Source: Methanofollis formosanus
Lineage (GTDB): Archaea > Halobacteriota > Methanomicrobia > Methanomicrobiales > Methanofollaceae
Direction: 5' to 3'
DNA: 64,000 nucleotides
Assembly: GCF_019633745.1 (NCBI RefSeq)
Contig: NZ_CP037968.1
Span: 2,486,789-2,550,788, forward strand
The stretch's first letter is position 1. Every line of letters begins with the position of its first letter. The notes under the pieces were generated by a model that saw only the letters and a program-made list of their open reading frames with translations, did no database searches and was not told where the DNA came from. Positions 1-64,000 of this stretch are shown in pieces. Position numbers and translations under genes: made by a program.

Positions 1-1
1 C

Positions 2-166
2 AGCGCCGAGACGCTCAACGCCCGGACGCCCCCCTCGCCCTCGCGGGCGGGGCTGATCGGGCTTGTCGGCGTGGCCGAACCGGCGGTGCTTGCCCTTGCA
101 CGCCGCGGCGAGTTGATACTGAAGAAAAAAGTCTATGGGGATGTGACAGTTGCAATCGGACGATAA
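2..166 (+). CDS. cbiG: CbiG C-terminus (partial, enters from left edge)
   Basis: The reading frame is open from the window edge to TAA at 164-166 and encodes about 54 residues ending in VYGDVTVAIGR. The segment containing GLIGLVGVAEPAVLALARRG resembles the C-terminal domain of CbiG, cobalt-precorrin-5A hydrolase, which opens the delta-lactone of cobalt-precorrin-5A in anaerobic cobalamin synthesis. The position directly before cbiH, with a 17-bp overlap, supports the call. Only the C-terminus is visible, so the domain order cannot be checked. Possible alternative: the C-terminal half of a CbiG-like fusion. Confidence 0.75.
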   Translation, partial: SAETLNARTPPSPSRAGLIGLVGVAEPAVLALARRGELILKKKVYGDVTVAIGR

Positions 167-917
167 AAGAGGGAAACTCTCTATTGTGGGCATCGGCCCA
201 GGCGGGATTGCGCAGATGACCGGGCAGGCGGCGGACACGATCCGCGCCGCCGAGTATGTCATCGGCAATGCATTCTATCTGGAACAGATCGCCCCCCTCC
301 TCGGGGGCCAGGACGTGATCAGGAGTTCGATGGGGAAAGAGGTCGAACGGGCGCAGAAGTGCGTCGACCTCGCCCGCACTCACCGGGTGGTCATGGTCAG
401 CGGGGGCGACCCCGGGGTGTACGGGATGGCGAGCATCGTGCTCGAAGTGATGGACCGCGCCGGTGTGCCGGTGGAGTACGAGGTGGTGCCAGGCGTCACG
501 GCCTCGTGCGCCGGGGCCTCGCTCCTCGGCTCCCCGCTCACCGGCGACCATGTCACCCTCTCGCTCTCAGACCTCCTCACTCCCTGGGAGACGATCGAGA
601 CACGGCTCGGTCTCGCCTTCCAGATGGGTGTGCCGGTGGCCCTGTACAACCCGAAGAGTCACGGCAGACCGGAAAATCTATCCAGGGCGCTTGCGATCGC
701 CCTCAGGCACCACTCCCCCGAGACCCCGGTGGGGCTGGTGCGAAACGCCTACCGCGTCGGTCAGGAGACAGAGGTGACGACCCTCGGTGCGCTTGCCGAG
801 GACGACTCGGCCGTCGATATGCGCACGCTCGTCATCGTCGGCGGGACCGAGACCTTCAGGATGCAGGACGGCGGGATGCTCACGCCGAGAGGCTATGGGA
901 GGAAGTATGTATATTGA
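150..917 (+). CDS. cbiH: Cobalt-factor III / precorrin-3B C17-methyltransferase
   Basis: A 255-residue protein of the tetrapyrrole methylase family. It shows the N-terminal glycine-rich loop GIGPGG (residues 14-19) and the SAM-binding loop SGGDPGVYGMA near residue 85. The stretch VEYEVVPGVTAS and the later NPKSHGRP are typical of CbiH/CobJ, which methylates C17 and contracts the ring. The start is TTG at 150, inside the cbiG 3' end, so translation is probably coupled. Its 3' end overlaps cbiC by 11 bp. Length is normal for the family. It acts in the cytoplasm in the anaerobic corrin pathway. Confidence 0.92.
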   Translation: MQSDDKRGKLSIVGIGPGGIAQMTGQAADTIRAAEYVIGNAFYLEQIAPLLGGQDVIRSSMGKEVERAQKCVDLARTHRVVMVSGGDPGVYGMASIVLEVMDRAGVPVEYEVVPGVTASCAGASLLGSPLTGDHVTLSLSDLLTPWETIETRLGLAFQMGVPVALYNPKSHGRPENLSRALAIALRHHSPETPVGLVRNAYRVGQETEVTTLGALAEDDSAVDMRTLVIVGGTETFRMQDGGMLTPRGYGRKYVY

Positions 918-1533
918 CCCGGGCGCCGACACGCCCGAGGGGTATGCGATCTCGCGGACGAGCAGGTCCCTGGCCCGCCAGGTGATCGGCGACCGGACGC
1001 CCGAGGACCGGATCAGGCAGCGGTGTGCGATCTCGGTCGGCGACTTCGTGATGGCCGACCTGGTGCGGTTCCGGGGCGAGGCGATCGAGGCCGGGCTTGC
1101 GGCCCTGGAGCGGGGCGCGCCCATCATCACCGACATCCATATGGTGCAGATGGGGATCAGGAAGAAGGAGCACCACTCCGAGGTGCTCTGCGCCCTCGAC
1201 TATGGGCAGGAGATCGCCGCGGCGCGCGGGATCACCCGCTCGTCCGCGGGCTTCCTCGCCCTCCGCGATCGGCTGGAAGGCGCGGTCGTGGTGATCGGGA
1301 ACGCTCCTTCGTCGCTCCTCGCCCTCTGCGCAATGGTCAGGGAGGGCGTGCGGCCCGCGCTGGTCATCGGGATGGCGGTCGGGTTTGTGAATGCCGCGGA
1401 GTCCAAGGAGGAGTTGCGCACTCTCGACATCCCCTCGATCTCGACGCAGGGAACGCGGGGCGGGACGCCGCCGGCGGTCGCGGCGATGAACGAGATCGTC
1501 ACGATGTATGTGGAGCGGACGCGTGAGAGATGA
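907..1533 (+). CDS. cbiC: Cobalt-precorrin-8 methylmutase (CbiC)
   Basis: A 208-residue protein starting at ATG 907 (MYIDPGADTPEGYAIS), which overlaps the cbiH stop. CbiC moves a methyl group from C11 to C12 to give cobyrinate. The family core is visible in RQRCAISVGDF, IITDIHMVQMGI and STQGTRGGTPPAVAAMNE. By eye, the position of the catalytic His of bacterial CobH/CbiC (R-x-I-H-A-x-G) is occupied here by Ile42 in RCAISVGD. This may be an archaeal subfamily trait rather than a loss. It lies in one operon with cbiG, cbiH, cbiD and cbiE. Confidence 0.9.
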   Translation: MYIDPGADTPEGYAISRTSRSLARQVIGDRTPEDRIRQRCAISVGDFVMADLVRFRGEAIEAGLAALERGAPIITDIHMVQMGIRKKEHHSEVLCALDYGQEIAAARGITRSSAGFLALRDRLEGAVVVIGNAPSSLLALCAMVREGVRPALVIGMAVGFVNAAESKEELRTLDIPSISTQGTRGGTPPAVAAMNEIVTMYVERTRER

Positions 1534-2542
1534 GGCGATCGTCGACCCGGTGACCGGCTTTGTCTACCCGGCGGAGTGGGTCGGGCGCTGCACCGATCCC
1601 GCGGCCCTTACCCTCGCGGCGTCGGGTCTCGGCGTCCTCACCGCCGACGGATCAGTGCTGCGGCGGGGGTTCACGACCGGCACGACGGCCGCGGCGGCAT
1701 GCCGGGCGGCGGTCCTCTCCCTGGCCAAACCGGTGGACGCGGTCTCGCTCCTCCTCCCGTGCGGCCTGGAGGTCGTCGTCCCGGCCAGGGGTGCCGGCGG
1801 CCGCGGCGAGGCAAGGAAGGACTCGGGGGATTATCATGCGGATGTCACCGCGGGCCTCGCGTTCGTGGCCGTGGCAGAGCAGGTCCCGGCCGGGGTGGAG
1901 GTCGAGTACGGCGGGGGGGTCGGTCGGTTTGTCCGCGAGACCCCGCGGTATCCGCTGGGGTCACCGGCGGTGAGTCCGACGGCCCGTGCGACGATCGAGG
2001 GGGCGGTCGGGTCGGCCGCCGCATCGGTCGGGCTCCCGGGTGTGTGGGTCCGCCTCTCGGTCCCGGATGGCGCCGCGGTCGCGGCGCAGACCCTCAACCC
2101 GCGCATCGGGGTGGAGGGCGGGATCTCGGTCCTCGGGTCCACGGGCCTCGTGGAACCCTGGGACGACCACCTCTCAGAGTCGGCGCTGGAACGGGTGGAA
2201 GGCGCCGAACAGGTGGTGCTCACCACCGGCAGGCTCGGTCTGCGCTATGCCCGCCTCCTCTTTCCCGACCGTGAGGTCGTGCTCGTCGGCGTGCACCTCG
2301 GCCGGGCCCTCGCGGCGGCGAAGGGCGAGGTGACGGTCTGCGGGCTGCCTGGACTGGTCATGAAGTTCATGGACGCTGAGGTGCTTGCCGGGACCGGGTG
2401 TGCGACGGTGGAGGAATTGACCGGGACGCCGGCGTGGCAGGGCGTGATGGAGCGGACGTTTGCATCGTTCAGGGCTGCTCACCCGACGGTGCGGGTGGTG
2501 GTCGTGGCCAGGGACGGCACGGTGCTGGGGGACTCGGGATGA
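1523..2542 (+). CDS. cbiD: Cobalt-precorrin-5B C1-methyltransferase
   Basis: About 339 residues from GTG 1523 (VRDEAIVDPVTGFVYP). An alternative ATG lies at 1508. I prefer 1523 because GGAG at 1511-1514 sits at a usual ribosome-binding distance and known CbiD proteins begin near DPVTGFVYP. The hallmark RRGFTTGTTAAAAC lies at about residues 47-60, and the C-terminal part carries GLPGLVMKFMDAEVL. CbiD methylates C1 during anaerobic corrin synthesis. It overlaps cbiC by 11 bp, and its stop overlaps the cbiE start (ATGA). Confidence 0.92.
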   Translation: MRDEAIVDPVTGFVYPAEWVGRCTDPAALTLAASGLGVLTADGSVLRRGFTTGTTAAAACRAAVLSLAKPVDAVSLLLPCGLEVVVPARGAGGRGEARKDSGDYHADVTAGLAFVAVAEQVPAGVEVEYGGGVGRFVRETPRYPLGSPAVSPTARATIEGAVGSAAASVGLPGVWVRLSVPDGAAVAAQTLNPRIGVEGGISVLGSTGLVEPWDDHLSESALERVEGAEQVVLTTGRLGLRYARLLFPDREVVLVGVHLGRALAAAKGEVTVCGLPGLVMKFMDAEVLAGTGCATVEELTGTPAWQGVMERTFASFRAAHPTVRVVVVARDGTVLGDSG

Positions 2543-3108
2543 AGGTCGTCGGCGTGGGCTGCGGTCCCGGGATGCTCACCGGGGAGGCGGTGCGGACGAT
2601 CGGGAGCGCCGCCCTCATCTATGGTTCGGCGCGGGCGATCGACCTCGCACGACCGGCGATCAGGGACGGATGCGAGGTGCACGAGATCACCGACTACAAA
2701 GCTCTCCGTGCTCTCCCGGCCGACGCCGTCGTCCTCTCGACCGGCGATCCGATGCTTGCTGGCCTGGGTTACCTGGGCGGCGAGGTGGTGCCCGGCATCT
2801 CCTCGATGCAGGTCGCCTTCGCCCGCCTGGGCCTCTCCCTGGTGAAGGCGGCGGTCGTCACCGCCCACGGCAAGGACCATGCGGCGGCGGTGAGGGAAGC
2901 GGCAGAGGAGGTCGGGCGTGGTCGGATCGTCTTCCTCATCGCCGACCCGGAGTTCTCGGTTCCCGCCCTCGCGGCGGCGCTGCCCGGTGAGGTGCGGATC
3001 GCTATCTGCGAGGATCTCGGCTATCCCAACGAACGGATCGCCGCCGGGACCGCGGCCGAACCTCCGGCGCCGGTGTCAGGGCTCTTTGTGGTCGTCGTCG
3101 GATGCTGA
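2539..3108 (+). CDS. cbiE: Cobalt-precorrin-7 C5-methyltransferase
   Basis: A 189-residue tetrapyrrole methylase starting at ATG 2539, overlapping the cbiD stop. Visible motifs are VGVGCGPGMLT at the N-terminus, STGDPMLAGLG in the middle and VVPGISSMQVAFARLGL. CbiE adds the C5 methyl group. No CbiT (C15 methylase/decarboxylase) partner follows in this window; it may be elsewhere. It is the last gene of the compact cbiG-H-C-D-E run. A gap of 128 bp with a promoter-like sequence separates it from cobN. Confidence 0.88.
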   Translation: MKVVGVGCGPGMLTGEAVRTIGSAALIYGSARAIDLARPAIRDGCEVHEITDYKALRALPADAVVLSTGDPMLAGLGYLGGEVVPGISSMQVAFARLGLSLVKAAVVTAHGKDHAAAVREAAEEVGRGRIVFLIADPEFSVPALAAALPGEVRIAICEDLGYPNERIAAGTAAEPPAPVSGLFVVVVGC

Positions 3109-3146
3109 ATCCTTCTTCTCCCGAGTGTGACGGCGGCCCCTCCTTT

Positions 3147-3188
3147 GTAATACTTTTTTTCGATTCGTAATACCTTTAACATAAAAAT
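3147..3188 (+). promoter_or_regulatory. Candidate cobN promoter with phased direct repeat
   Basis: Two copies of GTAATAC(C)TTT start at 3147 and 3167, exactly 20 bp apart, which places them on the same face of the helix. The second copy runs into an AT-rich TATA-like stretch (TTTAACATAAAA, 3174-3185) about 50 bp before the cobN ATG. The arrangement suits an operator overlapping an archaeal promoter. The regulator is unknown; a metal or cobalamin sensor would fit the context. Confidence 0.4.
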
Positions 3189-3236
3189 CTCAATCTGGTA
3201 CGACCGGGGCTGCGGCCCCATCGGTCAGGACAGATC

Positions 3237-6200
3237 ATGAGTATAGATACCGGGATCGTGGTGGTGGGGTGGGGGAACGAACTCCCCCTCTTCAGGGAGG
3301 CGGGCGAGGCCCTTGGCCTTCCTCTCAGAGGATGGGCCGTGAACGACCTGAAGGCAGACCCCGCCCTTCGGGCCGCGTGCAGGGCGGCCCTCGGCGAGGC
3401 GACGCTTGTTCTTCTCCATCCGTCCGCCGAGGCATGGTGGGACGAGGTGATGGAGGGCCTGGGTGCCGGGACGCAGGTCGTCGCCTACGGGTACAACGAC
3501 ACCTTCTGGAGCGCATCGACGGTCCCGATGAGGATCGTCGCCGCGCTGAACGCGTATTATCTCTACGGTGGGGCCGAAAACATCAGGAATATGCTCGCGT
3601 CTGCGACAAACGAAGTGCTGGGATGCGACATCTCCGTCGCCCCGCCCGAGCCCACCCTCTGGGAGGGGGTCTACCACCCTGATGCCTCCGAACCCTTTAC
3701 GTCCGTCGCGGACTACCGGGCATGGCGTCCCAGACGACGCCGACATACGGTCGGCCTTCTCTTCTCGCGGACCGCCTGGCTCACGAGGGACCTGGCGGTA
3801 GTCGACGAGATGATCAGGGAGTTCGAGCGGGACTGCGATGTCATCCCGGTCTTCTGCTTCGGTACCGGTGACCAGGAGACCGGCGCCCTCTCTTCCGCCG
3901 CGGTCATCGAGACCTATCTCGCCGGAGAGGTCGACGCCCTCGTGGAGGCGAGGTCCTTCATCCATGCCGCGGACGCCGGGGCCTATAAGGCGTCGCTGAC
4001 CGCGCTCGACCTCCCGGTCACCCACCCTCTCGTCCTCTATCACACCACCGAGGAGGCCTGGGCCTCGTCGCGCGACGGGATGGGGAGCAGCGAGGTGGGG
4101 TGGTGCGTCGCCCTCCCCGAGTTCCAGGGAATGATCGAGATGCTCCCGGTAGGTGTCGCCACCGGCGGGGACGACGCCTCTCACCTTCCACTTTCCGAGA
4201 GGATCCGGAAGATGGCCGACCGTGCCAGGGCTTGGATCACCCTCAGAGATAAACCGCCGGCAGAGAGGAAGGTGGCGTTCATCCTCCACAACAAACCCTG
4301 CGCCTCGCTGGAAGGCAGCGTCGGTGCCGGCGCGCACCTCGACACCCTGGAGAGCGTGGCACGCGTCCTCCAGGCGATGGCCGGTGCCGGGTATCAGGTG
4401 GAGGCCCCTGCGGACGGCGAGGAACTGATCCGCACCATCCTCTCCAGAAAGGCGTTGTCAGAGTTCAGGTGGACGTCGGTTGCCGGGATCGTGGAGAGCG
4501 GCGGCGCCCTGGATATGATCGAATTCGATCGGTACATGCGCTGGTTCTCCTCCTTCCCCGAGAACGTACAGGGGGAGATCGTCGAGGCGTGGGGTCCGCC
4601 TCCCGGCGGGAAGGAGGGGGTTCCGCCGGCGATGGTCCACGATGGAAAGATCGTCGTCACCGGCGTGCTCTTCGGGAACGCCGTCGTCTGCGTCCAGCCA
4701 AAGCGCGGGTGCGCCGGGAGCCGGTGCGACGGGGAGGTCTGCCGGATCCTCCACGACCCCGAGATCCCCCCGACCCACCAATACCTCGCCACCTACCGCT
4801 GGCTCGAGGAGGAGTTCGGCGCCGACGCCGTCGTCCATGTCGGCACCCACGGGAACCTTGAGTTCCTCCCGGGCAAGAGCGTCGCCACCTCCGGTTCGTG
4901 CTATCCCGACCTTGTGATCGGGCGGATGCCGCATCTCTACCTCTACAATGCCGACAACCCTCCGGAGGGCACGGCCGCAAAACGGCGGGCATGCGCCACC
5001 CTCGTCGACCACGCCCAGGCGGCGATGGTGGAGAGCGGGCTGTACGGCTCCCTCAAAGAACTCGAACGGCAGATCGACGACTACCGCCGCGCCGAAGGGA
5101 CGGACAGGGCGCGGGCCCACGCACTGACGCACACGATCCGCGACCTCATCGACGAATGCGGACTCGCCGGGGAGTGCGGGCTTGCCGGCATGGAAGCGGC
5201 GGGCGCGCCCTTCGATGAGGTCGTCACCGCGGCCGAAGACGCCCTCACCGCGACCTACGATGCCCGCATCCCCGACGGGATGCACATCTTCGGAGAGATG
5301 CCCGTGGGAGAGGAGAAGGCGGCATACATCGCCGCCATCATGCACCATGAGGGCCATCTGAGAGACGCAGTCCTGCGGATGATGGGGGAGGATCCCGGGT
5401 GTGCCGGCCCCGCCCTCCTGGAGGAGGCGGACGCCTCTGCCGTAGCACTCGTCGCCGCCCTCCTCGGCGGCGCCGGGCCTGAGGACGCGGCCCGTCTGGC
5501 TCTTGGCGAGCGCCTGAAGGACCCGGCCGTCCCCCTTGACCCGATCGTAGCCGGGGTCGCCGACCTCTCGGGACGGATCGATGCCACCGACGAGATCGGG
5601 GCGCTCCTCAGGGCGTTTGACGGGGGTTTCGTCCCGCCCGGCCCCTCAGGCCTGATCACGCGGGGAAAACCCGAGGTGCTCCCGACAGGGCGGAATTTCT
5701 ACTCCCTCGACCCGTACCGCGTACCCACGAAGGCGGCGTGGCGGGTCGGGAGTCGTCTCGCCGATCTTCTCCTTGCGAAGTACATCGAAGACGAAGGGGC
5801 GTACCCCGAGAACGTGGCGATGTACTGGATGGCCTCGGACATCATGTGGGCCGACGGCGAGCAGTGCGCCCAGGTGCTCGCCCTCCTCGGCTGCGAACCG
5901 GTCTGGAAGGAAGGGAAGGTGCGTTCCTTCCGTCTGCTCGCCCTCGAAGAACTCGGACGCCCCCGGATCGACGTCACCGTCAGGGTGAGCGGCATCCTGC
6001 GCGACAACTTCTACGCGTGTATCGAGTTGATCGACGACGCCGTCCGCGCCGTCGCCGCCCTGGACGAACCGCCCGAGATGAACTATGTCAGGAAGCACAC
6101 ACTTGCATCCGGGAGCACCGCCCGCATCTTCGGGAGTCGGCCGGGGACGTACGGGAACGGCGTCTCCCTCGCGGTCTATGCCTCGGCATGGGAGGACGAG

Positions 6201-6917
6201 GCCGACATCGCGGAGGTCTTTCTCAGGTGGAACGGCTATGCCTACGGCCGGGGCAGTTACGGCGCTCTCTCTGACGAGGGTCTCTCGGCGCAGTTGGGCT
6301 CGGTCTCCCTCACCTTCAACAAGACCGTCACCGACGAGTACGATCTCCTCGGCTGTTGCTGCTACTTCGGCACTCATGGCGGTCTGACCGCGGCGGCGCG
6401 GAGCATCAGCGGCCATGACGTCCCGGCACTGTACGGCGACACCCGCGACGAAAACCGGCCGGCGGTCAGGACCCTCGCCGACGAGGTGAGGCGGGTGACG
6501 CGCACCAAACTGCTCAATCCGAAGTGGATCGAGGGGATGCGCCGCCACGGCTACAAGGGTGCGGGCGATATGTCGCGGAGGATCGGGACGGTCTATGGGT
6601 GGGAAGCGACGACGCAGGAGGTCGACGACCGGATCTTCGACGATATCGCCCGGACGTACGTGCTCGATCCCGACATGAGGGAGTTCTTCGAGAAGGAGAA
6701 CCCCTGGGCATTCGAGGAGATCGGGCGGCGTCTGCTTGAGGCATACGGCCGCGGGCTCTGGGCGCCGTCCGAAGAGATCCTCGAGGGCCTGAAGGCGGCC
6801 TACCTGGAGGCCGAGGGGTGGATGGAGGATGCGATGGATACCGAAGGTGAGGTGCAGGGAGGGGCGATTCATGCGATGGCTCTCCGGGATCTGCCGGGCT
6901 GGAAGAAGGAGGAGTGA
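3237..6917 (+). CDS. cobN: CobN-type chelatase large subunit
   Basis: A 1226-residue protein of the CobN/BchH/ChlH family, the large porphyrin-binding subunit of ATP-dependent metal chelatases. The diagnostic motif THGNLEFLPGKS lies at about residue 536, followed by DNPPEGTAAKRRA. A conserved late block includes NPKWIEGMRRHGYKGAGDMS. Length is typical for CobN. The gene sits between cbiE and cbiA, which argues for cobalt insertion or another corrinoid or F430-related chelation rather than chlorophyll synthesis. The AAA+ partners (ChlI/ChlD-like) are not in this window. The ATG at 3237 follows an AT-rich promoter-like gap. Confidence 0.92.
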   Translation: MSIDTGIVVVGWGNELPLFREAGEALGLPLRGWAVNDLKADPALRAACRAALGEATLVLLHPSAEAWWDEVMEGLGAGTQVVAYGYNDTFWSASTVPMRIVAALNAYYLYGGAENIRNMLASATNEVLGCDISVAPPEPTLWEGVYHPDASEPFTSVADYRAWRPRRRRHTVGLLFSRTAWLTRDLAVVDEMIREFERDCDVIPVFCFGTGDQETGALSSAAVIETYLAGEVDALVEARSFIHAADAGAYKASLTALDLPVTHPLVLYHTTEEAWASSRDGMGSSEVGWCVALPEFQGMIEMLPVGVATGGDDASHLPLSERIRKMADRARAWITLRDKPPAERKVAFILHNKPCASLEGSVGAGAHLDTLESVARVLQAMAGAGYQVEAPADGEELIRTILSRKALSEFRWTSVAGIVESGGALDMIEFDRYMRWFSSFPENVQGEIVEAWGPPPGGKEGVPPAMVHDGKIVVTGVLFGNAVVCVQPKRGCAGSRCDGEVCRILHDPEIPPTHQYLATYRWLEEEFGADAVVHVGTHGNLEFLPGKSVATSGSCYPDLVIGRMPHLYLYNADNPPEGTAAKRRACATLVDHAQAAMVESGLYGSLKELERQIDDYRRAEGTDRARAHALTHTIRDLIDECGLAGECGLAGMEAAGAPFDEVVTAAEDALTATYDARIPDGMHIFGEMPVGEEKAAYIAAIMHHEGHLRDAVLRMMGEDPGCAGPALLEEADASAVALVAALLGGAGPEDAARLALGERLKDPAVPLDPIVAGVADLSGRIDATDEIGALLRAFDGGFVPPGPSGLITRGKPEVLPTGRNFYSLDPYRVPTKAAWRVGSRLADLLLAKYIEDEGAYPENVAMYWMASDIMWADGEQCAQVLALLGCEPVWKEGKVRSFRLLALEELGRPRIDVTVRVSGILRDNFYACIELIDDAVRAVAALDEPPEMNYVRKHTLASGSTARIFGSRPGTYGNGVSLAVYASAWEDEADIAEVFLRWNGYAYGRGSYGALSDEGLSAQLGSVSLTFNKTVTDEYDLLGCCCYFGTHGGLTAAARSISGHDVPALYGDTRDENRPAVRTLADEVRRVTRTKLLNPKWIEGMRRHGYKGAGDMSRRIGTVYGWEATTQEVDDRIFDDIARTYVLDPDMREFFEKENPWAFEEIGRRLLEAYGRGLWAPSEEILEGLKAAYLEAEGWMEDAMDTEGEVQGGAIHAMALRDLPGWKKEE

Positions 6918-6975
6918 CGCCGGTCATCGACACGGGCCATATCTTCATTTCGTTTCCTCCCAAAGACTTTCCAGT

Positions 6976-8298
6976 ATGATCCCGGCAATCGTCATCGCGG
7001 GCACCCACTCGGGCTGCGGCAAGACCACCCTCGCCTCTGGCATCATGGCGGCCCTGCAGGCGAGAGGCCTGGAGGTCCAGCCCTTCAAGGTCGGCCCCGA
7101 CTTCATCGACCCCTCGCACCACACCGCCATCTGCGGCCGTCCCTCGCGCAACCTCGACCCCTTCATGATGGGGGAGAACGGGGTGGTCAGGACCTTTCTG
7201 GCGGCCTCGGCCGGTGCCGACATCGCCGTCATCGAGGGCGTGATGGGCATGTACGACGGACTCGAAGGCGGCGACCTCGGCTCCACCGCCCATGTCGCCC
7301 GCATCCTGGGCGCCCCGGTGGTGCTGGTCGCCGATGTCGGCGGGATGTCCAGGAGCGCCCATGCCCTGGTCCGCGGCTACGCAGGCTACGACCCCGCGGT
7401 GCGCTTCGCCGGGGTGATCTTCAACCGCGTCGGGAGCCCGCGGCACCGGCAGATGATCGAGGAAGAGCTCTCGGTCCCGGCCCTCGGGTGGGTACCGACC
7501 GAGAAGGGGAAGGCCGTATCCAGCCGGCACCTCGGGCTGGCGATGGCCGGCGAGGCGAGCATGGCCACCTTCGGCGAGGTCTGCGAGGCGCACTGCGACC
7601 TCGACGCCCTCATCGCCGCGGCGTCCTCAGGCCAGGCGGCGATGCCGATCCCGGCCGATGCCGACGCACCCTCCCACGTCCGCCTCGGGGTGGCACGCGA
7701 CGCCGCCTTCTGCTTCTACTACCAGGACAACCTCGACCTCCTCCGCCGGAGCGGGGCCGACCTGGTCTTTTTCTCTCCGATCACCGACCCCCTCCCCGAG
7801 GTCGATGGGCTCTACCTCGGCGGGGGTTACCCCGAACTCCATGCCGCGGCACTCGCGGCCTCCCCCTGCACCGCTCAGATCCGCGCGGCCGCAGAGGACG
7901 GGATGCTGGTCTATGCCGAGTGCGGCGGGCTGATCTATCTCTGTGAGGGCCTGGAGGCCGATGGGCGGGAGTACCGGATGGCGGGCGTCCTCCCGGCGAG
8001 GGCGCAGATGCACGGGCGTTTCCAGGCCCTCGGCTATGTGGAGGCCGAGGCCACCGGCGCCTCGCCCCTCCTCCCGGCGGGCGCGGGCTTCCGCGGGCAC
8101 GAGTTCCATTACTCCTCGGTCGACCCGGCGGCGGACGCACGCTTCGCCCTCGCGCTCAGGCGCGGGAAGGGGATCGCCGACGGGCAGGACGGCCTCTGCG
8201 AGCATATGGTCATGGCGGGCTACAGCCACGCCTACCTCAACGAGACCTTTGCCTCGGCATTTGTCGGGGCCATGGAGCGGCGGCAGCGGAGCGGGTGA
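6976..8298 (+). CDS. cbiA: Cobyrinate a,c-diamide synthase (CbiA/CfbB family)
   Basis: A 440-residue protein from ATG 6976. The N-terminal P-loop domain starts AIVIAGTHSGCGKTTLASG, and KVGPDFIDPSHH follows. The C-terminal class I glutamine amidotransferase domain has the nucleophile region YAECGGLIYLCEG and a late His in MAGYSHAYLN. The enzyme amidates the a and c side chains using glutamine and ATP. The homologous CfbB of coenzyme F430 synthesis amidates Ni-sirohydrochlorin. Position after cobN in a cbi region favours cobyrinate, but I cannot exclude CfbB. The next gene starts one base after its stop. Confidence 0.9.
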   Translation: MIPAIVIAGTHSGCGKTTLASGIMAALQARGLEVQPFKVGPDFIDPSHHTAICGRPSRNLDPFMMGENGVVRTFLAASAGADIAVIEGVMGMYDGLEGGDLGSTAHVARILGAPVVLVADVGGMSRSAHALVRGYAGYDPAVRFAGVIFNRVGSPRHRQMIEEELSVPALGWVPTEKGKAVSSRHLGLAMAGEASMATFGEVCEAHCDLDALIAAASSGQAAMPIPADADAPSHVRLGVARDAAFCFYYQDNLDLLRRSGADLVFFSPITDPLPEVDGLYLGGGYPELHAAALAASPCTAQIRAAAEDGMLVYAECGGLIYLCEGLEADGREYRMAGVLPARAQMHGRFQALGYVEAEATGASPLLPAGAGFRGHEFHYSSVDPAADARFALALRRGKGIADGQDGLCEHMVMAGYSHAYLNETFASAFVGAMERRQRSG

Positions 8299-8299
8299 G

Positions 8300-9256
8300 A
8301 TGCCGGAGGTCGTCCTCTCGTTCGGTATGGTCGTAACCTACCTCTTCAGGGCGACGGTCCTCATCACCATCGGCGTCCTCATCGCAAGCATCATCATCGA
8401 GACCGGGATCTTCTCCCGTCTCGGCTTTCTCTCGCGGCCGATCTCGCGGGTCTCTGCACTCTCAGAACCCTGCTCTTTTGTCCTCCTCACGATGGTCGCG
8501 AATGCCACCGCTGGCAAGTCGATGCTCGCCCAATTCTTCAGGGAGGGGAAGGTGCGCAAAGAGGAGGTGGTCCCGACCCTCCTGATGGGCACTTTCCCGA
8601 CGGTCCTCGGAGAGTCGCTCTTCAGGGTCCACCTCCCGACGGCGGTGGTCCTCCTCGGCCCGGTCGTCGGCGTGACCTATACGCTGCTCAATCTCCTCTC
8701 CACCCTCATCCAGGTCGCCGGCGCGATGATCTATATGCGGCTCTTTGTGGGCCGGGGGGACGGGGGCACGCCGGCACCGCCTCCAGAAGCGGTCCCGCTC
8801 AGACTCGACCGGGCGACGATCAGGGAGGGCGTCGCGAAGGCCCTCCCCTCGCTGCGCCGCATCGTCCCGGTCGCCGTCGTCGCCACCCTGGTCTTTTTTG
8901 CCCTCTATGCCGTCGGTGCGGTTACGGCGGTCGCGGCGATCTTCGGGCCGGTCCTCGGGCTGGTCGGGGTGCCTGGCGAGAGCATCGCGGCGATCGTCGC
9001 TCATGCCGCGCATTTTTCCGCGGGCTATGCGGTCGTCGGTTCGCTTCTTGCAGAAGGGACGCTCGATATCGAAGAGGCGCTCGTCACCCTGGTCATCGGT
9101 TCGATGGCGGTGATCACCCTCATCTATCTCAAGTACTCCGCGCCGCTGTACCTCTCCCTCTTCGGGCAGGAAGGGGTGAAGGTCACCCTCAAGACCTATG
9201 GGGCGAGCATGACGGCCAAGGTCGTCACGATCCTCATCATACTTCTGGTCTTTTAA
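8300..9256 (+). CDS. Gate-domain (nucleoside recognition) membrane protein
   Basis: A 318-residue polytopic membrane protein starting at ATG 8300, one base after the cbiA stop. It contains two halves of Gate type (nucleoside recognition family). The first has LSEPCSFVLLTMVANATAGKSML and LLMGTFPTVLGESLF; the second, after a Pro-rich loop near residue 155, has VPGESIAAIVAHAAHFSAGYAVV. Transmembrane stretches are evident at both ends. Substrate is unknown. Tight coupling to cobN-cbiA suggests a role in moving a metal, a cobalamin precursor or a nucleotide-loop component, but this is inference only. Confidence 0.75.
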   Translation: MPEVVLSFGMVVTYLFRATVLITIGVLIASIIIETGIFSRLGFLSRPISRVSALSEPCSFVLLTMVANATAGKSMLAQFFREGKVRKEEVVPTLLMGTFPTVLGESLFRVHLPTAVVLLGPVVGVTYTLLNLLSTLIQVAGAMIYMRLFVGRGDGGTPAPPPEAVPLRLDRATIREGVAKALPSLRRIVPVAVVATLVFFALYAVGAVTAVAAIFGPVLGLVGVPGESIAAIVAHAAHFSAGYAVVGSLLAEGTLDIEEALVTLVIGSMAVITLIYLKYSAPLYLSLFGQEGVKVTLKTYGASMTAKVVTILIILLVF

Positions 9257-9315
9257 TTGCTGCATGGGTGGCACGTCTGAAATATTTGGTAACTTTAGTT
9301 CACACGAATCACAAC

Positions 9316-9327
9316 ATATTTAATATT
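9316..9327 (+). promoter_or_regulatory. TATA box candidate for the 9392 gene
   Basis: ATATTTAATATT lies in an AT-rich pocket of an otherwise GC-rich region, about 70 bp upstream of ATG 9392. Transcription would start near 9350. A GGGAG ribosome-binding sequence follows just before the start codon. Confidence 0.45.
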
Positions 9328-9391
9328 TGTAGACAATGACTCTGTATGCATCACCGGAAAGCAGGGCCGGTGGTGCGCGGGGGAGAATCGT

Positions 9392-9928
9392 ATGACTGGA
9401 GCAACGATGGAGCACTTCATCCCGGGGAAGGTGGCCGGGACGCGGACGGTCAGGGTGCGCGACCGTGAGTATGAACGGTTGCGTGCCCTGGGCACCGTGC
9501 GCGAGTCGTTCAGTGACGTCATCGAGCGTCTGCTCGATTTCTATGAGGCCTACAACGGCGGCGTCCACTCGAACGACCCGGAGGGGTTTGAGGGAGCAGA
9601 CCTCCCCGAGAACCCGGTCTATCGTCGGGTCGCCCTTGACCACTTTACCGGAACCCTGGCCCTGGGTGAGGATGTTTCTTTCACCATCGGCTTCGACCCG
9701 CTCGCAAGTCCGCTCGGACGGCGCGGGAAAGGTCTGGTAGCCTTTTACAAAGATGGCAGGAGATTTTGTCTGTTCAGGGTTGGAAAGGAGCATCTCTGGC
9801 TCTATTTCCCGACTGATCGGAGGGACACCGAACTTGAAGGTTGGGAACTTGTCCAGAACGTGTTCCTTGACAACTTTCTGGAAGACGGGGGGATGCACCT
9901 TATCAGGCGTCAGTACCAGACGATGTGA
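9392..9928 (+). CDS. Hypothetical protein with VapB/RHH-like N-terminus
   Basis: A 178-residue soluble protein. Residues 18-50 (TVRVRDREYERLRAL then RESFSDVIERLLD) look like the short basic strand and two helices of a ribbon-helix-helix antitoxin such as VapB, which bind DNA as dimers. The remaining 120 residues form an alpha/beta-looking domain with FYKDGRRFCLF and HLWLYFP that I do not recognise. No toxin gene is adjacent, so it may be a stand-alone regulator rather than an antitoxin. The gene has its own promoter and is followed by repeat composite A-B-C. Confidence 0.6.
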   Translation: MTGATMEHFIPGKVAGTRTVRVRDREYERLRALGTVRESFSDVIERLLDFYEAYNGGVHSNDPEGFEGADLPENPVYRRVALDHFTGTLALGEDVSFTIGFDPLASPLGRRGKGLVAFYKDGRRFCLFRVGKEHLWLYFPTDRRDTELEGWELVQNVFLDNFLEDGGMHLIRRQYQTM

Positions 9929-10024
9929 TAGGTAGGCACGTCCATCAGGAGGGACGGGTATGCAAGCCCCCTCGCCTCATTTTTGTCTTCGGGAAAATTG
10001 AAGAAAGACCTCTTTTGATAACTC

Positions 10025-10301
10025 TGTAGAATCGGGCATGAACCCTGGGTTCAAGCATACGCGATGAAAATGTATCGTTGTTCAATCGCTTTTTTTCAAG
10101 ACCAAAGAACCGGTGGGGATCGTGTTCCATCGCCGCCCCCACCTATCTTCTGTCCGTGGGGGGTCCGGGGGGTGCAACCCCCCGGCGCGAGATTCCGGGA
10201 CAGATTCTGCGATGAGGGCGGCACGCCTGATCATCACACCTTCCTCCATCCTCCCGCCGGGGGCTCTGCCTCCGGACTCCCGTGGCGATAGAGCCGGGAA
10301 G
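10025..10301 (+). repeat. Repeat composite A-B-C (long form)
   Basis: This composite fills the gap 9929-10470. Module A (about 10025-10075) holds the perfect palindrome TGAACCC-T-GGGTTCA followed by AAGCATACGCGATGAAAAT. Module B (10132-10224) is bounded by GCCGCCCCC and GGGCGGCAC and contains CTATCTTC, an inner GC-rich hairpin (GGTCCGGGGGG / CCCCCCGG) and CGCGAGAT. Module C (10239-10301) is bounded by CTTCC and GGGAAG with a CCGGGGGC/GCCTCCGG hairpin. Copies recur throughout the window. I see no credible gene in this gap; 10302-10470 holds no other feature apart from sequence leading to the next start. Confidence 0.85.
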
Positions 10302-10470
10302 ACATAATTGATGAACCGAAAGGAGGTATTGTCATCTCCACCTATCCTGATGCGGGTAGATCAGGGAGCGGCCAACTCCCCGCACAAAACCCACTTCGGA
10401 TAATTGCCCCAGAGCCCGTGCGTTCAGTTGACGATTCAGATTCTTCTTTTGTCTCTCTTGATTCTGTTAG

Positions 10471-12291
10471 ATGAAGAATCATTTAGATATGATTTGGAAT
10501 TACAATCTACTGTCTATGTATTACGCACGGCATCACCAGATCGTACTCTGTATCCTTCTCTCGCTCATTCTGATCGGACCTTCGTCGGCCCTCTACGATT
10601 TTGAGGGGGTTCCCTTCGACGTAACGGCGCAGGGGGAGGTGCAGGGGGATGTCCGCACCTTCGGGACCTACGGCCTTGCCATCCCGCCGGTCGAATGCTC
10701 CTTCTCCCTCAACCATACCCCGCGATATGCCCGCGCCTACTGCGGGGTCTGGGGCGGCAATGAGCGGTACACCGGGTGGGTGGAGATGACGGTGAACGAC
10801 CACCCGCCGGTCCGCGTCTCCCTCGGGGGTGTCGACGACGCCGGCGACGCCGCCCTCATCTCGGGCCACGGGGTCGCCTGGGAGGGGTGGGATCTCACCG
10901 GTCTGCTCAGGCCCGGCGAGAACACCGTGACCGTCACGACCAGTCGGGGCGAGACCGGGAACCGGCTGGACGGCCGCGTCTATGCCCTGCAGGTCGTCGC
11001 CGTCGAGGAAGATCCCGCCCGGCCCCTCACCCGCTACTGGATCGCGGAGGGCAACGAGAACCTCCATGGGGAGGGATGGGCCGGCGACCTCCAGACCAGA
11101 AAAGACGAGACCTCTATCTCGTTCGGCGGGGTGAAGGAGCAGGTCGCCGGGGCGCGCCTCACCCTCCTCCTCCTTGCCACCCAGAAGGGGCAGCCCGACT
11201 ACGCCACCTTCAACGGCCATGACCTGGGGAGCGTGGCCGGGGGCGAGTACCTCCCTGGCGCTCGCGACATCGGTGACGAGCGTTCCTTCAATGCAGACGG
11301 CGGCGAGGGGACGCGCTCCAGGTACGTCGACGCCGAGACCTTCGACGTGACCGACCTGGCGGGCGAGACCAACACCCTCACCATTGCGCGGGGCAGAGAC
11401 CTCGACGGCGACGGTTCGATCTCGTCCACCGGGGCGACGCCCGAGGGCGAGGACTATCTCCACCCGGTCCTGGCCGTCCTCGCGGTACAGCCGGCCGCCA
11501 CCTCCCCGGCCCCTGACCTCTCTCTCGGCGACCTCGCGGTCTCGGGGGCGTACACCGGGAGGACCGCCGACCTCCAGGCCGTCCTCAGGAATGCCGGGTC
11601 GCTGCCCGGGGCCCCGGTGACGGTGCGGTGGACAGTGGACGGTGCGGTGATCGCGGAAGAGACAGTCGTCCCGGCGGCACGCGGCGTCCAGACGGTGCAC
11701 GCCACCTGGGACGCCGTCGAGGGCCGGCACGAGATCGCTGCCGTCGTTTCGGCGGCGGGCGACCGCGGCACCGGCGACAACGGTGTCGCCCGGAGCGTGA
11801 CGGTTGGGGCGCTCCCCGACCTGGCGGTCGATATCGACGAACCGTACCGGGCGGACGGCGCTGGCCCGGCCCCGACCTCCTCTCCTCTCCCCTTCCCACT
11901 CGCGGCCTGGGCGCTCGGGGTCGCCGCGCTTGCGGCGGGCAGGAAGTCGAGAGGGACATGTCTCCTCGTGCTCCTCCTCGTCGCCGCGGTGACGGTGGTG
12001 CCTGCCGGCGCCGCCGGAGCGTATGAGCAGTATGAAGTGCCGGTCGAGGTGAAGAATCTCGGCGGGAGCGACGCCGCGCCCTTCCAGGTCACGGTCTACC
12101 TGGACGGCGAGAAGGTCGCCGCGCTCTCTCTGGAGGCCGGGCTTGCGGCCGGCGGCACCGAACACCTGAAGGTCCCGCTCTCCACCACGCCCGGCGACCA
12201 TACCCTCAGGGTCGTCGCCGACGAGAACGGGGTGATCGAGGAGAGCGACACGAACAACAACGCGGCGGAGGGCCGGTATGCGTTCCCATAA
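10471..12291 (+). CDS. DUF3344/CARDB surface protein with internal membrane hairpin
   Basis: A 606-residue exported protein. The start is uncertain: ATG 10471 or ATG 10516, the latter giving MYYARHHQIVLCILLSLILI, a plausible signal peptide. A DUF3344-type beta-rich domain (about residues 40-340, with YWIAEGNENLHGEGWAGD) is followed by a CARDB adhesion-like domain from about 347. A second CARDB begins at about 448 (LPDLAVDIDEP) but is interrupted by two hydrophobic stretches at about 471-491 and 496-517, and resumes with YEVPVEVKNLGG. The gene overlaps the next by 14 bp. Function is unknown; probably cell-envelope bound. Confidence 0.8.
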   Translation: MKNHLDMIWNYNLLSMYYARHHQIVLCILLSLILIGPSSALYDFEGVPFDVTAQGEVQGDVRTFGTYGLAIPPVECSFSLNHTPRYARAYCGVWGGNERYTGWVEMTVNDHPPVRVSLGGVDDAGDAALISGHGVAWEGWDLTGLLRPGENTVTVTTSRGETGNRLDGRVYALQVVAVEEDPARPLTRYWIAEGNENLHGEGWAGDLQTRKDETSISFGGVKEQVAGARLTLLLLATQKGQPDYATFNGHDLGSVAGGEYLPGARDIGDERSFNADGGEGTRSRYVDAETFDVTDLAGETNTLTIARGRDLDGDGSISSTGATPEGEDYLHPVLAVLAVQPAATSPAPDLSLGDLAVSGAYTGRTADLQAVLRNAGSLPGAPVTVRWTVDGAVIAEETVVPAARGVQTVHATWDAVEGRHEIAAVVSAAGDRGTGDNGVARSVTVGALPDLAVDIDEPYRADGAGPAPTSSPLPFPLAAWALGVAALAAGRKSRGTCLLVLLLVAAVTVVPAGAAGAYEQYEVPVEVKNLGGSDAAPFQVTVYLDGEKVAALSLEAGLAAGGTEHLKVPLSTTPGDHTLRVVADENGVIEESDTNNNAAEGRYAFP

Positions 12292-13237
12292 CCTGGCGCT
12301 GGTCCTCTTCCTGCTCTCCGTGGTCGTCGTCCCGGCCTCGGCCACCTATGCCGCCGACCACCCCCTGACCCCGGTGTATGCCGAGACCGTCCACGGCGGG
12401 TACCTCTACACCCTGGGCAACAGCACCTATTCGGGCACCCTCGAACCCGGCGCCACCTATACGGTCGCGTACGAGGGCCTGCTCCCCGAGGGTGCGGAGG
12501 TTGGGTTTGCCCGCCTGTACCTGTACTGGGCATGGAGTAAAGACGGGCAGGCCGCGGTCTATCCGGCGGTGGACGTCGCGGCCGACGGCACCTCCCTCGA
12601 GCGGGTCGCCCGTTACACCGACTCCAAGGGTTTTGTCTCAAAGAACGACTTTTTCTCAGGCGTCGACGTCTACGCCCTCCCCGACCTCGCCCCTGGCCGC
12701 CCGCTCACGGTGACCGGGACGAACTCTGCCGAAGGAAACGCCACCTTTGTCGTGCAGGGTGCGGCGGTGCTGCTGGTCTACGAAGATCCCGCCGCCCCCG
12801 AGAAGATGCTCTGGGTGCAGGAGGGCGCCGACCTCCTGTACAGCAACTACGGCATCACCCCCGAGATGGCCACGGCGCAGACGACCTTCGACGGCGAGAT
12901 CGATATGGGCAGGGTGAAGTCGGCCACCCTCTTCCTGGCGGCCCCCTCCGCGGGGTACACCACCGCCGACCTCCCCGAGAAGAACCGCATCGCCATGAAC
13001 CGCGGCGGCGAGAGCGGTCTGCCGTCCTTTATCCAGTCCATCATCGACCTCGTCTTCCCCTCGGCCAACGGCAAGACCTGGATCGACGCCTTCGATGCCG
13101 ACGAAGAACGGCAGGTGGGCACCGACCGGCGGGACGTCACCCCCTGGCTCCGTTCGTCAGGGAACACCGTCGAGGTGCAGGACCGTGGAGACTACCTCCA
13201 GTTCACCAACGCCGTCCTGGAGGTGGAGATGCGATGA
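12278..13237 (+). CDS. Secreted DUF3344-family protein
   Basis: A 319-residue protein starting at ATG 12278 with a clear signal peptide (LALVLFLLSVVVVPASA, cleavage near residue 24). The mature part is beta-rich and DUF3344-like: HGGYLYTLGNSTYSG, ARLYLYWAWSKDGQ, and LWVQEGADLLYSNYG, the last matching the YWxAEGxxxL pattern of its neighbours. It has no C-terminal membrane anchor, so it may be released or bound to other envelope proteins. Start and stop overlap both neighbours, indicating one operon with the ABC transporter genes that follow. Confidence 0.8.
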   Translation: MRSHNLALVLFLLSVVVVPASATYAADHPLTPVYAETVHGGYLYTLGNSTYSGTLEPGATYTVAYEGLLPEGAEVGFARLYLYWAWSKDGQAAVYPAVDVAADGTSLERVARYTDSKGFVSKNDFFSGVDVYALPDLAPGRPLTVTGTNSAEGNATFVVQGAAVLLVYEDPAAPEKMLWVQEGADLLYSNYGITPEMATAQTTFDGEIDMGRVKSATLFLAAPSAGYTTADLPEKNRIAMNRGGESGLPSFIQSIIDLVFPSANGKTWIDAFDADEERQVGTDRRDVTPWLRSSGNTVEVQDRGDYLQFTNAVLEVEMR

Positions 13238-13899
13238 CCGCGGCGATCGAGGTGACAGGCCTGGGCAAACGCTACTCCCCTGCCGTCGAGGCCCTGCGGG
13301 ACGTGGACCTCCGGGTCGAGAGCGGTGAGTTCGTCGCACTTCTCGGGAAGAGCGGGAGCGGCAAGAGCACCCTCTTGAACATCCTCGGCGGCCTGGACCA
13401 TCCCGATAGGGGGAACGTCAGGGTCGCCGGAGTAGGGGTCGACTATACCGACCGCACCGCCCTGGTCGCCCTCCGCCGGCAGACCGTCGGTTTTGTCTTC
13501 CAGGACTTCTCGCTCATCCCGACGATGACGGCCCTGGAAAATGTGGCCTACCCGCTTCTCTTCAACTATCAGGATCGAAAGACGCGGGAGGCGCGGGCCG
13601 CCGCCCTCCTCGAGCGCGTCGGCCTGGCGCACCGGCGCGGCCACTACCCGCACCAGATGAGCGGCGGCGAGCAGCAGCGGGTGGCGGTGGCGCGGGCACT
13701 GGTCGGCCGCCCCGCCATCATCCTCGCCGACGAACCGACCGGAAACCTCGACACCGCCACCAGTGCGGAGATCATCGCCCTCCTCAGAGAGATCAACCGG
13801 GAGGACGGGACCACGCTCCTCGTCGTCACCCATGACCCGGACGTCGGGGCCGAGGCCGACCGCGTCGTCGTGATGCAGGACGGGCAGGTGGTCGCATGA
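13234..13899 (+). CDS. MacB/LolD-type ABC transporter ATPase
   Basis: A 221-residue ATPase with Walker A GKSGSGKST (about residues 38-46), Q-loop VFQDFSLIPTM, signature MSGGEQQRVAVARAL (about 142), Walker B IILADEPTGNLD (about 164) and H-loop VVTHD. It belongs to the MacB/LolD/FtsE group, which powers FtsX-type permeases in lipoprotein, peptide or cell-wall functions rather than bulk import. It overlaps the preceding DUF3344 gene by 4 bp and the permease by 4 bp. A role in exporting or anchoring the neighbouring surface proteins is likely but not shown. Confidence 0.92.
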   Translation: MTAAIEVTGLGKRYSPAVEALRDVDLRVESGEFVALLGKSGSGKSTLLNILGGLDHPDRGNVRVAGVGVDYTDRTALVALRRQTVGFVFQDFSLIPTMTALENVAYPLLFNYQDRKTREARAAALLERVGLAHRRGHYPHQMSGGEQQRVAVARALVGRPAIILADEPTGNLDTATSAEIIALLREINREDGTTLLVVTHDPDVGAEADRVVVMQDGQVVA

Positions 13900-15110
13900 A
13901 AGTCCTCGACTTTTTCCTCCTTGCCGCCAGGCAGGTCTCGCGCAAACGGATGCGGGCGTGCCTGACCATCATCGGGATCGCCGTCGGGATCGCTGCGGTC
14001 ATCGGCACGGTCTCGCTCGGCGAGGGGATCAGGGCCCAGGCGGTCAGTGCGATCGAGGCGCAGTCAGACCTCACCCTCCTTGAGGTGACGGCCGGCCAGC
14101 AGGGAGGGGTCGTCCAGTTCGTGACGCCCTCCAGGGCACAGGCCGTCGCCGGCATCCCCGGTGTCGTCGCCACCGCCCCGATACTGAGGGACGCCTTCGC
14201 CTCTGAACGGCAGACCTATCTCGCGGTCATGGGGGTCGACGCCGCACCCTTCGACGCGGTGGTCTCCCCCTCCTATGCCCAGGGCCGGGCCCCGCAGCCC
14301 GGCACCAACGAGGTCGTGCTCGGCGCCGACCTCGCCGAGAGCCTGCGCCGGTACGAGGGCGTGCGGGTCGGCGATCCCATGACCGTGCTGGTGCGCGAGT
14401 ACGCCGATACCGGGTCGCCCGAGGACCGGCGGGTCACGCTTCTCCCGGTCGGCGTCCTCGCTGAAAGAGGCGACGCCCTGGACACCACCCTCGTCTGCGA
14501 CCTCTCGTATCTGGAAGGAGTGCGGGACCGGTCAGGCACCTACGACGGCGTCCTGGTCAGGACCGCCACCAGCGCCGATGTCTTCCCGGTGGTGGCGGAG
14601 GTGAAGGCGCTGGGCCTCGGGGTCGAGGGGTCCTTTGAGGAGATCGATGCGGTGAACCGTCTGATGGACCTGGTGATCCTCGTCCTCGCGTTCTTTGCCG
14701 CCGTCTCCCTGGTGGTCGGGGCGCTGATGATCATGACCACGATGGTCACCTCGGTCTATGAACGCCGGCACGAGATCGGGATCGCCATGGCGGTCGGGGC
14801 CTCGCCGCGCGAGGTGCTGGCCCTGGTCCTCATGGAATGTGCAACAATCGGACTGGTCGGCGGGATCGTCGGCGACGTGCTCGGTCTAGCGTTCGCCGGG
14901 GTGATCGAGACGGTCGGCAAACCCCTGCTCGTCGCCGCCCTCGGCGAGGGCTTTGCCGGGCTTGCGGGCTCACAGATCACCCTGGTCACGCCGCCGCTCC
15001 TCCTCCTTGGGGTCGGGGCGGCGGTGGCGCTCTCGGTGCTCTCGGGACTGTACCCCGGCCTGCTTGCGGCCAGACAGGACCCGGTCGAGGCGATCAGGTC
15101 GAGGAGGTAG
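13896..15110 (+). CDS. FtsX/MacB-type ABC permease
   Basis: A 404-residue permease with the MacB plan. It has an N-terminal membrane helix (LTIIGIAVGIAAVIGTVSLG, about residues 28-47), a large outward domain (about 45-250) and three further helices from about 255 to 395. FtsX signature blocks are YERRHEIGIAMAVGAS and a C-terminal ARQDPVEAIRSR. It partners the ATPase encoded just upstream. No separate MacA-like adaptor is present; the flanking DUF3344 proteins occupy that place in the operon. The next gene starts five bases after the stop. Confidence 0.9.
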   Translation: MKVLDFFLLAARQVSRKRMRACLTIIGIAVGIAAVIGTVSLGEGIRAQAVSAIEAQSDLTLLEVTAGQQGGVVQFVTPSRAQAVAGIPGVVATAPILRDAFASERQTYLAVMGVDAAPFDAVVSPSYAQGRAPQPGTNEVVLGADLAESLRRYEGVRVGDPMTVLVREYADTGSPEDRRVTLLPVGVLAERGDALDTTLVCDLSYLEGVRDRSGTYDGVLVRTATSADVFPVVAEVKALGLGVEGSFEEIDAVNRLMDLVILVLAFFAAVSLVVGALMIMTTMVTSVYERRHEIGIAMAVGASPREVLALVLMECATIGLVGGIVGDVLGLAFAGVIETVGKPLLVAALGEGFAGLAGSQITLVTPPLLLLGVGAAVALSVLSGLYPGLLAARQDPVEAIRSRR

Positions 15111-15115
15111 ATGAG

Positions 15116-18100
15116 ATGATGAGAGATAAAATGAGAAAAGAAGAACGATTCGGAGTGCTGCTCTGCCTCCTTGCCCTCCTCCTGCTCCCGGCGGCGGCGT
15201 CGGCCGACTCCTATGTCGGCGGGATCCCACTCTCGACCGAGGAGCAAGGGACGGTCTCCGGCGGGGTGTATATCGACGCCTATCCCGGATTTGCAACCTC
15301 GGCCGAGAAGACCTTCACCCTCCCCGCCGGGGCCGAGGTGAAGTGGGCCCGGCTCTATGTCGCGGTCTACTGCGGCAACCAGCAGGAGAACTATGCCGGC
15401 AAGGTGACCGTCTCCGCGGACGGGGGCGGCGGGGTCGAGACTTATGCCGATGACCTGAATGTCGAGTACTCCTTCCCCGGCGAGGGGGGTACCGGCCCGG
15501 TCCAGGTCAACGACCACTGCACCAGGGTGACGAGCGACTACCTGGCATGGTACGACGTAGCGTCCTGCATCCGGGGCGACGACCTGAAGGTGAAAGTCTC
15601 GACCGAGAAGACCGACGCGAAGTTCGACGGTCGGATCAAGTGCGTCGCCCTTGTCGCCGCCTATGACGACGGCGACGGCGACACGGTGCACTACTGGATC
15701 AACCAGGGGCATGACACCGACTCGTACATGGCCGACGAGAACGGGAAACCGTATGTCGGGGAGACCGAGTTCGGGACCGGGGCGCTGGAGGCCGAAGGGG
15801 ACGAGGCCGCGCTCTCGGTGCTGTACCTCGCCTCTGAGAACGGGATCTATCGGTTCGGCGGGGAGACGCTGGACGGCGAATCTCGTCCGCGTGATTATTT
15901 CGGGTCAGAGCGCTGGGACGTCGTCGACCTCCTCCAACCGGGCAGAGACGCCGCCCTCACCTATGACCGGAAGGACTCGGAGACCTTCTACAAGATCTTC
16001 CTCTCGGCCCTGACGGTGCGGTACGCCGAGCGCGATGCCGGGTCCATCGCGGTGAACTCGGTACCCGCCGGCGCAGTCGTCTATATCGACGACGAGGAGC
16101 AGGAGGAGGAGACCAACACCACGGTCTCCGGCCTGGAGATCGGCACCCATACTGTCCGGGTGAAGATGGAAGGCTACCCGGCCCCTGAGGAGCGGGAGGT
16201 CGAGGTCGAGAAGGGCACGACAGCGACGGTGACGTTCGTTCTGGAGCGGCCGTCGGGTTCGATCAGCGTTTCATCCGAACCCACCGGTGCGGCGGTCTAT
16301 CTCGACGGCAAGGAGACCGGGGCCACGACTGACACTCTCCTCGAGAACGTACCGGTCGGAGAGCACACCCTCATCCTCAGGCTTGACGGCTATGACGACC
16401 ACACCGAAGAGGTGGAGGTCGCCGAGGGCGAGACGGCCGAGGTCGCGGCCATTCTTACTGCATCCTCATCAGGCGGCGGCGGAGGCTCTGACGGCGGCGA
16501 CGACGAGGCAGATGAGGAAGGCACCGGGTACGCCGGCGGCGCGTTCAAAGTGATCGCCCGCGGTGCGGTCGCCGGCAATCTCACTCTGACCACCGCCGGG
16601 ATGTACACCGGTCTGCTCGCTCCCGGCGACAGCACGACCTTCACCGTCCCCCTCGACCCGCCGGCGGACGCCCGTCTCACCTGGGGCCGCCTGTACCTCT
16701 TCACCACCTGGGGACACGACGAGGAGCAGCGCGCCGGCCAGCAGGCAGAGGCCGCGGTGACCGTGGGCGGGACATTGGTCCCGATAGACCGGCGGTACAG
16801 CGACCGGAAGGGCGAAGGGGCCTATGACTATCCGGTCGAGACCCTGGCGTACAATGTCACGCCCCATCTTGGCTCCGGCGACCACGACCTCGCGGTCGCG
16901 GTCACCAACACCGGCAAGGAGGGGGCGACCTTTGCCCTGTACGGGTGTGCCCTCCTGACCCTCTCCGAAGAACCCGGGGCGCCGGTGCGGGAGTACTGGG
17001 TGGCGGAAGGGGCGGACGCCCTTCGCGCCGACGAAGGTGCCGGGATCACGTCTGAGGAGGCCTCCACCACGGTCAGGTTCACCGGCATCCCCTCGCCAGA
17101 GACGGTCTCCGCCGCCAGAATGACGGTGGCGAGTACGGCGGCGACCGGGGTCGAGGGGGAGGAACATGTGGTCGTCTTCAATGGGGCCGAATGGGAGAAC
17201 CCTCTCCAGGGCGGTTCGTCGGCGGTCAGCACCGCCACCTTTGACGTCAGGCCCTATCTCGAAGAGGGCGAATCGTCGGTTGCGATCCGGAGCGTCGACA
17301 CCGGGAAGAAGGGGGACTATATGGAGAACCGCGTCGTGGCCCTGGTCCTGACGCGGGGCGCCTCCTCGTCGGCGGCGACACCGGCGCCCGGAGCGACGTC
17401 GTCATCGTCGGTCGGGACCGCCCCCGATCAGGGTGGCCTGCAGACCTCCGCGGACGCCGGCGGTGATGCGGCCGGAGCAGAGGGAGAAAATCCGATCTTC
17501 TCCTGGTTCGCCTCGTTGTGGTCGGCGTTCCTGGGCCTGTTCGGGATCCAGACCGACGACCCGGCCCATGCCCCTGAGGTCAGGGCCGCGGAGGACGAAG
17601 AGGCGCCGGTTCCGGCCGCGGGGGTGACCGAGCCGGCCCCGTCGGAGGCCGTGCTTGCCCTCACCTCCACGCCCTCGTACGCCCTCATCTCGCTGGACGG
17701 TGCGTACCTCGGCAGGACCACCCCGTACACCCTTGGCCCCCTCACGCCGGGCCGCCACACGCTCAGGCTCGAACACGAGGGATGCCCGGCCTTCGAGTCG
17801 GTCTTCGACCTCGCCGGCGAGCAGACGCTTGCCGTCGATCTCGAGGCCGGGACGCCGGTCCTCACCGGGGGACTGGCCGAGACCGAGCGTGACGGCACCG
17901 GGTGCATCCTGGTGGAGTCGAAGCCTGACGGCGTGGAGATCGTCTTTGACGGCCGGACTTTGCCGGTGAAGACGCCCTACCTGATCTGCGGGGTGAAGCC
18001 CGGCCTCCACACCGTGAAGGTGAAGGGGAAGCGCGGCCAGTTCGGGGTCGACAAAATGAAGTGTTCAGTTGAACCCGGGGTGGTGACCGCCCTCCTCTTC

Positions 18101-18787
18101 ACCACCGAGAAACCGGTCCTCCACACCCTGAACGTCAGGTCGGAACACTTTGACGGGGCCGAGGTCTCGGTCGACGGCCGGCGGTGCAACGCAAAAATCC
18201 CGGGGAGGGTGGAGGTTCCGGGGTCCAGTCCCTATCTCTCTCTCCGCAGCGACCAGGGCTCCTTCACCTTCCAGGCCCCCGGATGTCTTGACGACGGCGC
18301 CGACTTCTGGATCGAACCCCCGGAACAACCGGGTGCCGGGGTGATGGTGGAGTCTGACCCCGCCGGGGCCGACATCCTGGTGGACGGGTTTGTGACCGGT
18401 TATGCAACACCCTATCTTGTCGCCAACCTCTCGAGCGGTTCGCACCTGATCGGGGTCTCACGGTCGGGTTACCTCCCCCAGGAAAAGAGGATCCCGCTCA
18501 TCGACCGGCGGAACACCCCCGCGGATGCTGCGGTCTCGTTCCACCTTGAAGAGTATCCCTGCGGCGCACTTGAGGTCGCCACACCGGAGGACGGAGCGCG
18601 GATCTATCTGCATGGGAAGGACACCGGTGAGAAGACCCCGTACACCTTCGAACACCTGAAGATCGGCACCTATGAGGTGAAGGTGAAGGACGGAGACACC
18701 ACCCAGGAGCAGGAGGTGACGGTCCTGCCGGGCAGGACCGTACTCTGCTCGTTCGTGGACGGAGCGGGAGAGGTGCCCCCGGCTTAA
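15116..18787 (+). CDS. Giant DUF3344/PEGA surface protein
   Basis: About 1223 residues from ATG 15116, chosen because GAGGAGGT lies 8 bases upstream. A signal peptide (LLCLLALLLLPAAASA) is followed by a DUF3344 domain (about 28-305) and two PEGA repeats (about 306-450: SIAVNSVPAGAVVYID, SISVSSEPTGAAVYLDG). A Gly/Asp-rich linker precedes a second DUF3344 domain (about 472-740), and an amphipathic NPIFSWFASLWSAFLGLFG stretch follows near 790. Several PEGA-like repeats fill the rest to the end. PEGA domains are thought to mediate surface or S-layer contacts. No obvious C-terminal membrane anchor. Last gene of the operon with the MacB-type transporter. Confidence 0.85.
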   Translation: MMRDKMRKEERFGVLLCLLALLLLPAAASADSYVGGIPLSTEEQGTVSGGVYIDAYPGFATSAEKTFTLPAGAEVKWARLYVAVYCGNQQENYAGKVTVSADGGGGVETYADDLNVEYSFPGEGGTGPVQVNDHCTRVTSDYLAWYDVASCIRGDDLKVKVSTEKTDAKFDGRIKCVALVAAYDDGDGDTVHYWINQGHDTDSYMADENGKPYVGETEFGTGALEAEGDEAALSVLYLASENGIYRFGGETLDGESRPRDYFGSERWDVVDLLQPGRDAALTYDRKDSETFYKIFLSALTVRYAERDAGSIAVNSVPAGAVVYIDDEEQEEETNTTVSGLEIGTHTVRVKMEGYPAPEEREVEVEKGTTATVTFVLERPSGSISVSSEPTGAAVYLDGKETGATTDTLLENVPVGEHTLILRLDGYDDHTEEVEVAEGETAEVAAILTASSSGGGGGSDGGDDEADEEGTGYAGGAFKVIARGAVAGNLTLTTAGMYTGLLAPGDSTTFTVPLDPPADARLTWGRLYLFTTWGHDEEQRAGQQAEAAVTVGGTLVPIDRRYSDRKGEGAYDYPVETLAYNVTPHLGSGDHDLAVAVTNTGKEGATFALYGCALLTLSEEPGAPVREYWVAEGADALRADEGAGITSEEASTTVRFTGIPSPETVSAARMTVASTAATGVEGEEHVVVFNGAEWENPLQGGSSAVSTATFDVRPYLEEGESSVAIRSVDTGKKGDYMENRVVALVLTRGASSSAATPAPGATSSSSVGTAPDQGGLQTSADAGGDAAGAEGENPIFSWFASLWSAFLGLFGIQTDDPAHAPEVRAAEDEEAPVPAAGVTEPAPSEAVLALTSTPSYALISLDGAYLGRTTPYTLGPLTPGRHTLRLEHEGCPAFESVFDLAGEQTLAVDLEAGTPVLTGGLAETERDGTGCILVESKPDGVEIVFDGRTLPVKTPYLICGVKPGLHTVKVKGKRGQFGVDKMKCSVEPGVVTALLFTTEKPVLHTLNVRSEHFDGAEVSVDGRRCNAKIPGRVEVPGSSPYLSLRSDQGSFTFQAPGCLDDGADFWIEPPEQPGAGVMVESDPAGADILVDGFVTGYATPYLVANLSSGSHLIGVSRSGYLPQEKRIPLIDRRNTPADAAVSFHLEEYPCGALEVATPEDGARIYLHGKDTGEKTPYTFEHLKIGTYEVKVKDGDTTQEQEVTVLPGRTVLCSFVDGAGEVPPA

Positions 18788-18805
18788 TCGTTCTTTTTTT
18801 GGCCC

Positions 18806-19010
18806 TGTAGAATCGGGCATGAACCCTGGGCTCAAGCATACGGGATGAAAATTTTCTGAGTTGCGCTACGGTGTGTGGGCGGGACCCCAATCCTCGCGAC
18901 AGAACCTTTGGAAGATCTGGTTTCATCGCCGCCCCCCGGTTATCCTCGTCGTGGGGGTCCGGGGGCGGCAAGCCCCCCCGTCGAAGAGAACCATCAAGAT
19001 GATTCTACAA
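18806..19010 (+). repeat. Repeat composite A-B (truncated B)
   Basis: Module A (18806-18858) begins 19 bases after the preceding stop codon: TGTAGAATCGGGCATGAACC followed by CTCAAGCATACGGGATGAAA. A short B element (18929-18969) runs from GCCGCCCCCC to GGGGGCGGC and lacks the right half. A tail CCCCGTCGAAGAGAA then CATCAAGATGATT (about 18975-19005) is shared with the copy at 22165-22200. The rest of gap 18788-19140 holds the AT-rich promoter region of the next gene (TAGATAAATTTATACATCC near 19051-19070). Confidence 0.75.
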
Positions 19011-19140
19011 AGCCCTTTTTTGAGACGTATCTTTTTGTGCGTTGCATTTCGTAGATAAATTTATACATCCAGTAACAAAAATCGTGAATGATAGCACTTT
19101 TGTTCTGACCCAGTGCTGAAAATGAACATGAGATGATGAA

Positions 19141-21888
19141 ATGAACCGAGATGGCAGATGTATGCGAATCCCTCTTCTTTTCCTCTCAGTCTGGCTTTGT
19201 CTGGCCCTTGTCCTGGTGCCGGCAGCGAGTGCGGAGGAGGAGATGGAGGTCACCACCGAAGAGTCCCTGCAGCCAGACCTTGAAGTCTCGTTTGTGGCCC
19301 CGAACATGGGGAAAGGGAATGAGTTCTTCGCCCACGGACCAAACACCGTCACCGCGACGATCCTGAACAACGGCACCGCGGCCGCGCCCGCCTTCACGGT
19401 GCGTTTCGAGATCAACGGTGCCGAAGAGACGGTGAACGTTCAGGGCCTTGGTGCAGGAAACGAGACCAGGCTCACGGTCACCGATCCTGTGCTCAGGAAC
19501 TATGACGACGAGGTGACGGTGACGGTCACCGCCGATCCTGAGGGCGCGATCGACCCCGCCGCCCAGGACGACAATCTCTTCACCATTATGAAGAAGGTGG
19601 TGCACAACGGGTACAGGGGCAAGCGGTACACCGACGGGGACGACCTCGATACCATGACAAAAAAGACCTTCAACGGCGGTCTGGCGTACTCCTTCGGCGA
19701 CTCGGCGTATAAGAGCGGGAAAGGCGGTTGGACGGAGTACACCGCCAACTGGACCGTCGCCGATCTTGCTCTCCCTGAGAACGCGACCGTGGACTCCGCC
19801 TACCTTGGCGTGGCCTATACCTGGGACGTTGAGCGGGTGGTCCCCGACGCCGTCTCCCTGGCCTTCAACGGTGCCGATGCCGGCGCTCCCGTCCACTTCA
19901 GCGACCAGAAGATGTACGGCTCCTATGACCACCCTGCCGGGATGGTCGTCTATGACGTGAAAGATCACTTCGACCGGACCGGCAATGCCGCCGTGCTCAC
20001 CAGGCCCGCCGAGAGTCAGGCCAGCTTCAACGGCATGGTGCTCATCGTCGTCTATGACGATCCCGGCGCAGGCATGAAGCAGGTCGTCATCAATGCGGGC
20101 TACGACATCATCTCAGGCAAGGAAAAGTACTCCTCGACGCCCGAGCAGGCGACGGCGTATGCTCCCTTCGTATTCACCTCCCCTGAAGGCGCCACGGTGG
20201 GCGCCGTCCGTCTGATCACCCTCGCCCCGGGCGCTGCGTCGGAGGGCACGCTCCTCTTCGGTGACGGCACCTGGACCGACGTCTGGGACTATGCCGGGAG
20301 TTCGTATATCGGGCTCGACGACCGGTTCGTTACCGGGCATCTCAATGAAAGCCCGGTTGCTCAGTTCAGGAGCGGAGAGAACGATTACTTCGATGCGGCC
20401 GCCGCCATCCTTGTCCTCGACTACGGCACGCCCGACCTCGAAGTCGCTGCCGTCAAACCGAATGCCGGCCAGATCTTCGCGAACGAACCGAACACCATCA
20501 CCGCGACGGTGAAGAACAACGGCACCGCCGACCTCGGTACCTTCGTCGTCAGGTTTGACATCAACGGCGAGGTGCAGGACGTCACCGTCCCCTTCCTTGC
20601 GGCAGGCGAGACGCTTGACCTGAGCGTCACCGACGAGACCATCCGCGCCCTCGACAACGAGGTGACCGTGAAGGTGAGCGTGGACGCTACCGGCGAGGTC
20701 GACGAGACCGACGAGACGGACAACATGCTCACGATCGAGAAGACCGTCGTGTACAACGGTTACAAAGGGAAGCGGTACACCGACGGCGACGACCTCACGA
20801 CCATGGGAGAGGTGACGGTCACCGGCGACCTTCTGTACTCGACCGGCGACTCGGTGTATAAGAAGGGGAAAGGTGGCGGAACCGAGTATACGGCCAACTG
20901 GACCGCCGCCGACCTTCCTCTCCCTGAAGGTACGAGCGTGGACTCCGCCTTCCTCGGCGTGGCCTATACCTGGGACGTCGAGCGGGTGATCCCTGAGAAT
21001 GTCTCCCTGACCTTCAACGGTGAGAAGGTCGAGTCCACAGCATACTTCAGCGACCAGAAGATGCACGGCTCCTATGACCACCCCGCCGGGATAGTCATCT
21101 ATGACGTGAGCGATCACTTTAACCGGACTGGCAATGCCGCCGTGCTCACCAAGGTCTACGAGAGTCAGACCTGTTTCAACGGCATGGTGCTCATCGTCGT
21201 CTACGCGGACTCGTCTGCCGGTGAGAAACAGATCCTCTTCAACGCGGGCTACGACATCCTCTCCGCGAGGGAGAAGTATGCAACAACGCCTGAAGAGGCA
21301 ACAGCCTATGCACCCTTCGACGTTGCCCTGCCCACAGGTTCCAGGCTGGACGCGGCCCGCCTGATCACCGTCGTCCCGGGCGCCGAGGCGGAAGGCACGC
21401 TCCTCTTCGGTGACGGTACCTGGACCGACGCCTGGAACTATGCCGGGAGTTCGCACATTGGGATTGCTGAGCATGACGTGACCGAATACCTCGACAGGAA
21501 CCCGGTTGCTCTTTTCAGGAGTGAAGAGGATGATTACTTCGATGCGGCCGCCGCCATTCTGGTGATCTCCCGGGACCGGTCAGCGTCGTATTCGGACGGC
21601 TCAGACGATGATGACTGGGGTACCCCTTCAGCAGCCCCGGTAAACAAGAAGGGCGATGAAAAGATCATCGAGACCGAAGCAGGTTCTGGAGATGCCGGGG
21701 ACGACGACGGCACCGAACCGGGCGAGACCGAACCCGCTCCCACCACCACCCAGACGGTCGGGACGACCCCTGCGACGCCGACAACGACCCCCGCCTCGAC
21801 CACGGCGCCGACGACCCAGGCCACCCCGCTCCCCGCGTTGTTGCCCGTTGCGGCTCTTGGCTTCCTCATCTTCGTGAAGAGACGCTGA
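19141..21888 (+). CDS. Duplicated CARDB-DUF3344 surface protein, membrane anchored
   Basis: A 915-residue protein with signal peptide (IPLLFLSVWLCLALVLVPAA). It consists of two tandem copies of a CARDB + DUF3344 unit, about residues 45-430 and 430-815. Shared blocks include NGYRGKRYTDGDDL / NGYKGKRYTDGDDL and SDQKMYGSYDHPAG / SDQKMHGSYDHPAG, and LLFGDGTWTDVWDYAGSS. A Thr/Pro-rich stalk (about 850-895) leads to a terminal hydrophobic helix with a basic tail (LPVAALGFLIFVKRR), a cell-surface anchor. Likely an adhesive or envelope structural protein. It has its own promoter, separate from the operon upstream. Confidence 0.83.
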   Translation: MNRDGRCMRIPLLFLSVWLCLALVLVPAASAEEEMEVTTEESLQPDLEVSFVAPNMGKGNEFFAHGPNTVTATILNNGTAAAPAFTVRFEINGAEETVNVQGLGAGNETRLTVTDPVLRNYDDEVTVTVTADPEGAIDPAAQDDNLFTIMKKVVHNGYRGKRYTDGDDLDTMTKKTFNGGLAYSFGDSAYKSGKGGWTEYTANWTVADLALPENATVDSAYLGVAYTWDVERVVPDAVSLAFNGADAGAPVHFSDQKMYGSYDHPAGMVVYDVKDHFDRTGNAAVLTRPAESQASFNGMVLIVVYDDPGAGMKQVVINAGYDIISGKEKYSSTPEQATAYAPFVFTSPEGATVGAVRLITLAPGAASEGTLLFGDGTWTDVWDYAGSSYIGLDDRFVTGHLNESPVAQFRSGENDYFDAAAAILVLDYGTPDLEVAAVKPNAGQIFANEPNTITATVKNNGTADLGTFVVRFDINGEVQDVTVPFLAAGETLDLSVTDETIRALDNEVTVKVSVDATGEVDETDETDNMLTIEKTVVYNGYKGKRYTDGDDLTTMGEVTVTGDLLYSTGDSVYKKGKGGGTEYTANWTAADLPLPEGTSVDSAFLGVAYTWDVERVIPENVSLTFNGEKVESTAYFSDQKMHGSYDHPAGIVIYDVSDHFNRTGNAAVLTKVYESQTCFNGMVLIVVYADSSAGEKQILFNAGYDILSAREKYATTPEEATAYAPFDVALPTGSRLDAARLITVVPGAEAEGTLLFGDGTWTDAWNYAGSSHIGIAEHDVTEYLDRNPVALFRSEEDDYFDAAAAILVISRDRSASYSDGSDDDDWGTPSAAPVNKKGDEKIIETEAGSGDAGDDDGTEPGETEPAPTTTQTVGTTPATPTTTPASTTAPTTQATPLPALLPVAALGFLIFVKRR

Positions 21889-22075
21889 GGATGTTGTCCG
21901 GAGGAATGTTCCTCCTCTTTTTTTGAACGGTGTGGAAAAGAGCGATTGACTGTTTTTCTGGGGGGGGAAGGTCACGCCGGAGCAGCGACCGGGAACACCA
22001 CTCAATCGCCCTCCGCCTATCTTCGCCACTCCATGAAAATTGTTCCGAGCAGTTTTTGGGTCCAGAGCCCTTCGC

Positions 22076-22200
22076 CGCCCCACCCCTATCTTCGTCGTGG
22101 GGGTCCGGGGGGTGCAACCCCCCGACGCGAGATGGCAGGAACGATCCTGGAATGAGGGCGGCAGGCCCCCCGTCGAAGAGAATCATCAAGATGATTATAC
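22076..22200 (+). repeat. Repeat module B (long form) with shared tail
   Basis: From GCCGCCCC at 22076 through CTATCTTCGTCGTGGGGGTC, the inner hairpin (GGGGGGTGCAACCCCCC) and CGCGAGATGGCAGGAACGAT, ending GAGGGCGGCA near 22162. The following CCCCCCGTCGAAGAGAA plus CATCAAGATGATTATAC matches the tail at 18975-19005. It lies downstream of the 19141-21888 gene in the gap 21889-22431, where no gene is seen. Confidence 0.75.
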
Positions 22201-22281
22201 AAAGAGGTCATCCCAAAACTTTTCGACCTTGATATGTGACGAGAAGACGTTTCAGAAGTACGGCTTCGTTCAAGAGATTGC

Positions 22282-22390
22282 TGCCGCCCCTTGGCTATCT
22301 TCGTCGTGGGGGGTCCGGGGGATCTCCCCCCGGCGGGAGAGAGCAAGGAAACACGCTTTCTTCTCTCGGTGGGCGGCACGGCTGATCAGT
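22282..22390 (+). repeat. Repeat module B, subtype with GAGAGCAAGGAAACAC
   Basis: From GCCGCCCCTTGGCTATCTTC the element passes a shorter hairpin (GGGGGATCTCCCCC) into a right half that differs from the common B type: GAGAGCAAGGAAACAC and TTCTCTCGGTGGGCGGCACG. The same subtype is found at 34547-34640. It sits 40 bases before the 3' end of the phosphoglycerate mutase gene. Confidence 0.65.
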
Positions 22391-22431
22391 CCAGATACTT
22401 TTGGGATATGCTCAAAGCAAAAAAAAAAAGA

Positions 22432-23181
22432 TTATTTCTTCGCCGCGCCCTGCTTCTTCACGCCATCGATCGCCGCCTTCACCGTCGCCTCGTCGGCAAG
22501 GTAGTAGTGGCGGATGGGCGTGAGGTCGTCGTTGAGTTCGTAGATGAGCGGGATGCCGGTGGGAATGTTGACCTGGGCGATCTCGTCGTCCGAGACCCCA
22601 TCCAGGTGCTTGACCAGGGCGCGGAGGCTGTTGCCGTGGGCGGCGATGAGCACCCGCGTCCCGGCCTTCAGTTCAGGGACGATCTCCTCTTCCCAGAGCG
22701 GCAGGAACCGCTTCACCGTGTCGGCCAGGCACTCGGTCGCCGGGAGTTCGTCGGCAGGGACGTCGGCATACCGACGGTCGTGTCCGGGGAAGCGCGGGTC
22801 GTCGGCCTCCAGGGGCGGCGGGGGGGTAGTGTAACTCCGGCGCCAGACAAAGACCTGCTCGTCGCCGTACTTTTCTGCGGTCTCCGCCTTGTTCAGTCCC
22901 TGGAGCGCCCCGTAGTGCCGCTCGTTCAGCCGCCAGGAACGGCGGACCGGGATCCACATCAGGTCCATCTCGTCGAGCGTGATCCAGAGCGTGCGGATGG
23001 CCCGCTTCAGGACCGAGGTGTGGGCGAGGTCGAAGGTGAACCCGGCATCTTTGAGGGCCTTCCCGGCCTCATGGGCCTCGGCGACTCCTTTCTCGGAAAG
23101 GTCGACGTCGGTCCACCCGGTGAACTTATTCTCCTTGTTCCAGAGGCTCTCGCCATGGCGTAAGAGGACGAGTTTGATCAT
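22432..23181 (-). CDS. gpmA: 2,3-bisphosphoglycerate-dependent phosphoglycerate mutase
   Basis: A 249-residue enzyme from ATG 23181, with GGAGATATC just upstream. The catalytic phospho-His motif [20 protein letters not shown] is at residues 4-23. [14 protein letters not shown], the conserved [12 protein letters not shown] and the second His in [18 protein letters not shown] follow. The family interconverts 3- and 2-phosphoglycerate in glycolysis/gluconeogenesis. Most archaea use the unrelated cofactor-independent enzyme, so this bacterial-type form may have been acquired. It is divergent from the Hps-RraA gene with a 98-bp gap. Confidence 0.95.
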
Positions 23182-23279
23182 GATATCTCCTTGTCTAGAA
23201 TCGTTCGCCCGGATATCTCTTATGCCTGACGCCCCCTGCCTGAGCAACTCTTAACAGGTATCCGGCCCAATCTCCTCCC

Positions 23280-24566
23280 ATGACACGCCCAAAGCTCCAG
23301 GTGGCGCTCGATATCCTCGAGTTCCACCGTGCGGCCCAGATCGCCCGCGAGGCGGTCGCCGGCGGTGCCGACTGGATCGAGGTGGGGACGCCGCTCATCA
23401 AGAGCGAAGGGATGGCGGCGGTGCGTGAACTCCGTGAGGCCTTCCCTGACCATGAGATCGTGGCCGACATGAAGATCGCCGACACCGGGACAGTGGAAGT
23501 GGAGATGGCGGCCAAGGCCGGGGCAAGCATCGTCTGTGTCCTGGCCGACGCCGACGACACCGTCATCGCCGAGTCGGTGCGGGCGGCCCGTCTCTATGGG
23601 GTGCGGATCATGGCCGACCTGATCAATGTGGCCGACCCAGTGAGACGGGCACAGGAACTTGAGGCCCTCGGGGTGGACATCGTCAACGCCCATGTCGGGA
23701 TCGACCAGCAGATGATCGGGAAGAGTTCGGTCGACCTCCTCCGCTCCATCGTCGGTGAGGTCTCCATCCCGCTCGCGGTCGCCGGCGGCCTCGACGCCTC
23801 GACCGCCGCCCAGGCCGTGGCGGCCGGGGCCGATATCGTCATCGTCGGCGGATGGATCGTCAAGGCGCGGGACGTCGAGGGCTCGGCCCGGACGATCAGG
23901 GCGGCGCTCGACGACCCCACTCTGGTGCAACCCGAGAAGAAGAGCCTGGACGAGGAGATCAGGGCGCTCCTGATGACGGTCTCGGCACCCAACGTCACCG
24001 ATGCGATGCACCGGAAAGGAGCGATGAACGGTCTCGTCCCGCTCACCGGCGGGGTGAAGGCCGTCGGCCCTGCGGTGACGGTCCAGACCTTCGGCGGGGA
24101 CTGGGCCAAACCGGTGGAGGCGATCGATCTCTGCCGCCCCGGCGACGTCCTCGTCATCAACAACGACGGCAGGACAGAGATCGCCCCCTGGGGGGAACTC
24201 GCCACCCACTCGGCGAAGAACCAGGGCATCAGCGGGGTGGTCATCGACGGTGCCGTGCGGGACGTCGACGACATCAGGGCGATGCAGTATCCCCTTTTTG
24301 CCCGCGCCTGCGTCCCGAACGCCGGCGAAGCGAAGGGTTTCGGCGAGATCAATGCCGAGATCGCCTGCTGTGGCCAGCAGGTCCGGCCCGGCGACTGGAT
24401 CATCGCCGATGAGAGCGGCGTCGTCGTCATCCCGAAGGAACGGACCTACGAGATCGCCCGCCGTGCCCTCGAGGTGAAGAAGATGGAGGACCGCGTGCGC
24501 GAGGAGATCGAGCGCGGGAGCACCCTGGCGCAGGTGCAGGAACTGTATAAGTGGGAGAAGCGGTAG
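23280..24566 (+). CDS. Hexulose-6-phosphate synthase / RraA-like fusion
   Basis: A 428-residue two-domain protein. Residues 1 to about 212 are a 3-hexulose-6-phosphate synthase (OMP decarboxylase superfamily) with [10 protein letters not shown], the catalytic [10 protein letters not shown] and VAGGLDAST. Residues from about 220 are an RraA/DlpA-like domain with [27 protein letters not shown] and [16 protein letters not shown]. In archaea lacking the oxidative pentose phosphate route, Hps works in reverse with Phi to supply ribulose 5-phosphate, or fixes formaldehyde. Such fusions are known in methanogens; the job of the RraA part is unclear. No phi gene is adjacent. Confidence 0.92.
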
Positions 24567-24639
24567 GCGGAAGAGAGAGAGGACGGTGAGGTGCGGGTCG
24601 GGGGAGCAGGCGATCTCGTGGATAGAATATTTTTCATGA

Positions 24640-25415
24640 TGGTGCCGTCCCCCGCCCTATCTTCTCGCGAGAAGGCAGAACAGATTCATTGATCCGGAAC
24701 GGCACATTGATCATCATCACCCCCATCCCCGCGTCGGGGACGCTGTCCCCGATCGCCGGCATGAAGATAGGGGTGGGAAGGGCGTGTCAGAAAAAACCGA
24801 TCACTTCTTTCAGAGCAGAACAGCGAGAGGCACACCGTTCCATCGCCGCCCGCTGGCTATCCTCTCGCGAGACAGCAGAAAAGATTCGGTGATGGGGGGA
24901 CGGCACATTGATCCCCACACCCGTCCCGCCGTCCCGAACCCAAAGATAGAAGCGGGACGGGAAATCGCTGATCATTTTTTAGGGAGATCACGCGTGGTGC
25001 CGTCCCCCGCCCTATCTTCTCGCGAGACGGTAGAACAGATTTATTGATCAGGGACGGCACATTGATCCCCACACCTGCCTCTCCGTCCCGACCCCTATGA
25101 TTGATCCAGAACGGAAGAGTGCTGCTCTCCCCTCAGCGGGATCACGCGCTCCTTACCGTCCCCTGCCCTATCTTCTCGCGAGACGGCAGAACAGATTCAG
25201 TGATCAGGGACGGCACATTGATCACTCTATCCTCCTCCTCATCCCGACCCAGAAGATAGATCCCGGACGAGAAGGGGTCGATCACTTTTCAGTGGGATCA
25301 CGCTCCAGGCCGCCCCCAATCGCAGACTCTTCCCCGCCATCTCGCGCCGGGGGGTTTCACCCCCCTGACCCCCCACGGACAGAAGATAGGGAGGGGCGGC
25401 AACGAAGGGGTGATC
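24640..25415. repeat. Tandem array 1 of alternating short B and C modules
   Basis: Gap 24567-25580 holds no credible gene. CTATCTTCTCGCGAGA-type B cores occur at about 24657, 24857, 25012 and 25168. Each is bounded by GTGCCGTCCC-like and GGGACGGCAC-like arms and separated by segments containing CCCGACC...AGATAGA and a GATCACG box. Spacing is about 155 bp for the last three. At 25310-25405 lies a long-form B in opposite orientation with the GGGGGGTTTCACCCCCC hairpin. The two strands carry only short frames whose peptides repeat with the DNA, so I treat them as non-coding. Confidence 0.85.
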
Positions 25416-25483
25416 CCGGGGGCATACCGCTCAGAAGGCAGAGCAAGGGTCCATGCACACACCGGAGAGCCACAGGGATTTTC

Positions 25484-25520
25484 ATCCCGTATGCTTGAGG
25501 CGTGCTTTCCCCTCATGAAA
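25484..25520 (-). repeat. Repeat module A, reverse orientation
   Basis: GATTTTCATCCCGTATGCTT followed by GAGGCGTGC is the reverse complement of the right half of module A, as seen at 18835-18858 and 51361-51395. It lies about 60 bases beyond the stop of the minus-strand ACT gene, so its orientation agrees with that gene. Confidence 0.65.
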
Positions 25521-25580
25521 AATACCACAAACCCTCCCGAAGAGGACTTCACCAGAACCGAAAAAAGAAGAGATGAAAAT

Positions 25581-26015
25581 TCACTGAAACAGCGACACAT
25601 CCAGGAGCGCCCCACCGGCGGCGAGGATCTTCTCGACCCCCTCCTCCACCTGGTCGACCCGCAGGATGAGCACCGCCCCGTCCTTGCCCGAGTAAGCATA
25701 CGAATACTCGATATTGATCCCGGCCTCACCCAGGATCCTGGCGATCTCGAAGAGGCCGCCCGGTTCGTCGCGCATCGCCACGGCGATCACGTCGGTGAAG
25801 GAGACCATGAACCCGAGGTCGGTGAGGGTCTTGTGGGCGAGGTCGGGTTTGTTCACGAGCGCCCGCACGACGCCGAACCCGTTTGCCTCCGCGATGGAGA
25901 AGGCCAGGATGTTCACGCCCGCCTCTTCGAGGGCGTGGGCGATGGCCGCCAGGCGGCCCGGCTTGTTCTCCGAAAAGATCGAGACCTGCTTGATGAGATA
26001 CTTCTTCTCTGCCAT
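25581..26015 (-). CDS. Tandem ACT-domain protein
   Basis: A 144-residue protein made of two ACT domains: IKQVSIFSENKPGRLAAIAH at the N-terminus and FTDVIAVAMRDEPGGLFEIA in the second half. ACT domains bind amino acids and act as regulators. This form is commonly found beside phenylacetate-CoA ligase-like genes in methanogens, and here it directly follows one (2-bp gap). It probably senses an aromatic amino acid and regulates the pathway or a partner enzyme; the ligand is inferred. Confidence 0.88.
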   Translation of the reverse strand: MAEKKYLIKQVSIFSENKPGRLAAIAHALEEAGVNILAFSIAEANGFGVVRALVNKPDLAHKTLTDLGFMVSFTDVIAVAMRDEPGGLFEIARILGEAGINIEYSYAYSGKDGAVLILRVDQVEEGVEKILAAGGALLDVSLFQ

Positions 26016-26017
26016 AA

Positions 26018-27316
26018 TCAGTACACTCTCCGGTCAATCACTCTCTGTGCCTTCCCTTCAAAGCGCGGGAGGGCGCCCGGCGCCATCAGTTCGACCTGCG
26101 CGGCGACATTGAGGGAACTCTTGAGGGTGTGGGCCACCTTTGCCTTCATCTGCATCAGGTCGGTGATCTTGTCTGAGAAGGCCTCCGGGCTCATCTCCAC
26201 CCGCACGAGCATCGAGTCAAGGGCACCCTTCCGGTCCACCACGATCTGGAAGGCGCTCCCGACCACCTCGGGGATCTCCATAAGGGTGTGCTCGACCTGC
26301 GATGGGAAGACATTGATCCCGCGCACGATGAGCATATCGTCGACCCGCCCCTGGATGCGCATGATCCGCGGAGCGGTCCGGCCACAGGCACAGGGTTCGT
26401 CGTCCAGGACGGTCACGTCCCCGACGCGGTACCGGATCATCGGGAGGGCCTCCTTTTTCAGGACCGTCATCACCAGTTCGCCCTTCTCGCCTGCCGGGAG
26501 CGACTCGCCGGTCTCGGGATCAATGATCTCAGGGTATGCGAGGTCGCCCCATATATGGATCCCGTTCTGCTCGGTACACTCGGTGAACATCGGCCCGGAG
26601 AGTTCTGAGGTGCCGTAGATATCGTACACCCTGATCCCGAGGGAGTCCTGGAGCATCGTCCGCATCGCCTCGGACCAGGGCTCCGCGCCCAGCACCCCGA
26701 TCCGCAGGTCGGTGTCGTCCTTGATCGAGACGCCCATCCTCTCGGCCGTCTCGCCGATATGCACCAGATACGACGGCGTGCAGGCGATGGCCGTCACATG
26801 AAGGTCCTGCATCAACTCGATCTGCCGCTCGGTGTTGCCGGTGCTCGACGGGAGGACCGTCGCCCCGATCCGCTCGGCCCCATAATGCATCCCCAGGCCG
26901 CCGGTGAAGAGCCCGTAGCCGTAACTCACCTGCATCACGTCGCCGCGCCCCAGGCCGCACGCCGTCAGCGAACGTGCCAGGGACGCCGTCCAGTTCTCCA
27001 GGTCGTTTGCCGTGTAGCCGACGACGGTGGGCTTGCCGGTCGTCCCCGAGGAGACGTGATACCGTACGAGTTCGTCCTGCGTGGCGGTGAAGAGGTGGTC
27101 GGGATAGTTGTCGCGCAGGTCGTGCTTGTACATGAACGGGAGCCTGGTGACGTCGTCGAGCGTCCTGATATCGTCAGGATGTACGTTCGCCTCCCGCATC
27201 CGTGCATGGTAGAAATCGCTGAAACTGTACAGCCGGTAGACCAGCGTCTTGAGAAGGCGGTACTGGAGCCGCTTCAACTCCTCGACCGGCATCTCCTCTG
27301 TCCTGGGATCCCACAT
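26018..27316 (-). CDS. paaK: Phenylacetate-CoA ligase-like AMP-forming enzyme (copy 1)
   Basis: A 432-residue member of the PaaK branch of adenylate-forming enzymes. The phosphate-binding loop VSSGTTGKPTVVGYT lies near residue 88. YDIYGTSELSGP, and a C-terminal block RVDDMLIVRGINVFPSQVEH and PRFEGKAQRV follow. The enzyme activates an aryl acetate with ATP and CoA. In methanogens such ligases often feed arylacetates to aromatic amino acid synthesis via indolepyruvate oxidoreductase; no ior genes are present here. It lies 5 bp downstream of a paralogue and 2 bp before the ACT gene, so all three are one transcript. Confidence 0.9.
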   Translation of the reverse strand: MWDPRTEEMPVEELKRLQYRLLKTLVYRLYSFSDFYHARMREANVHPDDIRTLDDVTRLPFMYKHDLRDNYPDHLFTATQDELVRYHVSSGTTGKPTVVGYTANDLENWTASLARSLTACGLGRGDVMQVSYGYGLFTGGLGMHYGAERIGATVLPSSTGNTERQIELMQDLHVTAIACTPSYLVHIGETAERMGVSIKDDTDLRIGVLGAEPWSEAMRTMLQDSLGIRVYDIYGTSELSGPMFTECTEQNGIHIWGDLAYPEIIDPETGESLPAGEKGELVMTVLKKEALPMIRYRVGDVTVLDDEPCACGRTAPRIMRIQGRVDDMLIVRGINVFPSQVEHTLMEIPEVVGSAFQIVVDRKGALDSMLVRVEMSPEAFSDKITDLMQMKAKVAHTLKSSLNVAAQVELMAPGALPRFEGKAQRVIDRRVY

Positions 27317-27321
27317 CCTTC

Positions 27322-28614
27322 TTACCAGATCTCTCCCCTCCTGTCCACAACATGACGGGCCTTCCCCTCGAAGCGCGGGAGGGAACCCGGCTCAACGAGT
27401 CTCACCGTTGTCCTGAGGTTGAGGCTCTCCTTGATCGCCCCGGCCACCTTCCGCTGGAGGCCGGCAAGGTCGGCGAGTTCGCCGCTGAAACTTTCGCGGT
27501 TCATCTCCACCTCGATCGTCATCTCGTCAAGATGATTGATCCTGTCCACATATACCATGAACTGATCGCCGACCTCCGGGATGGAGAAGAGGGTGTGCTC
27601 GATCTGCGAGGGGAAGACGTTGATCCCCCTGATGACCAGCATGTCGTCGGCCCGCCCGGAGATCCGCGCGAGGCGCTTGCCCCGTCTGCACGGGCAGGCG
27701 TCCGGGATGATCCTGGTGATGTCGCCGGTCCGGTACCGCACGAGGGGCATCGCCTCTTTGACGAGCGGGGTGATGACGAGTTCGCCCTTCTCGCCATCGG
27801 GCAGACGTTCGCCGGTCTCGGGGTCGATGATCTCGGCGAAGTAGAAGTCGTGCCAGAGGTGGAGGCCGTCGTGCTCCGGGCACTCGAAGGCGGCGCCGGG
27901 GCCGTACATCTCGCTCATGCCGTACGAGTCGAAGGCCTCGACCCCGAGCCTGGTCTCGAGTTCTTTTCTCAGGTTCTCAGACCAGGGCTCGGCGCCGAAG
28001 ATCCCGATCCGCAGGGAGTCCAGGGACGCGCCCATCTCCTCGGCCACCTCGGCGAGGTGCATCCCATAACTCGGGGTGCAGTGGATCGCCGTGACGCCGA
28101 AGTCGTCGATCATCTCGATCTGCCGCCTGGTGTTGCCGGTGGCGCTCGGGATCACCGTGGCCCCGATCTTCTCCCCTCCGTAGTGGAAGCCGAGGCCGCC
28201 GGTGAAGAGGCCGTAGTTCACAGCGTTCTGGAAGACGTCCTCGTCGGTGAGGCCGATCATGGTGAGGTTGCGGGCGATGAGCTCTGACCAGTTGTCCAGG
28301 TCCTGCCTGGTATACCCGACGACCGTCGGTTTCCCGGTCGTCCCGGAGGTGGTGTGGATCCGCACCACCTGTTTCATGGGGACGGCGATGTTGCCGAAGG
28401 GGTAGCCGTCCCTGAGTTCTTTCTTGGTGGTGAACGGGATCTTTTCGATGTCGTCGAGGTGCTGAATGTCGGCAGGGGTGACGCCGGCATCCCTGAACTT
28501 CTTCTGATAGAACTCGACATTCTGGACGTGGTTCACCGTCCACTTCAGCCTGGAGAGCTGCAGCGCTTCGAGGTCGGTCTGGGAGATCGTCTCCATTTCT
28601 TTGTTCCAGAACAT
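27322..28614 (-). CDS. paaK: Phenylacetate-CoA ligase-like AMP-forming enzyme (copy 2)
   Basis: About 430 residues from ATG 28614 (MFWNKEMETISQ), preceded by AGAGGATAGGG. The frame is open further upstream, but that extension is low-complexity intergenic sequence. Same family and layout as the downstream copy: TTSGTTGKPTVVGYT, FDSYGMSEMYGPG, and RADDMLVIRGINVFPSQIEH. The pair are clearly paralogues but diverged, and may activate different aryl acids (for example phenylacetate and indoleacetate). This is the first gene of the paaK-paaK-ACT transcript, and it starts next to repeat array 2. Confidence 0.9.
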   Translation of the reverse strand: MFWNKEMETISQTDLEALQLSRLKWTVNHVQNVEFYQKKFRDAGVTPADIQHLDDIEKIPFTTKKELRDGYPFGNIAVPMKQVVRIHTTSGTTGKPTVVGYTRQDLDNWSELIARNLTMIGLTDEDVFQNAVNYGLFTGGLGFHYGGEKIGATVIPSATGNTRRQIEMIDDFGVTAIHCTPSYGMHLAEVAEEMGASLDSLRIGIFGAEPWSENLRKELETRLGVEAFDSYGMSEMYGPGAAFECPEHDGLHLWHDFYFAEIIDPETGERLPDGEKGELVITPLVKEAMPLVRYRTGDITRIIPDACPCRRGKRLARISGRADDMLVIRGINVFPSQIEHTLFSIPEVGDQFMVYVDRINHLDEMTIEVEMNRESFSGELADLAGLQRKVAGAIKESLNLRTTVRLVEPGSLPRFEGKARHVVDRRGEIW

Positions 28615-28814
28615 GTGTACCCTATCCTCTGCCAGGCGGCCGCTCCGCCCTGAGATGGTATGAAAAATGTTGGTCGTCGGGCCCCAATAACCTTGCCATG
28701 GCGTGACGTGGCATGCCGCCTCGGGGTGCGGGTGTCGGGTCGTCACCCGGTATGCTCTTCAATCGCTCCGGTGGTTGCACGGTCGTAGGAATTGCCGGAA
28801 GTGATCGTAAAAAC

Positions 28815-30415
28815 GCGTGATGCCGTCCCTGCCTATCCTCACGCGAGACGGCAGAACAGATCGTGCGAGGGGTGGCGGCCTGTTCTGATCATCACGCTTT
28901 CATGTTGTCATGACCCCGAAGATTGACCCCGGACGGGAGAGGGCCGATCTTTTTTCAGAGGAGCACACCACCCATCGCCGCCCCCCCGCCTATCTTCATG
29001 CGAGACGACAGAAAAGATTCTACGATGTGGGCGGCACGTCTGATCGTCGAATCTTTCCCCGTTGTCATGACCCTGGCAGGGAGAGCACCGATCGATTCTC
29101 AGCAGGAACATGCGTGATGCCGCCTCCGCCCCATCCTCGCGCGAGACGACAGGGAAAATTCGATGATCAGGGACGGCACATTCTGATCATCACGCTGTCC
29201 TGTTGTCATGACCCCGAAGATAGAACCAGTAAAGAGGAGGGCCGATCTTTTTTGGAGGGATCACGCGCCGTGCCGTTCCCCGCCCTATCTTTTCGCGAAA
29301 TGGCGGAACAGATCCGAAGATGAGGGGGACGGCACGTTCTGATCATCGTACCTTTCCTGTCGGCATGACTCCGAAGATAGAACCTGGCCCAGAAAGGGGC
29401 GATCCCTTTCCAGCGGGATCACGCGCTCCGTCCCGTCCCCTGCCCTATCTTCACGCGAGATTGCGGGAAAGATCGATGATGAGGGGGACGGCATGTGGTG
29501 ATCATCACACTTTCCCGTTGTCATGACCCCGAAGATTGACCTCGAACGGGAGAGAGCCGATCATTATTCCGCAGAGGAGCACGCCGCTCCGTGCCGTCCC
29601 CCACCCTATCCTCTCGCGAGATTGCGGGAAAGATCTGATGATGAGGGGGACGGCACGTTCGGATCGTCACACCGCCCTGCCGTCATGATCCCGAGGATAG
29701 AACCAGAACTGGAGCGGGCCAATCTCTTCTCAACAGGATCACGCGCTCGTGCCGCCCCCCGTCCTATCCTCTCGCGAGATGGCAGAACAGATTCGATGAT
29801 CAGGGGCGGCACATTCTGATCATCACGCTGTCCCGTTTTCATAACCCCGAAGATAGAACCAGTAAAGAGGAGGGCCTATCTTTTTTGGAGGGATCACGCG
29901 CCGCGCCTTTCCCCGCCCTATCTTCACGCGAGATTGCGGGAAAGATCTGATGATGAGGGGGCGGCATGTTCTGATCAGCATGCCGTCTTGTTATCATGAC
30001 CCCGAAGATTGACCTCGAACGGGAGAGAGCCGATCATTATTCCGCAGAGGAGCACACCGCTCCGTGCCGTCCCCCGCCCTATCCTCTCGCGAGATGGCAG
30101 AACAGATTCGATGATCAGGGGCGGCACATTCTGATCATCACGCTGTCCCGTTTTCATAACCCCGAAGATAGAACCAGTAAAGAGGAGGGCCTATCTTTTT
30201 TGGAAGGGATCACGCGCCGTGCCGTCCCCCACCCTATCTTTTCGCGAAATGGCAGAACAGATCTGGTGAAGGTGGGACGGCACATCGATCACCCCACCTG
30301 TCCTGTCGTCGCGACCCCGAAGATAGAACCTGGCCCAGAAAGGGGGGATCCCGGCGCGAGACGTCGGTGAGGGTTCTGCAAGAGGGGCGGCACGTCTGTT
30401 CATCACGCCTTCGCA
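28815..30415. repeat. Tandem array 2: about ten ~155-bp units of alternating B and C
   Basis: B cores (CTATCTTC/TCGCGAGAT and variants) lie at about 28833, 28990, 29131, 29285, 29445, 29606, 29764, 29918, 30079 and 30234, spacing 141-161 bp. Each B has inverted ends (GTGCCGTCCCC / GGGGACGGCAC). Between them is a second segment with TCCCGTT / AACGGGA arms around CATGACCCCGAAGAT, then a GGATCACGCG box. Some neighbouring units are nearly identical over the full period (for example about 29520-29680 and 29995-30130). The last partial unit ends near 30395. No gene is supported between 28615 and 30456; short frames here are by-products of the repeat. Confidence 0.9.
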
Positions 30416-30456
30416 CTCAATCGTGTCGACGGGCGCCACCCCTCTCGTTAGCGATT

Positions 30457-31368
30457 TCAGGGACGCCCTCTCCTCACCCTGGGATCCCCGGCCGCAAGGG
30501 CGAGGGCACGGGCGCGGAGGGCGCTCTGCTCCTTGTCCTTCACCTCGAGCATCAGGTCGAAGTCGTGGGGACGAGAGGCCGCGAGGAAGGCGGCGAAGTG
30601 CGTGGGGTCGAGGGCGGCGGCGTGCCGGCCGCGCCGCGCCCCGGGTGCCTGGGAGGAGTAGTCGACCATCAGGGGCCCGTCGTCAAGGGGGTCCCAGGTT
30701 GCTGCGCAGGCCGCGAGCGCCCCGGCCGCGTCCTCCCCGGAAGAGTTGCACTCGTGATGGAAGACGTCGAAGACGACCGGCACCCCGCAGGCCCGGTGGA
30801 GGGCGAGGCAGTCTCTCACGGTGTACAGCCGGTCGTCGTTCTCGACGACGAGCCGCCGCCCGACCGCGCCGGGCAGCGTGCGGTAGCGCTCGACAAACCG
30901 CTCCATCGCCGCCTCCCGGTCACCGTAGACCCCGCCGACATGGACCTGGACCTTTGCGGTGGTGTCCAGCCCCATCGCGTCGAGGGCCGCCGCGTGGTAC
31001 GCCAGTTCGGCGACGCTCCTCTCCCGGACCCCCTCGTCGGGAGAGTTGATGAGCGTGAACTGGTCCGGGTGCATCGAGACTCGCATCCCGTTCTCCCGCA
31101 CCACCGCCCCGATCCCGGCGAACTCCTCCGCGAAGATACCGGGCCAGTCGAGGATGTTCACCGGGTGGGAGGCGAAGGGAACGAGGTCTGAGGTGACCCT
31201 GAAGAAGAGGAGTTCGTGCGCCGCGTTGTACGCGAGGATCCTGGAGAGACAGGAAAGGTTCTCTGCGACTGTGGAGAGGAACCGCTCCTCGCTCCAGGAC
31301 TTCAGCCTGAACGTCCGGGCCGAGGTGCAGCCGATGCCGGTGTTCATGCACGGGTACCCGATCCGCAT
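30457..31368 (-). CDS. uvsE: UV damage endonuclease UvsE/UVDE
   Basis: About 303 residues from ATG 31368, with an in-frame GTG directly before it. UVDE is a TIM-barrel nuclease that nicks 5' of UV photoproducts. Counting from that GTG, the expected metal ligands are in place by comparison with the Thermus enzyme: His69 (FASHP), His101 (MHPDQF), His144 (VQVHVGG), Glu177 (VVENDD), Asp202 with His205/206 (FDVFHHE) and Glu276 (LMLEVKDKE). Length is standard. It lies 41 bp downstream of a diverged paralogue and ends beside repeat array 2. A DNA-repair role is well supported. Confidence 0.93.
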   Translation of the reverse strand: MRIGYPCMNTGIGCTSARTFRLKSWSEERFLSTVAENLSCLSRILAYNAAHELLFFRVTSDLVPFASHPVNILDWPGIFAEEFAGIGAVVRENGMRVSMHPDQFTLINSPDEGVRERSVAELAYHAAALDAMGLDTTAKVQVHVGGVYGDREAAMERFVERYRTLPGAVGRRLVVENDDRLYTVRDCLALHRACGVPVVFDVFHHECNSSGEDAAGALAACAATWDPLDDGPLMVDYSSQAPGARRGRHAAALDPTHFAAFLAASRPHDFDLMLEVKDKEQSALRARALALAAGDPRVRRGRP

Positions 31369-31409
31369 CACGGCAGATGGGCAGGTGCGCTCATAACCCT
31401 TTCCCGCGG

Positions 31410-32255
31410 TCAGTGGCGGACCGTCATCAGTGGCGCCCCCCTGAGCCGCAGGTCGTCCCGCGCTACCCGGCGTGCGGTGAGGGCCGACCGCTCCCTGTCC
31501 TTGAAGAGGAGCATGACGTCGATCTCCCGCGCCGCCGGGGCGGTGGCCGCAAGAAAAGATCTGAACGCCGCAGGGTCGACCGACTGGGGGTGCGGGACGC
31601 CCGGGTCAAGGGAACCGTAGAAGACGATCGGCGCGCCGTCGCCGCTCTTCCAGGTGAGGGCACACTCCCGGACGCCCTCGCCGGGGTCTCCGCCGGCCTG
31701 GTGGTGGTCGTAGGCCACCGGCACCCCGCAGGCCTGGCCAACGGCACAGCAGTCCCCGACTGTGTGGATGCGGTCGTTCCTGATGACAAGCCGCCGGGTC
31801 ACCGCTTCGGGGAGGGCGTCATATTCCCGGCAGAACGATGCGGCAACACTCTCTGCCTCCCCTCTGCCGTTGATCCTGACCGGGATCTTTGCCGTCGTGT
31901 CAAGACCCATGGCGTCGAGAAGGGAGGCGAGATGCGCCAGATCCGCGGCCCGCCGCTCCGCGGCGAGGGCGGCCCTGGCCGGGCAGGCCGCGATCCGCAT
32001 GCCTTTCTCCTTCACATAGGCCCCGATGGCCGCGAGGCACTCCGAGTATTCAACGACAAGGTCGGGTAAGGTCTGGTGCGGGATGAGCCGCGGACTGATC
32101 GCGAAGAAGGAAAGGCCCGCCTTTTCATTGAACTCGAGGGTTCTCGCCAGGCAGGCAAGATTCTCGACGGCAATCGCCTCCGCCTCCTCCTTTGAGAACA
32201 GGTCTTTTATGGGTCCGATGGTAAGGTTGGCACAGGGGTACCCGATCTTCATCAT
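31410..32255 (-). CDS. Degenerate UVDE paralogue, metal site largely lost
   Basis: A 281-residue protein homologous along its length to the adjacent UvsE: both begin MMxIGYPC, and both have DAMGLDTTAK and a KDxExSAL block near the end. Aligning the two by eye, His69 becomes Leu63, His101 becomes Cys91 (RIAACPARA), His144 becomes Arg127, Glu177 becomes Arg159 (LVIRNDR) and Glu276 becomes Leu250. Asp183-His-His is kept. The frame is intact, so it is probably a pseudoenzyme with a structural or DNA-binding role rather than a dead gene. It overlaps the upstream small gene by 4 bp (ATGA). Confidence 0.85.
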   Translation of the reverse strand: MMKIGYPCANLTIGPIKDLFSKEEAEAIAVENLACLARTLEFNEKAGLSFFAISPRLIPHQTLPDLVVEYSECLAAIGAYVKEKGMRIAACPARAALAAERRAADLAHLASLLDAMGLDTTAKIPVRINGRGEAESVAASFCREYDALPEAVTRRLVIRNDRIHTVGDCCAVGQACGVPVAYDHHQAGGDPGEGVRECALTWKSGDGAPIVFYGSLDPGVPHPQSVDPAAFRSFLAATAPAAREIDVMLLFKDRERSALTARRVARDDLRLRGAPLMTVRH

Positions 32256-32614
32256 CGTCGCTCCTCTCTCGGTCCTTCGGCCTGTCTCCGTGAAGAAATA
32301 TGGTCTGCAATGATCTCTCTGAGCGGAACACGGGAAAATCTGCGTTTTCTGCTCGTCTCTCTCGCATGGTTGGCCCTCCCTTTTGCAAGGGCGATGCTGA
32401 GATATCTCTGCAGTTGCTTGATGTCCTTTTCAAGGTCTCCAGTTTCTTCTCCGGTGATCCCTGCCTGAATCTTGAAGAGATAGAGATCGGTTTCGAGATC
32501 TTTCTGGATATGAGCGGCCAGATCCTCCGATATCGCTATTGTTTTGTATTCCCGGCATCTCTCAAGCCAGTTCGATGAAAAAGTCTCGAACCGTGATTCA
32601 ATAGACTGGACCAT
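32252..32614 (-). CDS. Small charged hypothetical protein upstream of UVDE pair
   Basis: About 120 residues from ATG 32614, preceded by GGGGAG at a 5-base distance; an in-frame GTG at 32620 is less likely. The protein is hydrophilic and mostly helical, with TDLYLFKIQAGITGEETGDL and a strongly basic tail (ARETSRKRRFSRVPLRE). I recognise no family. Its stop overlaps the start of the UVDE paralogue, so the three genes form one operon and this protein may take part in the same DNA-repair function. An AT-rich divergent promoter region (32625-32680) lies upstream. Confidence 0.65.
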   Translation of the reverse strand: MVQSIESRFETFSSNWLERCREYKTIAISEDLAAHIQKDLETDLYLFKIQAGITGEETGDLEKDIKQLQRYLSIALAKGRANHARETSRKRRFSRVPLREIIADHISSRRQAEGPREERR

Positions 32615-32859
32615 CCGCACTCCCCATATAGATTAATAAATTTTTGAGGTACTATTTGTAGTTTTATATGTATGACGGATATATCCCTCCCCCTCTGTCG
32701 TCTCTTTTCGATCTCATGGATCCCCGCTCTGTGGTCCCGGTCTCGTGGCCTCTTTTTCTCCGACTGATACCCTTAATACTCCCCGGAAAAAAACAGATAT
32801 AGCGATTTCACCCGGACGGCTTCCACGTGTCCGGGTGCCTGTACCCGGGATAGGTTACC

Positions 32860-34395
32860 ATGAGCGATTCACAGATCAGTTTTGATGAGGCAAAACTCAC
32901 CAAATACCAGGAGCTCCAGGAGGCCGGGCTCCCCATGTACCCGGCCCAATTCGAGCGAGAGGTGACCCTGGCGGAGGTCAGGGAGCGGTACGTCGAGATC
33001 GGCCACGACCCGAGCGAGGATGAGGTCACGACTGCCGGGCGGATCTACAGCGTCCGCCGTCACGGGAAGACCATCTTCATCGATATCGGCGACGAGTCCG
33101 CGAGGCTCCAGCTCTATGTCAGGAAAAACGACATCGGCGACGAACCCTTCGATGCGTTCAAGAAGTTCGTCGATGCCGGCGATATCATCGGGGTCACCGG
33201 CCGGGTATTCAGGACCAAGATGGGCGAGATCACGATCTGGGTCAGCACCTACCAGCTCCTGACCAAATCGGTCTGCGCCATGCCCGAGAAGTTCCACGGG
33301 CTCAAGAACACCGAGATGCGCTACCGTCACCGTTACCTCGACCTGATCATGAACGCCGAGACCAGGGAGACGTTCAGGCTGAGGAGCAGGGCCATCGCCG
33401 AACTGCGCAATTTCCTCAACTCCCGCGACTTCCTGGAGTTCGAGACCCCCACGCTCCAGCCGGTCTACGGCGGCGCCAACGCCCGGCCCTTCATGACCTA
33501 CCACAACGCCCTTGAGCAGAAACTCTTCCTGCGGATCGCCCCCGAACTCTACCTCAAGCGGCTCGTCGTCGGCGGGTTCGAGAAGGTCTACGAGATCGCG
33601 AAGAACTTCCGGAACGAGGACATCGACACCCATCACAACCCCGAGTTCTCGATGGTCGAGATCTACGCCGCCTACCACGACTACCAGGACATGATGAACC
33701 TCACCGAGGAGATCGCCACCCACCTGGTCATCGGCACCCTCGGCACCTCGACGGTCACCTTCGAAGGGAAGGAGATCTCCTTTGAGCGACCCTGGCGGCG
33801 GCTCACGATGGAGGACGCGGTGAAGGAGTACGGTGGGATCGACGTCTTCGCCACGCCGGTGGAGGAACTCGCGGCCATCGCCGAGAAGGAAGACATGGAG
33901 AAGCGCGAGGCGGCGCAGACCCACGGCGACTACCTTGCGCTCTTCTTCGAGCACTTCTGCGAGGAGAAACTCGTCCAGCCGACCTTCATCTACGACTTCC
34001 CGATCGAGAACTCGCCGCTCGCCAAGCGTCACCGTTCCAAGCCCGGCTTTACCGAGCGTTTCGAGCTCTTCGTGAACGGCATGGAGCTTGCAAACGGGTT
34101 CTCCGAGCTGAACGATCCCCTCGACCAGAAGGAACGTTTCGAGGCGCAGGACCTGAAGCGCCGCCTCGGCGACCTCGAGGCGCAGATGATCGACTACGAC
34201 TTCATCAACGCCCTCGGCTACGGCATGCCCCCGACCGGCGGGGTCGGGATCGGGATCGACCGGCTGATCATGCTCATCACCGGCAACGACTCCATCAAGG
34301 AGGTCATCCTCTTCCCGTCGATGCGGAGGCTCTCGCAGGACGGCGACGGTGACGATGACGATGACGAACCTGCCGGGGAAGAGAAGCAGGAATAA
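32860..34395 (+). CDS. lysS: Lysyl-tRNA synthetase, class II
   Basis: A 511-residue class II LysRS. An N-terminal OB-fold anticodon-binding domain (VTTAGRIYSVRRHGKTIFID) precedes the catalytic core. Motif 2 region is FEKVYEIAKNFRNEDIDTHH and motif 3 is GVGIGIDRLIMLITGNDSIK. It charges tRNA-Lys. Many archaea use the unrelated class I enzyme, so this is the bacterial-type form, which is nevertheless known in several methanogens. The C-terminus carries an acidic tail (DGDGDDDDDEPAGEE). The ATG at 32860 follows GGATAGGTTACC. Confidence 0.96.
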   Translation: MSDSQISFDEAKLTKYQELQEAGLPMYPAQFEREVTLAEVRERYVEIGHDPSEDEVTTAGRIYSVRRHGKTIFIDIGDESARLQLYVRKNDIGDEPFDAFKKFVDAGDIIGVTGRVFRTKMGEITIWVSTYQLLTKSVCAMPEKFHGLKNTEMRYRHRYLDLIMNAETRETFRLRSRAIAELRNFLNSRDFLEFETPTLQPVYGGANARPFMTYHNALEQKLFLRIAPELYLKRLVVGGFEKVYEIAKNFRNEDIDTHHNPEFSMVEIYAAYHDYQDMMNLTEEIATHLVIGTLGTSTVTFEGKEISFERPWRRLTMEDAVKEYGGIDVFATPVEELAAIAEKEDMEKREAAQTHGDYLALFFEHFCEEKLVQPTFIYDFPIENSPLAKRHRSKPGFTERFELFVNGMELANGFSELNDPLDQKERFEAQDLKRRLGDLEAQMIDYDFINALGYGMPPTGGVGIGIDRLIMLITGNDSIKEVILFPSMRRLSQDGDGDDDDDEPAGEEKQE

Positions 34396-34429
34396 ATCTC
34401 TTTTTTCATTTTGACCCGGTCCGGTCCTT

Positions 34430-34640
34430 CTCGAATCGGGCATGAGCCGAGAGTATCCCGCAGACGTACTGCATGAGCATATCCCAGAACTCTCGCCCCA
34501 CCCTCCGAAGATGATAGAGAGAGTACGGTGTCGATCAAGAGTTTGTTGCCGCCCTGCCTCTATCTTCGTCGTGGGGGGTCTCCCCCCGGCGGACGAGAGC
34601 AAGGAAACACTCATGTATTCTCTCTCTGGGCGGTGCGTCG
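34430..34640 (+). repeat. Partial module A and module B subtype
   Basis: A partial module A (CTCGAATCGGGCATGAGCC, about 34431-34450) lies 35 bases beyond the lysS stop. A B element of the 22282 subtype follows (34547-34634): GCCGCCCTGCCTCTATCTTC, hairpin GGGGGGTCTCCCCCC, then GAGAGCAAGGAAACAC and CTCTCTGGGCGGTGCG. The rest of gap 34396-34951 is GC-rich leader sequence for arcC with no gene seen. Confidence 0.7.
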
Positions 34641-34951
34641 GGTTGTCCACTACCATCAATCGCGCCGATTTCCGGCCGATCCACACGCCCCTCAGGCCAC
34701 TGTTTCGGAGGCACCCGACGTTTGATATCTCCCCCACTCATACGGGCCGGCAGGGGCCGGATAGGCTCTCTGATTTACCCTTCCTTTTGTACAAAAACCC
34801 CATTCTGCCGACATCCCTCGATCTCCCCTATCCGGGCAGGGATCGGGTCGTCCATTCCCGGATCCAGGGCGAATCCGGGCGTATTTCTATCCAGACGGGC
34901 GCGCCCCCCGACCGGAAGGTCTATTCCATCCCCCCTCAGAGGGGAGGGGAG

Positions 34952-35887
34952 ATGAAGATCGTCGCGGCCCTCGGCGGGAACGCCATCATCAGATATCGTG
35001 AGAAGGGGACGGCGGAAGAGCAACTCGGTCACATCGATGCGGCGGTCGCCCCCCTGGCCAGGATGGTCGCCGCCGGCCACCGCGTCCACGTCACCCACGG
35101 CAACGGTCCGCAGGTGGGGGACATCCTTCTCCAGAACGAGTGTGCGAAGGAGGAGGTGCCCCGGATGCCCCTGGACGTCTGCGGGGCGGAGAGCCAGGGG
35201 ATGATCGGCTACATGATCCAGCAGTGCATGCAGAACCGCCTGGAAGCCCTCGGCGTCCAGGCGCCGGTCACGGCCGTGCTGACGCGGACTCTCGTCGACG
35301 CTGCCGACCCGGCCTTCGCCGCTCCGTCCAAGGCGATCGGGCCCTATTACACACGAGCGGAGGCGCGGTCCCTCGCCGACGCCGAAGGCTGGACCGTGCG
35401 CGAGGAAGTGGGGCGGGGGTGGCGGCGTCTCGTCCCCTCCCCTGTGCCGTCTGAGATCCTCGAGGCCGGGGCGGTCAGGGCGCTCTTCGAGAGCGGGGCC
35501 GTCGTCATCGCCGGTGGGGGCGGCGGGGTGCCGGTCGTCAGGGCGACCGACGGGCTCCGGGGCGTCGAGGCCGTCGTCGACAAAGACCTCGCTGCGGAAC
35601 GACTTGCCTCCGCCGTCGGCGCCGACCTCCTCCTCATGCTCACCGACGTTGCCGGGGTGTACCTCCACTTCGGCGGACCTGATGAAGAGATGATCCGGAA
35701 GATAGACGCACAAAAAGCGCGGGCACTCCTCGCACGCGGTGAGTTTGGGGCCGGGACGATGGCCCCGAAGATCGAGGCCGCCGCCAGATTCGTCGAAGGA
35801 GGCGGCCGGGCCGCGGTCATCGCCCACCTCGACGCCGCCGAAGCGGCCCTTGCCGGTCGGGCCGGGACGCGGGTCACCCTCGCCTGA
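34952..35887 (+). CDS. arcC: Carbamate kinase
   Basis: A 311-residue amino-acid-kinase-family enzyme from ATG 34952, with a strong GGGGAGGGGAG upstream. Typical blocks are VAALGGNAIIRY, VTHGNGPQVGDILLQNE, VCGAESQGMIGYMIQ, VIAGGGGGVPVV, VDKDLAAERLA and GEFGAGTMAPKIEAAARFV. It makes ATP from carbamoyl phosphate in the arginine deiminase route, or carbamoyl phosphate in reverse. Its 3' end overlaps the convergent arginine deiminase gene by 14 bp. No ornithine carbamoyltransferase gene is in the window. Confidence 0.94.
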   Translation: MKIVAALGGNAIIRYREKGTAEEQLGHIDAAVAPLARMVAAGHRVHVTHGNGPQVGDILLQNECAKEEVPRMPLDVCGAESQGMIGYMIQQCMQNRLEALGVQAPVTAVLTRTLVDAADPAFAAPSKAIGPYYTRAEARSLADAEGWTVREEVGRGWRRLVPSPVPSEILEAGAVRALFESGAVVIAGGGGGVPVVRATDGLRGVEAVVDKDLAAERLASAVGADLLLMLTDVAGVYLHFGGPDEEMIRKIDAQKARALLARGEFGAGTMAPKIEAAARFVEGGGRAAVIAHLDAAEAALAGRAGTRVTLA

Positions 35888-37091
35888 CCGGACAGGTCAT
35901 GCAGTGCGCCCCGCCGTACCCGCCGGTGGCGTTGTGCAGATCGATGGGGGTCATCTCCACCCCCTCGGCATAGACCTCCTTTTTGTACGGGAAAAATTCG
36001 GCATCCAGCCTGAGCTGCCGGTAGTCGGCCTCGGCCTGGGCGAGCAAACGGTTATAGATTCCGGGTTTCGCCGCCGCCCGCTTCCGCAGCCTCCTGATCA
36101 CCGCCCGGGCGACCTGCCCGGTGTCGACGGCGATACACTCGCGTTCGCGGACACAGAGGAAGTTCGCGGCATAGCAGAGTTGCTCGAGGGTCGTGACCGG
36201 AACGATGGAGAAGTCCTTCTCCTTCAGGAACCCGGCAAGACTCCCCTCCCACCCGGTCGGGCGGTATATCCCGGATTCGTTGGCGAGCACTTTTACCCTG
36301 GCCTCCTCGAGGAGACCGGGATTTCCGACGGCAACCCCGTCTCCCGCCAGGTTGCAGTAGGTATCCAGGTGCATGTTCACCATCGGGTCGGTACCCTCGA
36401 TGAGGGGATGGACCGGTTCCCGAACCACCGCTACCTCGTCGAAGCCCGAACCCGACCAGAGGAGAGCGTCGGCGCCCTCGTGGTCGGTCCGTGAGCCGTA
36501 GCCGAGGAGGGCGAACTTCCCGGCAGGGATGAAGTCCCCTCCCTCAAGATGGCCGCGCCGGATCATCCCTACCGCTCCTGCGCCGATGGCGGAGAGACCG
36601 ATCGCGGTGAGCGCCCCCTCGCGGTGCCGTTCGGCCGTTGCCATCCGTCCCATCACGATTCCCTGATCGGTGCAGACCTGCTGGTCTCGCATGAAGTAGA
36701 GATTGTGCATCGTGCCCCGCAGGGTGACGTCACCTCCGTTCTGACAGGCGCCGAAGAGAGCGAGGGCAAGGAGATGTCGGTTGTCCCTCCCTGCAAGGGG
36801 GGGGTCCGTCCCTCCGGCCGGTTCTTCGGCAAGTTTCAGAAGAGTCTCACGGTGCCTTGGGTTCTGCACGCCTTCAAGGACCGCGTCGGTCAGGCGGTGG
36901 ACTCGTACGCCGAAATCATCCTGCAGTATCTCGCAGAGCCTCTGATGTTCCCTGCGGGCGGTTTCCAGGTTGAAAAAACGTTCGTATAAGTGCTTTTTTG
37001 GAGATATAAGTGCGAAGAACACTTCTAACCCCGGTTCATGCATGAGGACATCATGCAATCTGTGCCATTCGGCTTTGGCCCTGGCACGCAT
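35874..37091 (-). CDS. arcA: Arginine deiminase
   Basis: A 405-residue member of the amidinotransferase/ADI fold. Catalytic elements are visible: NLYFMRDQQ (Asp), HLEGGDF (Glu), VNMHLDTY (His and Asp) and the terminal nucleophile Cys397 in GYGGAHCMTCP. ADI hydrolyses arginine to citrulline and ammonia. Convergent overlap with carbamate kinase supports an arginine-catabolic pair. A TATA box sits so close to the ATG that the mRNA is probably leaderless. Other guanidine-modifying hydrolases of the same fold are possible, but size and motifs favour ADI. Confidence 0.92.
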   Translation of the reverse strand: MRARAKAEWHRLHDVLMHEPGLEVFFALISPKKHLYERFFNLETARREHQRLCEILQDDFGVRVHRLTDAVLEGVQNPRHRETLLKLAEEPAGGTDPPLAGRDNRHLLALALFGACQNGGDVTLRGTMHNLYFMRDQQVCTDQGIVMGRMATAERHREGALTAIGLSAIGAGAVGMIRRGHLEGGDFIPAGKFALLGYGSRTDHEGADALLWSGSGFDEVAVVREPVHPLIEGTDPMVNMHLDTYCNLAGDGVAVGNPGLLEEARVKVLANESGIYRPTGWEGSLAGFLKEKDFSIVPVTTLEQLCYAANFLCVRERECIAVDTGQVARAVIRRLRKRAAAKPGIYNRLLAQAEADYRQLRLDAEFFPYKKEVYAEGVEMTPIDLHNATGGYGGAHCMTCPVRRG

Positions 37092-37113
37092 GATCTCTCA
37101 GACCCCTATTACA

Positions 37114-37125
37114 TTATTTATACTT
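37114..37125 (-). promoter_or_regulatory. TATA box for arcA (leaderless promoter)
   Basis: On the minus strand AAGTATAAATAA lies 23-34 bases before the arcA ATG at 37091. Archaeal transcription starts about 25 bases after the TATA box, which here coincides with the start codon. No good Shine-Dalgarno precedes the ATG, consistent with a leaderless message. Confidence 0.55.
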
Positions 37126-37248
37126 TGCGGCATTTGGGGGGGAGAACGACATATCATCAGATGTCTCTTTTACCGGTTGAAATGGTCTGGTAAACGGTAA
37201 AAATCAACAGGTGGCTCTGGTTCCCGAATACAATCGATCCATTCATCT

Positions 37249-38244
37249 ATGGTGAGATTCCAGATCAATCAAGACCGCAGTCTGCGGAAATGGTGTTTAC
37301 GTCATATGACTGAAAAGGCTCGTGCATGGGTGACGGTCGCCGGTTTCGGGGGGCACATCAAGGCGACCCGAACAACCCTGACGGTGAGGAAGAAGAACGA
37401 GGAGAGGCGGTACGAGATCAGGGACGTCGGCCACCTTATCGTCGTCGGAGGTCATACGATCCACACCTCGGCTGTCATTGCGCTGCTCAGGGGCGGTGCT
37501 TCGATCTCGGTCTTCGATGCCGACGGCCGACCGGCGGGCCAGCTTACCCCGCCGGGCAGGGGTGACCCCGCTGCGGAACTGAGAAACGCACAGAACCGGG
37601 CCTTCGGTCACACCTATGCCCTGACCTTTGCAGAAAAAGCGATGAACGAACGTCTCCTTGCCATCGAACGGTATGGCCATGCTTCTGGATGGGACCTCCT
37701 CTATGAGGGCGAACTCGAGTTTCTCCACCGCTCGCGCGAAGAATATCAGTTCCTCATCAAGATGGACGAACTCAGGCGGCTCCACCAGATGAACACCGAT
37801 ATGTACTATGAGGTGATGGGCCGCACCCTTCCGGCAGGCCTCGGATTTCAACGGCGAAAAAAGCGGCCGCACACCGACCCTATCAATACCATGCTCTCTT
37901 TCGGCTATGCGGTGTTGTACAGTGCGGCAAACGTCGCGGTCGTCGCCGCCGGCCTGGATCCCGACCACGGCGTCTTCAAAGAAGGTCCGGGGGGCCTGGT
38001 CTATGACATCATCGACGGGTTCAAGCCGACCATGGTGGACGAACCGGTTTTCGCCCTCGCACGTACGGGGCTTCGGGAAGAAGAATACGAAACCGGGAAC
38101 GGACGGTGCATCCTCTCCGAATGTCTGACCTCCCGCCTGCTCCCGGTACTGCACCGGACCGTCCGGGAGGAGCGGATAGCCGCTGTTGTCAGGGACCTTG
38201 CCCACTCGCTGGCGACAGGGAAGACCTTCTCCCCGGTCTACTGA
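37249..38244 (+). CDS. cas1: Solo Cas1-like protein with altered active site
   Basis: A 331-residue protein (ATG 37249; ATG 37306 is an alternative, giving MTEKARAWVTVAGFGGHI). The Cas1 fold is recognisable: an N-terminal beta domain with GHLIVVGGHTIHTSAVIALL, then the helical domain with DPINTMLSFGYAVLYSAANV, AAGLDPDHG and LVYDIIDGFKP. Compared by eye with E. coli Cas1, catalytic Glu141 falls on His179 (LHQMNTDMYY) and His208 on Lys244 (GVFKEG), while the Asp pair is kept (Asp253, Asp256). No cas2, other cas gene, CRISPR array or PolB is nearby. It overlaps acylphosphatase convergently by 7 bp. Function unknown. Confidence 0.85.
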   Translation: MVRFQINQDRSLRKWCLRHMTEKARAWVTVAGFGGHIKATRTTLTVRKKNEERRYEIRDVGHLIVVGGHTIHTSAVIALLRGGASISVFDADGRPAGQLTPPGRGDPAAELRNAQNRAFGHTYALTFAEKAMNERLLAIERYGHASGWDLLYEGELEFLHRSREEYQFLIKMDELRRLHQMNTDMYYEVMGRTLPAGLGFQRRKKRPHTDPINTMLSFGYAVLYSAANVAVVAAGLDPDHGVFKEGPGGLVYDIIDGFKPTMVDEPVFALARTGLREEEYETGNGRCILSECLTSRLLPVLHRTVREERIAAVVRDLAHSLATGKTFSPVY

Positions 38245-38516
38245 CCGGCCTCGCGCACGATCGTGAAATCAGGAAAGGGACGTCTATCCAGCGTCTCGAT
38301 CTCGACCTCTTTGATCACCGCCCGCGGGCACCCGTAGACCATCGCGACAAACTTTTCAAGAACCGCAGCGTCGCCGGTGGCGGTGATCTCGACCGTCCCG
38401 TCGCTGCAGTTTGCGACTTCGCCGCAGACCCCGAGGTTCACCGCGATCTTTCTGGTACATGCCCGAAACCCGACGTGCTGAACTTTTCCCGAGACCAACA
38501 TCCGGACGGTCTTCAA
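38238..38516 (-). CDS. acyP: Acylphosphatase
   Basis: A 92-residue acylphosphatase with the phosphate-binding motif VSGKVQHVGFRACT (residues 8-21, catalytic Arg18) and the second motif NCSDGTVEI carrying the Asn at about 37. It hydrolyses acyl phosphates such as carbamoyl phosphate or 1,3-bisphosphoglycerate. The ATG at 38516 overlaps the stop of the 1192-residue protein gene (4 bp), so it is co-transcribed behind it. Confidence 0.95.
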   Translation of the reverse strand: MKTVRMLVSGKVQHVGFRACTRKIAVNLGVCGEVANCSDGTVEITATGDAAVLEKFVAMVYGCPRAVIKEVEIETLDRRPFPDFTIVREAGQ

Positions 38517-41500
38517 ACCTCCCGCCCCTCCTGGAGGATCCGGATCACCACATCCAGTTCGTTGAAGACCTCGTCGCGCAGGTCGTCCTGCCTGATGTTC
38601 GTCGCGGCGTTCACCGCCATCCCGATGATGTCTCTGCTCTTCTTGCGCTCGCCCGCCTCGTGGAGGGAAAGGGCGAGGTCGGAGAGTACATAGACCCGCC
38701 TGGAGAGCGGCCTGATGATGCTCGCCTCGTCGAGACCGATGAGGAGGAGGTTTTCGGCGGTCCGTTCCATCTCGGCGTCGCGGAAGAGCACAAAGAGTTC
38801 GAAACAGTATCGTGCCCTCTGTGCGCGGTCGGAGATATTTTCGATGAGATATTCTATGGACGAGGTGTCCGGGTGAGGGGCGTGAGCGGCGATGACCTCG
38901 CGGCTGGCGTCGATGAGGCGGTTGTAGGCGGGATCGGCGATCCCCTCTTCCGGTGTGATCCCGAGTTGTTCGAAGACCCGGTGCCTGATCACCTCGTTCT
39001 CGATCTCCTTGATCACGACCACTCCCTCTTGCCGGAGGTCTTCGTCCCTCTCTGCTGCGGCGAGTAGGAAGTACATGTGACTGACGCCCTTCTTCACCAT
39101 GGCGGCGACGACCGGGATCCTGATCTCGGTGGAGAGATGATCGGCCTCCTGAAGAAGGGTCAGGGCGTCGCCTTTTTCCCCGTATTTTTCGGCGAGCGGG
39201 ACGACCGAGAGGAGCATCGAGGCCCGGTCGTAGGCGAGGGGGATCTCTTCGATGCCGGCATAGACCTGTTTCATGACCTCCCGGGTCTCCCCGCCCTCGG
39301 TGAGCATTCCAAAGGCGGCGACCAGCGAGTTGACGAAGTCGGTCGGGTCGATGATCTCGTTGATGAGGGCGATCACCTCGTCGACGTTCTTCTCCTGGGG
39401 CTGGATGGCATGGAGACTGACCAGCGAGAAGACGAGGTGTTTGCGTACGATGCCGCCCATCTCGAAATCGATGAGAGGCAGAAGCGATTTCGCCTCGTTG
39501 AAACAGGCATACGCCTCGTCAGTCTCCACTTTCGCCATCAGGCCTGCAAGGTCGGAGAGGATGAGGGCCTTCTCGTACGGGTGGTCCATCGCCCTCGTCC
39601 CCTCGTGGACGCTCCTGAGAAGGGCGCCCGCCCGTTCCAGGTCATGGATCCGCAGGTACCCCTCGGAGAGCGTACACATCCCTGAATACCGCGTGTAAAG
39701 GTTCTCGATATGGACGAAGAGGGCGCGGGTCAGTTCCATCACCTCGGGCGACTCCTTTGCGTATTCGAGACGCTGGAGGAGGAAGGCCATCATCTCATAG
39801 GGATCGGTGGACGGCAGGTCGTCGACATACTCCTCGAACTCGGCCGAGACACGGGTCACCATGGCGTCCCGTTCCGCCTCGCTCCTGATCTCGAGCAGGA
39901 GCATCACCATCGGGATGGCAAAGTAGGGAGTCCTGTTCCCGGCCAGATATTCGGTGATGATGTCGATCCCCCGGGCAAGCCGGATCGAGTACCGCCGCTC
40001 GCTGACCGTCTCCCTGAGGATCTCGGTGGACCGCCTGAAGACCGCCATTCTGTTCTCCAGGAGGGCCTGGTCGCCGGCGGCAAGGGGTTCTGCCATCATC
40101 CGGCACCCGACTCTGATGAACCCCTCGGTGATCCCCTCGAGGAGCTGCTGGCGAAGCGAGGGGTCCTCGATCTCTCTCGCGATCTCGTAGGCGTTCTCCA
40201 GGGCGTGGGGCGCCATCGTGTCGATCCCGTACTTCACCATTCCCTTGACGATATTGCCGGTGGTGTACAGCCCGTATTCACGTTCGAGGAGCGGGTCGGT
40301 CCAGCCCCGCATCCTCTTGAGGAGAGTAAGGTCGCCCTGGGCGACGGCGAGGTCGGCGGCCCGGTCGATGACACTGCAGAGCGCTTCGGACCGGGATTTT
40401 TGCCCTCTGATCTCGCAGGTGAGTCCGACCGCACGCTGGAGGACGTCGCGGTTCCGGTGGACGTACCCGAAGTCGGCCATGTCCGCGACGATCCTGGCGA
40501 CCGCAATGCTGCCGATGGTCGGGCTTTTGATCTGCCGGGCGATCTCGATGAGGTACGAGGGGTCGAGGTGATCGATGAACCGCCGCTCGATGAGCAGGTC
40601 GATCGCGCCGAGGAGTTGCTCGTCGCGGTGGCGGTGGAGGCCGGCGAGGGCCACCAGGGAGGAGATGTGATGGATGATCTCGTTGAGATCGGTCTCTTTG
40701 CAGATATGGGTGATGCTCCGCTGGATCAGGTTCTCCTTTGTGCTGGTGTCCATCCGCTCGAAGACCTGCATCTGAACCTGATCGACCCGGTCGCGCAGCA
40801 CCCCGTTGCTCACCAGCATCACCGAGGTGTCCCAGAACTGCATGCCGATCTGGACGATATCGCTGAACGAAGGGATCCTGGCATAGATGTCGATGGCATG
40901 GGAGAAGGCCCCCCGCTCCAGCAGGGTGTGGACGAGGGTGAGGTAGATGGTGAAGGCCCGGTGGCCCGAGACCGCTTCCTCGACGATGGGGACGATCTCG
41001 ATGATGAACCGCGCCTCGCCGGTCCGTTCGACGACGGCGATCCCGGCCTTGACGATCTCTTTGATCTGGACCTCCTCGTCGGGCCCGAGCATGGCGTTGA
41101 GCCTGAGCCCGGCCTCGAAGTAATACGGGTCGCCGAGGCGTTCGGCGGCGCCGAGCAATTCTCCGATGATCGCCTGGAGGGTGAAGGGATAGATCCTCTC
41201 CACCTCTTCAAGGGTGGAGATGACCGCGCCCTTGTCGTGGGCCCTGGCGATCAATTCCTCGGTGAGAGCGGCGGTGATCTCGGCGAATTCTTCGTCCGGA
41301 AGGTCGGAGAGTGTCTTGAGGACCGAGAGGATGTCTGAGACCTGCGTGCTGAGCGGCGACTTCCAGGTCTGGTTGATGATGGAGGTGAAGCAGTTGGTCC
41401 GTCTGATCTTCTGTCTGATCTCGGCGGCGCTGCGCAGGGCGGTGATGATGAGGTCGAAGTCCCTTGTGATGACCCCGATCCTTCCGATCGCTTTTGTGAC

Positions 41501-42091
41501 CTCGCTCTGAAGGAACGAACGTTTGGAGATGTCGCCGATACCCTCGATAAGCCCGAGCGATTCGGTGAGCAGGGTGGTGTCTCTGATGGTGATGCTCCAG
41601 ACGATGTGCAGAGGGACGATGTCCATCAGGATCGCAGAGCGATATTTCCTGAAACTGATCTGATGGAAGACCTCCATCCCGGCCTCGATCAGTTCGGGAT
41701 CGGCTCGGTCGACCCCGGCTTCGATGAGGCTCTTGGTCACCTCGGAGAGGATCACCGACTGCGAACTCTTTCGGTCCAGCGAGTTGGAGAGATCGAAGAC
41801 GGCCTGGAGCCAGGCCCGGTCCTTGGTCTCGGTATAGATCTCGGCGGCGTCTTTGACATACTTGAAGATTTTTTTTCGCGGGAGCTCAAGCGGCATCCTG
41901 GTCAGTTCAGGGCGTCTTTCCCTGAAGGCCGATTCGAGGATGGTTGAGTAGGTGGCATCCAGCAGTTCTTTTTTCTCTTTTCGCCTTGGGATCTGTGAGA
42001 TCCGGGATAATAACTCCTCGATCTCGGTCTGATCTCCGCTCTCCACAACCCGGCCGATTCTCTTTAAAAGATCAACATCTGTTTCAGACAA
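38513..42091 (-). CDS. Very large helical-repeat protein of unknown function
   Basis: A 1192-residue, almost entirely alpha-helical protein with no signal peptide or membrane segment. Regular paired helices about 35-40 residues apart recur throughout (for example SVILSEVTKSLIEAG, LISEVTKAIGRIG-like blocks, AYEKALILSDLAGLMAKV-like blocks). This suggests a TPR/HEAT-type superhelical scaffold. I recognise no catalytic domain. It is followed by acylphosphatase with a 4-bp overlap. It may be a soluble protein-interaction platform; the partner is unknown. Confidence 0.8.
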   Translation of the reverse strand: MSETDVDLLKRIGRVVESGDQTEIEELLSRISQIPRRKEKKELLDATYSTILESAFRERRPELTRMPLELPRKKIFKYVKDAAEIYTETKDRAWLQAVFDLSNSLDRKSSQSVILSEVTKSLIEAGVDRADPELIEAGMEVFHQISFRKYRSAILMDIVPLHIVWSITIRDTTLLTESLGLIEGIGDISKRSFLQSEVTKAIGRIGVITRDFDLIITALRSAAEIRQKIRRTNCFTSIINQTWKSPLSTQVSDILSVLKTLSDLPDEEFAEITAALTEELIARAHDKGAVISTLEEVERIYPFTLQAIIGELLGAAERLGDPYYFEAGLRLNAMLGPDEEVQIKEIVKAGIAVVERTGEARFIIEIVPIVEEAVSGHRAFTIYLTLVHTLLERGAFSHAIDIYARIPSFSDIVQIGMQFWDTSVMLVSNGVLRDRVDQVQMQVFERMDTSTKENLIQRSITHICKETDLNEIIHHISSLVALAGLHRHRDEQLLGAIDLLIERRFIDHLDPSYLIEIARQIKSPTIGSIAVARIVADMADFGYVHRNRDVLQRAVGLTCEIRGQKSRSEALCSVIDRAADLAVAQGDLTLLKRMRGWTDPLLEREYGLYTTGNIVKGMVKYGIDTMAPHALENAYEIAREIEDPSLRQQLLEGITEGFIRVGCRMMAEPLAAGDQALLENRMAVFRRSTEILRETVSERRYSIRLARGIDIITEYLAGNRTPYFAIPMVMLLLEIRSEAERDAMVTRVSAEFEEYVDDLPSTDPYEMMAFLLQRLEYAKESPEVMELTRALFVHIENLYTRYSGMCTLSEGYLRIHDLERAGALLRSVHEGTRAMDHPYEKALILSDLAGLMAKVETDEAYACFNEAKSLLPLIDFEMGGIVRKHLVFSLVSLHAIQPQEKNVDEVIALINEIIDPTDFVNSLVAAFGMLTEGGETREVMKQVYAGIEEIPLAYDRASMLLSVVPLAEKYGEKGDALTLLQEADHLSTEIRIPVVAAMVKKGVSHMYFLLAAAERDEDLRQEGVVVIKEIENEVIRHRVFEQLGITPEEGIADPAYNRLIDASREVIAAHAPHPDTSSIEYLIENISDRAQRARYCFELFVLFRDAEMERTAENLLLIGLDEASIIRPLSRRVYVLSDLALSLHEAGERKKSRDIIGMAVNAATNIRQDDLRDEVFNELDVVIRILQEGREV

Positions 42092-42269
42092 GGCGCTTCC
42101 TACCAGGAAATATAATCCTACAATACTTAAAAAAGTTACCCTCTGGCGACTTCAGAGATAATATTAGATACAACAAATCAAACATTATTTCATCTATTGC
42201 CAGGGTGTGGTAGCGGGGTTGAATGAGCCATAGGATGATGCGGGGCAATTATCTGATCAAAAGGATAAT

Positions 42270-42287
42270 AATTATTTTTGAATAATT
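42270..42287 (-). terminator. AT-rich stem-loop after glmM
   Basis: AATTATT-TTTG-AATAATT forms a 7-bp stem immediately after the stop codon of the minus-strand mutase gene. In that direction it is followed by a T-rich run (TTATCCTTTT). It may end the MobB/GlmM transcript before the promoter of the helical-repeat gene. Confidence 0.4.
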
Positions 42288-43670
42288 TTACTCATTCATG
42301 AGATCGGAGGCCGAGGCCCTGACAACCTCCATAATCTCAGAAAAGAGGTTTTTACACTCTTCTTCGTCTCCTGCCTCCACGATCACCCGCATCATCGGTT
42401 CGGTCCCTGAAGGTCGGACCAGTGCCCAGGCCCCGGGCCGGTTGATCCTGATCCCGTCCCTGCAGTCCGGCCGTTCATCGGCATACCGCTCTTTCAGGGC
42501 AGCGACGACCGCCTCCGCCTCGCGGGTCTTCACCTTCTCCTTGATGATCGGGCGTTCGGGCAGGCCGTCGACGAGGGCCGAGAGGGGCTGGTCCCCGGCA
42601 TGGAGGAGGCCCACCATCATGGCGGCGGTCATCCCGCCGTCCCGGCAGAACTGGTGGTCCGGGTAGATGAGCCCGCCGTTTCCTTCTCCTCCGAAGACCA
42701 CGTTTTCTCCACGCTGGATGAGGCTGCGCATCTCTCTGGCGACGTAGATGCTCCCCACCGGGGTGTACTCGACCGAGCAGTGGTGCCTGCCGGCGATGTC
42801 CTCGCAGAGGAGGGAGGAAGAGACCGGGGTGACGACCAGGCCCTGGCCTTTCTGGCAGACGAAGTCTTCGATGAGGGCGAACTCCTGGTTCTCCTCGACG
42901 TACCTCCCGGTATCGTCGACAAAAACCGCACGGTCGGCGTCGCCGTCATGGGCCACCCCGAAGGCGGCCCCGGTCTCGCGGACCATCTCGGCGAGGGGGG
43001 CGAGGCCTTCCAGACTGGGTTCAGGCAACCGGCCCGGGAACCTCCCGTCCATCTGGGCGTTGATGGTGTGCACGGTGCACCCCAGACGGGCGAGGATCTT
43101 CGGGGTGGTCGCGGCGGCCGGGCCCGACCCGGGATCGGCGACGACCGTCAGGCCCGCCCCGATGCCCGGGGGAAAGTGGGAGACGATGGCGTCGATGTAC
43201 TCTTCCTTCAGGTCTGGTTCGTACCGCTTGGAGCCGACCCCGTCCCATTCTGCATGGACGAAGGTCTCGGAGAAGAGGATCTCCTCGAGCCTCAGGGTTT
43301 CTTCGTCGCCCATCTCGGTGCCGTCCGGTTCGATGATCTTGACGCCGTTGTACTCCGGGGGGTTGTGGGAGGCGGTGATCATCGCCCCGCCGTCGAAGTG
43401 GTCGCGGACCAGGTACTGGAGGGCCGGGGTGGGGAGGACGCCGCAGTCGACCACCTCACACCCGGTCGCCATCAACCCGGCCGAGACGGCGGCGGCAAGC
43501 GCCTCGCCCGAGGTCCTGGTGTCCCGCCCGACGGCGATCGTCCCTTTCCGCATGGTGCCGAGGGCCATGCCGATCCGCATCACGAGGTCGGGCGTCATCG
43601 CCTTGCCGACGATGCCCCGCACGCCGTTTGTCCCGAAGATCTGTTTTTGCACTCGTGTCTTGCTTCCCAT
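42288..43670 (-). CDS. glmM: Phosphoglucosamine mutase / phosphohexomutase
   Basis: About 460 residues from ATG 43670 (MGSKTRVQKQIFGTNGVRG). It is an alpha-D-phosphohexomutase with the four expected sites: phosphoserine loop ITASHNPPEYNGVKII (Ser101), metal-binding AHDGDADRAV (about residue 240), sugar-binding FGGEGNGGLIYP and phosphate-binding RPSGTEPMMRV near the C-terminus. The N-terminal GTNGVRG is typical of archaeal GlmM, which makes glucosamine 1-phosphate for UDP-GlcNAc; phosphomannomutase activity cannot be excluded. It lies 13 bp downstream of the MobB-MoaE gene. Confidence 0.92.
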   Translation of the reverse strand: MGSKTRVQKQIFGTNGVRGIVGKAMTPDLVMRIGMALGTMRKGTIAVGRDTRTSGEALAAAVSAGLMATGCEVVDCGVLPTPALQYLVRDHFDGGAMITASHNPPEYNGVKIIEPDGTEMGDEETLRLEEILFSETFVHAEWDGVGSKRYEPDLKEEYIDAIVSHFPPGIGAGLTVVADPGSGPAAATTPKILARLGCTVHTINAQMDGRFPGRLPEPSLEGLAPLAEMVRETGAAFGVAHDGDADRAVFVDDTGRYVEENQEFALIEDFVCQKGQGLVVTPVSSSLLCEDIAGRHHCSVEYTPVGSIYVAREMRSLIQRGENVVFGGEGNGGLIYPDHQFCRDGGMTAAMMVGLLHAGDQPLSALVDGLPERPIIKEKVKTREAEAVVAALKERYADERPDCRDGIRINRPGAWALVRPSGTEPMMRVIVEAGDEEECKNLFSEIMEVVRASASDLMNE

Positions 43671-43683
43671 CTTCTCTCTCCTC

Positions 43684-44439
43684 TCAGGTGTTCTTGTCGT
43701 GGGCCCTGCTCTTGAGTTCATCGATCGCGCGGCTCATGGCGGCGAAGGCTTCCTGCCGGTGTTCGGCGAGGATCGCAAAGTAGGTGATGTCTTCGCCGGC
43801 ATAGAGTCGGCCTTTCCGGTGGTAGAAGCGTGCGCCGATGACGCCCGGGGTCTCTTCGGCTTCAACTCTGATCGCCTCGACGATGGCATCAATCTCCGGG
43901 CCGAAGTCCATGTACTCGGTCCGTTCGTCGCCGGTCAGTTCCCTGACGATGCCGTTGAAGGTGAGGACGGCCCCGGCCCGCTCGAGAGGGTGCGAGCGCC
44001 TCAGTTCTCTGACGATCCCCTCCATCGTATAGAATTCCTCGAAGGCGTCGAGGTGGTCGAGCACCACGGCGGTGGTCGGGTTCCTGAGGGCGACGTCCGT
44101 GCTCTCGAGGTCGCCGATGACGATCCTCGGAAAGGGCACGGTCTTGAACCCCTCGATAATACAGTACTCTATCCCGGCGTCGCAGAGTTCGCCGAGGGTC
44201 CTGGTGAGGTCGGGGGTGTCCCTGATGATCACCGCCTTCTCGTCGTCGATCCCGACCGAGACGGCGGCGCCGGCCTCAAAATATTTGGTGGTGTCTTTCC
44301 CTTCTTCGACGGCGTATCGGTCGTGGCCGAGATGTTTGACCGCTGCGACGGTGCCGTGTTCGTTGAGGGCGGGGACCAGGGTTTCGATGAAGGTGGTCTT
44401 GCCGGAGTTTGAACTGCCAACGATCTGAATAATTTTCAT
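43684..44439 (-). CDS. MobB-MoaE fusion (molybdopterin cofactor synthesis)
   Basis: A 251-residue bifunctional protein. Residues 1 to about 125 are MobB: P-loop IQIVGSSNSGKTTFIETLVP, VKHLGHDRYAVEEGKDT and YCIIEGFKTVPFPRIV. Residues about 128-251 are MoaE, the large molybdopterin synthase subunit: LERAGAVLTFNGIVRE, RFYHRKGRLYAGEDITYFAI and EHRQEAFAAMSRAIDELK. The C-terminus ends in LKSRAHDKNT, shorter than bacterial MoaE, which continues to a conserved WK. It likely supplies molybdopterin/tungstopterin for formate or formylmethanofuran dehydrogenases. One base separates it from the upstream DUF2150-like gene. Confidence 0.9.
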   Translation of the reverse strand: MKIIQIVGSSNSGKTTFIETLVPALNEHGTVAAVKHLGHDRYAVEEGKDTTKYFEAGAAVSVGIDDEKAVIIRDTPDLTRTLGELCDAGIEYCIIEGFKTVPFPRIVIGDLESTDVALRNPTTAVVLDHLDAFEEFYTMEGIVRELRRSHPLERAGAVLTFNGIVRELTGDERTEYMDFGPEIDAIVEAIRVEAEETPGVIGARFYHRKGRLYAGEDITYFAILAEHRQEAFAAMSRAIDELKSRAHDKNT

Positions 44440-44440
44440 C

Positions 44441-44992
44441 TTACTCTTCCTCTTCTTCTGGTTCTTCTTCGGAGTCTTCCTGGAGGCGGCTCCGTTCGCG
44501 CAGGAGTCTGGCCGACTCTCTGGAGATGCTCTTCATCACCTCGGAGACTTTGTCCTCCCGTTCGATCTCGTCGTCGATGTCGAGGGTGGTGCCTTCCACT
44601 TCCATCAGGAAGCGCGCCACTTCGCTGGACTCGAAGAGGAGGTCGTCGAGTTCTTCGGGGGTGAAGAATCCGCACATCGCACCGTACAGGAATGTCGCCC
44701 CGGCCATCTTCACCTTCTTCTTGAAGGCGTCTCTGGCCTGGTTGACGGCCTGCGGGGTGTAGGGTTCGGTCATGAATGGGACGAGTTCCGGGAGGTTCGC
44801 ACCGATGAAGGTCATCTCTGCCCCGCTCGTGGTCTGGAAGTCCGCGCAGAGCCGTGCGATGGACCATTCGCGCGCGGTGAAGTAGGTGTGTCTGCGGAGG
44901 AACTGGTTGACCCGGCGGTAGGTCGAGCCTTCGACCTTCTTGAACTTGTGATATTTGGTGATATCTTCGGTGCGGTCTTCAGGGTCTCCCAT
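44441..44992 (-). CDS. DUF2150-like conserved archaeal protein
   Basis: A 183-residue soluble protein that I tentatively assign to DUF2150, found mainly in methanogens. It begins with a polar segment (DITKYHKFKKVEGSTYRRVN), has a helical middle (MAGATFLYGAMCGFFTPEEL) and ends in a charged coiled-coil-like region with a Glu run (EEEPEEEEE). No catalytic motif is visible. It is the first gene of a three-gene transcript with MobB-MoaE and GlmM; a minus-strand TATA-like CTATATGTAA lies near 45055-45065. Confidence 0.65.
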   Translation of the reverse strand: MGDPEDRTEDITKYHKFKKVEGSTYRRVNQFLRRHTYFTAREWSIARLCADFQTTSGAEMTFIGANLPELVPFMTEPYTPQAVNQARDAFKKKVKMAGATFLYGAMCGFFTPEELDDLLFESSEVARFLMEVEGTTLDIDDEIEREDKVSEVMKSISRESARLLRERSRLQEDSEEEPEEEEE

Positions 44993-45737
44993 TTTCTGTA
45001 CCGCATTGGTTTGTGGGGGGTATCAAGATTACTGGTTGTCGTCCTCGAGGGGCCGATCTTACATATAGCATCATATGGTTTATGGGGCGGCGATCACTTT
45101 CTTGCCGCGCCCCCTCATATTATATACTCCCCGGCCTATTCTCTTTCATGGGGCCCGGAACCGCCTCTGGGTGTCCCTTCTAAACCTTCGTAATGTGGTG
45201 GAGCACCTTTGCTCAATACTCCTTCTTGGGCAGATGCGGGGCGGGCCTTGCCTCCCGTCCCCTCTGCCTGGGGCGCCGCTCTCTCTGGTCGTGCGGATGT
45301 TCTGTTTTGCGAACTCTGTCGATGTGGGCATGGATTGGGGGTTCGATGGGGGGTGCCGCCCCTCGCTCCGGGGGCGGCGATTGGATGGGGGCGAAGAGAA
45401 AATCGTGGGGGCGGATCGACCGGCCCTCCGGTAGATTCATTGGTCCAATGGATTGCTTCAGTGCCGTTCTTTGAATGGTTGGATGTGTGGGGAGCATGCC
45501 GGCGCCGGTGGGATGACGTTCTGTGCCCGGGCTCGTTCTCTTCTTCTGTCAGGGATCGTAGGGTCAACCCGGCGCGCTTCAAAATGTCTCTGCCGCCGAG
45601 AACGGATCGTGAAATGTTCCTGACAATTTTTTCAGGGCTGGGCCACCCGGAACCCTCCGCGGCGAGGTCGGGGGGCGGCTGCGCACTGTTCTCCGGGCGT
45701 GCTGTCGCGATGAGAAGGGCTCTCCGAACAATGCTCG
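44993..45737. other. Gene-poor region with forward TATA box; possible ncRNA
   Basis: No convincing protein gene. A strong TATA-like ATATTATATACT lies at about 45118-45129; because it is nearly symmetric it could serve either strand. Reading forward, a GC-rich stretch with several potential stems follows from about 45150 (for example GGGGTGCCGCCCCTCGCTCCGGGGGCGGC-like pairing around 45350-45385). I could not match it to SRP RNA, RNase P RNA or a rRNA fragment. Long frames on both strands here lack family features. Confidence 0.35.
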
Positions 45738-46460
45738 ACCGCGTATGCTTGAGCCGGGTGGGGGTTCATGCCAGATTCAATACGGTCGATTTTCGAGGAA
45801 ACCAATGCCAACGAGTTCGAGAAAGCGCCGGGCTCTCGATGAAATCTCCTGCGCGGGCGAGGGGGAAGGTGAAGGATCTGCCCCTGCCACAAGATCGGGG
45901 GTTTCGGCTCGACAAACGGGACAATTGCGAGATGGCTGCCGATCTGATCGGCGTGCCCTTCCCCGCCCTTCAAGCATACCGGATGAAAATTTTTCGTCAC
46001 TTGATCTCTCCTTTTCAAGACGGGAGAATCGGTGGAGATCGTGTTCCATCGCCGCCCTGCCCCTATCTTCGTCGTGAGGGGTCGAGAGGTTCAACCCTCC
46101 GGCGCGAGATTGCGGGAACGAGTCTGCGATGAGGGCGGCACGTAGGATCATCTCGCCTTCACGCACCCTCCCGCCGGGGGCCCCGCCCCCGGCCCCCCCC
46201 GGATGAAGATTGGGGCGGAAGGCGAGATGATCCGATGTGCCGCCCTCATCGTAGAATCGTTCCTGGAATCCCGTACCGGGGTTTTTCACCCCCCGGACCT
46301 CCCACGACGAAGGTGGGTGGGGGCGGCAATGAAGTGGTCGCTCTATGTGGTGTCCTGCTCCGAAGAGGGAACAAGGATCCACTCGCCAGAGACCACCAGG
46401 AATGTTCATCGCGTATGCTTGGGTCCGGGGCCCATGTCCGATTCAACAGGGTCGGATTTT
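45738..46460. repeat. Inverted repeat composite A'-A-B-C-B'-A'
   Basis: In order: reversed A (about 45738-45785, CGCGTATGCTTGAGCC and GGTTCATGCC), forward A right half (45968-46000, TCAAGCATACCGGATGAAAA), forward long B (46050-46141), C (about 46155-46225, with the CCGGGGGC hairpin), reversed long B (about 46233-46340) and reversed A (about 46404-46455). The block 45966-46455 is therefore roughly symmetric about module C. No gene is supported in it. Confidence 0.8.
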
Positions 46461-46895
46461 ATGCCGCCGGTGGCGAGGGCCTGATCGTCCTGCATGATTT
46501 TCGTGCGGGGCGGGGTCCCTCTCGCGTGCGGGTCGCGCAGGGTGTTCTGGTGCGGGGGGTGCGGCAGGTTTTCGCGCGCCAGAGATGGTCGGCCGGACCT
46601 CATTTTTCATCGGATGGGGGGTTGGATTTCAATCGATTTCCTGCGATTTTATCGCCACGGGAATGGGCTCAATGTCGGGGGTGTGATAGAAACCATCTCT
46701 CCCTGCAAAAAAAGGATCTCTGTGGCTTTATGGCGGTCCTTTATATGGGGCCCCCTCCTCCGGGTTTTCATCGCTCCGGTACCCGGAGGGCGTACTGCTC
46801 CCGGCCCTCGCATCCTGTGGCGGGGAGTCTTGCCATCGCCCATCGCTCTGCCTGGTGTCCCGTGGGTGCTGGGGAAAGATCCGGCCATGGGGCAC
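46461..46895. other. Unassigned intergenic sequence before xerA
   Basis: This stretch follows the inverted composite and ends at the dif-like palindrome. It contains a possible TATA box (CTTTATATGG, about 46740) and a CTCCGGGTTTT.../CCCGGAGG stem near 46768-46790. I see no protein gene with family features and no recognisable RNA. Confidence 0.3.
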
Positions 46896-46921
46896 TGTCG
46901 CAGAATGTATATTCTGCGACA
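46896..46921. promoter_or_regulatory. dif-like palindrome upstream of xerA
   Basis: A perfect 26-bp palindrome: left arm TGTCGCAGAA, centre TGTATA, right arm TTCTGCGACA. Ten- to eleven-base arms around a 6-base centre are the plan of Xer recombination (dif) sites, and the core AATGTATATT is identical to the core of the E. coli dif site. It lies 34 bp before the start of a XerA-type recombinase gene and directly upstream of its TATA box (TTAAATAC, 46925-46932). An operator for autoregulation is the main alternative. Confidence 0.6.
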
Positions 46922-46955
46922 AAATTAAATACGGTCGAGACAGAGAAAATAATTG

Positions 46956-47882
46956 ATGGAGAAGGCTTCTTTTTCTGAGTGGCTGGAACGGTTCGAAAAC
47001 TACCTCCGAATGCGAAATTACTCCCCCAGAACCATCCGAAGTTATGGCGAGACGGTCCGCCACTTCGCCCACTATGTCTGGGTCTGCCGGCACGCTCCTC
47101 CGGGCGAGTCACCCGGGTGCGATGCGGGTGCCTTCACCTCCTCCTCCCTGCAGACCGCGGCCGAGGTGCCCACCGCGATGGTGACCGACTACTTCACCTG
47201 GCTTGCAGAGCAGCATGCCTACAAACCAAAAACCCTCCACCGCATGATCTCGTCGCTTTCGTCCTTTTATTCATATCTCTATGCGCAGGGTGCGGTCGCC
47301 GCCGATCCGATGCCGGCGGTGGAACGCCCGCGGATCAAGAATCAGGAACTGAAATACCTGAAGCACAACCAGGTGATGCGCCTTCTCCGGTCGATCGAAG
47401 ACGAGCGCGACCGCCTGATCGTGCGGCTGATCTACGCGACCGGCGTCCGGGTTTCCGAACTCTGTACCATCGATATCGGCGATATCGACTTTGATGAGGG
47501 GACCATCAGGGTGCGGGGCAAGGGCGACAAGATCAGGATGGTCTTCGTGGACGACGAGACACTGGCAGAGGTCGAGGGCTATATCGGAAACGCAATCATG
47601 GGGCCACTTTTCGAAGGGCAGCAGGGCAAGGGCATCTCCCCGAGAACGGTCCAGCGGATCTTCCGGCGGTACGCCCCCGAAGGCATCACGCCGCACAAGA
47701 TCCGGCACTCCTACGCCTCCGAACTCTACCGGCGCTCGCACAACCTCCGTGTCGTCCAGGAGAACCTCGGCCACTCCTCCATCAAGACGACCGAGATCTA
47801 TCTGCACACCGACATCGACGAGCGCAGACGGGTTTATCAGGAATATTTCCCCCTCTCCAACGGCGGCGACCGTCGCCGGTAG
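46956..47882 (+). CDS. xerA: XerA/XerC-D-type tyrosine recombinase
   Basis: A 308-residue recombinase from ATG 46956. An N-terminal SAM-like core-binding domain (SPRTIRSYGETVRHFAHYV) contains an unusual insert of about 25 residues (VCRHAPPGESPG onward). The catalytic domain has the full set: Arg165 (GVRVSEL), Lys192 (GKGDKIR), His247-x-x-Arg250 (HKIRHSYA), His273 (LGHSSI) and Tyr282 (TEIYLHT). XerA resolves chromosome dimers at dif; integrases of the same fold act on mobile elements. No integrated element is obvious around it. A TATA box 24-31 bases before the ATG suggests a leaderless message. Confidence 0.93.
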   Translation: MEKASFSEWLERFENYLRMRNYSPRTIRSYGETVRHFAHYVWVCRHAPPGESPGCDAGAFTSSSLQTAAEVPTAMVTDYFTWLAEQHAYKPKTLHRMISSLSSFYSYLYAQGAVAADPMPAVERPRIKNQELKYLKHNQVMRLLRSIEDERDRLIVRLIYATGVRVSELCTIDIGDIDFDEGTIRVRGKGDKIRMVFVDDETLAEVEGYIGNAIMGPLFEGQQGKGISPRTVQRIFRRYAPEGITPHKIRHSYASELYRRSHNLRVVQENLGHSSIKTTEIYLHTDIDERRRVYQEYFPLSNGGDRRR

Positions 47883-47924
47883 GTGGGCGATTTCTCGGGG
47901 CGGGGCAGTCAGAAAATGTGCGGC

Positions 47925-48022
47925 CTGCCGCCCCCGTCTATCTTCTGTCCGTGGGGGGTCCGGGGGGCAACGCCCTCCGGCGCGAGACGGAGGTGAAGAT
48001 TCTGCGATTGGGGGCGGCACGT
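47925..48022 (+). repeat. Repeat module B (long form)
   Basis: GCCGCCCCCGTCTATCTTCT begins the element, with the GGTCCGGGGGGCAACGCCC hairpin, GCGCGAGACGGAGG and right arm TTGGGGGCGGCAC ending near 48020. It lies 43 bases beyond the xerA stop in the same orientation. The rest of gap 47883-48301 holds a C-like fragment (CTTCCCTCATGCTTGCGCC, about 48037-48055) and a TATA-like CATAAACTCTAT near 48217 that may drive the next gene. Confidence 0.75.
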
Positions 48023-48301
48023 CTGATCGACGTGTCTTCCCTCATGCTTGCGCCAGATGCTCTTTGAAGGCGCCGATATTCGATGGTCGGGCTGAGGGGT
48101 GCGCCGGCTCATGCCCTGTCCTGCGAGGCCAAAAAAATCGTTTTCTCAGGGAAAATCTTCTGGACCTGCTCGTGTTGTCATCCGAATTTTTGTCCCGTCT
48201 GCCCCTCCCCGACGTCCATAAACTCTATGTTGCTATACGGATGCGCCCCCGCCGATACCTTCATTCCAGCGGAGGTCCACCGGTCTCCGGGTGAGATCCA
48301 A

Positions 48302-48832
48302 TTGGCAGTGATTGCAGTCCTGATCGGGGAGCGGTTTGAAGACTCCGAGTATACCGAACCGGTGAAGGCCTTCCGTGCCGCGGGTCACGAGGTCGTTCAC
48401 CTCGGGCTGAAGGTGGGGAGCACGGTCACCGGGAAGAGGGAGGGAACGAAGGTGCGGATCGAGCGGGCGGTCGGGGACACCGTGCCCGACGACTACGATG
48501 CCCTGCTCATCCCGGGAGGATATTCTCCCGACCACCTCAGGGCCTACGACGCCCCGGTCGAGTTTGTCCGTGCATTCATGGAGAGTGGAAAACCGGTCTT
48601 CGCCATCTGCCACGGGCCGCAACTCCTCATCACCGCCAGGGTGATCAAGGGGCGGCGGGTGACCGGGTGGCGGTCGATCGTGCAGGACATCAAGAACGCG
48701 GGCGCGGAGTTTGTCGACGCCGAGGTGGTGGTGGACGGAAACCTCGTCACCAGCAGGCGGCCCTCGGACCTCCCGGCCTTCATCGACGCGTCGCTGAAAA
48801 AAGTCGGGGTGATGATCACACAATCTGCCTGA
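48302..48832 (+). CDS. PfpI/DJ-1 family protein
   Basis: About 176 residues if TTG 48302 is used; the frame is open to ATG 48227, but family members start close to VIAVLIGERFEDSEY, and GGTGA at 48290 suits 48302. The class I glutamine-amidotransferase-like core has DYDALLIPGGYSPD and the nucleophile elbow FAICHGPQLL. Such proteins act as deglycases, chaperones or peptidases; the Cys-His pair is present. The 3' end overlaps the convergent Nudix gene by 17 bp. Confidence 0.87.
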   Translation: MAVIAVLIGERFEDSEYTEPVKAFRAAGHEVVHLGLKVGSTVTGKREGTKVRIERAVGDTVPDDYDALLIPGGYSPDHLRAYDAPVEFVRAFMESGKPVFAICHGPQLLITARVIKGRRVTGWRSIVQDIKNAGAEFVDAEVVVDGNLVTSRRPSDLPAFIDASLKKVGVMITQSA

Positions 48833-49223
48833 CCGCGTCCTTCAGCCAGGGGACCGTCCGGAACATCTCGATCTCATCGAAGCTTGCCCAGGCCGATGCC
48901 GTGTGGCCGGGTGCAAGACGGAGGTTCTTCTGCTGCGGCTGCTGCGGGTGCGCCACCCAGATCTGGTGGACCTCGGTCTTCCCCTCCCAGGTTGATTCGC
49001 AGGAACCGGTGCACCCGCAGATCTCGAGGTTCAGCCCGGTCTCCTCCAGGACGGTGCGTACCAGGCAGCCGGGAAGAGATTCTCCTTCCTTCACCATCCC
49101 GCCCGGGAGTTCCCAGAGGCCGGGATATTTTTTCAGGTATTCTGCACGCCGGAGAAGAAGGACCCTCCCCTCTTTGTCGGTGATGATTGCCCGCACCGAG
49201 GCAGGTGTTTCGCGCTCTGTCAT
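48816..49223 (-). CDS. Nudix hydrolase
   Basis: A 135-residue protein from ATG 49223 (MTERETPASVRAIITDKEGR). The Nudix box runs from about residue 41 with GGMVKEGES then LVRTVLEETGL, matching Gx5Ex7REUxEExGU apart from the Arg-to-Glu spacing residues. It hydrolyses nucleoside diphosphate-linked compounds; ADP-ribose or damaged nucleotides are common substrates. The open frame continues far upstream but that part is antisense to other sequence and unlike the family. Confidence 0.88.
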   Translation of the reverse strand: MTERETPASVRAIITDKEGRVLLLRRAEYLKKYPGLWELPGGMVKEGESLPGCLVRTVLEETGLNLEICGCTGSCESTWEGKTEVHQIWVAHPQQPQQKNLRLAPGHTASAWASFDEIEMFRTVPWLKDAVRQIV

Positions 49224-49272
49224 CAGACCACCGCCGGGATATCCGCGGCGATCGATAAAAATCTGCGGGCGG

Positions 49273-50091
49273 TCACCCCCAGAGTTCCCGGCGCCGTGCC
49301 TCGAGAAGTCTGGGTCGCACACCCATGAAGGCGGCGGCCGGAACCCCGCCGGCGTCTTCGACCCACCGCAGGCCCCCGACACCTCTGAGAATGTGGTGGT
49401 CGATGACGAGCGTTCTTGCAACGCTGGCGATGCGGGCGGCATGGGCACGGGCGCGGTCGGCCTCCTCCCAGGTGGTCGCGGAGAGGTACAGGGGCGGGCC
49501 CGAGGTGTAGACGAGCGTCGGCCGCCATGCCAGGACCGTCGCGACCGCCTCCGCGGAGAGGAGCTGGGTGTCGGAGGCGTGGACAAAACACTCGTTCCCC
49601 TCCCGCACCGCGACGATCATCACCGGCCCGCTCCCTCCACCGTGGGCGAAGGGGTCGGCGCAGGCGATGACCCCGTCGTCCGTACCACCGGCGGCAGGCA
49701 GGGCGCGGCCGAGGGCCTGGGCGAACGCCCGCCGCCGCGCCCGCGACCTCCCTGATTGGCCGCCCTCGCCCGGCACTCGGATCCGGCACTCCACCGGTGG
49801 GGTGAAGGCGGCGAGGGGGATCTGGGAGGGGTCGGCGTCGGCGTCGGCAAGGGGCATGTGGTCGCCGTGGAAGTGGGTGACGACGATATCGGTCGCCCGC
49901 GGGAGCCACCCGAGCACCGCCTCCCTCGTCCGCTCGGCCGCCGCGGCCTCGAGAGGATGGGGCGGGAGGCCGGAGCGTTTCGGGGCGAGGGCGACGCCGG
50001 GGTCGATGAGCACCGTCCGGTCGGCGGTCAGGACGACGGTCGCCATCGAACGGGCACCGAGAGACTCGGCGCCGAGGAAGAGGACCTGCAT
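49273..50091 (-). CDS. Metallo-beta-lactamase-fold hydrolase (UPF0282-like)
   Basis: A 272-residue MBL-fold protein. The metal site motif THFHGDHMP is at residues 72-80 (His73, His75, Asp77, His78). It begins MQVLFLGAESLGARSMATVV and has CFVHASDTQLL and a late DHHILRG block that would supply the second-metal ligands. This size and spacing resemble the archaeal UPF0282 family, whose substrate is unknown. AGGTGG precedes the ATG. It is separated by 49 bp from the downstream Nudix gene. Confidence 0.82.
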   Translation of the reverse strand: MQVLFLGAESLGARSMATVVLTADRTVLIDPGVALAPKRSGLPPHPLEAAAAERTREAVLGWLPRATDIVVTHFHGDHMPLADADADPSQIPLAAFTPPVECRIRVPGEGGQSGRSRARRRAFAQALGRALPAAGGTDDGVIACADPFAHGGGSGPVMIVAVREGNECFVHASDTQLLSAEAVATVLAWRPTLVYTSGPPLYLSATTWEEADRARAHAARIASVARTLVIDHHILRGVGGLRWVEDAGGVPAAAFMGVRPRLLEARRRELWG

Positions 50092-50241
50092 CTGATCGCC
50101 ACCTGGGGGTGAGGAGGTTTATAGCTCCCGACCGGGTACGACGCCGTCGCCGCGGCGGGATGAACGCGAATAAATAGGATTCTGTCCAATGAATAGAAGG
50201 CCGGTTCTCTGGGTGACAGGGACTGGTGCGCTTGAGAGCAG

Positions 50242-50314
50242 ACCCCCGTAGTGTAGTGGTCAATCATGCAGGACTTTGGATCCGGCGACGGCGGTTCGAA
50301 TCCGCCCGGGGGTA
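50242..50314 (+). tRNA. tRNA-Gln (anticodon TTG)
   Basis: A 73-nt cloverleaf. Acceptor stem ACCCCCG (50242-50248) pairs with CGGGGGT (50307-50313), and A50314 is the discriminator. T-arm GGCGG-TTCGAAT-CCGCC lies at 50290-50306. The anticodon loop CTTTGGA (50274-50280) gives anticodon TTG at 50276-50278. The anticodon stem CAGGA/TCCGG contains one A-G mismatch. No intron and no encoded CCA, as usual in archaea. An AT-rich AATAAATAGG near 50168 could be its TATA box. Confidence 0.95.
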
Positions 50315-50690
50315 TAGGACTTTTCTTTTGTTGAGGATTGGGCGGGTGCGTAATCGTCCGGTTCGGTTGTCGTTGTCAGGATGATCTTCAAGTTTCAGGA
50401 GTGGCGGCGGCGAAGATTATGAACTCTGGGATTCATAATGGGTTGATATGAACTCTATGGTTCATAGGTGATCGATCGGTTTTGATCGATCCCCTGAGTG
50501 GGGGTCTGGAGGGACGCCGGACATGGGGGCTCTGATCGTCCTGTCTTTGCCGTTTTAGATTTTGATCTGGCCTATCATGGGGTGAGGGGTCCGGTCGCCG
50601 CACTTCGCCGATCCCCGCAAACCTTATCCTCCCGGACCACCAGGACACCCTGAGACTGGACATGAGCACCAGATCCTGGGGGGGTAACAG
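50315..50690. promoter_or_regulatory. Intergenic region with two related inverted repeats
   Basis: No gene. Two similar palindromes lie 31 bp apart: ATTATGAA-8-TTCATAAT (50416-50439) and TATGAAC-6-GTTCATA (50447-50466), both with CTCT in the loop. A further GATCGATC-6-GATCGATC repeat follows at about 50470-50493. The pair could be a dimeric regulator's operator for marC. A promoter-like CAAACCTTATCC lies at about 50619-50630. Confidence 0.5.
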
Positions 50691-51317
50691 ATGGACCTGC
50701 TGATGATTGCACAGGCGTCGATCGCGCTCTTGATGATCACGACGCCGCCTGATCCTGTAAAGATCCTCTTCTTCAACACCATCGTCGCCAACCGCGAGGA
50801 GCGGCGTGCGCCTGCGGCACTGAAAGTGGCGCTGATCGTGGCCGTCATCCTGGGCGGTTCGGCGCTCGTCGGACGGCAACTCCTCGGCCTGCTCGGCATC
50901 AATCTCGGGGCCTTCGGGATCGTCGGGGGCCTGGTGGTGGCGGGCATGGGCTTTGAGATGCTCTATAACGGTGCGCCGAGCAAAACGCAGGGGAAAGAGA
51001 TCGAGGAGGAAGGGCCGGAGGACGAGGGCAGCCTCATCATGCCGCTCTCGATACCCCTCATCGCCGGCCCGGGTGCGATCACGACGGCCATCACCCTCGC
51101 CTACCAGGGCAATCAGATCGATCCCCTCATCGCCACGCTCATCGGCGTCGGCGTGGTGGCCGTCGTCATCTTCGTCTCCATGAACTATCTCGGCGGCCTG
51201 ATCTCGAAGGTGAGCGAGCGGACGATGGAGTTGTTGTTGCGGATCGGCGGTCTTGTTCTTGCCACGCTCGGGGTTCAGATCCTTCTTGGCGGGGTCGTGA
51301 GGTATTTTGGGTTGTAG
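50691..51317 (+). CDS. MarC-family integral membrane protein
   Basis: A 208-residue membrane protein of the MarC (UPF0056) family, with six predicted helices in two groups of three. Family blocks are MITTPPDPVKILFFNTIVAN, VAGMGFEMLYNG and IMPLSIPLIAGPGAITTAIT; a charged cytoplasmic loop (KEIEEEGPEDEG) separates the halves. MarC was once linked to multiple antibiotic resistance but its function is unknown. GGGGGGTAACAG precedes the ATG. It is followed closely by repeat module A. Confidence 0.92.
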   Translation: MDLLMIAQASIALLMITTPPDPVKILFFNTIVANREERRAPAALKVALIVAVILGGSALVGRQLLGLLGINLGAFGIVGGLVVAGMGFEMLYNGAPSKTQGKEIEEEGPEDEGSLIMPLSIPLIAGPGAITTAITLAYQGNQIDPLIATLIGVGVVAVVIFVSMNYLGGLISKVSERTMELLLRIGGLVLATLGVQILLGGVVRYFGL

Positions 51318-51340
51318 AGGGGGAGGATGGAAATTTTTTG

Positions 51341-51635
51341 GGCTGCGTTCATGGAGCGAGAGCACGCCTCAGGCATACCACATGGAAAATTTTTATGGTA
51401 AACTCTTGATCGCTCCCCTCGTGCCGGGGTGACGAACAGGAATGGAGCACCGTGCCGCCCCGCCCCTATCTTCGTCGTGGGGGTCCGGGGGCGGAACCCC
51501 CGGTGCGAGACGGCAGAACAATTTCTCCGAACAGGGGGCGGCATGTCTGGATCATCATGCCTTCCCTCATGTTCGTGCCGGGGGCGCTGCCCCGAAATCC
51601 CTGGGATGGAGATAGGGCCGGGAAGGCATCTCGGG
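51341..51635 (+). repeat. Repeat composite A-B-C
   Basis: It starts about 24 bases after the marC stop. A (about 51341-51395) has GAGAGCACGCCTCAGGCATA and CATGGAAAATTTT. Long B (51451-51543) carries CTATCTTCGTCGTGGGGGTC, GCGAGACGGCAGAACAATTT and the arm GGGGGCGGCAT. C (51560-51632) runs from CCTTCCCTCATG to CCGGGAAGGCAT with a CCGGGGGCGCTGCCCCG hairpin. The remainder of the gap to 51822 shows nothing further. Confidence 0.85.
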
Positions 51636-51822
51636 GTTCAGAAAATACTTCTCGCCTTCAACTCCCTTTCATGATGTGAGAGGAAACCATTCCCCTACAC
51701 AAAGAGAATAGCGATCATGATGGGCGTCGTGTGCCGTCCTGTCTGCCCCCCGCCACTCTTTGTGTAGTGAACCGGGGGTGACCTACAGAGTTTGTAAAAT
51801 GATTTCGGTCTTTGCGTCCAGT

Positions 51823-52035
51823 TTATTGCACGGTCACATAGGACGCGAAGGACTGCGGCTCAGGCACGGGGAGACCGTCTTCGATCAGTCCCCTGACATG
51901 CATCTCGATGGCGACCTGCATGTTCTCCTCTGCTTCCTCCCGCGTCTTCCCGGTCGCCACGCAACCGGGGAGGTCGGGAGAATATGCCGAATAGTTCCCT
52001 TCCGTCTTTTCGATAACGATGAGGTATCGATACAT
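51823..52035 (-). CDS. hicB: HicB-family antitoxin
   Basis: About 70 residues from ATG 52035 (MYRYLIVIEKTEGNYSAYSP), the start that fits both the family and the GAGG located at 52045-52048. Upstream in-frame ATG and GTG codons at 52041 and 52044 are less likely. The partial RNase H-like fold is shown by YSAYSPDLPGCVATG and TREEAEENMQVAIEMH. It should neutralise HicA. It has no C-terminal DNA-binding domain, so any operon control would need this core or the complex. Encoded directly after hicA. Confidence 0.9.
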   Translation of the reverse strand: MYRYLIVIEKTEGNYSAYSPDLPGCVATGKTREEAEENMQVAIEMHVRGLIEDGLPVPEPQSFASYVTVQ

Positions 52036-52040
52036 TTTCA

Positions 52041-52229
52041 TCACCTCTTTAGTCCTGCCTGTTTTAAAATACTATTCAGTGTTCCTGGGGCAAGATTCTC
52101 TGAGGGATGGCCGGCGATGGTGATCCGCCCCGGTTTTATCGGGTGTTTATACTGGCGGTGGCTCCCTCTGGTAGCGACCAGGTACCACCCGTTTGCCTCT
52201 ATCAGGGAAATGACCTCTCGCACTCTCAT
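52041..52229 (-). CDS. hicA: HicA-family toxin (mRNA interferase)
   Basis: A 62-residue protein from ATG 52229 (MRVREVISLIEANGWYLVAT). The double-stranded RNA-binding-like fold of HicA is shown by RGSHRQYKHP with the catalytic His, and by ITIAGHPSENLAPGTLNSIL. HicA cleaves mRNA when free of HicB. The toxin-first order hicA-hicB is usual for this family. The longer open frame to 52310 is upstream leader. An inverted repeat lies upstream at 52326-52342. Confidence 0.93.
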   Translation of the reverse strand: MRVREVISLIEANGWYLVATRGSHRQYKHPIKPGRITIAGHPSENLAPGTLNSILKQAGLKR

Positions 52230-52325
52230 GGGATCTTCAGATATAGGAACAATTCGTGGTGTTGGATTGCGATTCTTGTATCTTCTGTGGGAGGAGGTGG
52301 GGAGGTGCAACCTGTGGGAGCATAA

Positions 52326-52342
52326 GAAAATCTATGATTTTC
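52326..52342. promoter_or_regulatory. Inverted repeat upstream of hicA
   Basis: GAAAATC-TAT-GATTTTC, 7-bp arms, about 100 bp before the hicA start in an AT-rich stretch. It could be an operator for the HicAB complex, or part of the boundary of the AT-rich islet that begins here. Confidence 0.35.
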
Positions 52343-52386
52343 GAAGGGTGACAGACTCTCTCAGTTGAGGGATTGTACACAACTAA

Positions 52387-52653
52387 TTATTTGGAATCAT
52401 TATATTTCGGGCGCTGACCTTTATGATTACGTTTATATGTGGAAATCGCTTCACTTTCTTCATTTAATGCTCTTGATCGTGATCTTTTCGCAGTGTAAGT
52501 TATTGAAGTGAATTTTTTTCCAGAACGAACATGCTCACCTAGACGACGATCAATGTCGTTTGTAATGCCGTGATACACGGTTTTTTTACCATCTTTAAGG
52601 GTGTAGTTGTGTGTGTTTCTCTTTTTTCGAGTTGGTTTTCTTTTTGGGGGCAT
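52387..52653 (-). CDS. GIY-YIG nuclease-like small protein
   Basis: An 88-residue basic protein from ATG 52653 (MPPKRKPTRKKRNTHNY). It follows the GIY-YIG pattern: NYT at 16-18 in place of GIY, YHG at 27-29 in place of YIG, then the catalytic-type Arg in DRRLGEH (36-37), Glu in ALNEESEAI and a final Asn (PKYN). The two altered signature triplets leave activity uncertain. Base composition is much more AT-rich than the rest of the window, indicating recent acquisition. A UvrC/homing-type or restriction-like role is possible. Confidence 0.7.
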   Translation of the reverse strand: MPPKRKPTRKKRNTHNYTLKDGKKTVYHGITNDIDRRLGEHVRSGKKFTSITYTAKRSRSRALNEESEAISTYKRNHKGQRPKYNDSK

Positions 52654-52783
52654 TAATATCAAGTAGAAATAGAGTATGACAATCAAATATAATTATTGGT
52701 GAATGTATGTTGAATAATTTTTATTTGAGTCTTCTATCTTTATGATAGACCATATGAACAATCGCTAATAGACGAAATAAGTA

Positions 52784-53068
52784 TTGAAACAGAATGAATT
52801 GCTAATAGGTACCTCAGAGTTATATACCCCTATAAATAATAGAGTAAAATATCATGGGGTGATATCAAAAGAAGTCTTTGAAACTGAAAACTGGCTGGAT
52901 ATGTGCCACCATATCCAGCCTCTTAACAACCACCTACATGGCAGTAGTAAAGTAATCGCAGTAACTGCTGCAATCACAATCCTTACTGCTCCCTCTATTT
53001 ATTCATCGGCATATGTGTGTCGAATATACCATCATGAAAAGGAAAGTTCAGATGAAAGAAATAATTGA
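52784..53068 (+). CDS. AT-rich hypothetical protein (start uncertain)
   Basis: An open frame of 94 codons from TTG 52784 in the AT-rich islet. It encodes a polar first half (ELYTPINNRVKYHGVISKEV, NWLDMCHHIQPLNNHLHG) and one hydrophobic stretch (VIAVTAAITILTAPSIYSSA). No ribosome-binding site is obvious before the TTG, and I recognise no family. It may be a fragment of a longer gene or chance; the overlap with the next gene suggests coupling if real. Confidence 0.35.
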   Translation: MKQNELLIGTSELYTPINNRVKYHGVISKEVFETENWLDMCHHIQPLNNHLHGSSKVIAVTAAITILTAPSIYSSAYVCRIYHHEKESSDERNN

Positions 53069-53219
53069 AAGTATTGCGGGGTTGATATTTCTCGCCGCAA
53101 TATGCTCCGCTTTTAGTGGGGCACCAGGTATTGGAAATGTGATGGCTGTTGGATCCGCACTCTCTATTCTCGGCGTGATTGCTGTGGTAGGCGGATTATA
53201 CGCTAAGGCGTTACATTAA
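53052..53219 (+). CDS. Small two-helix membrane protein
   Basis: A 55-residue protein from ATG 53052 (MKEIIESIAGLIFLAAICSA) with GGAAAG about 6 bases upstream. Two hydrophobic helices (LIFLAAICSAFSG and ALSILGVIAVVGGLYA) joined by a short Gly-rich loop make up nearly all of it. It lies in the AT-rich islet. Function unknown; such small hydrophobic proteins can be toxins, holin-like or subunits. Confidence 0.5.
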   Translation: MKEIIESIAGLIFLAAICSAFSGAPGIGNVMAVGSALSILGVIAVVGGLYAKALH

Positions 53220-53279
53220 GGAACTTTATTTATTTTTTTGGCTGTGTAGAAACCCCCACTTTTCCTGGTGTGAGTGTGG

Positions 53280-53350
53280 TTTTTCCGCCTTCCCTCATGC
53301 TCCCACCGGAGGTGCTGCCCCCGAGATCCCCGGGATGGAGATAGAGTCGG
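53280..53350 (+). repeat. Repeat module C (solo)
   Basis: From CCTTCCCTCATGCTCCCACC through GGTGCTGCCCCCGAGATCCC to GATAGAGTCGGGAAGGC. It matches the C modules at 51560-51632 and 10239-10301, here without A or B. It marks the return to GC-rich sequence at the right side of the AT-rich islet and lies just before the FkbM methyltransferase start. Confidence 0.75.
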
Positions 53351-53369
53351 GAAGGCAAAATCGGTGAAC

Positions 53370-54554
53370 ATGAAGAGTGTGCCCCCAGAATGTGAAGACG
53401 AAGATCAGTCCCCTCTCGCCACAATCTATATCCTCTCCCACGTCTCTCTCCCACGCGGGGGGATCGAAATCCCGGTACAAACCATTCAGCAGGGCCGCAC
53501 CGAGGCACTGGTACGCCGGACCCTCGACGAGGTCTGGGAGCGAAAGCGGGCCGAGAACGGGAAGGGCAACCGCCTGGCCCGTGCGGCGGTCGAGAAGATC
53601 AACGGCCTCTTCCTCTGGGCCGGGACGCCGCTCGAACTCGGGTTCAGGGAACGCCACCCGGAAGTTTTCAAGGAATCGGTCGGGGTGCTCGCCGGGGCGG
53701 TCGGCGACCCGGCGAAATACGACCGCGTGCGGGCACTCCTCTCCGACGTTCGGTCGCAGGAGATCTTCGACTGGCTCGTCGGCTACCGCGTCGCCTACGC
53801 CCTCATCGGCAACGGGGCGCTCGAACTCCGCCCGCCGCCGATCGCACGCGACGAGTTCTGGCGACTGCAGCGGGAGACCGAACGCTACCGCTCGGGGCAC
53901 TACTACCGCTACGACGGGAGCACCGTCCACTCGGACGCCTACGTCTTCAACACCATCTGGCTCCAGGAGCAATACCGCGTCGAAGGACTCTGCGAACCGC
54001 GGCCAGGCGACATCGTCGTCGACGCCGGGGCGTGCTGGGGGGAGACCGCGGTCTGGTTCTCCAGGTTCGTCGGCCCCTCGGGCCGGGTCCATGCCTTCGA
54101 ACCGGCCGGGGCCAACCGGCGGGTGATCGAGCGGGTGGTCGAGAAGAACAATCTTTCCTCCTCGGTCGTCACCGTCCCCCTCGGGCTCTGGGATAGAGAG
54201 ACGACCCTCACCTTCTCAGGGACCGGGCGGATGTTTCGGCAGAGCGGCAGCGGGGGTGGGGGCGGGGCCGAGGTGCCGGTGACCACGCTGGACCGCTATG
54301 TCGAGGAGACCGGGCTTGACCGCGTCGACTTCATCAAGATGGACATCGAGGGCGCCGAACTCCCCGCCCTCGCCGGCGCGGAGAAGAGCATCAGGGAGTT
54401 CCGGCCAGACCTCGCCATCTCGGTCTACCACCGGGCAGACGACCTCACCGAAGTCCCAATCTTTCTCGCCTCCCTGGTGCCTGAGTACCGGATGTACCTC
54501 CGCCACTACACCCCCGGCCCGGACGAGAGCGTCCTCTATGCGACGGTGCGGTGA
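53370..54554 (+). CDS. FkbM-family methyltransferase
   Basis: About 394 residues from ATG 53370 (MKSVPPECEDEDQSP). The C-terminal half is an FkbM-type SAM-dependent methyltransferase: VVDAGACWGETAVWFSRF (SAM site), GRVHAFEPAGANRRVIE, VTTLDRYVEETGLDRVDFIK and MDIEGAELPALAGAE. The N-terminal about 170 residues are helical, polar and unrecognised. Members methylate hydroxyls of sugars or polyketides. The 3' end overlaps the CBS gene (GTGA), so the two are coupled. Confidence 0.88.
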   Translation: MKSVPPECEDEDQSPLATIYILSHVSLPRGGIEIPVQTIQQGRTEALVRRTLDEVWERKRAENGKGNRLARAAVEKINGLFLWAGTPLELGFRERHPEVFKESVGVLAGAVGDPAKYDRVRALLSDVRSQEIFDWLVGYRVAYALIGNGALELRPPPIARDEFWRLQRETERYRSGHYYRYDGSTVHSDAYVFNTIWLQEQYRVEGLCEPRPGDIVVDAGACWGETAVWFSRFVGPSGRVHAFEPAGANRRVIERVVEKNNLSSSVVTVPLGLWDRETTLTFSGTGRMFRQSGSGGGGGAEVPVTTLDRYVEETGLDRVDFIKMDIEGAELPALAGAEKSIREFRPDLAISVYHRADDLTEVPIFLASLVPEYRMYLRHYTPGPDESVLYATVR

Positions 54555-55006
54555 CGAGCATGGAACCCGCAGATATCCCGGTCACCACCGTCATGGACGA
54601 AGAGGTCGTCTCCGTCCTCCCCGACACTCCCCTCCCCGAGGTCTTCGAGACCTTCTCCAGACTCGGCTGCACCGACCTCGTCGTCGCCGGGCCCGAGGAC
54701 CACTTCCTCGGGTTCATCACCGCCCTCGACCTCCTCGCCTCGGTCGGCCCGGTGGTGGGCGTGCGGAGCAGGGAGCGGGAGCGCTGCATCGAGTGTCTTC
54801 TTAGACGGGAGACGGCGGTGGCCGCCGACATCATGACCCGCAGCCACATCTCGGTCCCGACCACTGCCACCCTCCGCCACGCGATCGAGGCGATGGAACG
54901 CTACCGGTACCCGGTGCTCGTCGTCGTCGACGAACGCGGCGTCGCCGTCGGCCGGCTCGAAGCCTGCATGGTCATCTCGCACCTTCGGGTGGCCGGCCAT
55001 CTCTGA
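54551..55006 (+). CDS. CBS-domain pair protein
   Basis: A 151-residue protein (GTG 54551 overlapping the upstream stop; ATG 54560 is an alternative) made of two CBS domains: VTTVMDEEVVSVLPDTPLPE and AADIMTRSHISVPTTATLRH. CBS pairs bind adenine nucleotides and regulate attached or partner proteins. It has no other domain. The 3' end overlaps the convergent antiporter gene by 35 bp. Confidence 0.9.
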   Translation: MTSMEPADIPVTTVMDEEVVSVLPDTPLPEVFETFSRLGCTDLVVAGPEDHFLGFITALDLLASVGPVVGVRSRERERCIECLLRRETAVAADIMTRSHISVPTTATLRHAIEAMERYRYPVLVVVDERGVAVGRLEACMVISHLRVAGHL

Positions 55007-56150
55007 GCGGCACCCGCCGGTATCCCCAGGCCATCAGGATGGGAGTGAGGAGGATCGAGACGACCACCATCACCGTGAAGGCCGAGAAGAGGGCCTGATC
55101 GATGATCCCGGCTGCGAGGGCAATTTGAGAGACGACCAGGGCGATCTCGCCCCGCGGGAAAAGCCCGATCCCCACCACCAGCGCCTCGGCGCGGGTTGCC
55201 ATGAAGGGTGCGGCGCCGAGAAAACCCCCCGCCACCTTGCCCACGAAGGCGAGGAGGATGAGCGGGAGGACGAAGGGGGAGAGGAGCGTCTCGGTGGTCA
55301 CCACCACCAGCAGCCCGATGGACGCAAAGAAGATGGTGACAAAGAACCCGAAGGCGAAATCCGCGATCCCGTCGAAGAGCGACCGGTCACTCCTGATCTC
55401 CTCGCCCAGGATCATCCCGGCCAGGAACGCCCCGATGGAATAGTGGAGTCCCGCAAACTCCGCAAGCCAGGCCATCAGCAGGGCGGTGACGATCGCCGCC
55501 GTATAGGTCAGTTCGTGGGTGCGGGCGCCCCGCGTCCTGGCAAGTGCCGCCGGCAACACCCGCCGCCCGACCACGACACTTCCCGCGATGAAGACACTGC
55601 CCGCGCCGATGGTGTACAGCAGCGAGCCCTCGCTCCCTGAGGCGACGGCGGTGAGGGCGGCAAGGAGGACGACCCCGAGCACATCGTCGATGACCGCCGC
55701 CCCCACGATCGTCGCCCCGGAGGGCGTCTCCAGTTTGCGCAGGTCGATGAGGCTCCTGACCGAGATCCCGATCGAGGTGATCGAGAGGGCGATCCCGATG
55801 AAGAACCGCTCGAGAAAAGAGAAACCCATCAGGATCCCGAAGGCCCACCCGAGGGCGAACGGAAGGACGACGCCGGTGAGGGCCGTCGAGACCGCCGCCT
55901 TCTCCGAGGCGGCAAACGACTTCAGGCTCAACCTGACGCCGCTGACAAAGAGAAGAGCGATGATCCCGATCTCTGAGAGAAAGACGAGCGGTTCGTCGAA
56001 GGTCACGAGCCCGAGCACCGACGGGCCGAGAATGATCCCGGCCGCAATCTCTCCCACCTGCGCCGGATACCCCATCCGTTCGAGGAGTTCGCCTCCGGCC
56101 TTTGCGGCGACGAGGATGAGGATGACCTGGGCCAGCGGGTCCACCATCAC
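54972..56150 (-). CDS. Monovalent cation/proton antiporter (CPA2 type)
   Basis: A 392-residue membrane protein with 11-13 hydrophobic helices in the CPA2 (KefB/NapA/GerN) pattern. The ion-binding Asp pair appears in GAAVIDDVLGVVLLAAL, and further family blocks are GEIAAGIILGPSVLGL, HYSIGAFLAGMILGEEIRSD and GLFPRGEIALVVSQIAL. It exchanges Na+ or K+ for protons. It lacks the C-terminal TrkA-N domain of Kef channels. It starts with two consecutive Met codons at 56150/56147. Confidence 0.92.
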   Translation of the reverse strand: MMVDPLAQVILILVAAKAGGELLERMGYPAQVGEIAAGIILGPSVLGLVTFDEPLVFLSEIGIIALLFVSGVRLSLKSFAASEKAAVSTALTGVVLPFALGWAFGILMGFSFLERFFIGIALSITSIGISVRSLIDLRKLETPSGATIVGAAVIDDVLGVVLLAALTAVASGSEGSLLYTIGAGSVFIAGSVVVGRRVLPAALARTRGARTHELTYTAAIVTALLMAWLAEFAGLHYSIGAFLAGMILGEEIRSDRSLFDGIADFAFGFFVTIFFASIGLLVVVTTETLLSPFVLPLILLAFVGKVAGGFLGAAPFMATRAEALVVGIGLFPRGEIALVVSQIALAAGIIDQALFSAFTVMVVVSILLTPILMAWGYRRVPLRDGRPPEGAR

Positions 56151-56174
56151 GGCAGGGGATCGCCGTCCCTCCCC

Positions 56175-58082
56175 TTATGCCTGCCGCCCCTCTCCCTTCT
56201 CCCTGACCTTCTTGAGGGTGAACCGCACCGCCGCCCCCTCCTCGGGGTTACCCTCGACCCGGTCATCGGCCCAGACCATCCCGCCGTACCGCTCCACCAG
56301 CGACCTGACAATATAGAGCCCGAGCCCCTTCCCGCTCCGCTTGTTCTCTCCCTTCTTGAACCGGTTGAAGACCGTCTCCTTCATGGCGTCCGGGATGCCA
56401 GGACCGGTGTCCTCCACCGAGACCAGCACCTCTTCGCCCCGGTCCTCCACCCTGATCCTGACCTCGCCGCCCTCTTCCATGAACTTGAGGGCATTGCCGA
56501 CGAGGTTGGAGAAGACCTCCGGGAGGAGGACGTCGGCCCAGACCAGCACCTTCTCCCCCTCGTACCCGACCGCACCTGCGGGATGGTGGGCCGCCTCCTC
56601 CCTGATCACCCGGTCCAGGTCCATCGACCTGAGCGGGGGCGCATCCTGCCGGATCCTCCTGATCGTCGCGACATTCTGGATGATCCCAGAACTCCTGAGG
56701 ATACTCTTCCGGATCCGGTCCGCTTCATCTCTCTCTTTCGCCGGGAGGTTCAGGAGCAGGAGCTGAGCATATCCAAGAGAGACGGCGTTGGCATTGTTGA
56801 TGTCATGGGACATGATGTCCAGATAGAGGTTTGCCTCTTCGTTTGCCTCTTTGAGTTCGGCCGTCCTCGTATCGACGATCCCTTCCAGGTCCTCGGAATA
56901 TTTTTTCAACGCCTCTTCCGATTCTTGAGCGCGCCTGATATTCTCTTTGAGCGCCCTGACCATCGCGTTGATCGCGTATTCCAGCCTTGAAAACTCGATC
57001 CCCTTCGTGTGCCGGATCGTATGGTCGAGGTCGCCCCGTGCGATCTGGTCGATGTCCTCGACCACCTCTGAGATCGGGCGGGAGATGTGCTGGCTCCCGA
57101 CATAGGCGAAGACGATGCTGAGGAGGATGGCGAGGAGGGCGATCGTCAGTTGCGAGACGAAAAGCGTATCGAGTTTCTTCTGGAGCGGAAGGGTGGTGTA
57201 GGTGAGTTCGATCACCACGCTCATATCTGAAGCATAGTCGGGGTCGCGCAGGTCGAGGTAGAGGTAACGGACCTCGGTGCCGGTCGCAGGGTCGGGGTAG
57301 ATCGCCCCTTCCCGCTGTGCAAGCACCCGTTCCACCCGCTCTTTCTGGAGGGCGGGCATCTGGTAACTCTTGTTCCCGATGACATTGCCCATCGTGTCGA
57401 AGAACCTGATCTCGGTCAGGTCGGGGTTGAGATCTTTGAGGTTCTCGCCGGTCTCGACATAGGAGAGGTCGAGACTCCGGTCTTTGAGCAGGTCGGTGAC
57501 CAGGCCGAGTTCGAAGAGATAACGGTGATCGGGAGTGGGCATGTAGGCGTACTTGCGCACCTTCCTGGTGGACTGCTCGCGCACCACCCGGTCGGCCGAG
57601 AAGGTGTCCCCCTCCCGGAGGAGGGTGATGTACTCGTAGAAGTACGGAACTGTCTTGAAGTCCAGGCCGATCTCTTTTTCATAGGTGGAATACGCAATGA
57701 TCCCTTCGGCGTCAACGATATAAAGGTCCATCTCGCCGCCGAATTCTTCTTTCAGTCCCTGGAGGTCCATCTTCGACGGGTCCCGGCCTGAACGTTCGTA
57801 CTCCTCCAGAAAACCCCTGAAGCCGTTTCGCATCTTGTCGTTGAGACTGTCGTCGTACTTTTTCAGGCCGGCGTCGACGAGGGCCATCCACTGCAGAATG
57901 CTCTTCTCGGTCTCCTCCTGAAGAAGGAGGTTCTTCTCGACGAGTTCGTCTCTGGCCTCGATATAGGAGAGCGAAGAGAGGACGGAGATGACGACGACGA
58001 TGAGGATGATGAAGAACGTCATCAGGTACTGGTTGAAAGAGCGTTCTTTGCGAAACTCCAGGGGCTCAAAAGATTTCCTCAT
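56175..58082 (-). CDS. Membrane sensor histidine kinase
   Basis: About 635 residues from ATG 58082. First membrane helix LMTFFIILIVVVISVLSSL (about 20-38), an outer Cache-like sensor domain (about 40-310), second helix LTIALLAILLSIVFAYVG (about 315-333) and a HAMP segment follow. A coiled coil leads to the phospho-acceptor region DIMSHDINNANAV, a HDINN variant common in methanogen kinases, and to a HATPase domain with NLVGNALKFM, DTGPGIP and GKGLGLYIV. No response regulator is adjacent. The signal is unknown. Confidence 0.9.
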   Translation of the reverse strand: MRKSFEPLEFRKERSFNQYLMTFFIILIVVVISVLSSLSYIEARDELVEKNLLLQEETEKSILQWMALVDAGLKKYDDSLNDKMRNGFRGFLEEYERSGRDPSKMDLQGLKEEFGGEMDLYIVDAEGIIAYSTYEKEIGLDFKTVPYFYEYITLLREGDTFSADRVVREQSTRKVRKYAYMPTPDHRYLFELGLVTDLLKDRSLDLSYVETGENLKDLNPDLTEIRFFDTMGNVIGNKSYQMPALQKERVERVLAQREGAIYPDPATGTEVRYLYLDLRDPDYASDMSVVIELTYTTLPLQKKLDTLFVSQLTIALLAILLSIVFAYVGSQHISRPISEVVEDIDQIARGDLDHTIRHTKGIEFSRLEYAINAMVRALKENIRRAQESEEALKKYSEDLEGIVDTRTAELKEANEEANLYLDIMSHDINNANAVSLGYAQLLLLNLPAKERDEADRIRKSILRSSGIIQNVATIRRIRQDAPPLRSMDLDRVIREEAAHHPAGAVGYEGEKVLVWADVLLPEVFSNLVGNALKFMEEGGEVRIRVEDRGEEVLVSVEDTGPGIPDAMKETVFNRFKKGENKRSGKGLGLYIVRSLVERYGGMVWADDRVEGNPEEGAAVRFTLKKVREKGEGRQA

Positions 58083-58225
58083 CCTGCTATCTGGCTCTCC
58101 TGCAGGTCCTCCCGCAAGGCCTGAGAGGCGGACCTGCATTTCCTGAAGAGAATATGGTAGCTGACGATAAATCTCTTTTTAAATGGATTGGGGATCTGAA
58201 GGGCCCCCTTTTGGAAAAAGTAGAT

Positions 58226-59371
58226 CTATGGTTTGTCTGCCATCTTGCTGAAACTCTGGGAGTAGCCATTCGATCGCGGGCGCATTGCCAGGTCAACGTT
58301 TTTTGCCGAGAAGCACGGGGCTTTGCAGAGCAGTTGAGTCCCGCAGTTGGCGACCAGTTCCCTGAAGCGACGCGCGCGTTCCCCGGTCCAGGCCTCCATG
58401 AATCCTTCGGAGGCGACATTCCCGAGCACCACATGCGGCATCGAGGAGCAGGGCAGCACCTCCCCGTACGGCGAGACATAGGCCGTCGCAAACCCTGCAC
58501 CACAATTTGAACCTTCGTCGAACCTGAGTTTGTTATCTTTCGCCTCCCTGGGCGTGAGCGGGAAATCGTCGGAGGAGAGCTGGACTTCGATGCCGAAAAG
58601 CGCCCCGAGTCGCTGGAGCCGCTGCGCACTCTCGAGGTCTGCGGTATAGCCGAGCAGATCGGCGTTCTCCGGGTCGGCGGCCCTGCCCACCTCCTTGATC
58701 GCCGAGGCCTTCACCTCACGCACGCCGCAGGCGGCCAGGTCGGTGAAGAGATCTTCGAGATGTTCCTCGCTCCTGCCCGAGAGGGTGAGCCTGACCACCG
58801 TGTGGTTCTCGGTCTCTATCAGGTTGCTCACGGCGCGTAGCGCCTTCTGGTACGTTCCTTTCCCCCGGACACTGTCGTTGATCTTCTCCGCCCCTTCGAA
58901 ACTCACCCGCACGTCGAGGACGCCGAGCTTCGCCAACCTGGCCGCGACCTCCTTTGAGACCAGCAGCCCGTTGGTCGAGATCATCACGTTCATCCCGCAG
59001 GCGCGGGCATGAGCGATCAGAGGAAAGATCTGCCGATACACAAAGGGTTCCCCGCCGGTTATTGCAACGTCCAGGACGCCGGCCTGTGCGCATTCGGAGA
59101 GAAGCGTACAGGCCTGTTCGAAGTTGAGTTCTCCCGAGGCGTCGGCCGTCGGCGACGACCGCGTGATACAGTGCCGGCAGGAGAGGTTGCAGCGGTACGT
59201 CGGGTCATAATACAGACGGAGCGGGGCGAGCGGGTGACCTTTCGGCGGCACCCAGACCTCGTCTGCGCCCATGTCGTCATGGGGCGGGAAGGTGTGGATG
59301 GCGCCGTTCGTCCGGTCATAGTAGATCTCAGCCTTCCCCACCGTTCTTTTGATCCATCGTTTCTGAACCAT
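58226..59371 (-). CDS. Radical SAM protein with SPASM-type C-terminus
   Basis: A 381-residue enzyme with the radical SAM cluster motif CNLSCRHC (Cys61, Cys65, Cys68), GGEPF (ITGGEPFVYRQIFPL) and a C-terminal SPASM-like set of cysteines: CGAGFATAYVSPYGEVLPC, CGTQLLCKAPC. Such enzymes mature peptides or proteins or act in cofactor synthesis (PqqE, AhbC/D, anaerobic sulfatase maturation relatives). AhbC/AhbD-type heme synthesis is possible in an archaeon but no other ahb gene is near. GGAGGATAGG precedes the ATG. Confidence 0.88.
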   Translation of the reverse strand: MVQKRWIKRTVGKAEIYYDRTNGAIHTFPPHDDMGADEVWVPPKGHPLAPLRLYYDPTYRCNLSCRHCITRSSPTADASGELNFEQACTLLSECAQAGVLDVAITGGEPFVYRQIFPLIAHARACGMNVMISTNGLLVSKEVAARLAKLGVLDVRVSFEGAEKINDSVRGKGTYQKALRAVSNLIETENHTVVRLTLSGRSEEHLEDLFTDLAACGVREVKASAIKEVGRAADPENADLLGYTADLESAQRLQRLGALFGIEVQLSSDDFPLTPREAKDNKLRFDEGSNCGAGFATAYVSPYGEVLPCSSMPHVVLGNVASEGFMEAWTGERARRFRELVANCGTQLLCKAPCFSAKNVDLAMRPRSNGYSQSFSKMADKP

Positions 59372-59541
59372 TTTTCCTATCCTCCTTTTTTCATGGTCGA
59401 TGGTCTCAGCCCCAGGCCCGCACCAGGCGGACGGACGAAATCCTGCAGCACTGGTGCAGGTCTCCGATGGCCCTGGCCGTTCAGTTCCCCCCTCTTTTCT
59501 CCGGCACGTTCCTTACTGTTCCGGGAAAAAATGGTGGTTGT

Positions 59542-61722
59542 TCAGACCATCATGGCAAGTGTCACGACATCGTCGTAGTCGATTTCGCCGTTTCCGTTGA
59601 AGTCGAAGAGTGCAACCAGGTTGTTCTCCTCGATCCACTGCATGTTGGCAAAGAACGCGACGACGTCGTCATAATCGACAATACCGTTCCCGTTGATGTC
59701 CTCGTACTTCCCGTCGCCGTTCGGGTCGGTCGGTGAGTTTTCGTAACCCGGGAACGGCGGCGGCGGTGTGATGGTGATGCTGGCCGGCGTGGTCGGCGGG
59801 AAGAATGCCGCACCGCCGTCCGCGTCCATCACCCGCACCTCGACCAGAAGTTCGGCAGTCCCTGCTCCCTTCCCCTCGATGGTCACCGTCCCGAGTACCA
59901 CGTTGGTGGCATTGGCCTGGATCGAGTCGTTGAGATCGACCGCCTCCATCCATGCCGTGGAGTTCGGGAGCAGCGAGGTCTCGTTGAGAAGTGCCCATTC
60001 AGGGAAGGTGATCGCGGTGATGTTCGCGGTGGCCGGGTCGCTGATGCTCAGGTTCAGCGAGTACCCGGCAAGTCCGTCCACCGCTGAGTCGAGGACCAGG
60101 TCAAGGGTGGTGACGTTCCCGGCCGGAATAGTGACGGTGGACGGTACGAATGAGATACCGACCGGCAGCGGTGCGCTGGAGACGTTGATGTAGCCCTCCT
60201 TGACCATGGTGTCGGTCTCATTCGCTTCGTCCGCGACGGTGAGACTGACAGTGTAGGGTCCCGCCTCCTCGTAGGTGTGGAACGGGTTCTGCTCGGTCGA
60301 GTTGGTGCCGTCGCCGAAGTCCCACTCCCACGCCGTCACGTTCCCGGTCGAGAGATCGGTGAAGGTGACGGCAAGAGGTGCGTTCCCTGTGGTGGTGTCT
60401 GCCTCGAAGTCCGCGGTCGGTCCGACCGGCGGCACCACGCCTGAGACGTTGATGTAGTCCTCTTTGACCATGGTGTCGGTCTCATTCGCCTCGTCCGCGA
60501 CGGTGAGACTGACAGTGTAGAGTCCCGTCTCCTCGTAGGTGTGGAACGGGTTCTGCTCGGTCGAGTTGGTGCCGTCGCCGAAGTCCCATGCCCATGCGGT
60601 CACGTTCCCGGTCGAGAGATCGGTGAAGGTGACGTTGAGCGGTGCTTCGCCCTCGGTGGGATCGGCCTCGAAGTCTGCGGTCGGCCCGACCGGCGGCACC
60701 ACGCCTGAGACGTTGATGTAGTCCTCTTTGACCATGGTGTCGGTCTCATTCGCCTCGTCCGCGACGGTGAGACTGACGGTGTAGAGTCCTGCCTCCTCGT
60801 AGGTGTGGGCCGGGTTCTGCTCGGTCGAGTTGGTGCCGTCGCCGAAGTCCCATGCCCACGCGGTCACGTTCCCGGTCGAGAGATCGGTGAAGGTGACGTT
60901 GAGCGGTGCCTCGCCCTCGGTGGGATCGGCCTCGAAGTCTGCGGTCGGTCCGACCGGCGGTGCCGGTCCGCCGCTGACCATGATGTAGTCCTCTTTGACC
61001 AGAGTGTCGGTCTCATTCGCCTCGTCCGCGACGGTGAGACTGACCGAGTAGATCCCGCCCTCCTCATAGGTGTGGACAGGGTTCTGTTCGGTTGAGTTGG
61101 TGCCGTCGCCGAAGTCCCACTCCCACGCCGTCACGTTCCCGGTCGAGAGATCGGTGAAGGTGACGTTGAGCGGTACGACGCCGACCGTCACGTCGGCCTC
61201 AAAGTCGGCCGCAAGTCCGGCCGGCGGCACCTCGCCGGTGACATTCAGTTCACCCGGCACAACGGTGGCGTTGTACGGCGTTCCGTTGACATCTTCGATC
61301 GACTCGGGCGTGACATTGATCGCGCTCATCCCTTCCACGTCGCCGCGTACGGTGACGGTGCAGAGCGTGATGTTCGTCTCACCCGCGAGCCCCTCGGGGT
61401 CGAACGCCTGTGCCCAGACGGAGTCTGCAGGCAGCGATCCGTTCTCAGGCTCAAAGGCCCACTCCGAGAAGTTCAGGTCGACGATCTCCGCGATCTCCGG
61501 GTCTTCGATGCTGATCGTGATGTTGAACCCGGCCAGCCCCTCCGGGGCGGCGTCCAGAATTACTGCAAGGTCTGTGGTCTCGTTGAGCATCACCTCAGCC
61601 GACTCGGGCATGAGCATGATGGAGACCGTCTCATTCCCCTGGTCCTGTGCCAGGGCCCCCTGTGTTCCGAAGACACAGAGGATAACGATGCCGAGAAGCG
61701 GCATAATACGCTTCACGTTCAT
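59542..61722 (-). CDS. Exported cohesin-like/PKD/dockerin-like protein
   Basis: A 726-residue protein with a signal peptide (IMPLLGIVILCVFGTQGALA). A cohesin-like domain (about 32-165) is followed by four PKD domains (about 170-510, each with WDFGDGTNSTEQNP and VSLTVADEANETD). A second cohesin-like domain (about 515-640: SLNLSISDPATANITAITF) and a C-terminal dockerin-like pair of calcium loops (DPNGDGKYEDINGNG and FDFNGNGEIDYDDV) complete it. No membrane anchor at the C-terminus. It probably joins a surface complex by cohesin-dockerin contacts with its neighbours. Confidence 0.87.
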   Translation of the reverse strand: MNVKRIMPLLGIVILCVFGTQGALAQDQGNETVSIMLMPESAEVMLNETTDLAVILDAAPEGLAGFNITISIEDPEIAEIVDLNFSEWAFEPENGSLPADSVWAQAFDPEGLAGETNITLCTVTVRGDVEGMSAINVTPESIEDVNGTPYNATVVPGELNVTGEVPPAGLAADFEADVTVGVVPLNVTFTDLSTGNVTAWEWDFGDGTNSTEQNPVHTYEEGGIYSVSLTVADEANETDTLVKEDYIMVSGGPAPPVGPTADFEADPTEGEAPLNVTFTDLSTGNVTAWAWDFGDGTNSTEQNPAHTYEEAGLYTVSLTVADEANETDTMVKEDYINVSGVVPPVGPTADFEADPTEGEAPLNVTFTDLSTGNVTAWAWDFGDGTNSTEQNPFHTYEETGLYTVSLTVADEANETDTMVKEDYINVSGVVPPVGPTADFEADTTTGNAPLAVTFTDLSTGNVTAWEWDFGDGTNSTEQNPFHTYEEAGPYTVSLTVADEANETDTMVKEGYINVSSAPLPVGISFVPSTVTIPAGNVTTLDLVLDSAVDGLAGYSLNLSISDPATANITAITFPEWALLNETSLLPNSTAWMEAVDLNDSIQANATNVVLGTVTIEGKGAGTAELLVEVRVMDADGGAAFFPPTTPASITITPPPPFPGYENSPTDPNGDGKYEDINGNGIVDYDDVVAFFANMQWIEENNLVALFDFNGNGEIDYDDVVTLAMMV
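60187..61244 (-). repeat. Four 264-bp coding repeats (PKD domains)
   Basis: Within the gene above, starts near 60187, 60451, 60715 and 60980 give a 264-bp period. The units share long identical tracts (for example around GATGTAGTCCTCTTTGACCA and CCCGGTCGAGAGATCGGTGA), the middle two being almost identical. This points to recent duplication or gene conversion and a potential for copy-number change. Confidence 0.85.
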
Positions 61723-61729
61723 CTTTTCT

Positions 61730-62452
61730 TCACTCCTTCTTCTCCCTCATTATGAATCCGAATATCAGGGCTGCTATGATGAGGACGACCAGGAAAGGTG
61801 AAGCTCCCTGCGCCGGCGTCGTCTCTTCCGGCGTTCCGGTGACGGTGGCCGGCACTTCAGACGTCGTCACGGTCTGTGTGCTCTCTTCGGTCACCGTCGG
61901 TTGCGGCGTGGTCACGGCCGCGGCCGGCACGCTGCTGCTACCCGAACTTCCGGAGTGTCCGGAACTTCCCGGCTGAGATCCCGACGCAGACCCGATCGAG
62001 AGAGCGGTCTTCACCTCAGAGATCTGATAACTCGTTCCTGTATCGTCCTGAACTCTGACCGGCGCGATCACCAGATCGGCCGGCCCGTCCCTGATCCCCC
62101 GAAGGGTGATCGTCCCGAGGGCGACACTCGTGCCGTTCCCCTCGGCCCGGTCGCCGAGGTCGACCGCCTCGATCCAGGTCGTTCCGGCCGGGACCGCCCC
62201 TCCGCGATGGAGAGGGGCCCAGGCGGGGAACGAGACCGCCGAGACCTCGACGCAGGCGGGGTCGGAGAGCGTGACGGTGAGGTTGTACCCGGAGAGGCCG
62301 GCCTCGGCCCCTTCCAGGGTGATGGGAATCTCAACACTCCCTCCCACCGGCACGCGCCCCGGATCCTCGACCCGGAGTTCGGGAGCGGCCTGACAGGCCG
62401 CAACAAGGCCGACGAGCGCGATCAGCCAGATGACATATCCAAGACCCTTCAT
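61730..62452 (-). CDS. Membrane-anchored cohesin-like protein
   Basis: A 240-residue protein with signal peptide (GYVIWLIALVGLVAACQA), one cohesin-like beta domain (about 25-150: LRVEDPGRVPVGGSVEIPIT, GLSGYNLTVTLSDPACVEV), a Ser/Thr/Gly-rich stalk (about 155-212) and a C-terminal helix with charged tail (FLVVLIIAALIFGFIMREKKE region). This plan resembles a cell-surface anchoring scaffoldin with a single cohesin. It overlaps the subtilase gene by 4 bp and lies 7 bp before the PKD protein gene, so all three are one transcript. Confidence 0.82.
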   Translation of the reverse strand: MKGLGYVIWLIALVGLVAACQAAPELRVEDPGRVPVGGSVEIPITLEGAEAGLSGYNLTVTLSDPACVEVSAVSFPAWAPLHRGGAVPAGTTWIEAVDLGDRAEGNGTSVALGTITLRGIRDGPADLVIAPVRVQDDTGTSYQISEVKTALSIGSASGSQPGSSGHSGSSGSSSVPAAAVTTPQPTVTEESTQTVTTSEVPATVTGTPEETTPAQGASPFLVVLIIAALIFGFIMREKKE

Positions 62453-64000
62453 CGTTGCACCATACTGTAGAGCGTGTTCACGTCACTGAACCCGATCCTG
62501 CCGTTTTTGTCGAAGTCAAAGGCTTCGAGCGGCTGCCGGTCCCTGATGAACCGCAGGTTTCCGGCGTAGAGCGTGACGTCCTCCATGGTGAGGACGCTGT
62601 CGCCGTTGACGTCCTCGTAGAGGCCGTCGCCGTCCGGATCGGTGGGCAGAGGATAGGTGCCTCCGTCAGGCCGCGGGAAGGGCCTGATCGGAGCGGACAT
62701 CACCGTGATACATCCTGGAGCGACCTCCAGCACGTACTCTCCTTCGCCCGGCCCGATCACCCGGGAATCAGGGTCGGCCGTAACGGCGGTCGTCCCGGCC
62801 GCATCGCCCCGCACCGTCAGGGTGCAGAGGGCGACGCCGTCGGGCTGCGAGCGCGGCGGTTGGCCGGTCGCGTTGATCCTGACCGTGTCGTCCGGCAGGG
62901 CCGTGTGTTCCTCGTGCTGTACCCATCCGGGGAACGAGACCCCGGTGATCTCCCCGACCGCCGGGTCGGAGAGATTCGCCGTGATGTGGTACTCCAGGAG
63001 CGCGGCGGGTGTGCGGTCGATCACCAGATCGACTTCCATCTCCTCTCCTGCCCGGACCTCCGCAGAGGTGGGGACAAAGGAGAGCGAGAGGTTGGCCGGC
63101 GGTGCCGCAAGGGCATCGAACATCGAGAGCGCATCAGCCCTCCCGTGCCCGTAGACCGGGTCCCATCCGGGCTCTCCCAGGTCGACGGCCGTCTCATAGA
63201 GAACCTTGCGCACCCCGGCCGGAGACGTGTCCCTGTTGATGCCCCATACCGTCGCGACGACGCCCGCGACCGCCGGGGCTGCCGCACTCGTACCAAAGAA
63301 CGTGTTCCCGAACTCGCCGACACCGCTGATACGTGTCCTGTCGACGCCGCAGATGTCGGGTTTCGGCCGCACCTCGAGTTCGGGTCGGGTGACCGTCGCC
63401 GGCCCTTCCGAGGAGAAGATCTCGATCTCGGTCGGGTCGTCGGCCCTGACCGCCCCCACCGCGACGACGCCGGGCACCGCGGGGTGCCCGAAGATGGCGC
63501 CTTCAGGTGTGGCGGCTTGATCATCGAAGAAACCGCCGGTCAGGATGAAAATCTCGAGCGTGCAGGGTTCACCGTCCTGGAGGGCGACCGACAGGTAGAC
63601 CACACCCGGCTCGTCGCCGAAATACTCGACTGCGATCTCCTCCATCGGGACATCGTCGCCGTCCTGGACTTGTGAACTGTTCGCAATCTCGACAAAACGG
63701 TTTCCTTCCCTGGTGACCAGGAAGAGGTCGTAGTCGCTCGATGCACTTCCCCAGGGCTCGTCCCACTGGAGGAAGATCTGCAGCGGCATGGTCTGCATCC
63801 CTTCGGCAGGCGGCTCGACCACGGCCCTGATGAGGTTGCTCCCTTCGCTGAAGAGATGATACCCCCGGCCGTCGTCCCTGAAGGGGCCCTCATAGTGCCC
63901 CAACGCATCGTTCCCTGCGGCAGAGATATAGACGAGATCCTCGTTCTCCACGACCTCGTGCACGTACGAGGCGACGTACCCGTCCTCGAAGTACGGTTCG
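62449..64000 (-). CDS. Subtilase (S8) with cohesin-like and dockerin-like tail (partial)
   Basis: The frame runs off the right edge. Visible are the C-terminal part of an S8 peptidase with DLVYISAAGNDALGHYEG (oxyanion Asn) and the catalytic Ser motif FGTSAAAPAVAGVV. A cohesin-like domain (SFVPTSAEVRAGEEMEVDL onward) and a dockerin-like end with two calcium loops (DPDGDGLYEDVNGDS, FDFDKNGRIGFSDV) follow. The Asp and His of the triad must lie outside the window. A dockerin-bearing protease beside a membrane-anchored cohesin suggests a surface-bound proteolytic complex. Confidence 0.87.
   Translation of the reverse strand, partial: EPYFEDGYVASYVHEVVENEDLVYISAAGNDALGHYEGPFRDDGRGYHLFSEGSNLIRAVVEPPAEGMQTMPLQIFLQWDEPWGSASSDYDLFLVTREGNRFVEIANSSQVQDGDDVPMEEIAVEYFGDEPGVVYLSVALQDGEPCTLEIFILTGGFFDDQAATPEGAIFGHPAVPGVVAVGAVRADDPTEIEIFSSEGPATVTRPELEVRPKPDICGVDRTRISGVGEFGNTFFGTSAAAPAVAGVVATVWGINRDTSPAGVRKVLYETAVDLGEPGWDPVYGHGRADALSMFDALAAPPANLSLSFVPTSAEVRAGEEMEVDLVIDRTPAALLEYHITANLSDPAVGEITGVSFPGWVQHEEHTALPDDTVRINATGQPPRSQPDGVALCTLTVRGDAAGTTAVTADPDSRVIGPGEGEYVLEVAPGCITVMSAPIRPFPRPDGGTYPLPTDPDGDGLYEDVNGDSVLTMEDVTLYAGNLRFIRDRQPLEAFDFDKNGRIGFSDVNTLYSMVQR

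Follow-up and report, generated by a model that had tools for sequence, protein, structure and literature searches.

A nearly species-specific set of extragenic hairpin arrays in Methanofollis formosanus, probably derived from a genus-wide quasi-palindromic element

In the BIME-2 elements of bacteria, modules of inverted palindromes are multiplied head-to-tail (PMC2817692), and BIME-2 and REP sequences, known from enterobacteria and Stenotrophomonas, lie in convergent and unidirectional gaps between genes (PMC3733652). Big families of kindred tandem arrays without coding content are rare in prokaryotes: among 142 archaeal and 119 bacterial genomes, Subirana and Messeguer (2019) found families of long repeats in only two species, Leptospira interrogans and Methanocella conradii, whose dispersed non-coding satellites have repeat lengths of 37-69 bp and about 5-6 arrays per family (their Table 2, PMC6749651). 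A third point of reference is the intergenic, G-rich recurrent potential G-quadruplex repeats (rPQS) of Methanomicrobiaceae, including Methanofollis sp. FWC-SCC2, about half of which sit in tail-to-tail gaps and only 11% in head-to-head ones (PMC8044849). Here we consider an array of hairpins in M. formosanus, which we call array 2, and for which we found no description in the literature searched. Our reading, to which we give a probability of roughly 70%, is that it belongs to a set of BIME-2-like extragenic arrays that spans the genome, is nearly confined to this species and descends from an element found throughout Methanofollis.

Array 2 lies in a window of 64,000 nucleotides, positions 2486789-2550788 of the single 2.97 Mb contig of this genome, and consists of ten head-to-tail units of about 157 bp with two hairpins each, running from 28816 to about 30350 (Table 1). 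All ten cores of hairpin B were recovered where a preliminary description of this sequence had placed them, and the tandem arrangement it reported is borne out both by Tandem Repeats Finder, which returns higher-order periods of 315 and 473, spanning two units and three, and by autocorrelation, with peaks including 155, 315, 473 and 633. Its span of 28815-30415 holds for the units only as far as ~30350; the last 66 bp are a remnant of the genus-wide element, with ~79-85% identity to many loci in congeners, and contain no unit. Within a unit, a GATCATCAC linker connects hairpin B (GTGCCGTCCCC ... GGGGACGGCAC) to hairpin C, which is weaker, and a T-rich linker containing more GATC sites completes the unit. 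The proposed alternation of B and C palindromes thus stands in part: the B arms are real, complementary at 13 of 13 positions in the best unit (29590/29645) and over 10-11 bp in other units, while the C palindrome (TCCCGTT...AACGGGA) is well formed in some units only and its arms do not co-vary. Across the units of array 2 and of a second array in the window, array 1, the alignment has 32 invariant columns and a mean column identity of 62%. A CRISPR array, with identical short repeats and unique spacers, had already been discounted, and we concur, as the 157-bp unit is repeated whole and the repeats are diverged. A coding repeat is likewise ruled out, since the periods of ~136 and ~157 bp found in this genome are not constant multiples of three and the gene caller predicts no gene there; the sequence is periodic and non-coding.

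Table 1. Hairpin units, related elements and flanking genes; positions count from the first nucleotide of the window.
Feature	Position	Strand	Remark
Phenylacetate-CoA ligase type gene (AMP-binding), left flank	27322..28614	-	array 2 upstream of gene
Unit 1: hairpin B, hairpin C, linker	28816..28972	+	array start is left arm of hairpin B
Unit 2	28973..29113	+	unit alignment
Unit 3	29114..29268	+	unit alignment
Unit 4	29269..29427	+	unit alignment
Unit 5	29428..29587	+	unit alignment
Unit 6	29588..29746	+	best hairpin B; arms 29590-29602 / 29645-29657 100% complementary
Unit 7	29747..29901	+	92% identity to unit 9; block duplication, offset 315
Unit 8	29902..30060	+	3' half common to unit 5; block duplication, offset 473
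Unit 9	30061..30216	+	unit alignment
Unit 10, linker partial	30217..30349	+	unit alignment
Remnant of genus-wide two-hairpin element, right edge of array 2	30350..30415	-	66 bp
UvdE-type UV endonuclease gene, right flank	30457..31368	-	array 2 downstream of gene
Array 1	24640..25330	+	first element longer, still with its inner C hairpin (24640-24790); 3 units follow
Right half of genus-wide element, adjoining array 1	25308..25480	-	
Single genus-type element	10064..10339	+	
Single genus-type element	45998..46231	+	
Single genus-type element	47893..48056	+	
Single genus-type element	51402..51629	+	

The same unit recurs throughout the genome. With up to 3 mismatches allowed, the B core has 309-316 copies in 2.97 Mb and none in a reversed control, which excludes chance, and besides singletons these copies form 48 arrays of 3-12 units, each array essentially in one orientation. 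The array count comes from 424 kb chosen around arrays and holding 234 of the 309 strict cores, and is therefore a minimum of at least 48 and not a full census; by extrapolation the genome-wide total is estimated at ~50-60. The period is sharply bimodal, at ~136 and ~157 bp, the short form being without ~20 bp of linker, and by a three-phase test 25 of the 48 arrays, about half, begin with the left arm of hairpin B. GATC is twice as dense in arrays as elsewhere, and TGATCA, TCATGA and TCGCGA are 9-16 fold denser. The 11 congeneric Methanofollis genomes hold 0-5 cores each. Phages, plasmids and viral contigs yielded no match to the unit, which rules out carriage by any of them, and the pattern of a composite transposon, with arrays around one recurring gene, was not seen. 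Around the phenylacetate-CoA ligase gene, no similar long-period array was found at 57 loci (619 kb), mostly from other Methanomicrobiales. The closest named relative of the ligase that flanks array 2 comes from a Methanofollis MAG.

What the genus does share is a parent element of ~430 bp, with two hairpins like those of the unit, each carrying an extra GC-rich inner hairpin. Of 12 Methanofollis genomes, that of M. formosanus included, 11 have it, against 0 of 14 genomes of other Methanomicrobiales. Its two hairpins are homologous and mutually inverted around a TGATCA linker, which makes the element quasi-palindromic, and its profile matches copies on both strands. Judged from its sequence, the array unit is a shortened parent element minus the inner GC-rich hairpins. 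Between parent and unit, stem B changes from GCCGCCCC/GGGGCGGC to GCCGTCCC/GGGACGGC and stem C from CCTTCCC/GGGAAGG to CCGTCCC/GGGACGG, both compensatory by eye; these changes suggest that the parent element relied on pairing, probably at the level of DNA. Being short, non-coding and quasi-palindromic, this element is reminiscent of the MITE, ERIC and RUP types; it differs from them in that a search of this genome for Y1 transposases gave no cognate enzyme and no target-site duplication was found at the empty sites described below, where intergenic divergence blurs the junctions. Ordinary MITEs are not known to form head-to-tail arrays of ten units.

How, then, do the arrays compare with the described systems? 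With BIME-2 and REP they share head-to-tail modules of alternating inverted hairpins, hundreds of copies, variability between related genomes and an extragenic, promoter-avoiding position, mostly in convergent or unidirectional gaps (PMC2817692, PMC3733652). They differ in their archaeal host and in a unit of ~157 bp, against REPs of 20-40 bp with short spacers, and in the transposase: a search for the Y1 family (PF01797) in 12 Methanofollis genomes found a RAYT domain in 6 of them but none in that of M. formosanus. A RAYT-driven BIME is thus not supported here and we do not file the arrays as REP or BIME, though they resemble BIME-2 in their working. Like the Leptospira and Methanocella satellites they are families of non-coding long-repeat arrays spread over one genome (PMC6749651), and 46 of the 48 arrays have at least four repeats; they differ in their number, at least 48, in the divergence of their units and in a parent element that can be traced. 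With rPQS they share an intergenic, orientation-independent occurrence and a like bias in gene context (PMC8044849). In the parent element, the G-rich inner hairpin (GGGGGGTCCGGGGGG...CCCCCC) looks similar to rPQS; C3TC3 was not seen in the copies read. The array unit is without this hairpin and does not show the four G-runs followed by C3TC3.

At orthologous sites the sister species have an empty gap, one parent-type element or an array with fewer units. At 2552116 an array of ~920 bp corresponds to a gap of 95 bp in the sister genome G005 and of 100 bp in a second one, G003; at 849867, 1442 bp here stand against 94 bp in G005; and at 2604494, 1410 bp here stand against 18 bp in G005, with a single element in G003 and a near-empty site in the outgroup G009. 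Other sites are intermediate: at 447781 the outgroup has 22 bp and G005 375 bp with part of an element, whilst the seven units at 2630448 face an orthologous array of three units in G005. At the site of array 1 (24640-25480), Methanofollis sp. STE_20 (L026/L145) has one to two units; this site is thus shared. At the site of array 2, both G005 and G003 carry an element and, in addition, two genes, one for an SdpI/DUF1648 protein and one small ORF, both missing here; the array occupies the place of these two genes, the gap (28615-30456) being nearly equal in length, ~1.8 kb, to its counterparts in the sisters (L143:5586-7355 and L144:5623-7437). By parsimony we infer that arrays were gained in this lineage, with loss in the sisters possible locus by locus.

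These young sites hold old diversity. Units within an array differ by 0.24 per site, with neighbours at 0.42 in the variable columns and a mean identity of 72% between adjacent units. Fourfold-degenerate sites differ by 0.173 between this species and G005, so a single founder at the site did not give rise to all units of an array. A raised mutation rate in the repeats could be an alternative source of this diversity; hypermutation of a diversity-generating or RIP-like kind is ruled out, as the substitutions have an ordinary spectrum, rich in transitions and involving more than one base. Different arrays have tracts of 100-365 bp in common, 90-96% identical and arbitrary in phase and ends; duplications of several units occur inside arrays, and shared exact words are longer than under a column-shuffle null. 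Together these observations point to ectopic gene conversion plus block duplication, and the arrays were probably assembled in this way from an old and diverse pool.

One could argue instead for a transposable element that inserts as a ready-made multi-unit array with the help of its own transposase, perhaps by the rolling-circle route put forward for RAYT and BIMEs. This would account for array sites only 18-100 bp long in sister species, for a start phase fixed in about half of the arrays and for internal diversity older than the site. Against it stand the missing Y1/REP transposase domain, which several congeners possess, and the target-site duplication that was not found; moreover, just seven pairs of units from different arrays reach 90% identity or more, which means that there are no recent whole-array copies. 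We regard such insertion as possible but doubtful.

The proposal of array growth from the genus-wide element would run as follows. The short form of the parent element probably multiplied in this lineage into at least 48 (an estimated ~60) head-to-tail arrays of 3-12 units. Arrays would grow by unequal recombination or replication slippage, in multi-unit blocks, and units that had already diverged would reach a site from other arrays, through ectopic gene conversion or break-induced copying. They would act at the level of DNA and persist mainly as selfish or near-neutral repeats, tolerated by selection downstream of genes and purged from promoters. The motifs conserved in loops and stems, CTATCTTCTCGCGA, AAGAT, TGATCA and TCATGACCCCGAAGAT, are most simply candidate recognition sequences for a putative protein that moved or binds the parent element; that highly conserved motifs are unpaired points to recognition of sequence. 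More tentatively, and with less confidence than we place in array 2 being one of a set, we could speculate that an archaeal, array-forming palindromic element seeds multi-unit arrays at new, mainly convergent intergenic sites, using non-RAYT machinery and a genome-wide pool of diverged units.

The gene context of the arrays, based on genes from a custom codon-usage caller, is markedly biased. The 48 arrays occupy 22 convergent, 24 co-directional and 2 divergent (promoter) gaps, against 29, 168 and 55 among unit-free gaps (chi-square p about 1e-8), and relative to co-directional genes they show no strand preference (12 vs 12). Such a pattern is as expected of DNA elements tolerated downstream of genes and not in promoters. 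Gyrase, IHF or Pol I are the proteins bound by BIME-2 and REP sequences, and BIME-2 with DNA gyrase in E. coli offers a model for another explanation, in which the arrays are predicted to bind proteins and serve the host in DNA topology, absorbing supercoils between convergent genes or binding a nucleoid or gyrase-like protein. The strong preference for convergent gaps would fit, as would the enrichment of the conserved short palindromes TCGCGA, TGATCA and TCATGA, the conserved loops, which could equally reflect selected protein binding and hence a host function, and the two spacings, 136 and 157 bp, which come close to 13 and 15 turns of the helix. However, the spacing varies by several bp within each mode, and promoter avoidance by itself can produce an equal bias in context. 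The arrays are also nearly absent in congeners and missing at orthologous sites, and so are not needed by close relatives. On balance we consider a topological role unlikely; the nucleoid-protein binding array raised in the preliminary description is possible.

Another suggestion was a structured RNA, here taken to include a 3' UTR regulator, each unit being transcribed and folding into two hairpins. Units do fold a little more stably than their shuffled versions, with a mean z of -1.5 and values below -2 in 32% of units but 3% of random 157-mers, and stem B has some compensatory pairs, its covariation exceeding shuffles at pairs 7 and 8 only, in a test that ignores relatedness. Yet the 12:12 orientation, together with the gap bias, argues against a transcribed 3' UTR element; an arm-swap test was marginal for stem B and gave nothing for stem C or for loop-loop pairing (CTATCTTC/GAAGATAG); and stem C is without covariation while the conserved loops are unpaired. 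Neither mutual information nor RNAalifold yielded a consensus fold, the signal being dominated by misalignment near gaps, no terminators were found, and the lack of an Rfam match rules out a known RNA family. An RNA function thus seems very improbable. As for a chromosome-organising, segregation or replication locus, which a large array of palindromic sites might call to mind, one or a few conserved loci would be expected, and the idea, refuted for a unique locus, is hardly credible for at least 48 similar arrays that are almost confined to one species, are not conserved in the genus and have sister sites that are empty or hold one element.

The preliminary description had also raised the possibility of a recombination hot spot, and this is partly supported by the tracts shared between arrays and by rearrangements relative to G005, two of which break at arrays. 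At 1250321/1258104 (L097) and 846840/852653 (L083), the DNA lying between arrays or elements is inverted or rearranged when compared with G005, which suggests recombination between arrays.

If our reading of a Methanofollis-derived array set holds, it separates BIME-like array formation from RAYT, the enzyme usually held responsible. With ~60 arrays in one archaeon, and the parent element, empty sites and intermediates readable in its sisters, the birth and spread of a satellite becomes directly testable.

Some further features deserve mention. An HNH endonuclease gene resembling type II restriction enzymes (L097:8350-9414) sits between two arrays, in an otherwise gene-poor stretch of 4 kb. 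Within the window, two UvdE-type UV endonuclease genes lie side by side on the minus strand at the right flank of array 2 (30457-32255), and genes for a HicB-like antitoxin and a HicA toxin, also on the minus strand (51823-52310), lie beside a low-GC stretch at 52-53 kb (40% GC) with a weak GIY-YIG ORF at 52387-52686. Four tandem 264-bp repeats with 89% matches (60179-61236), in a minus-strand ORF of 726 aa, encode 88-aa protein repeats and are unrelated to the hairpin arrays.
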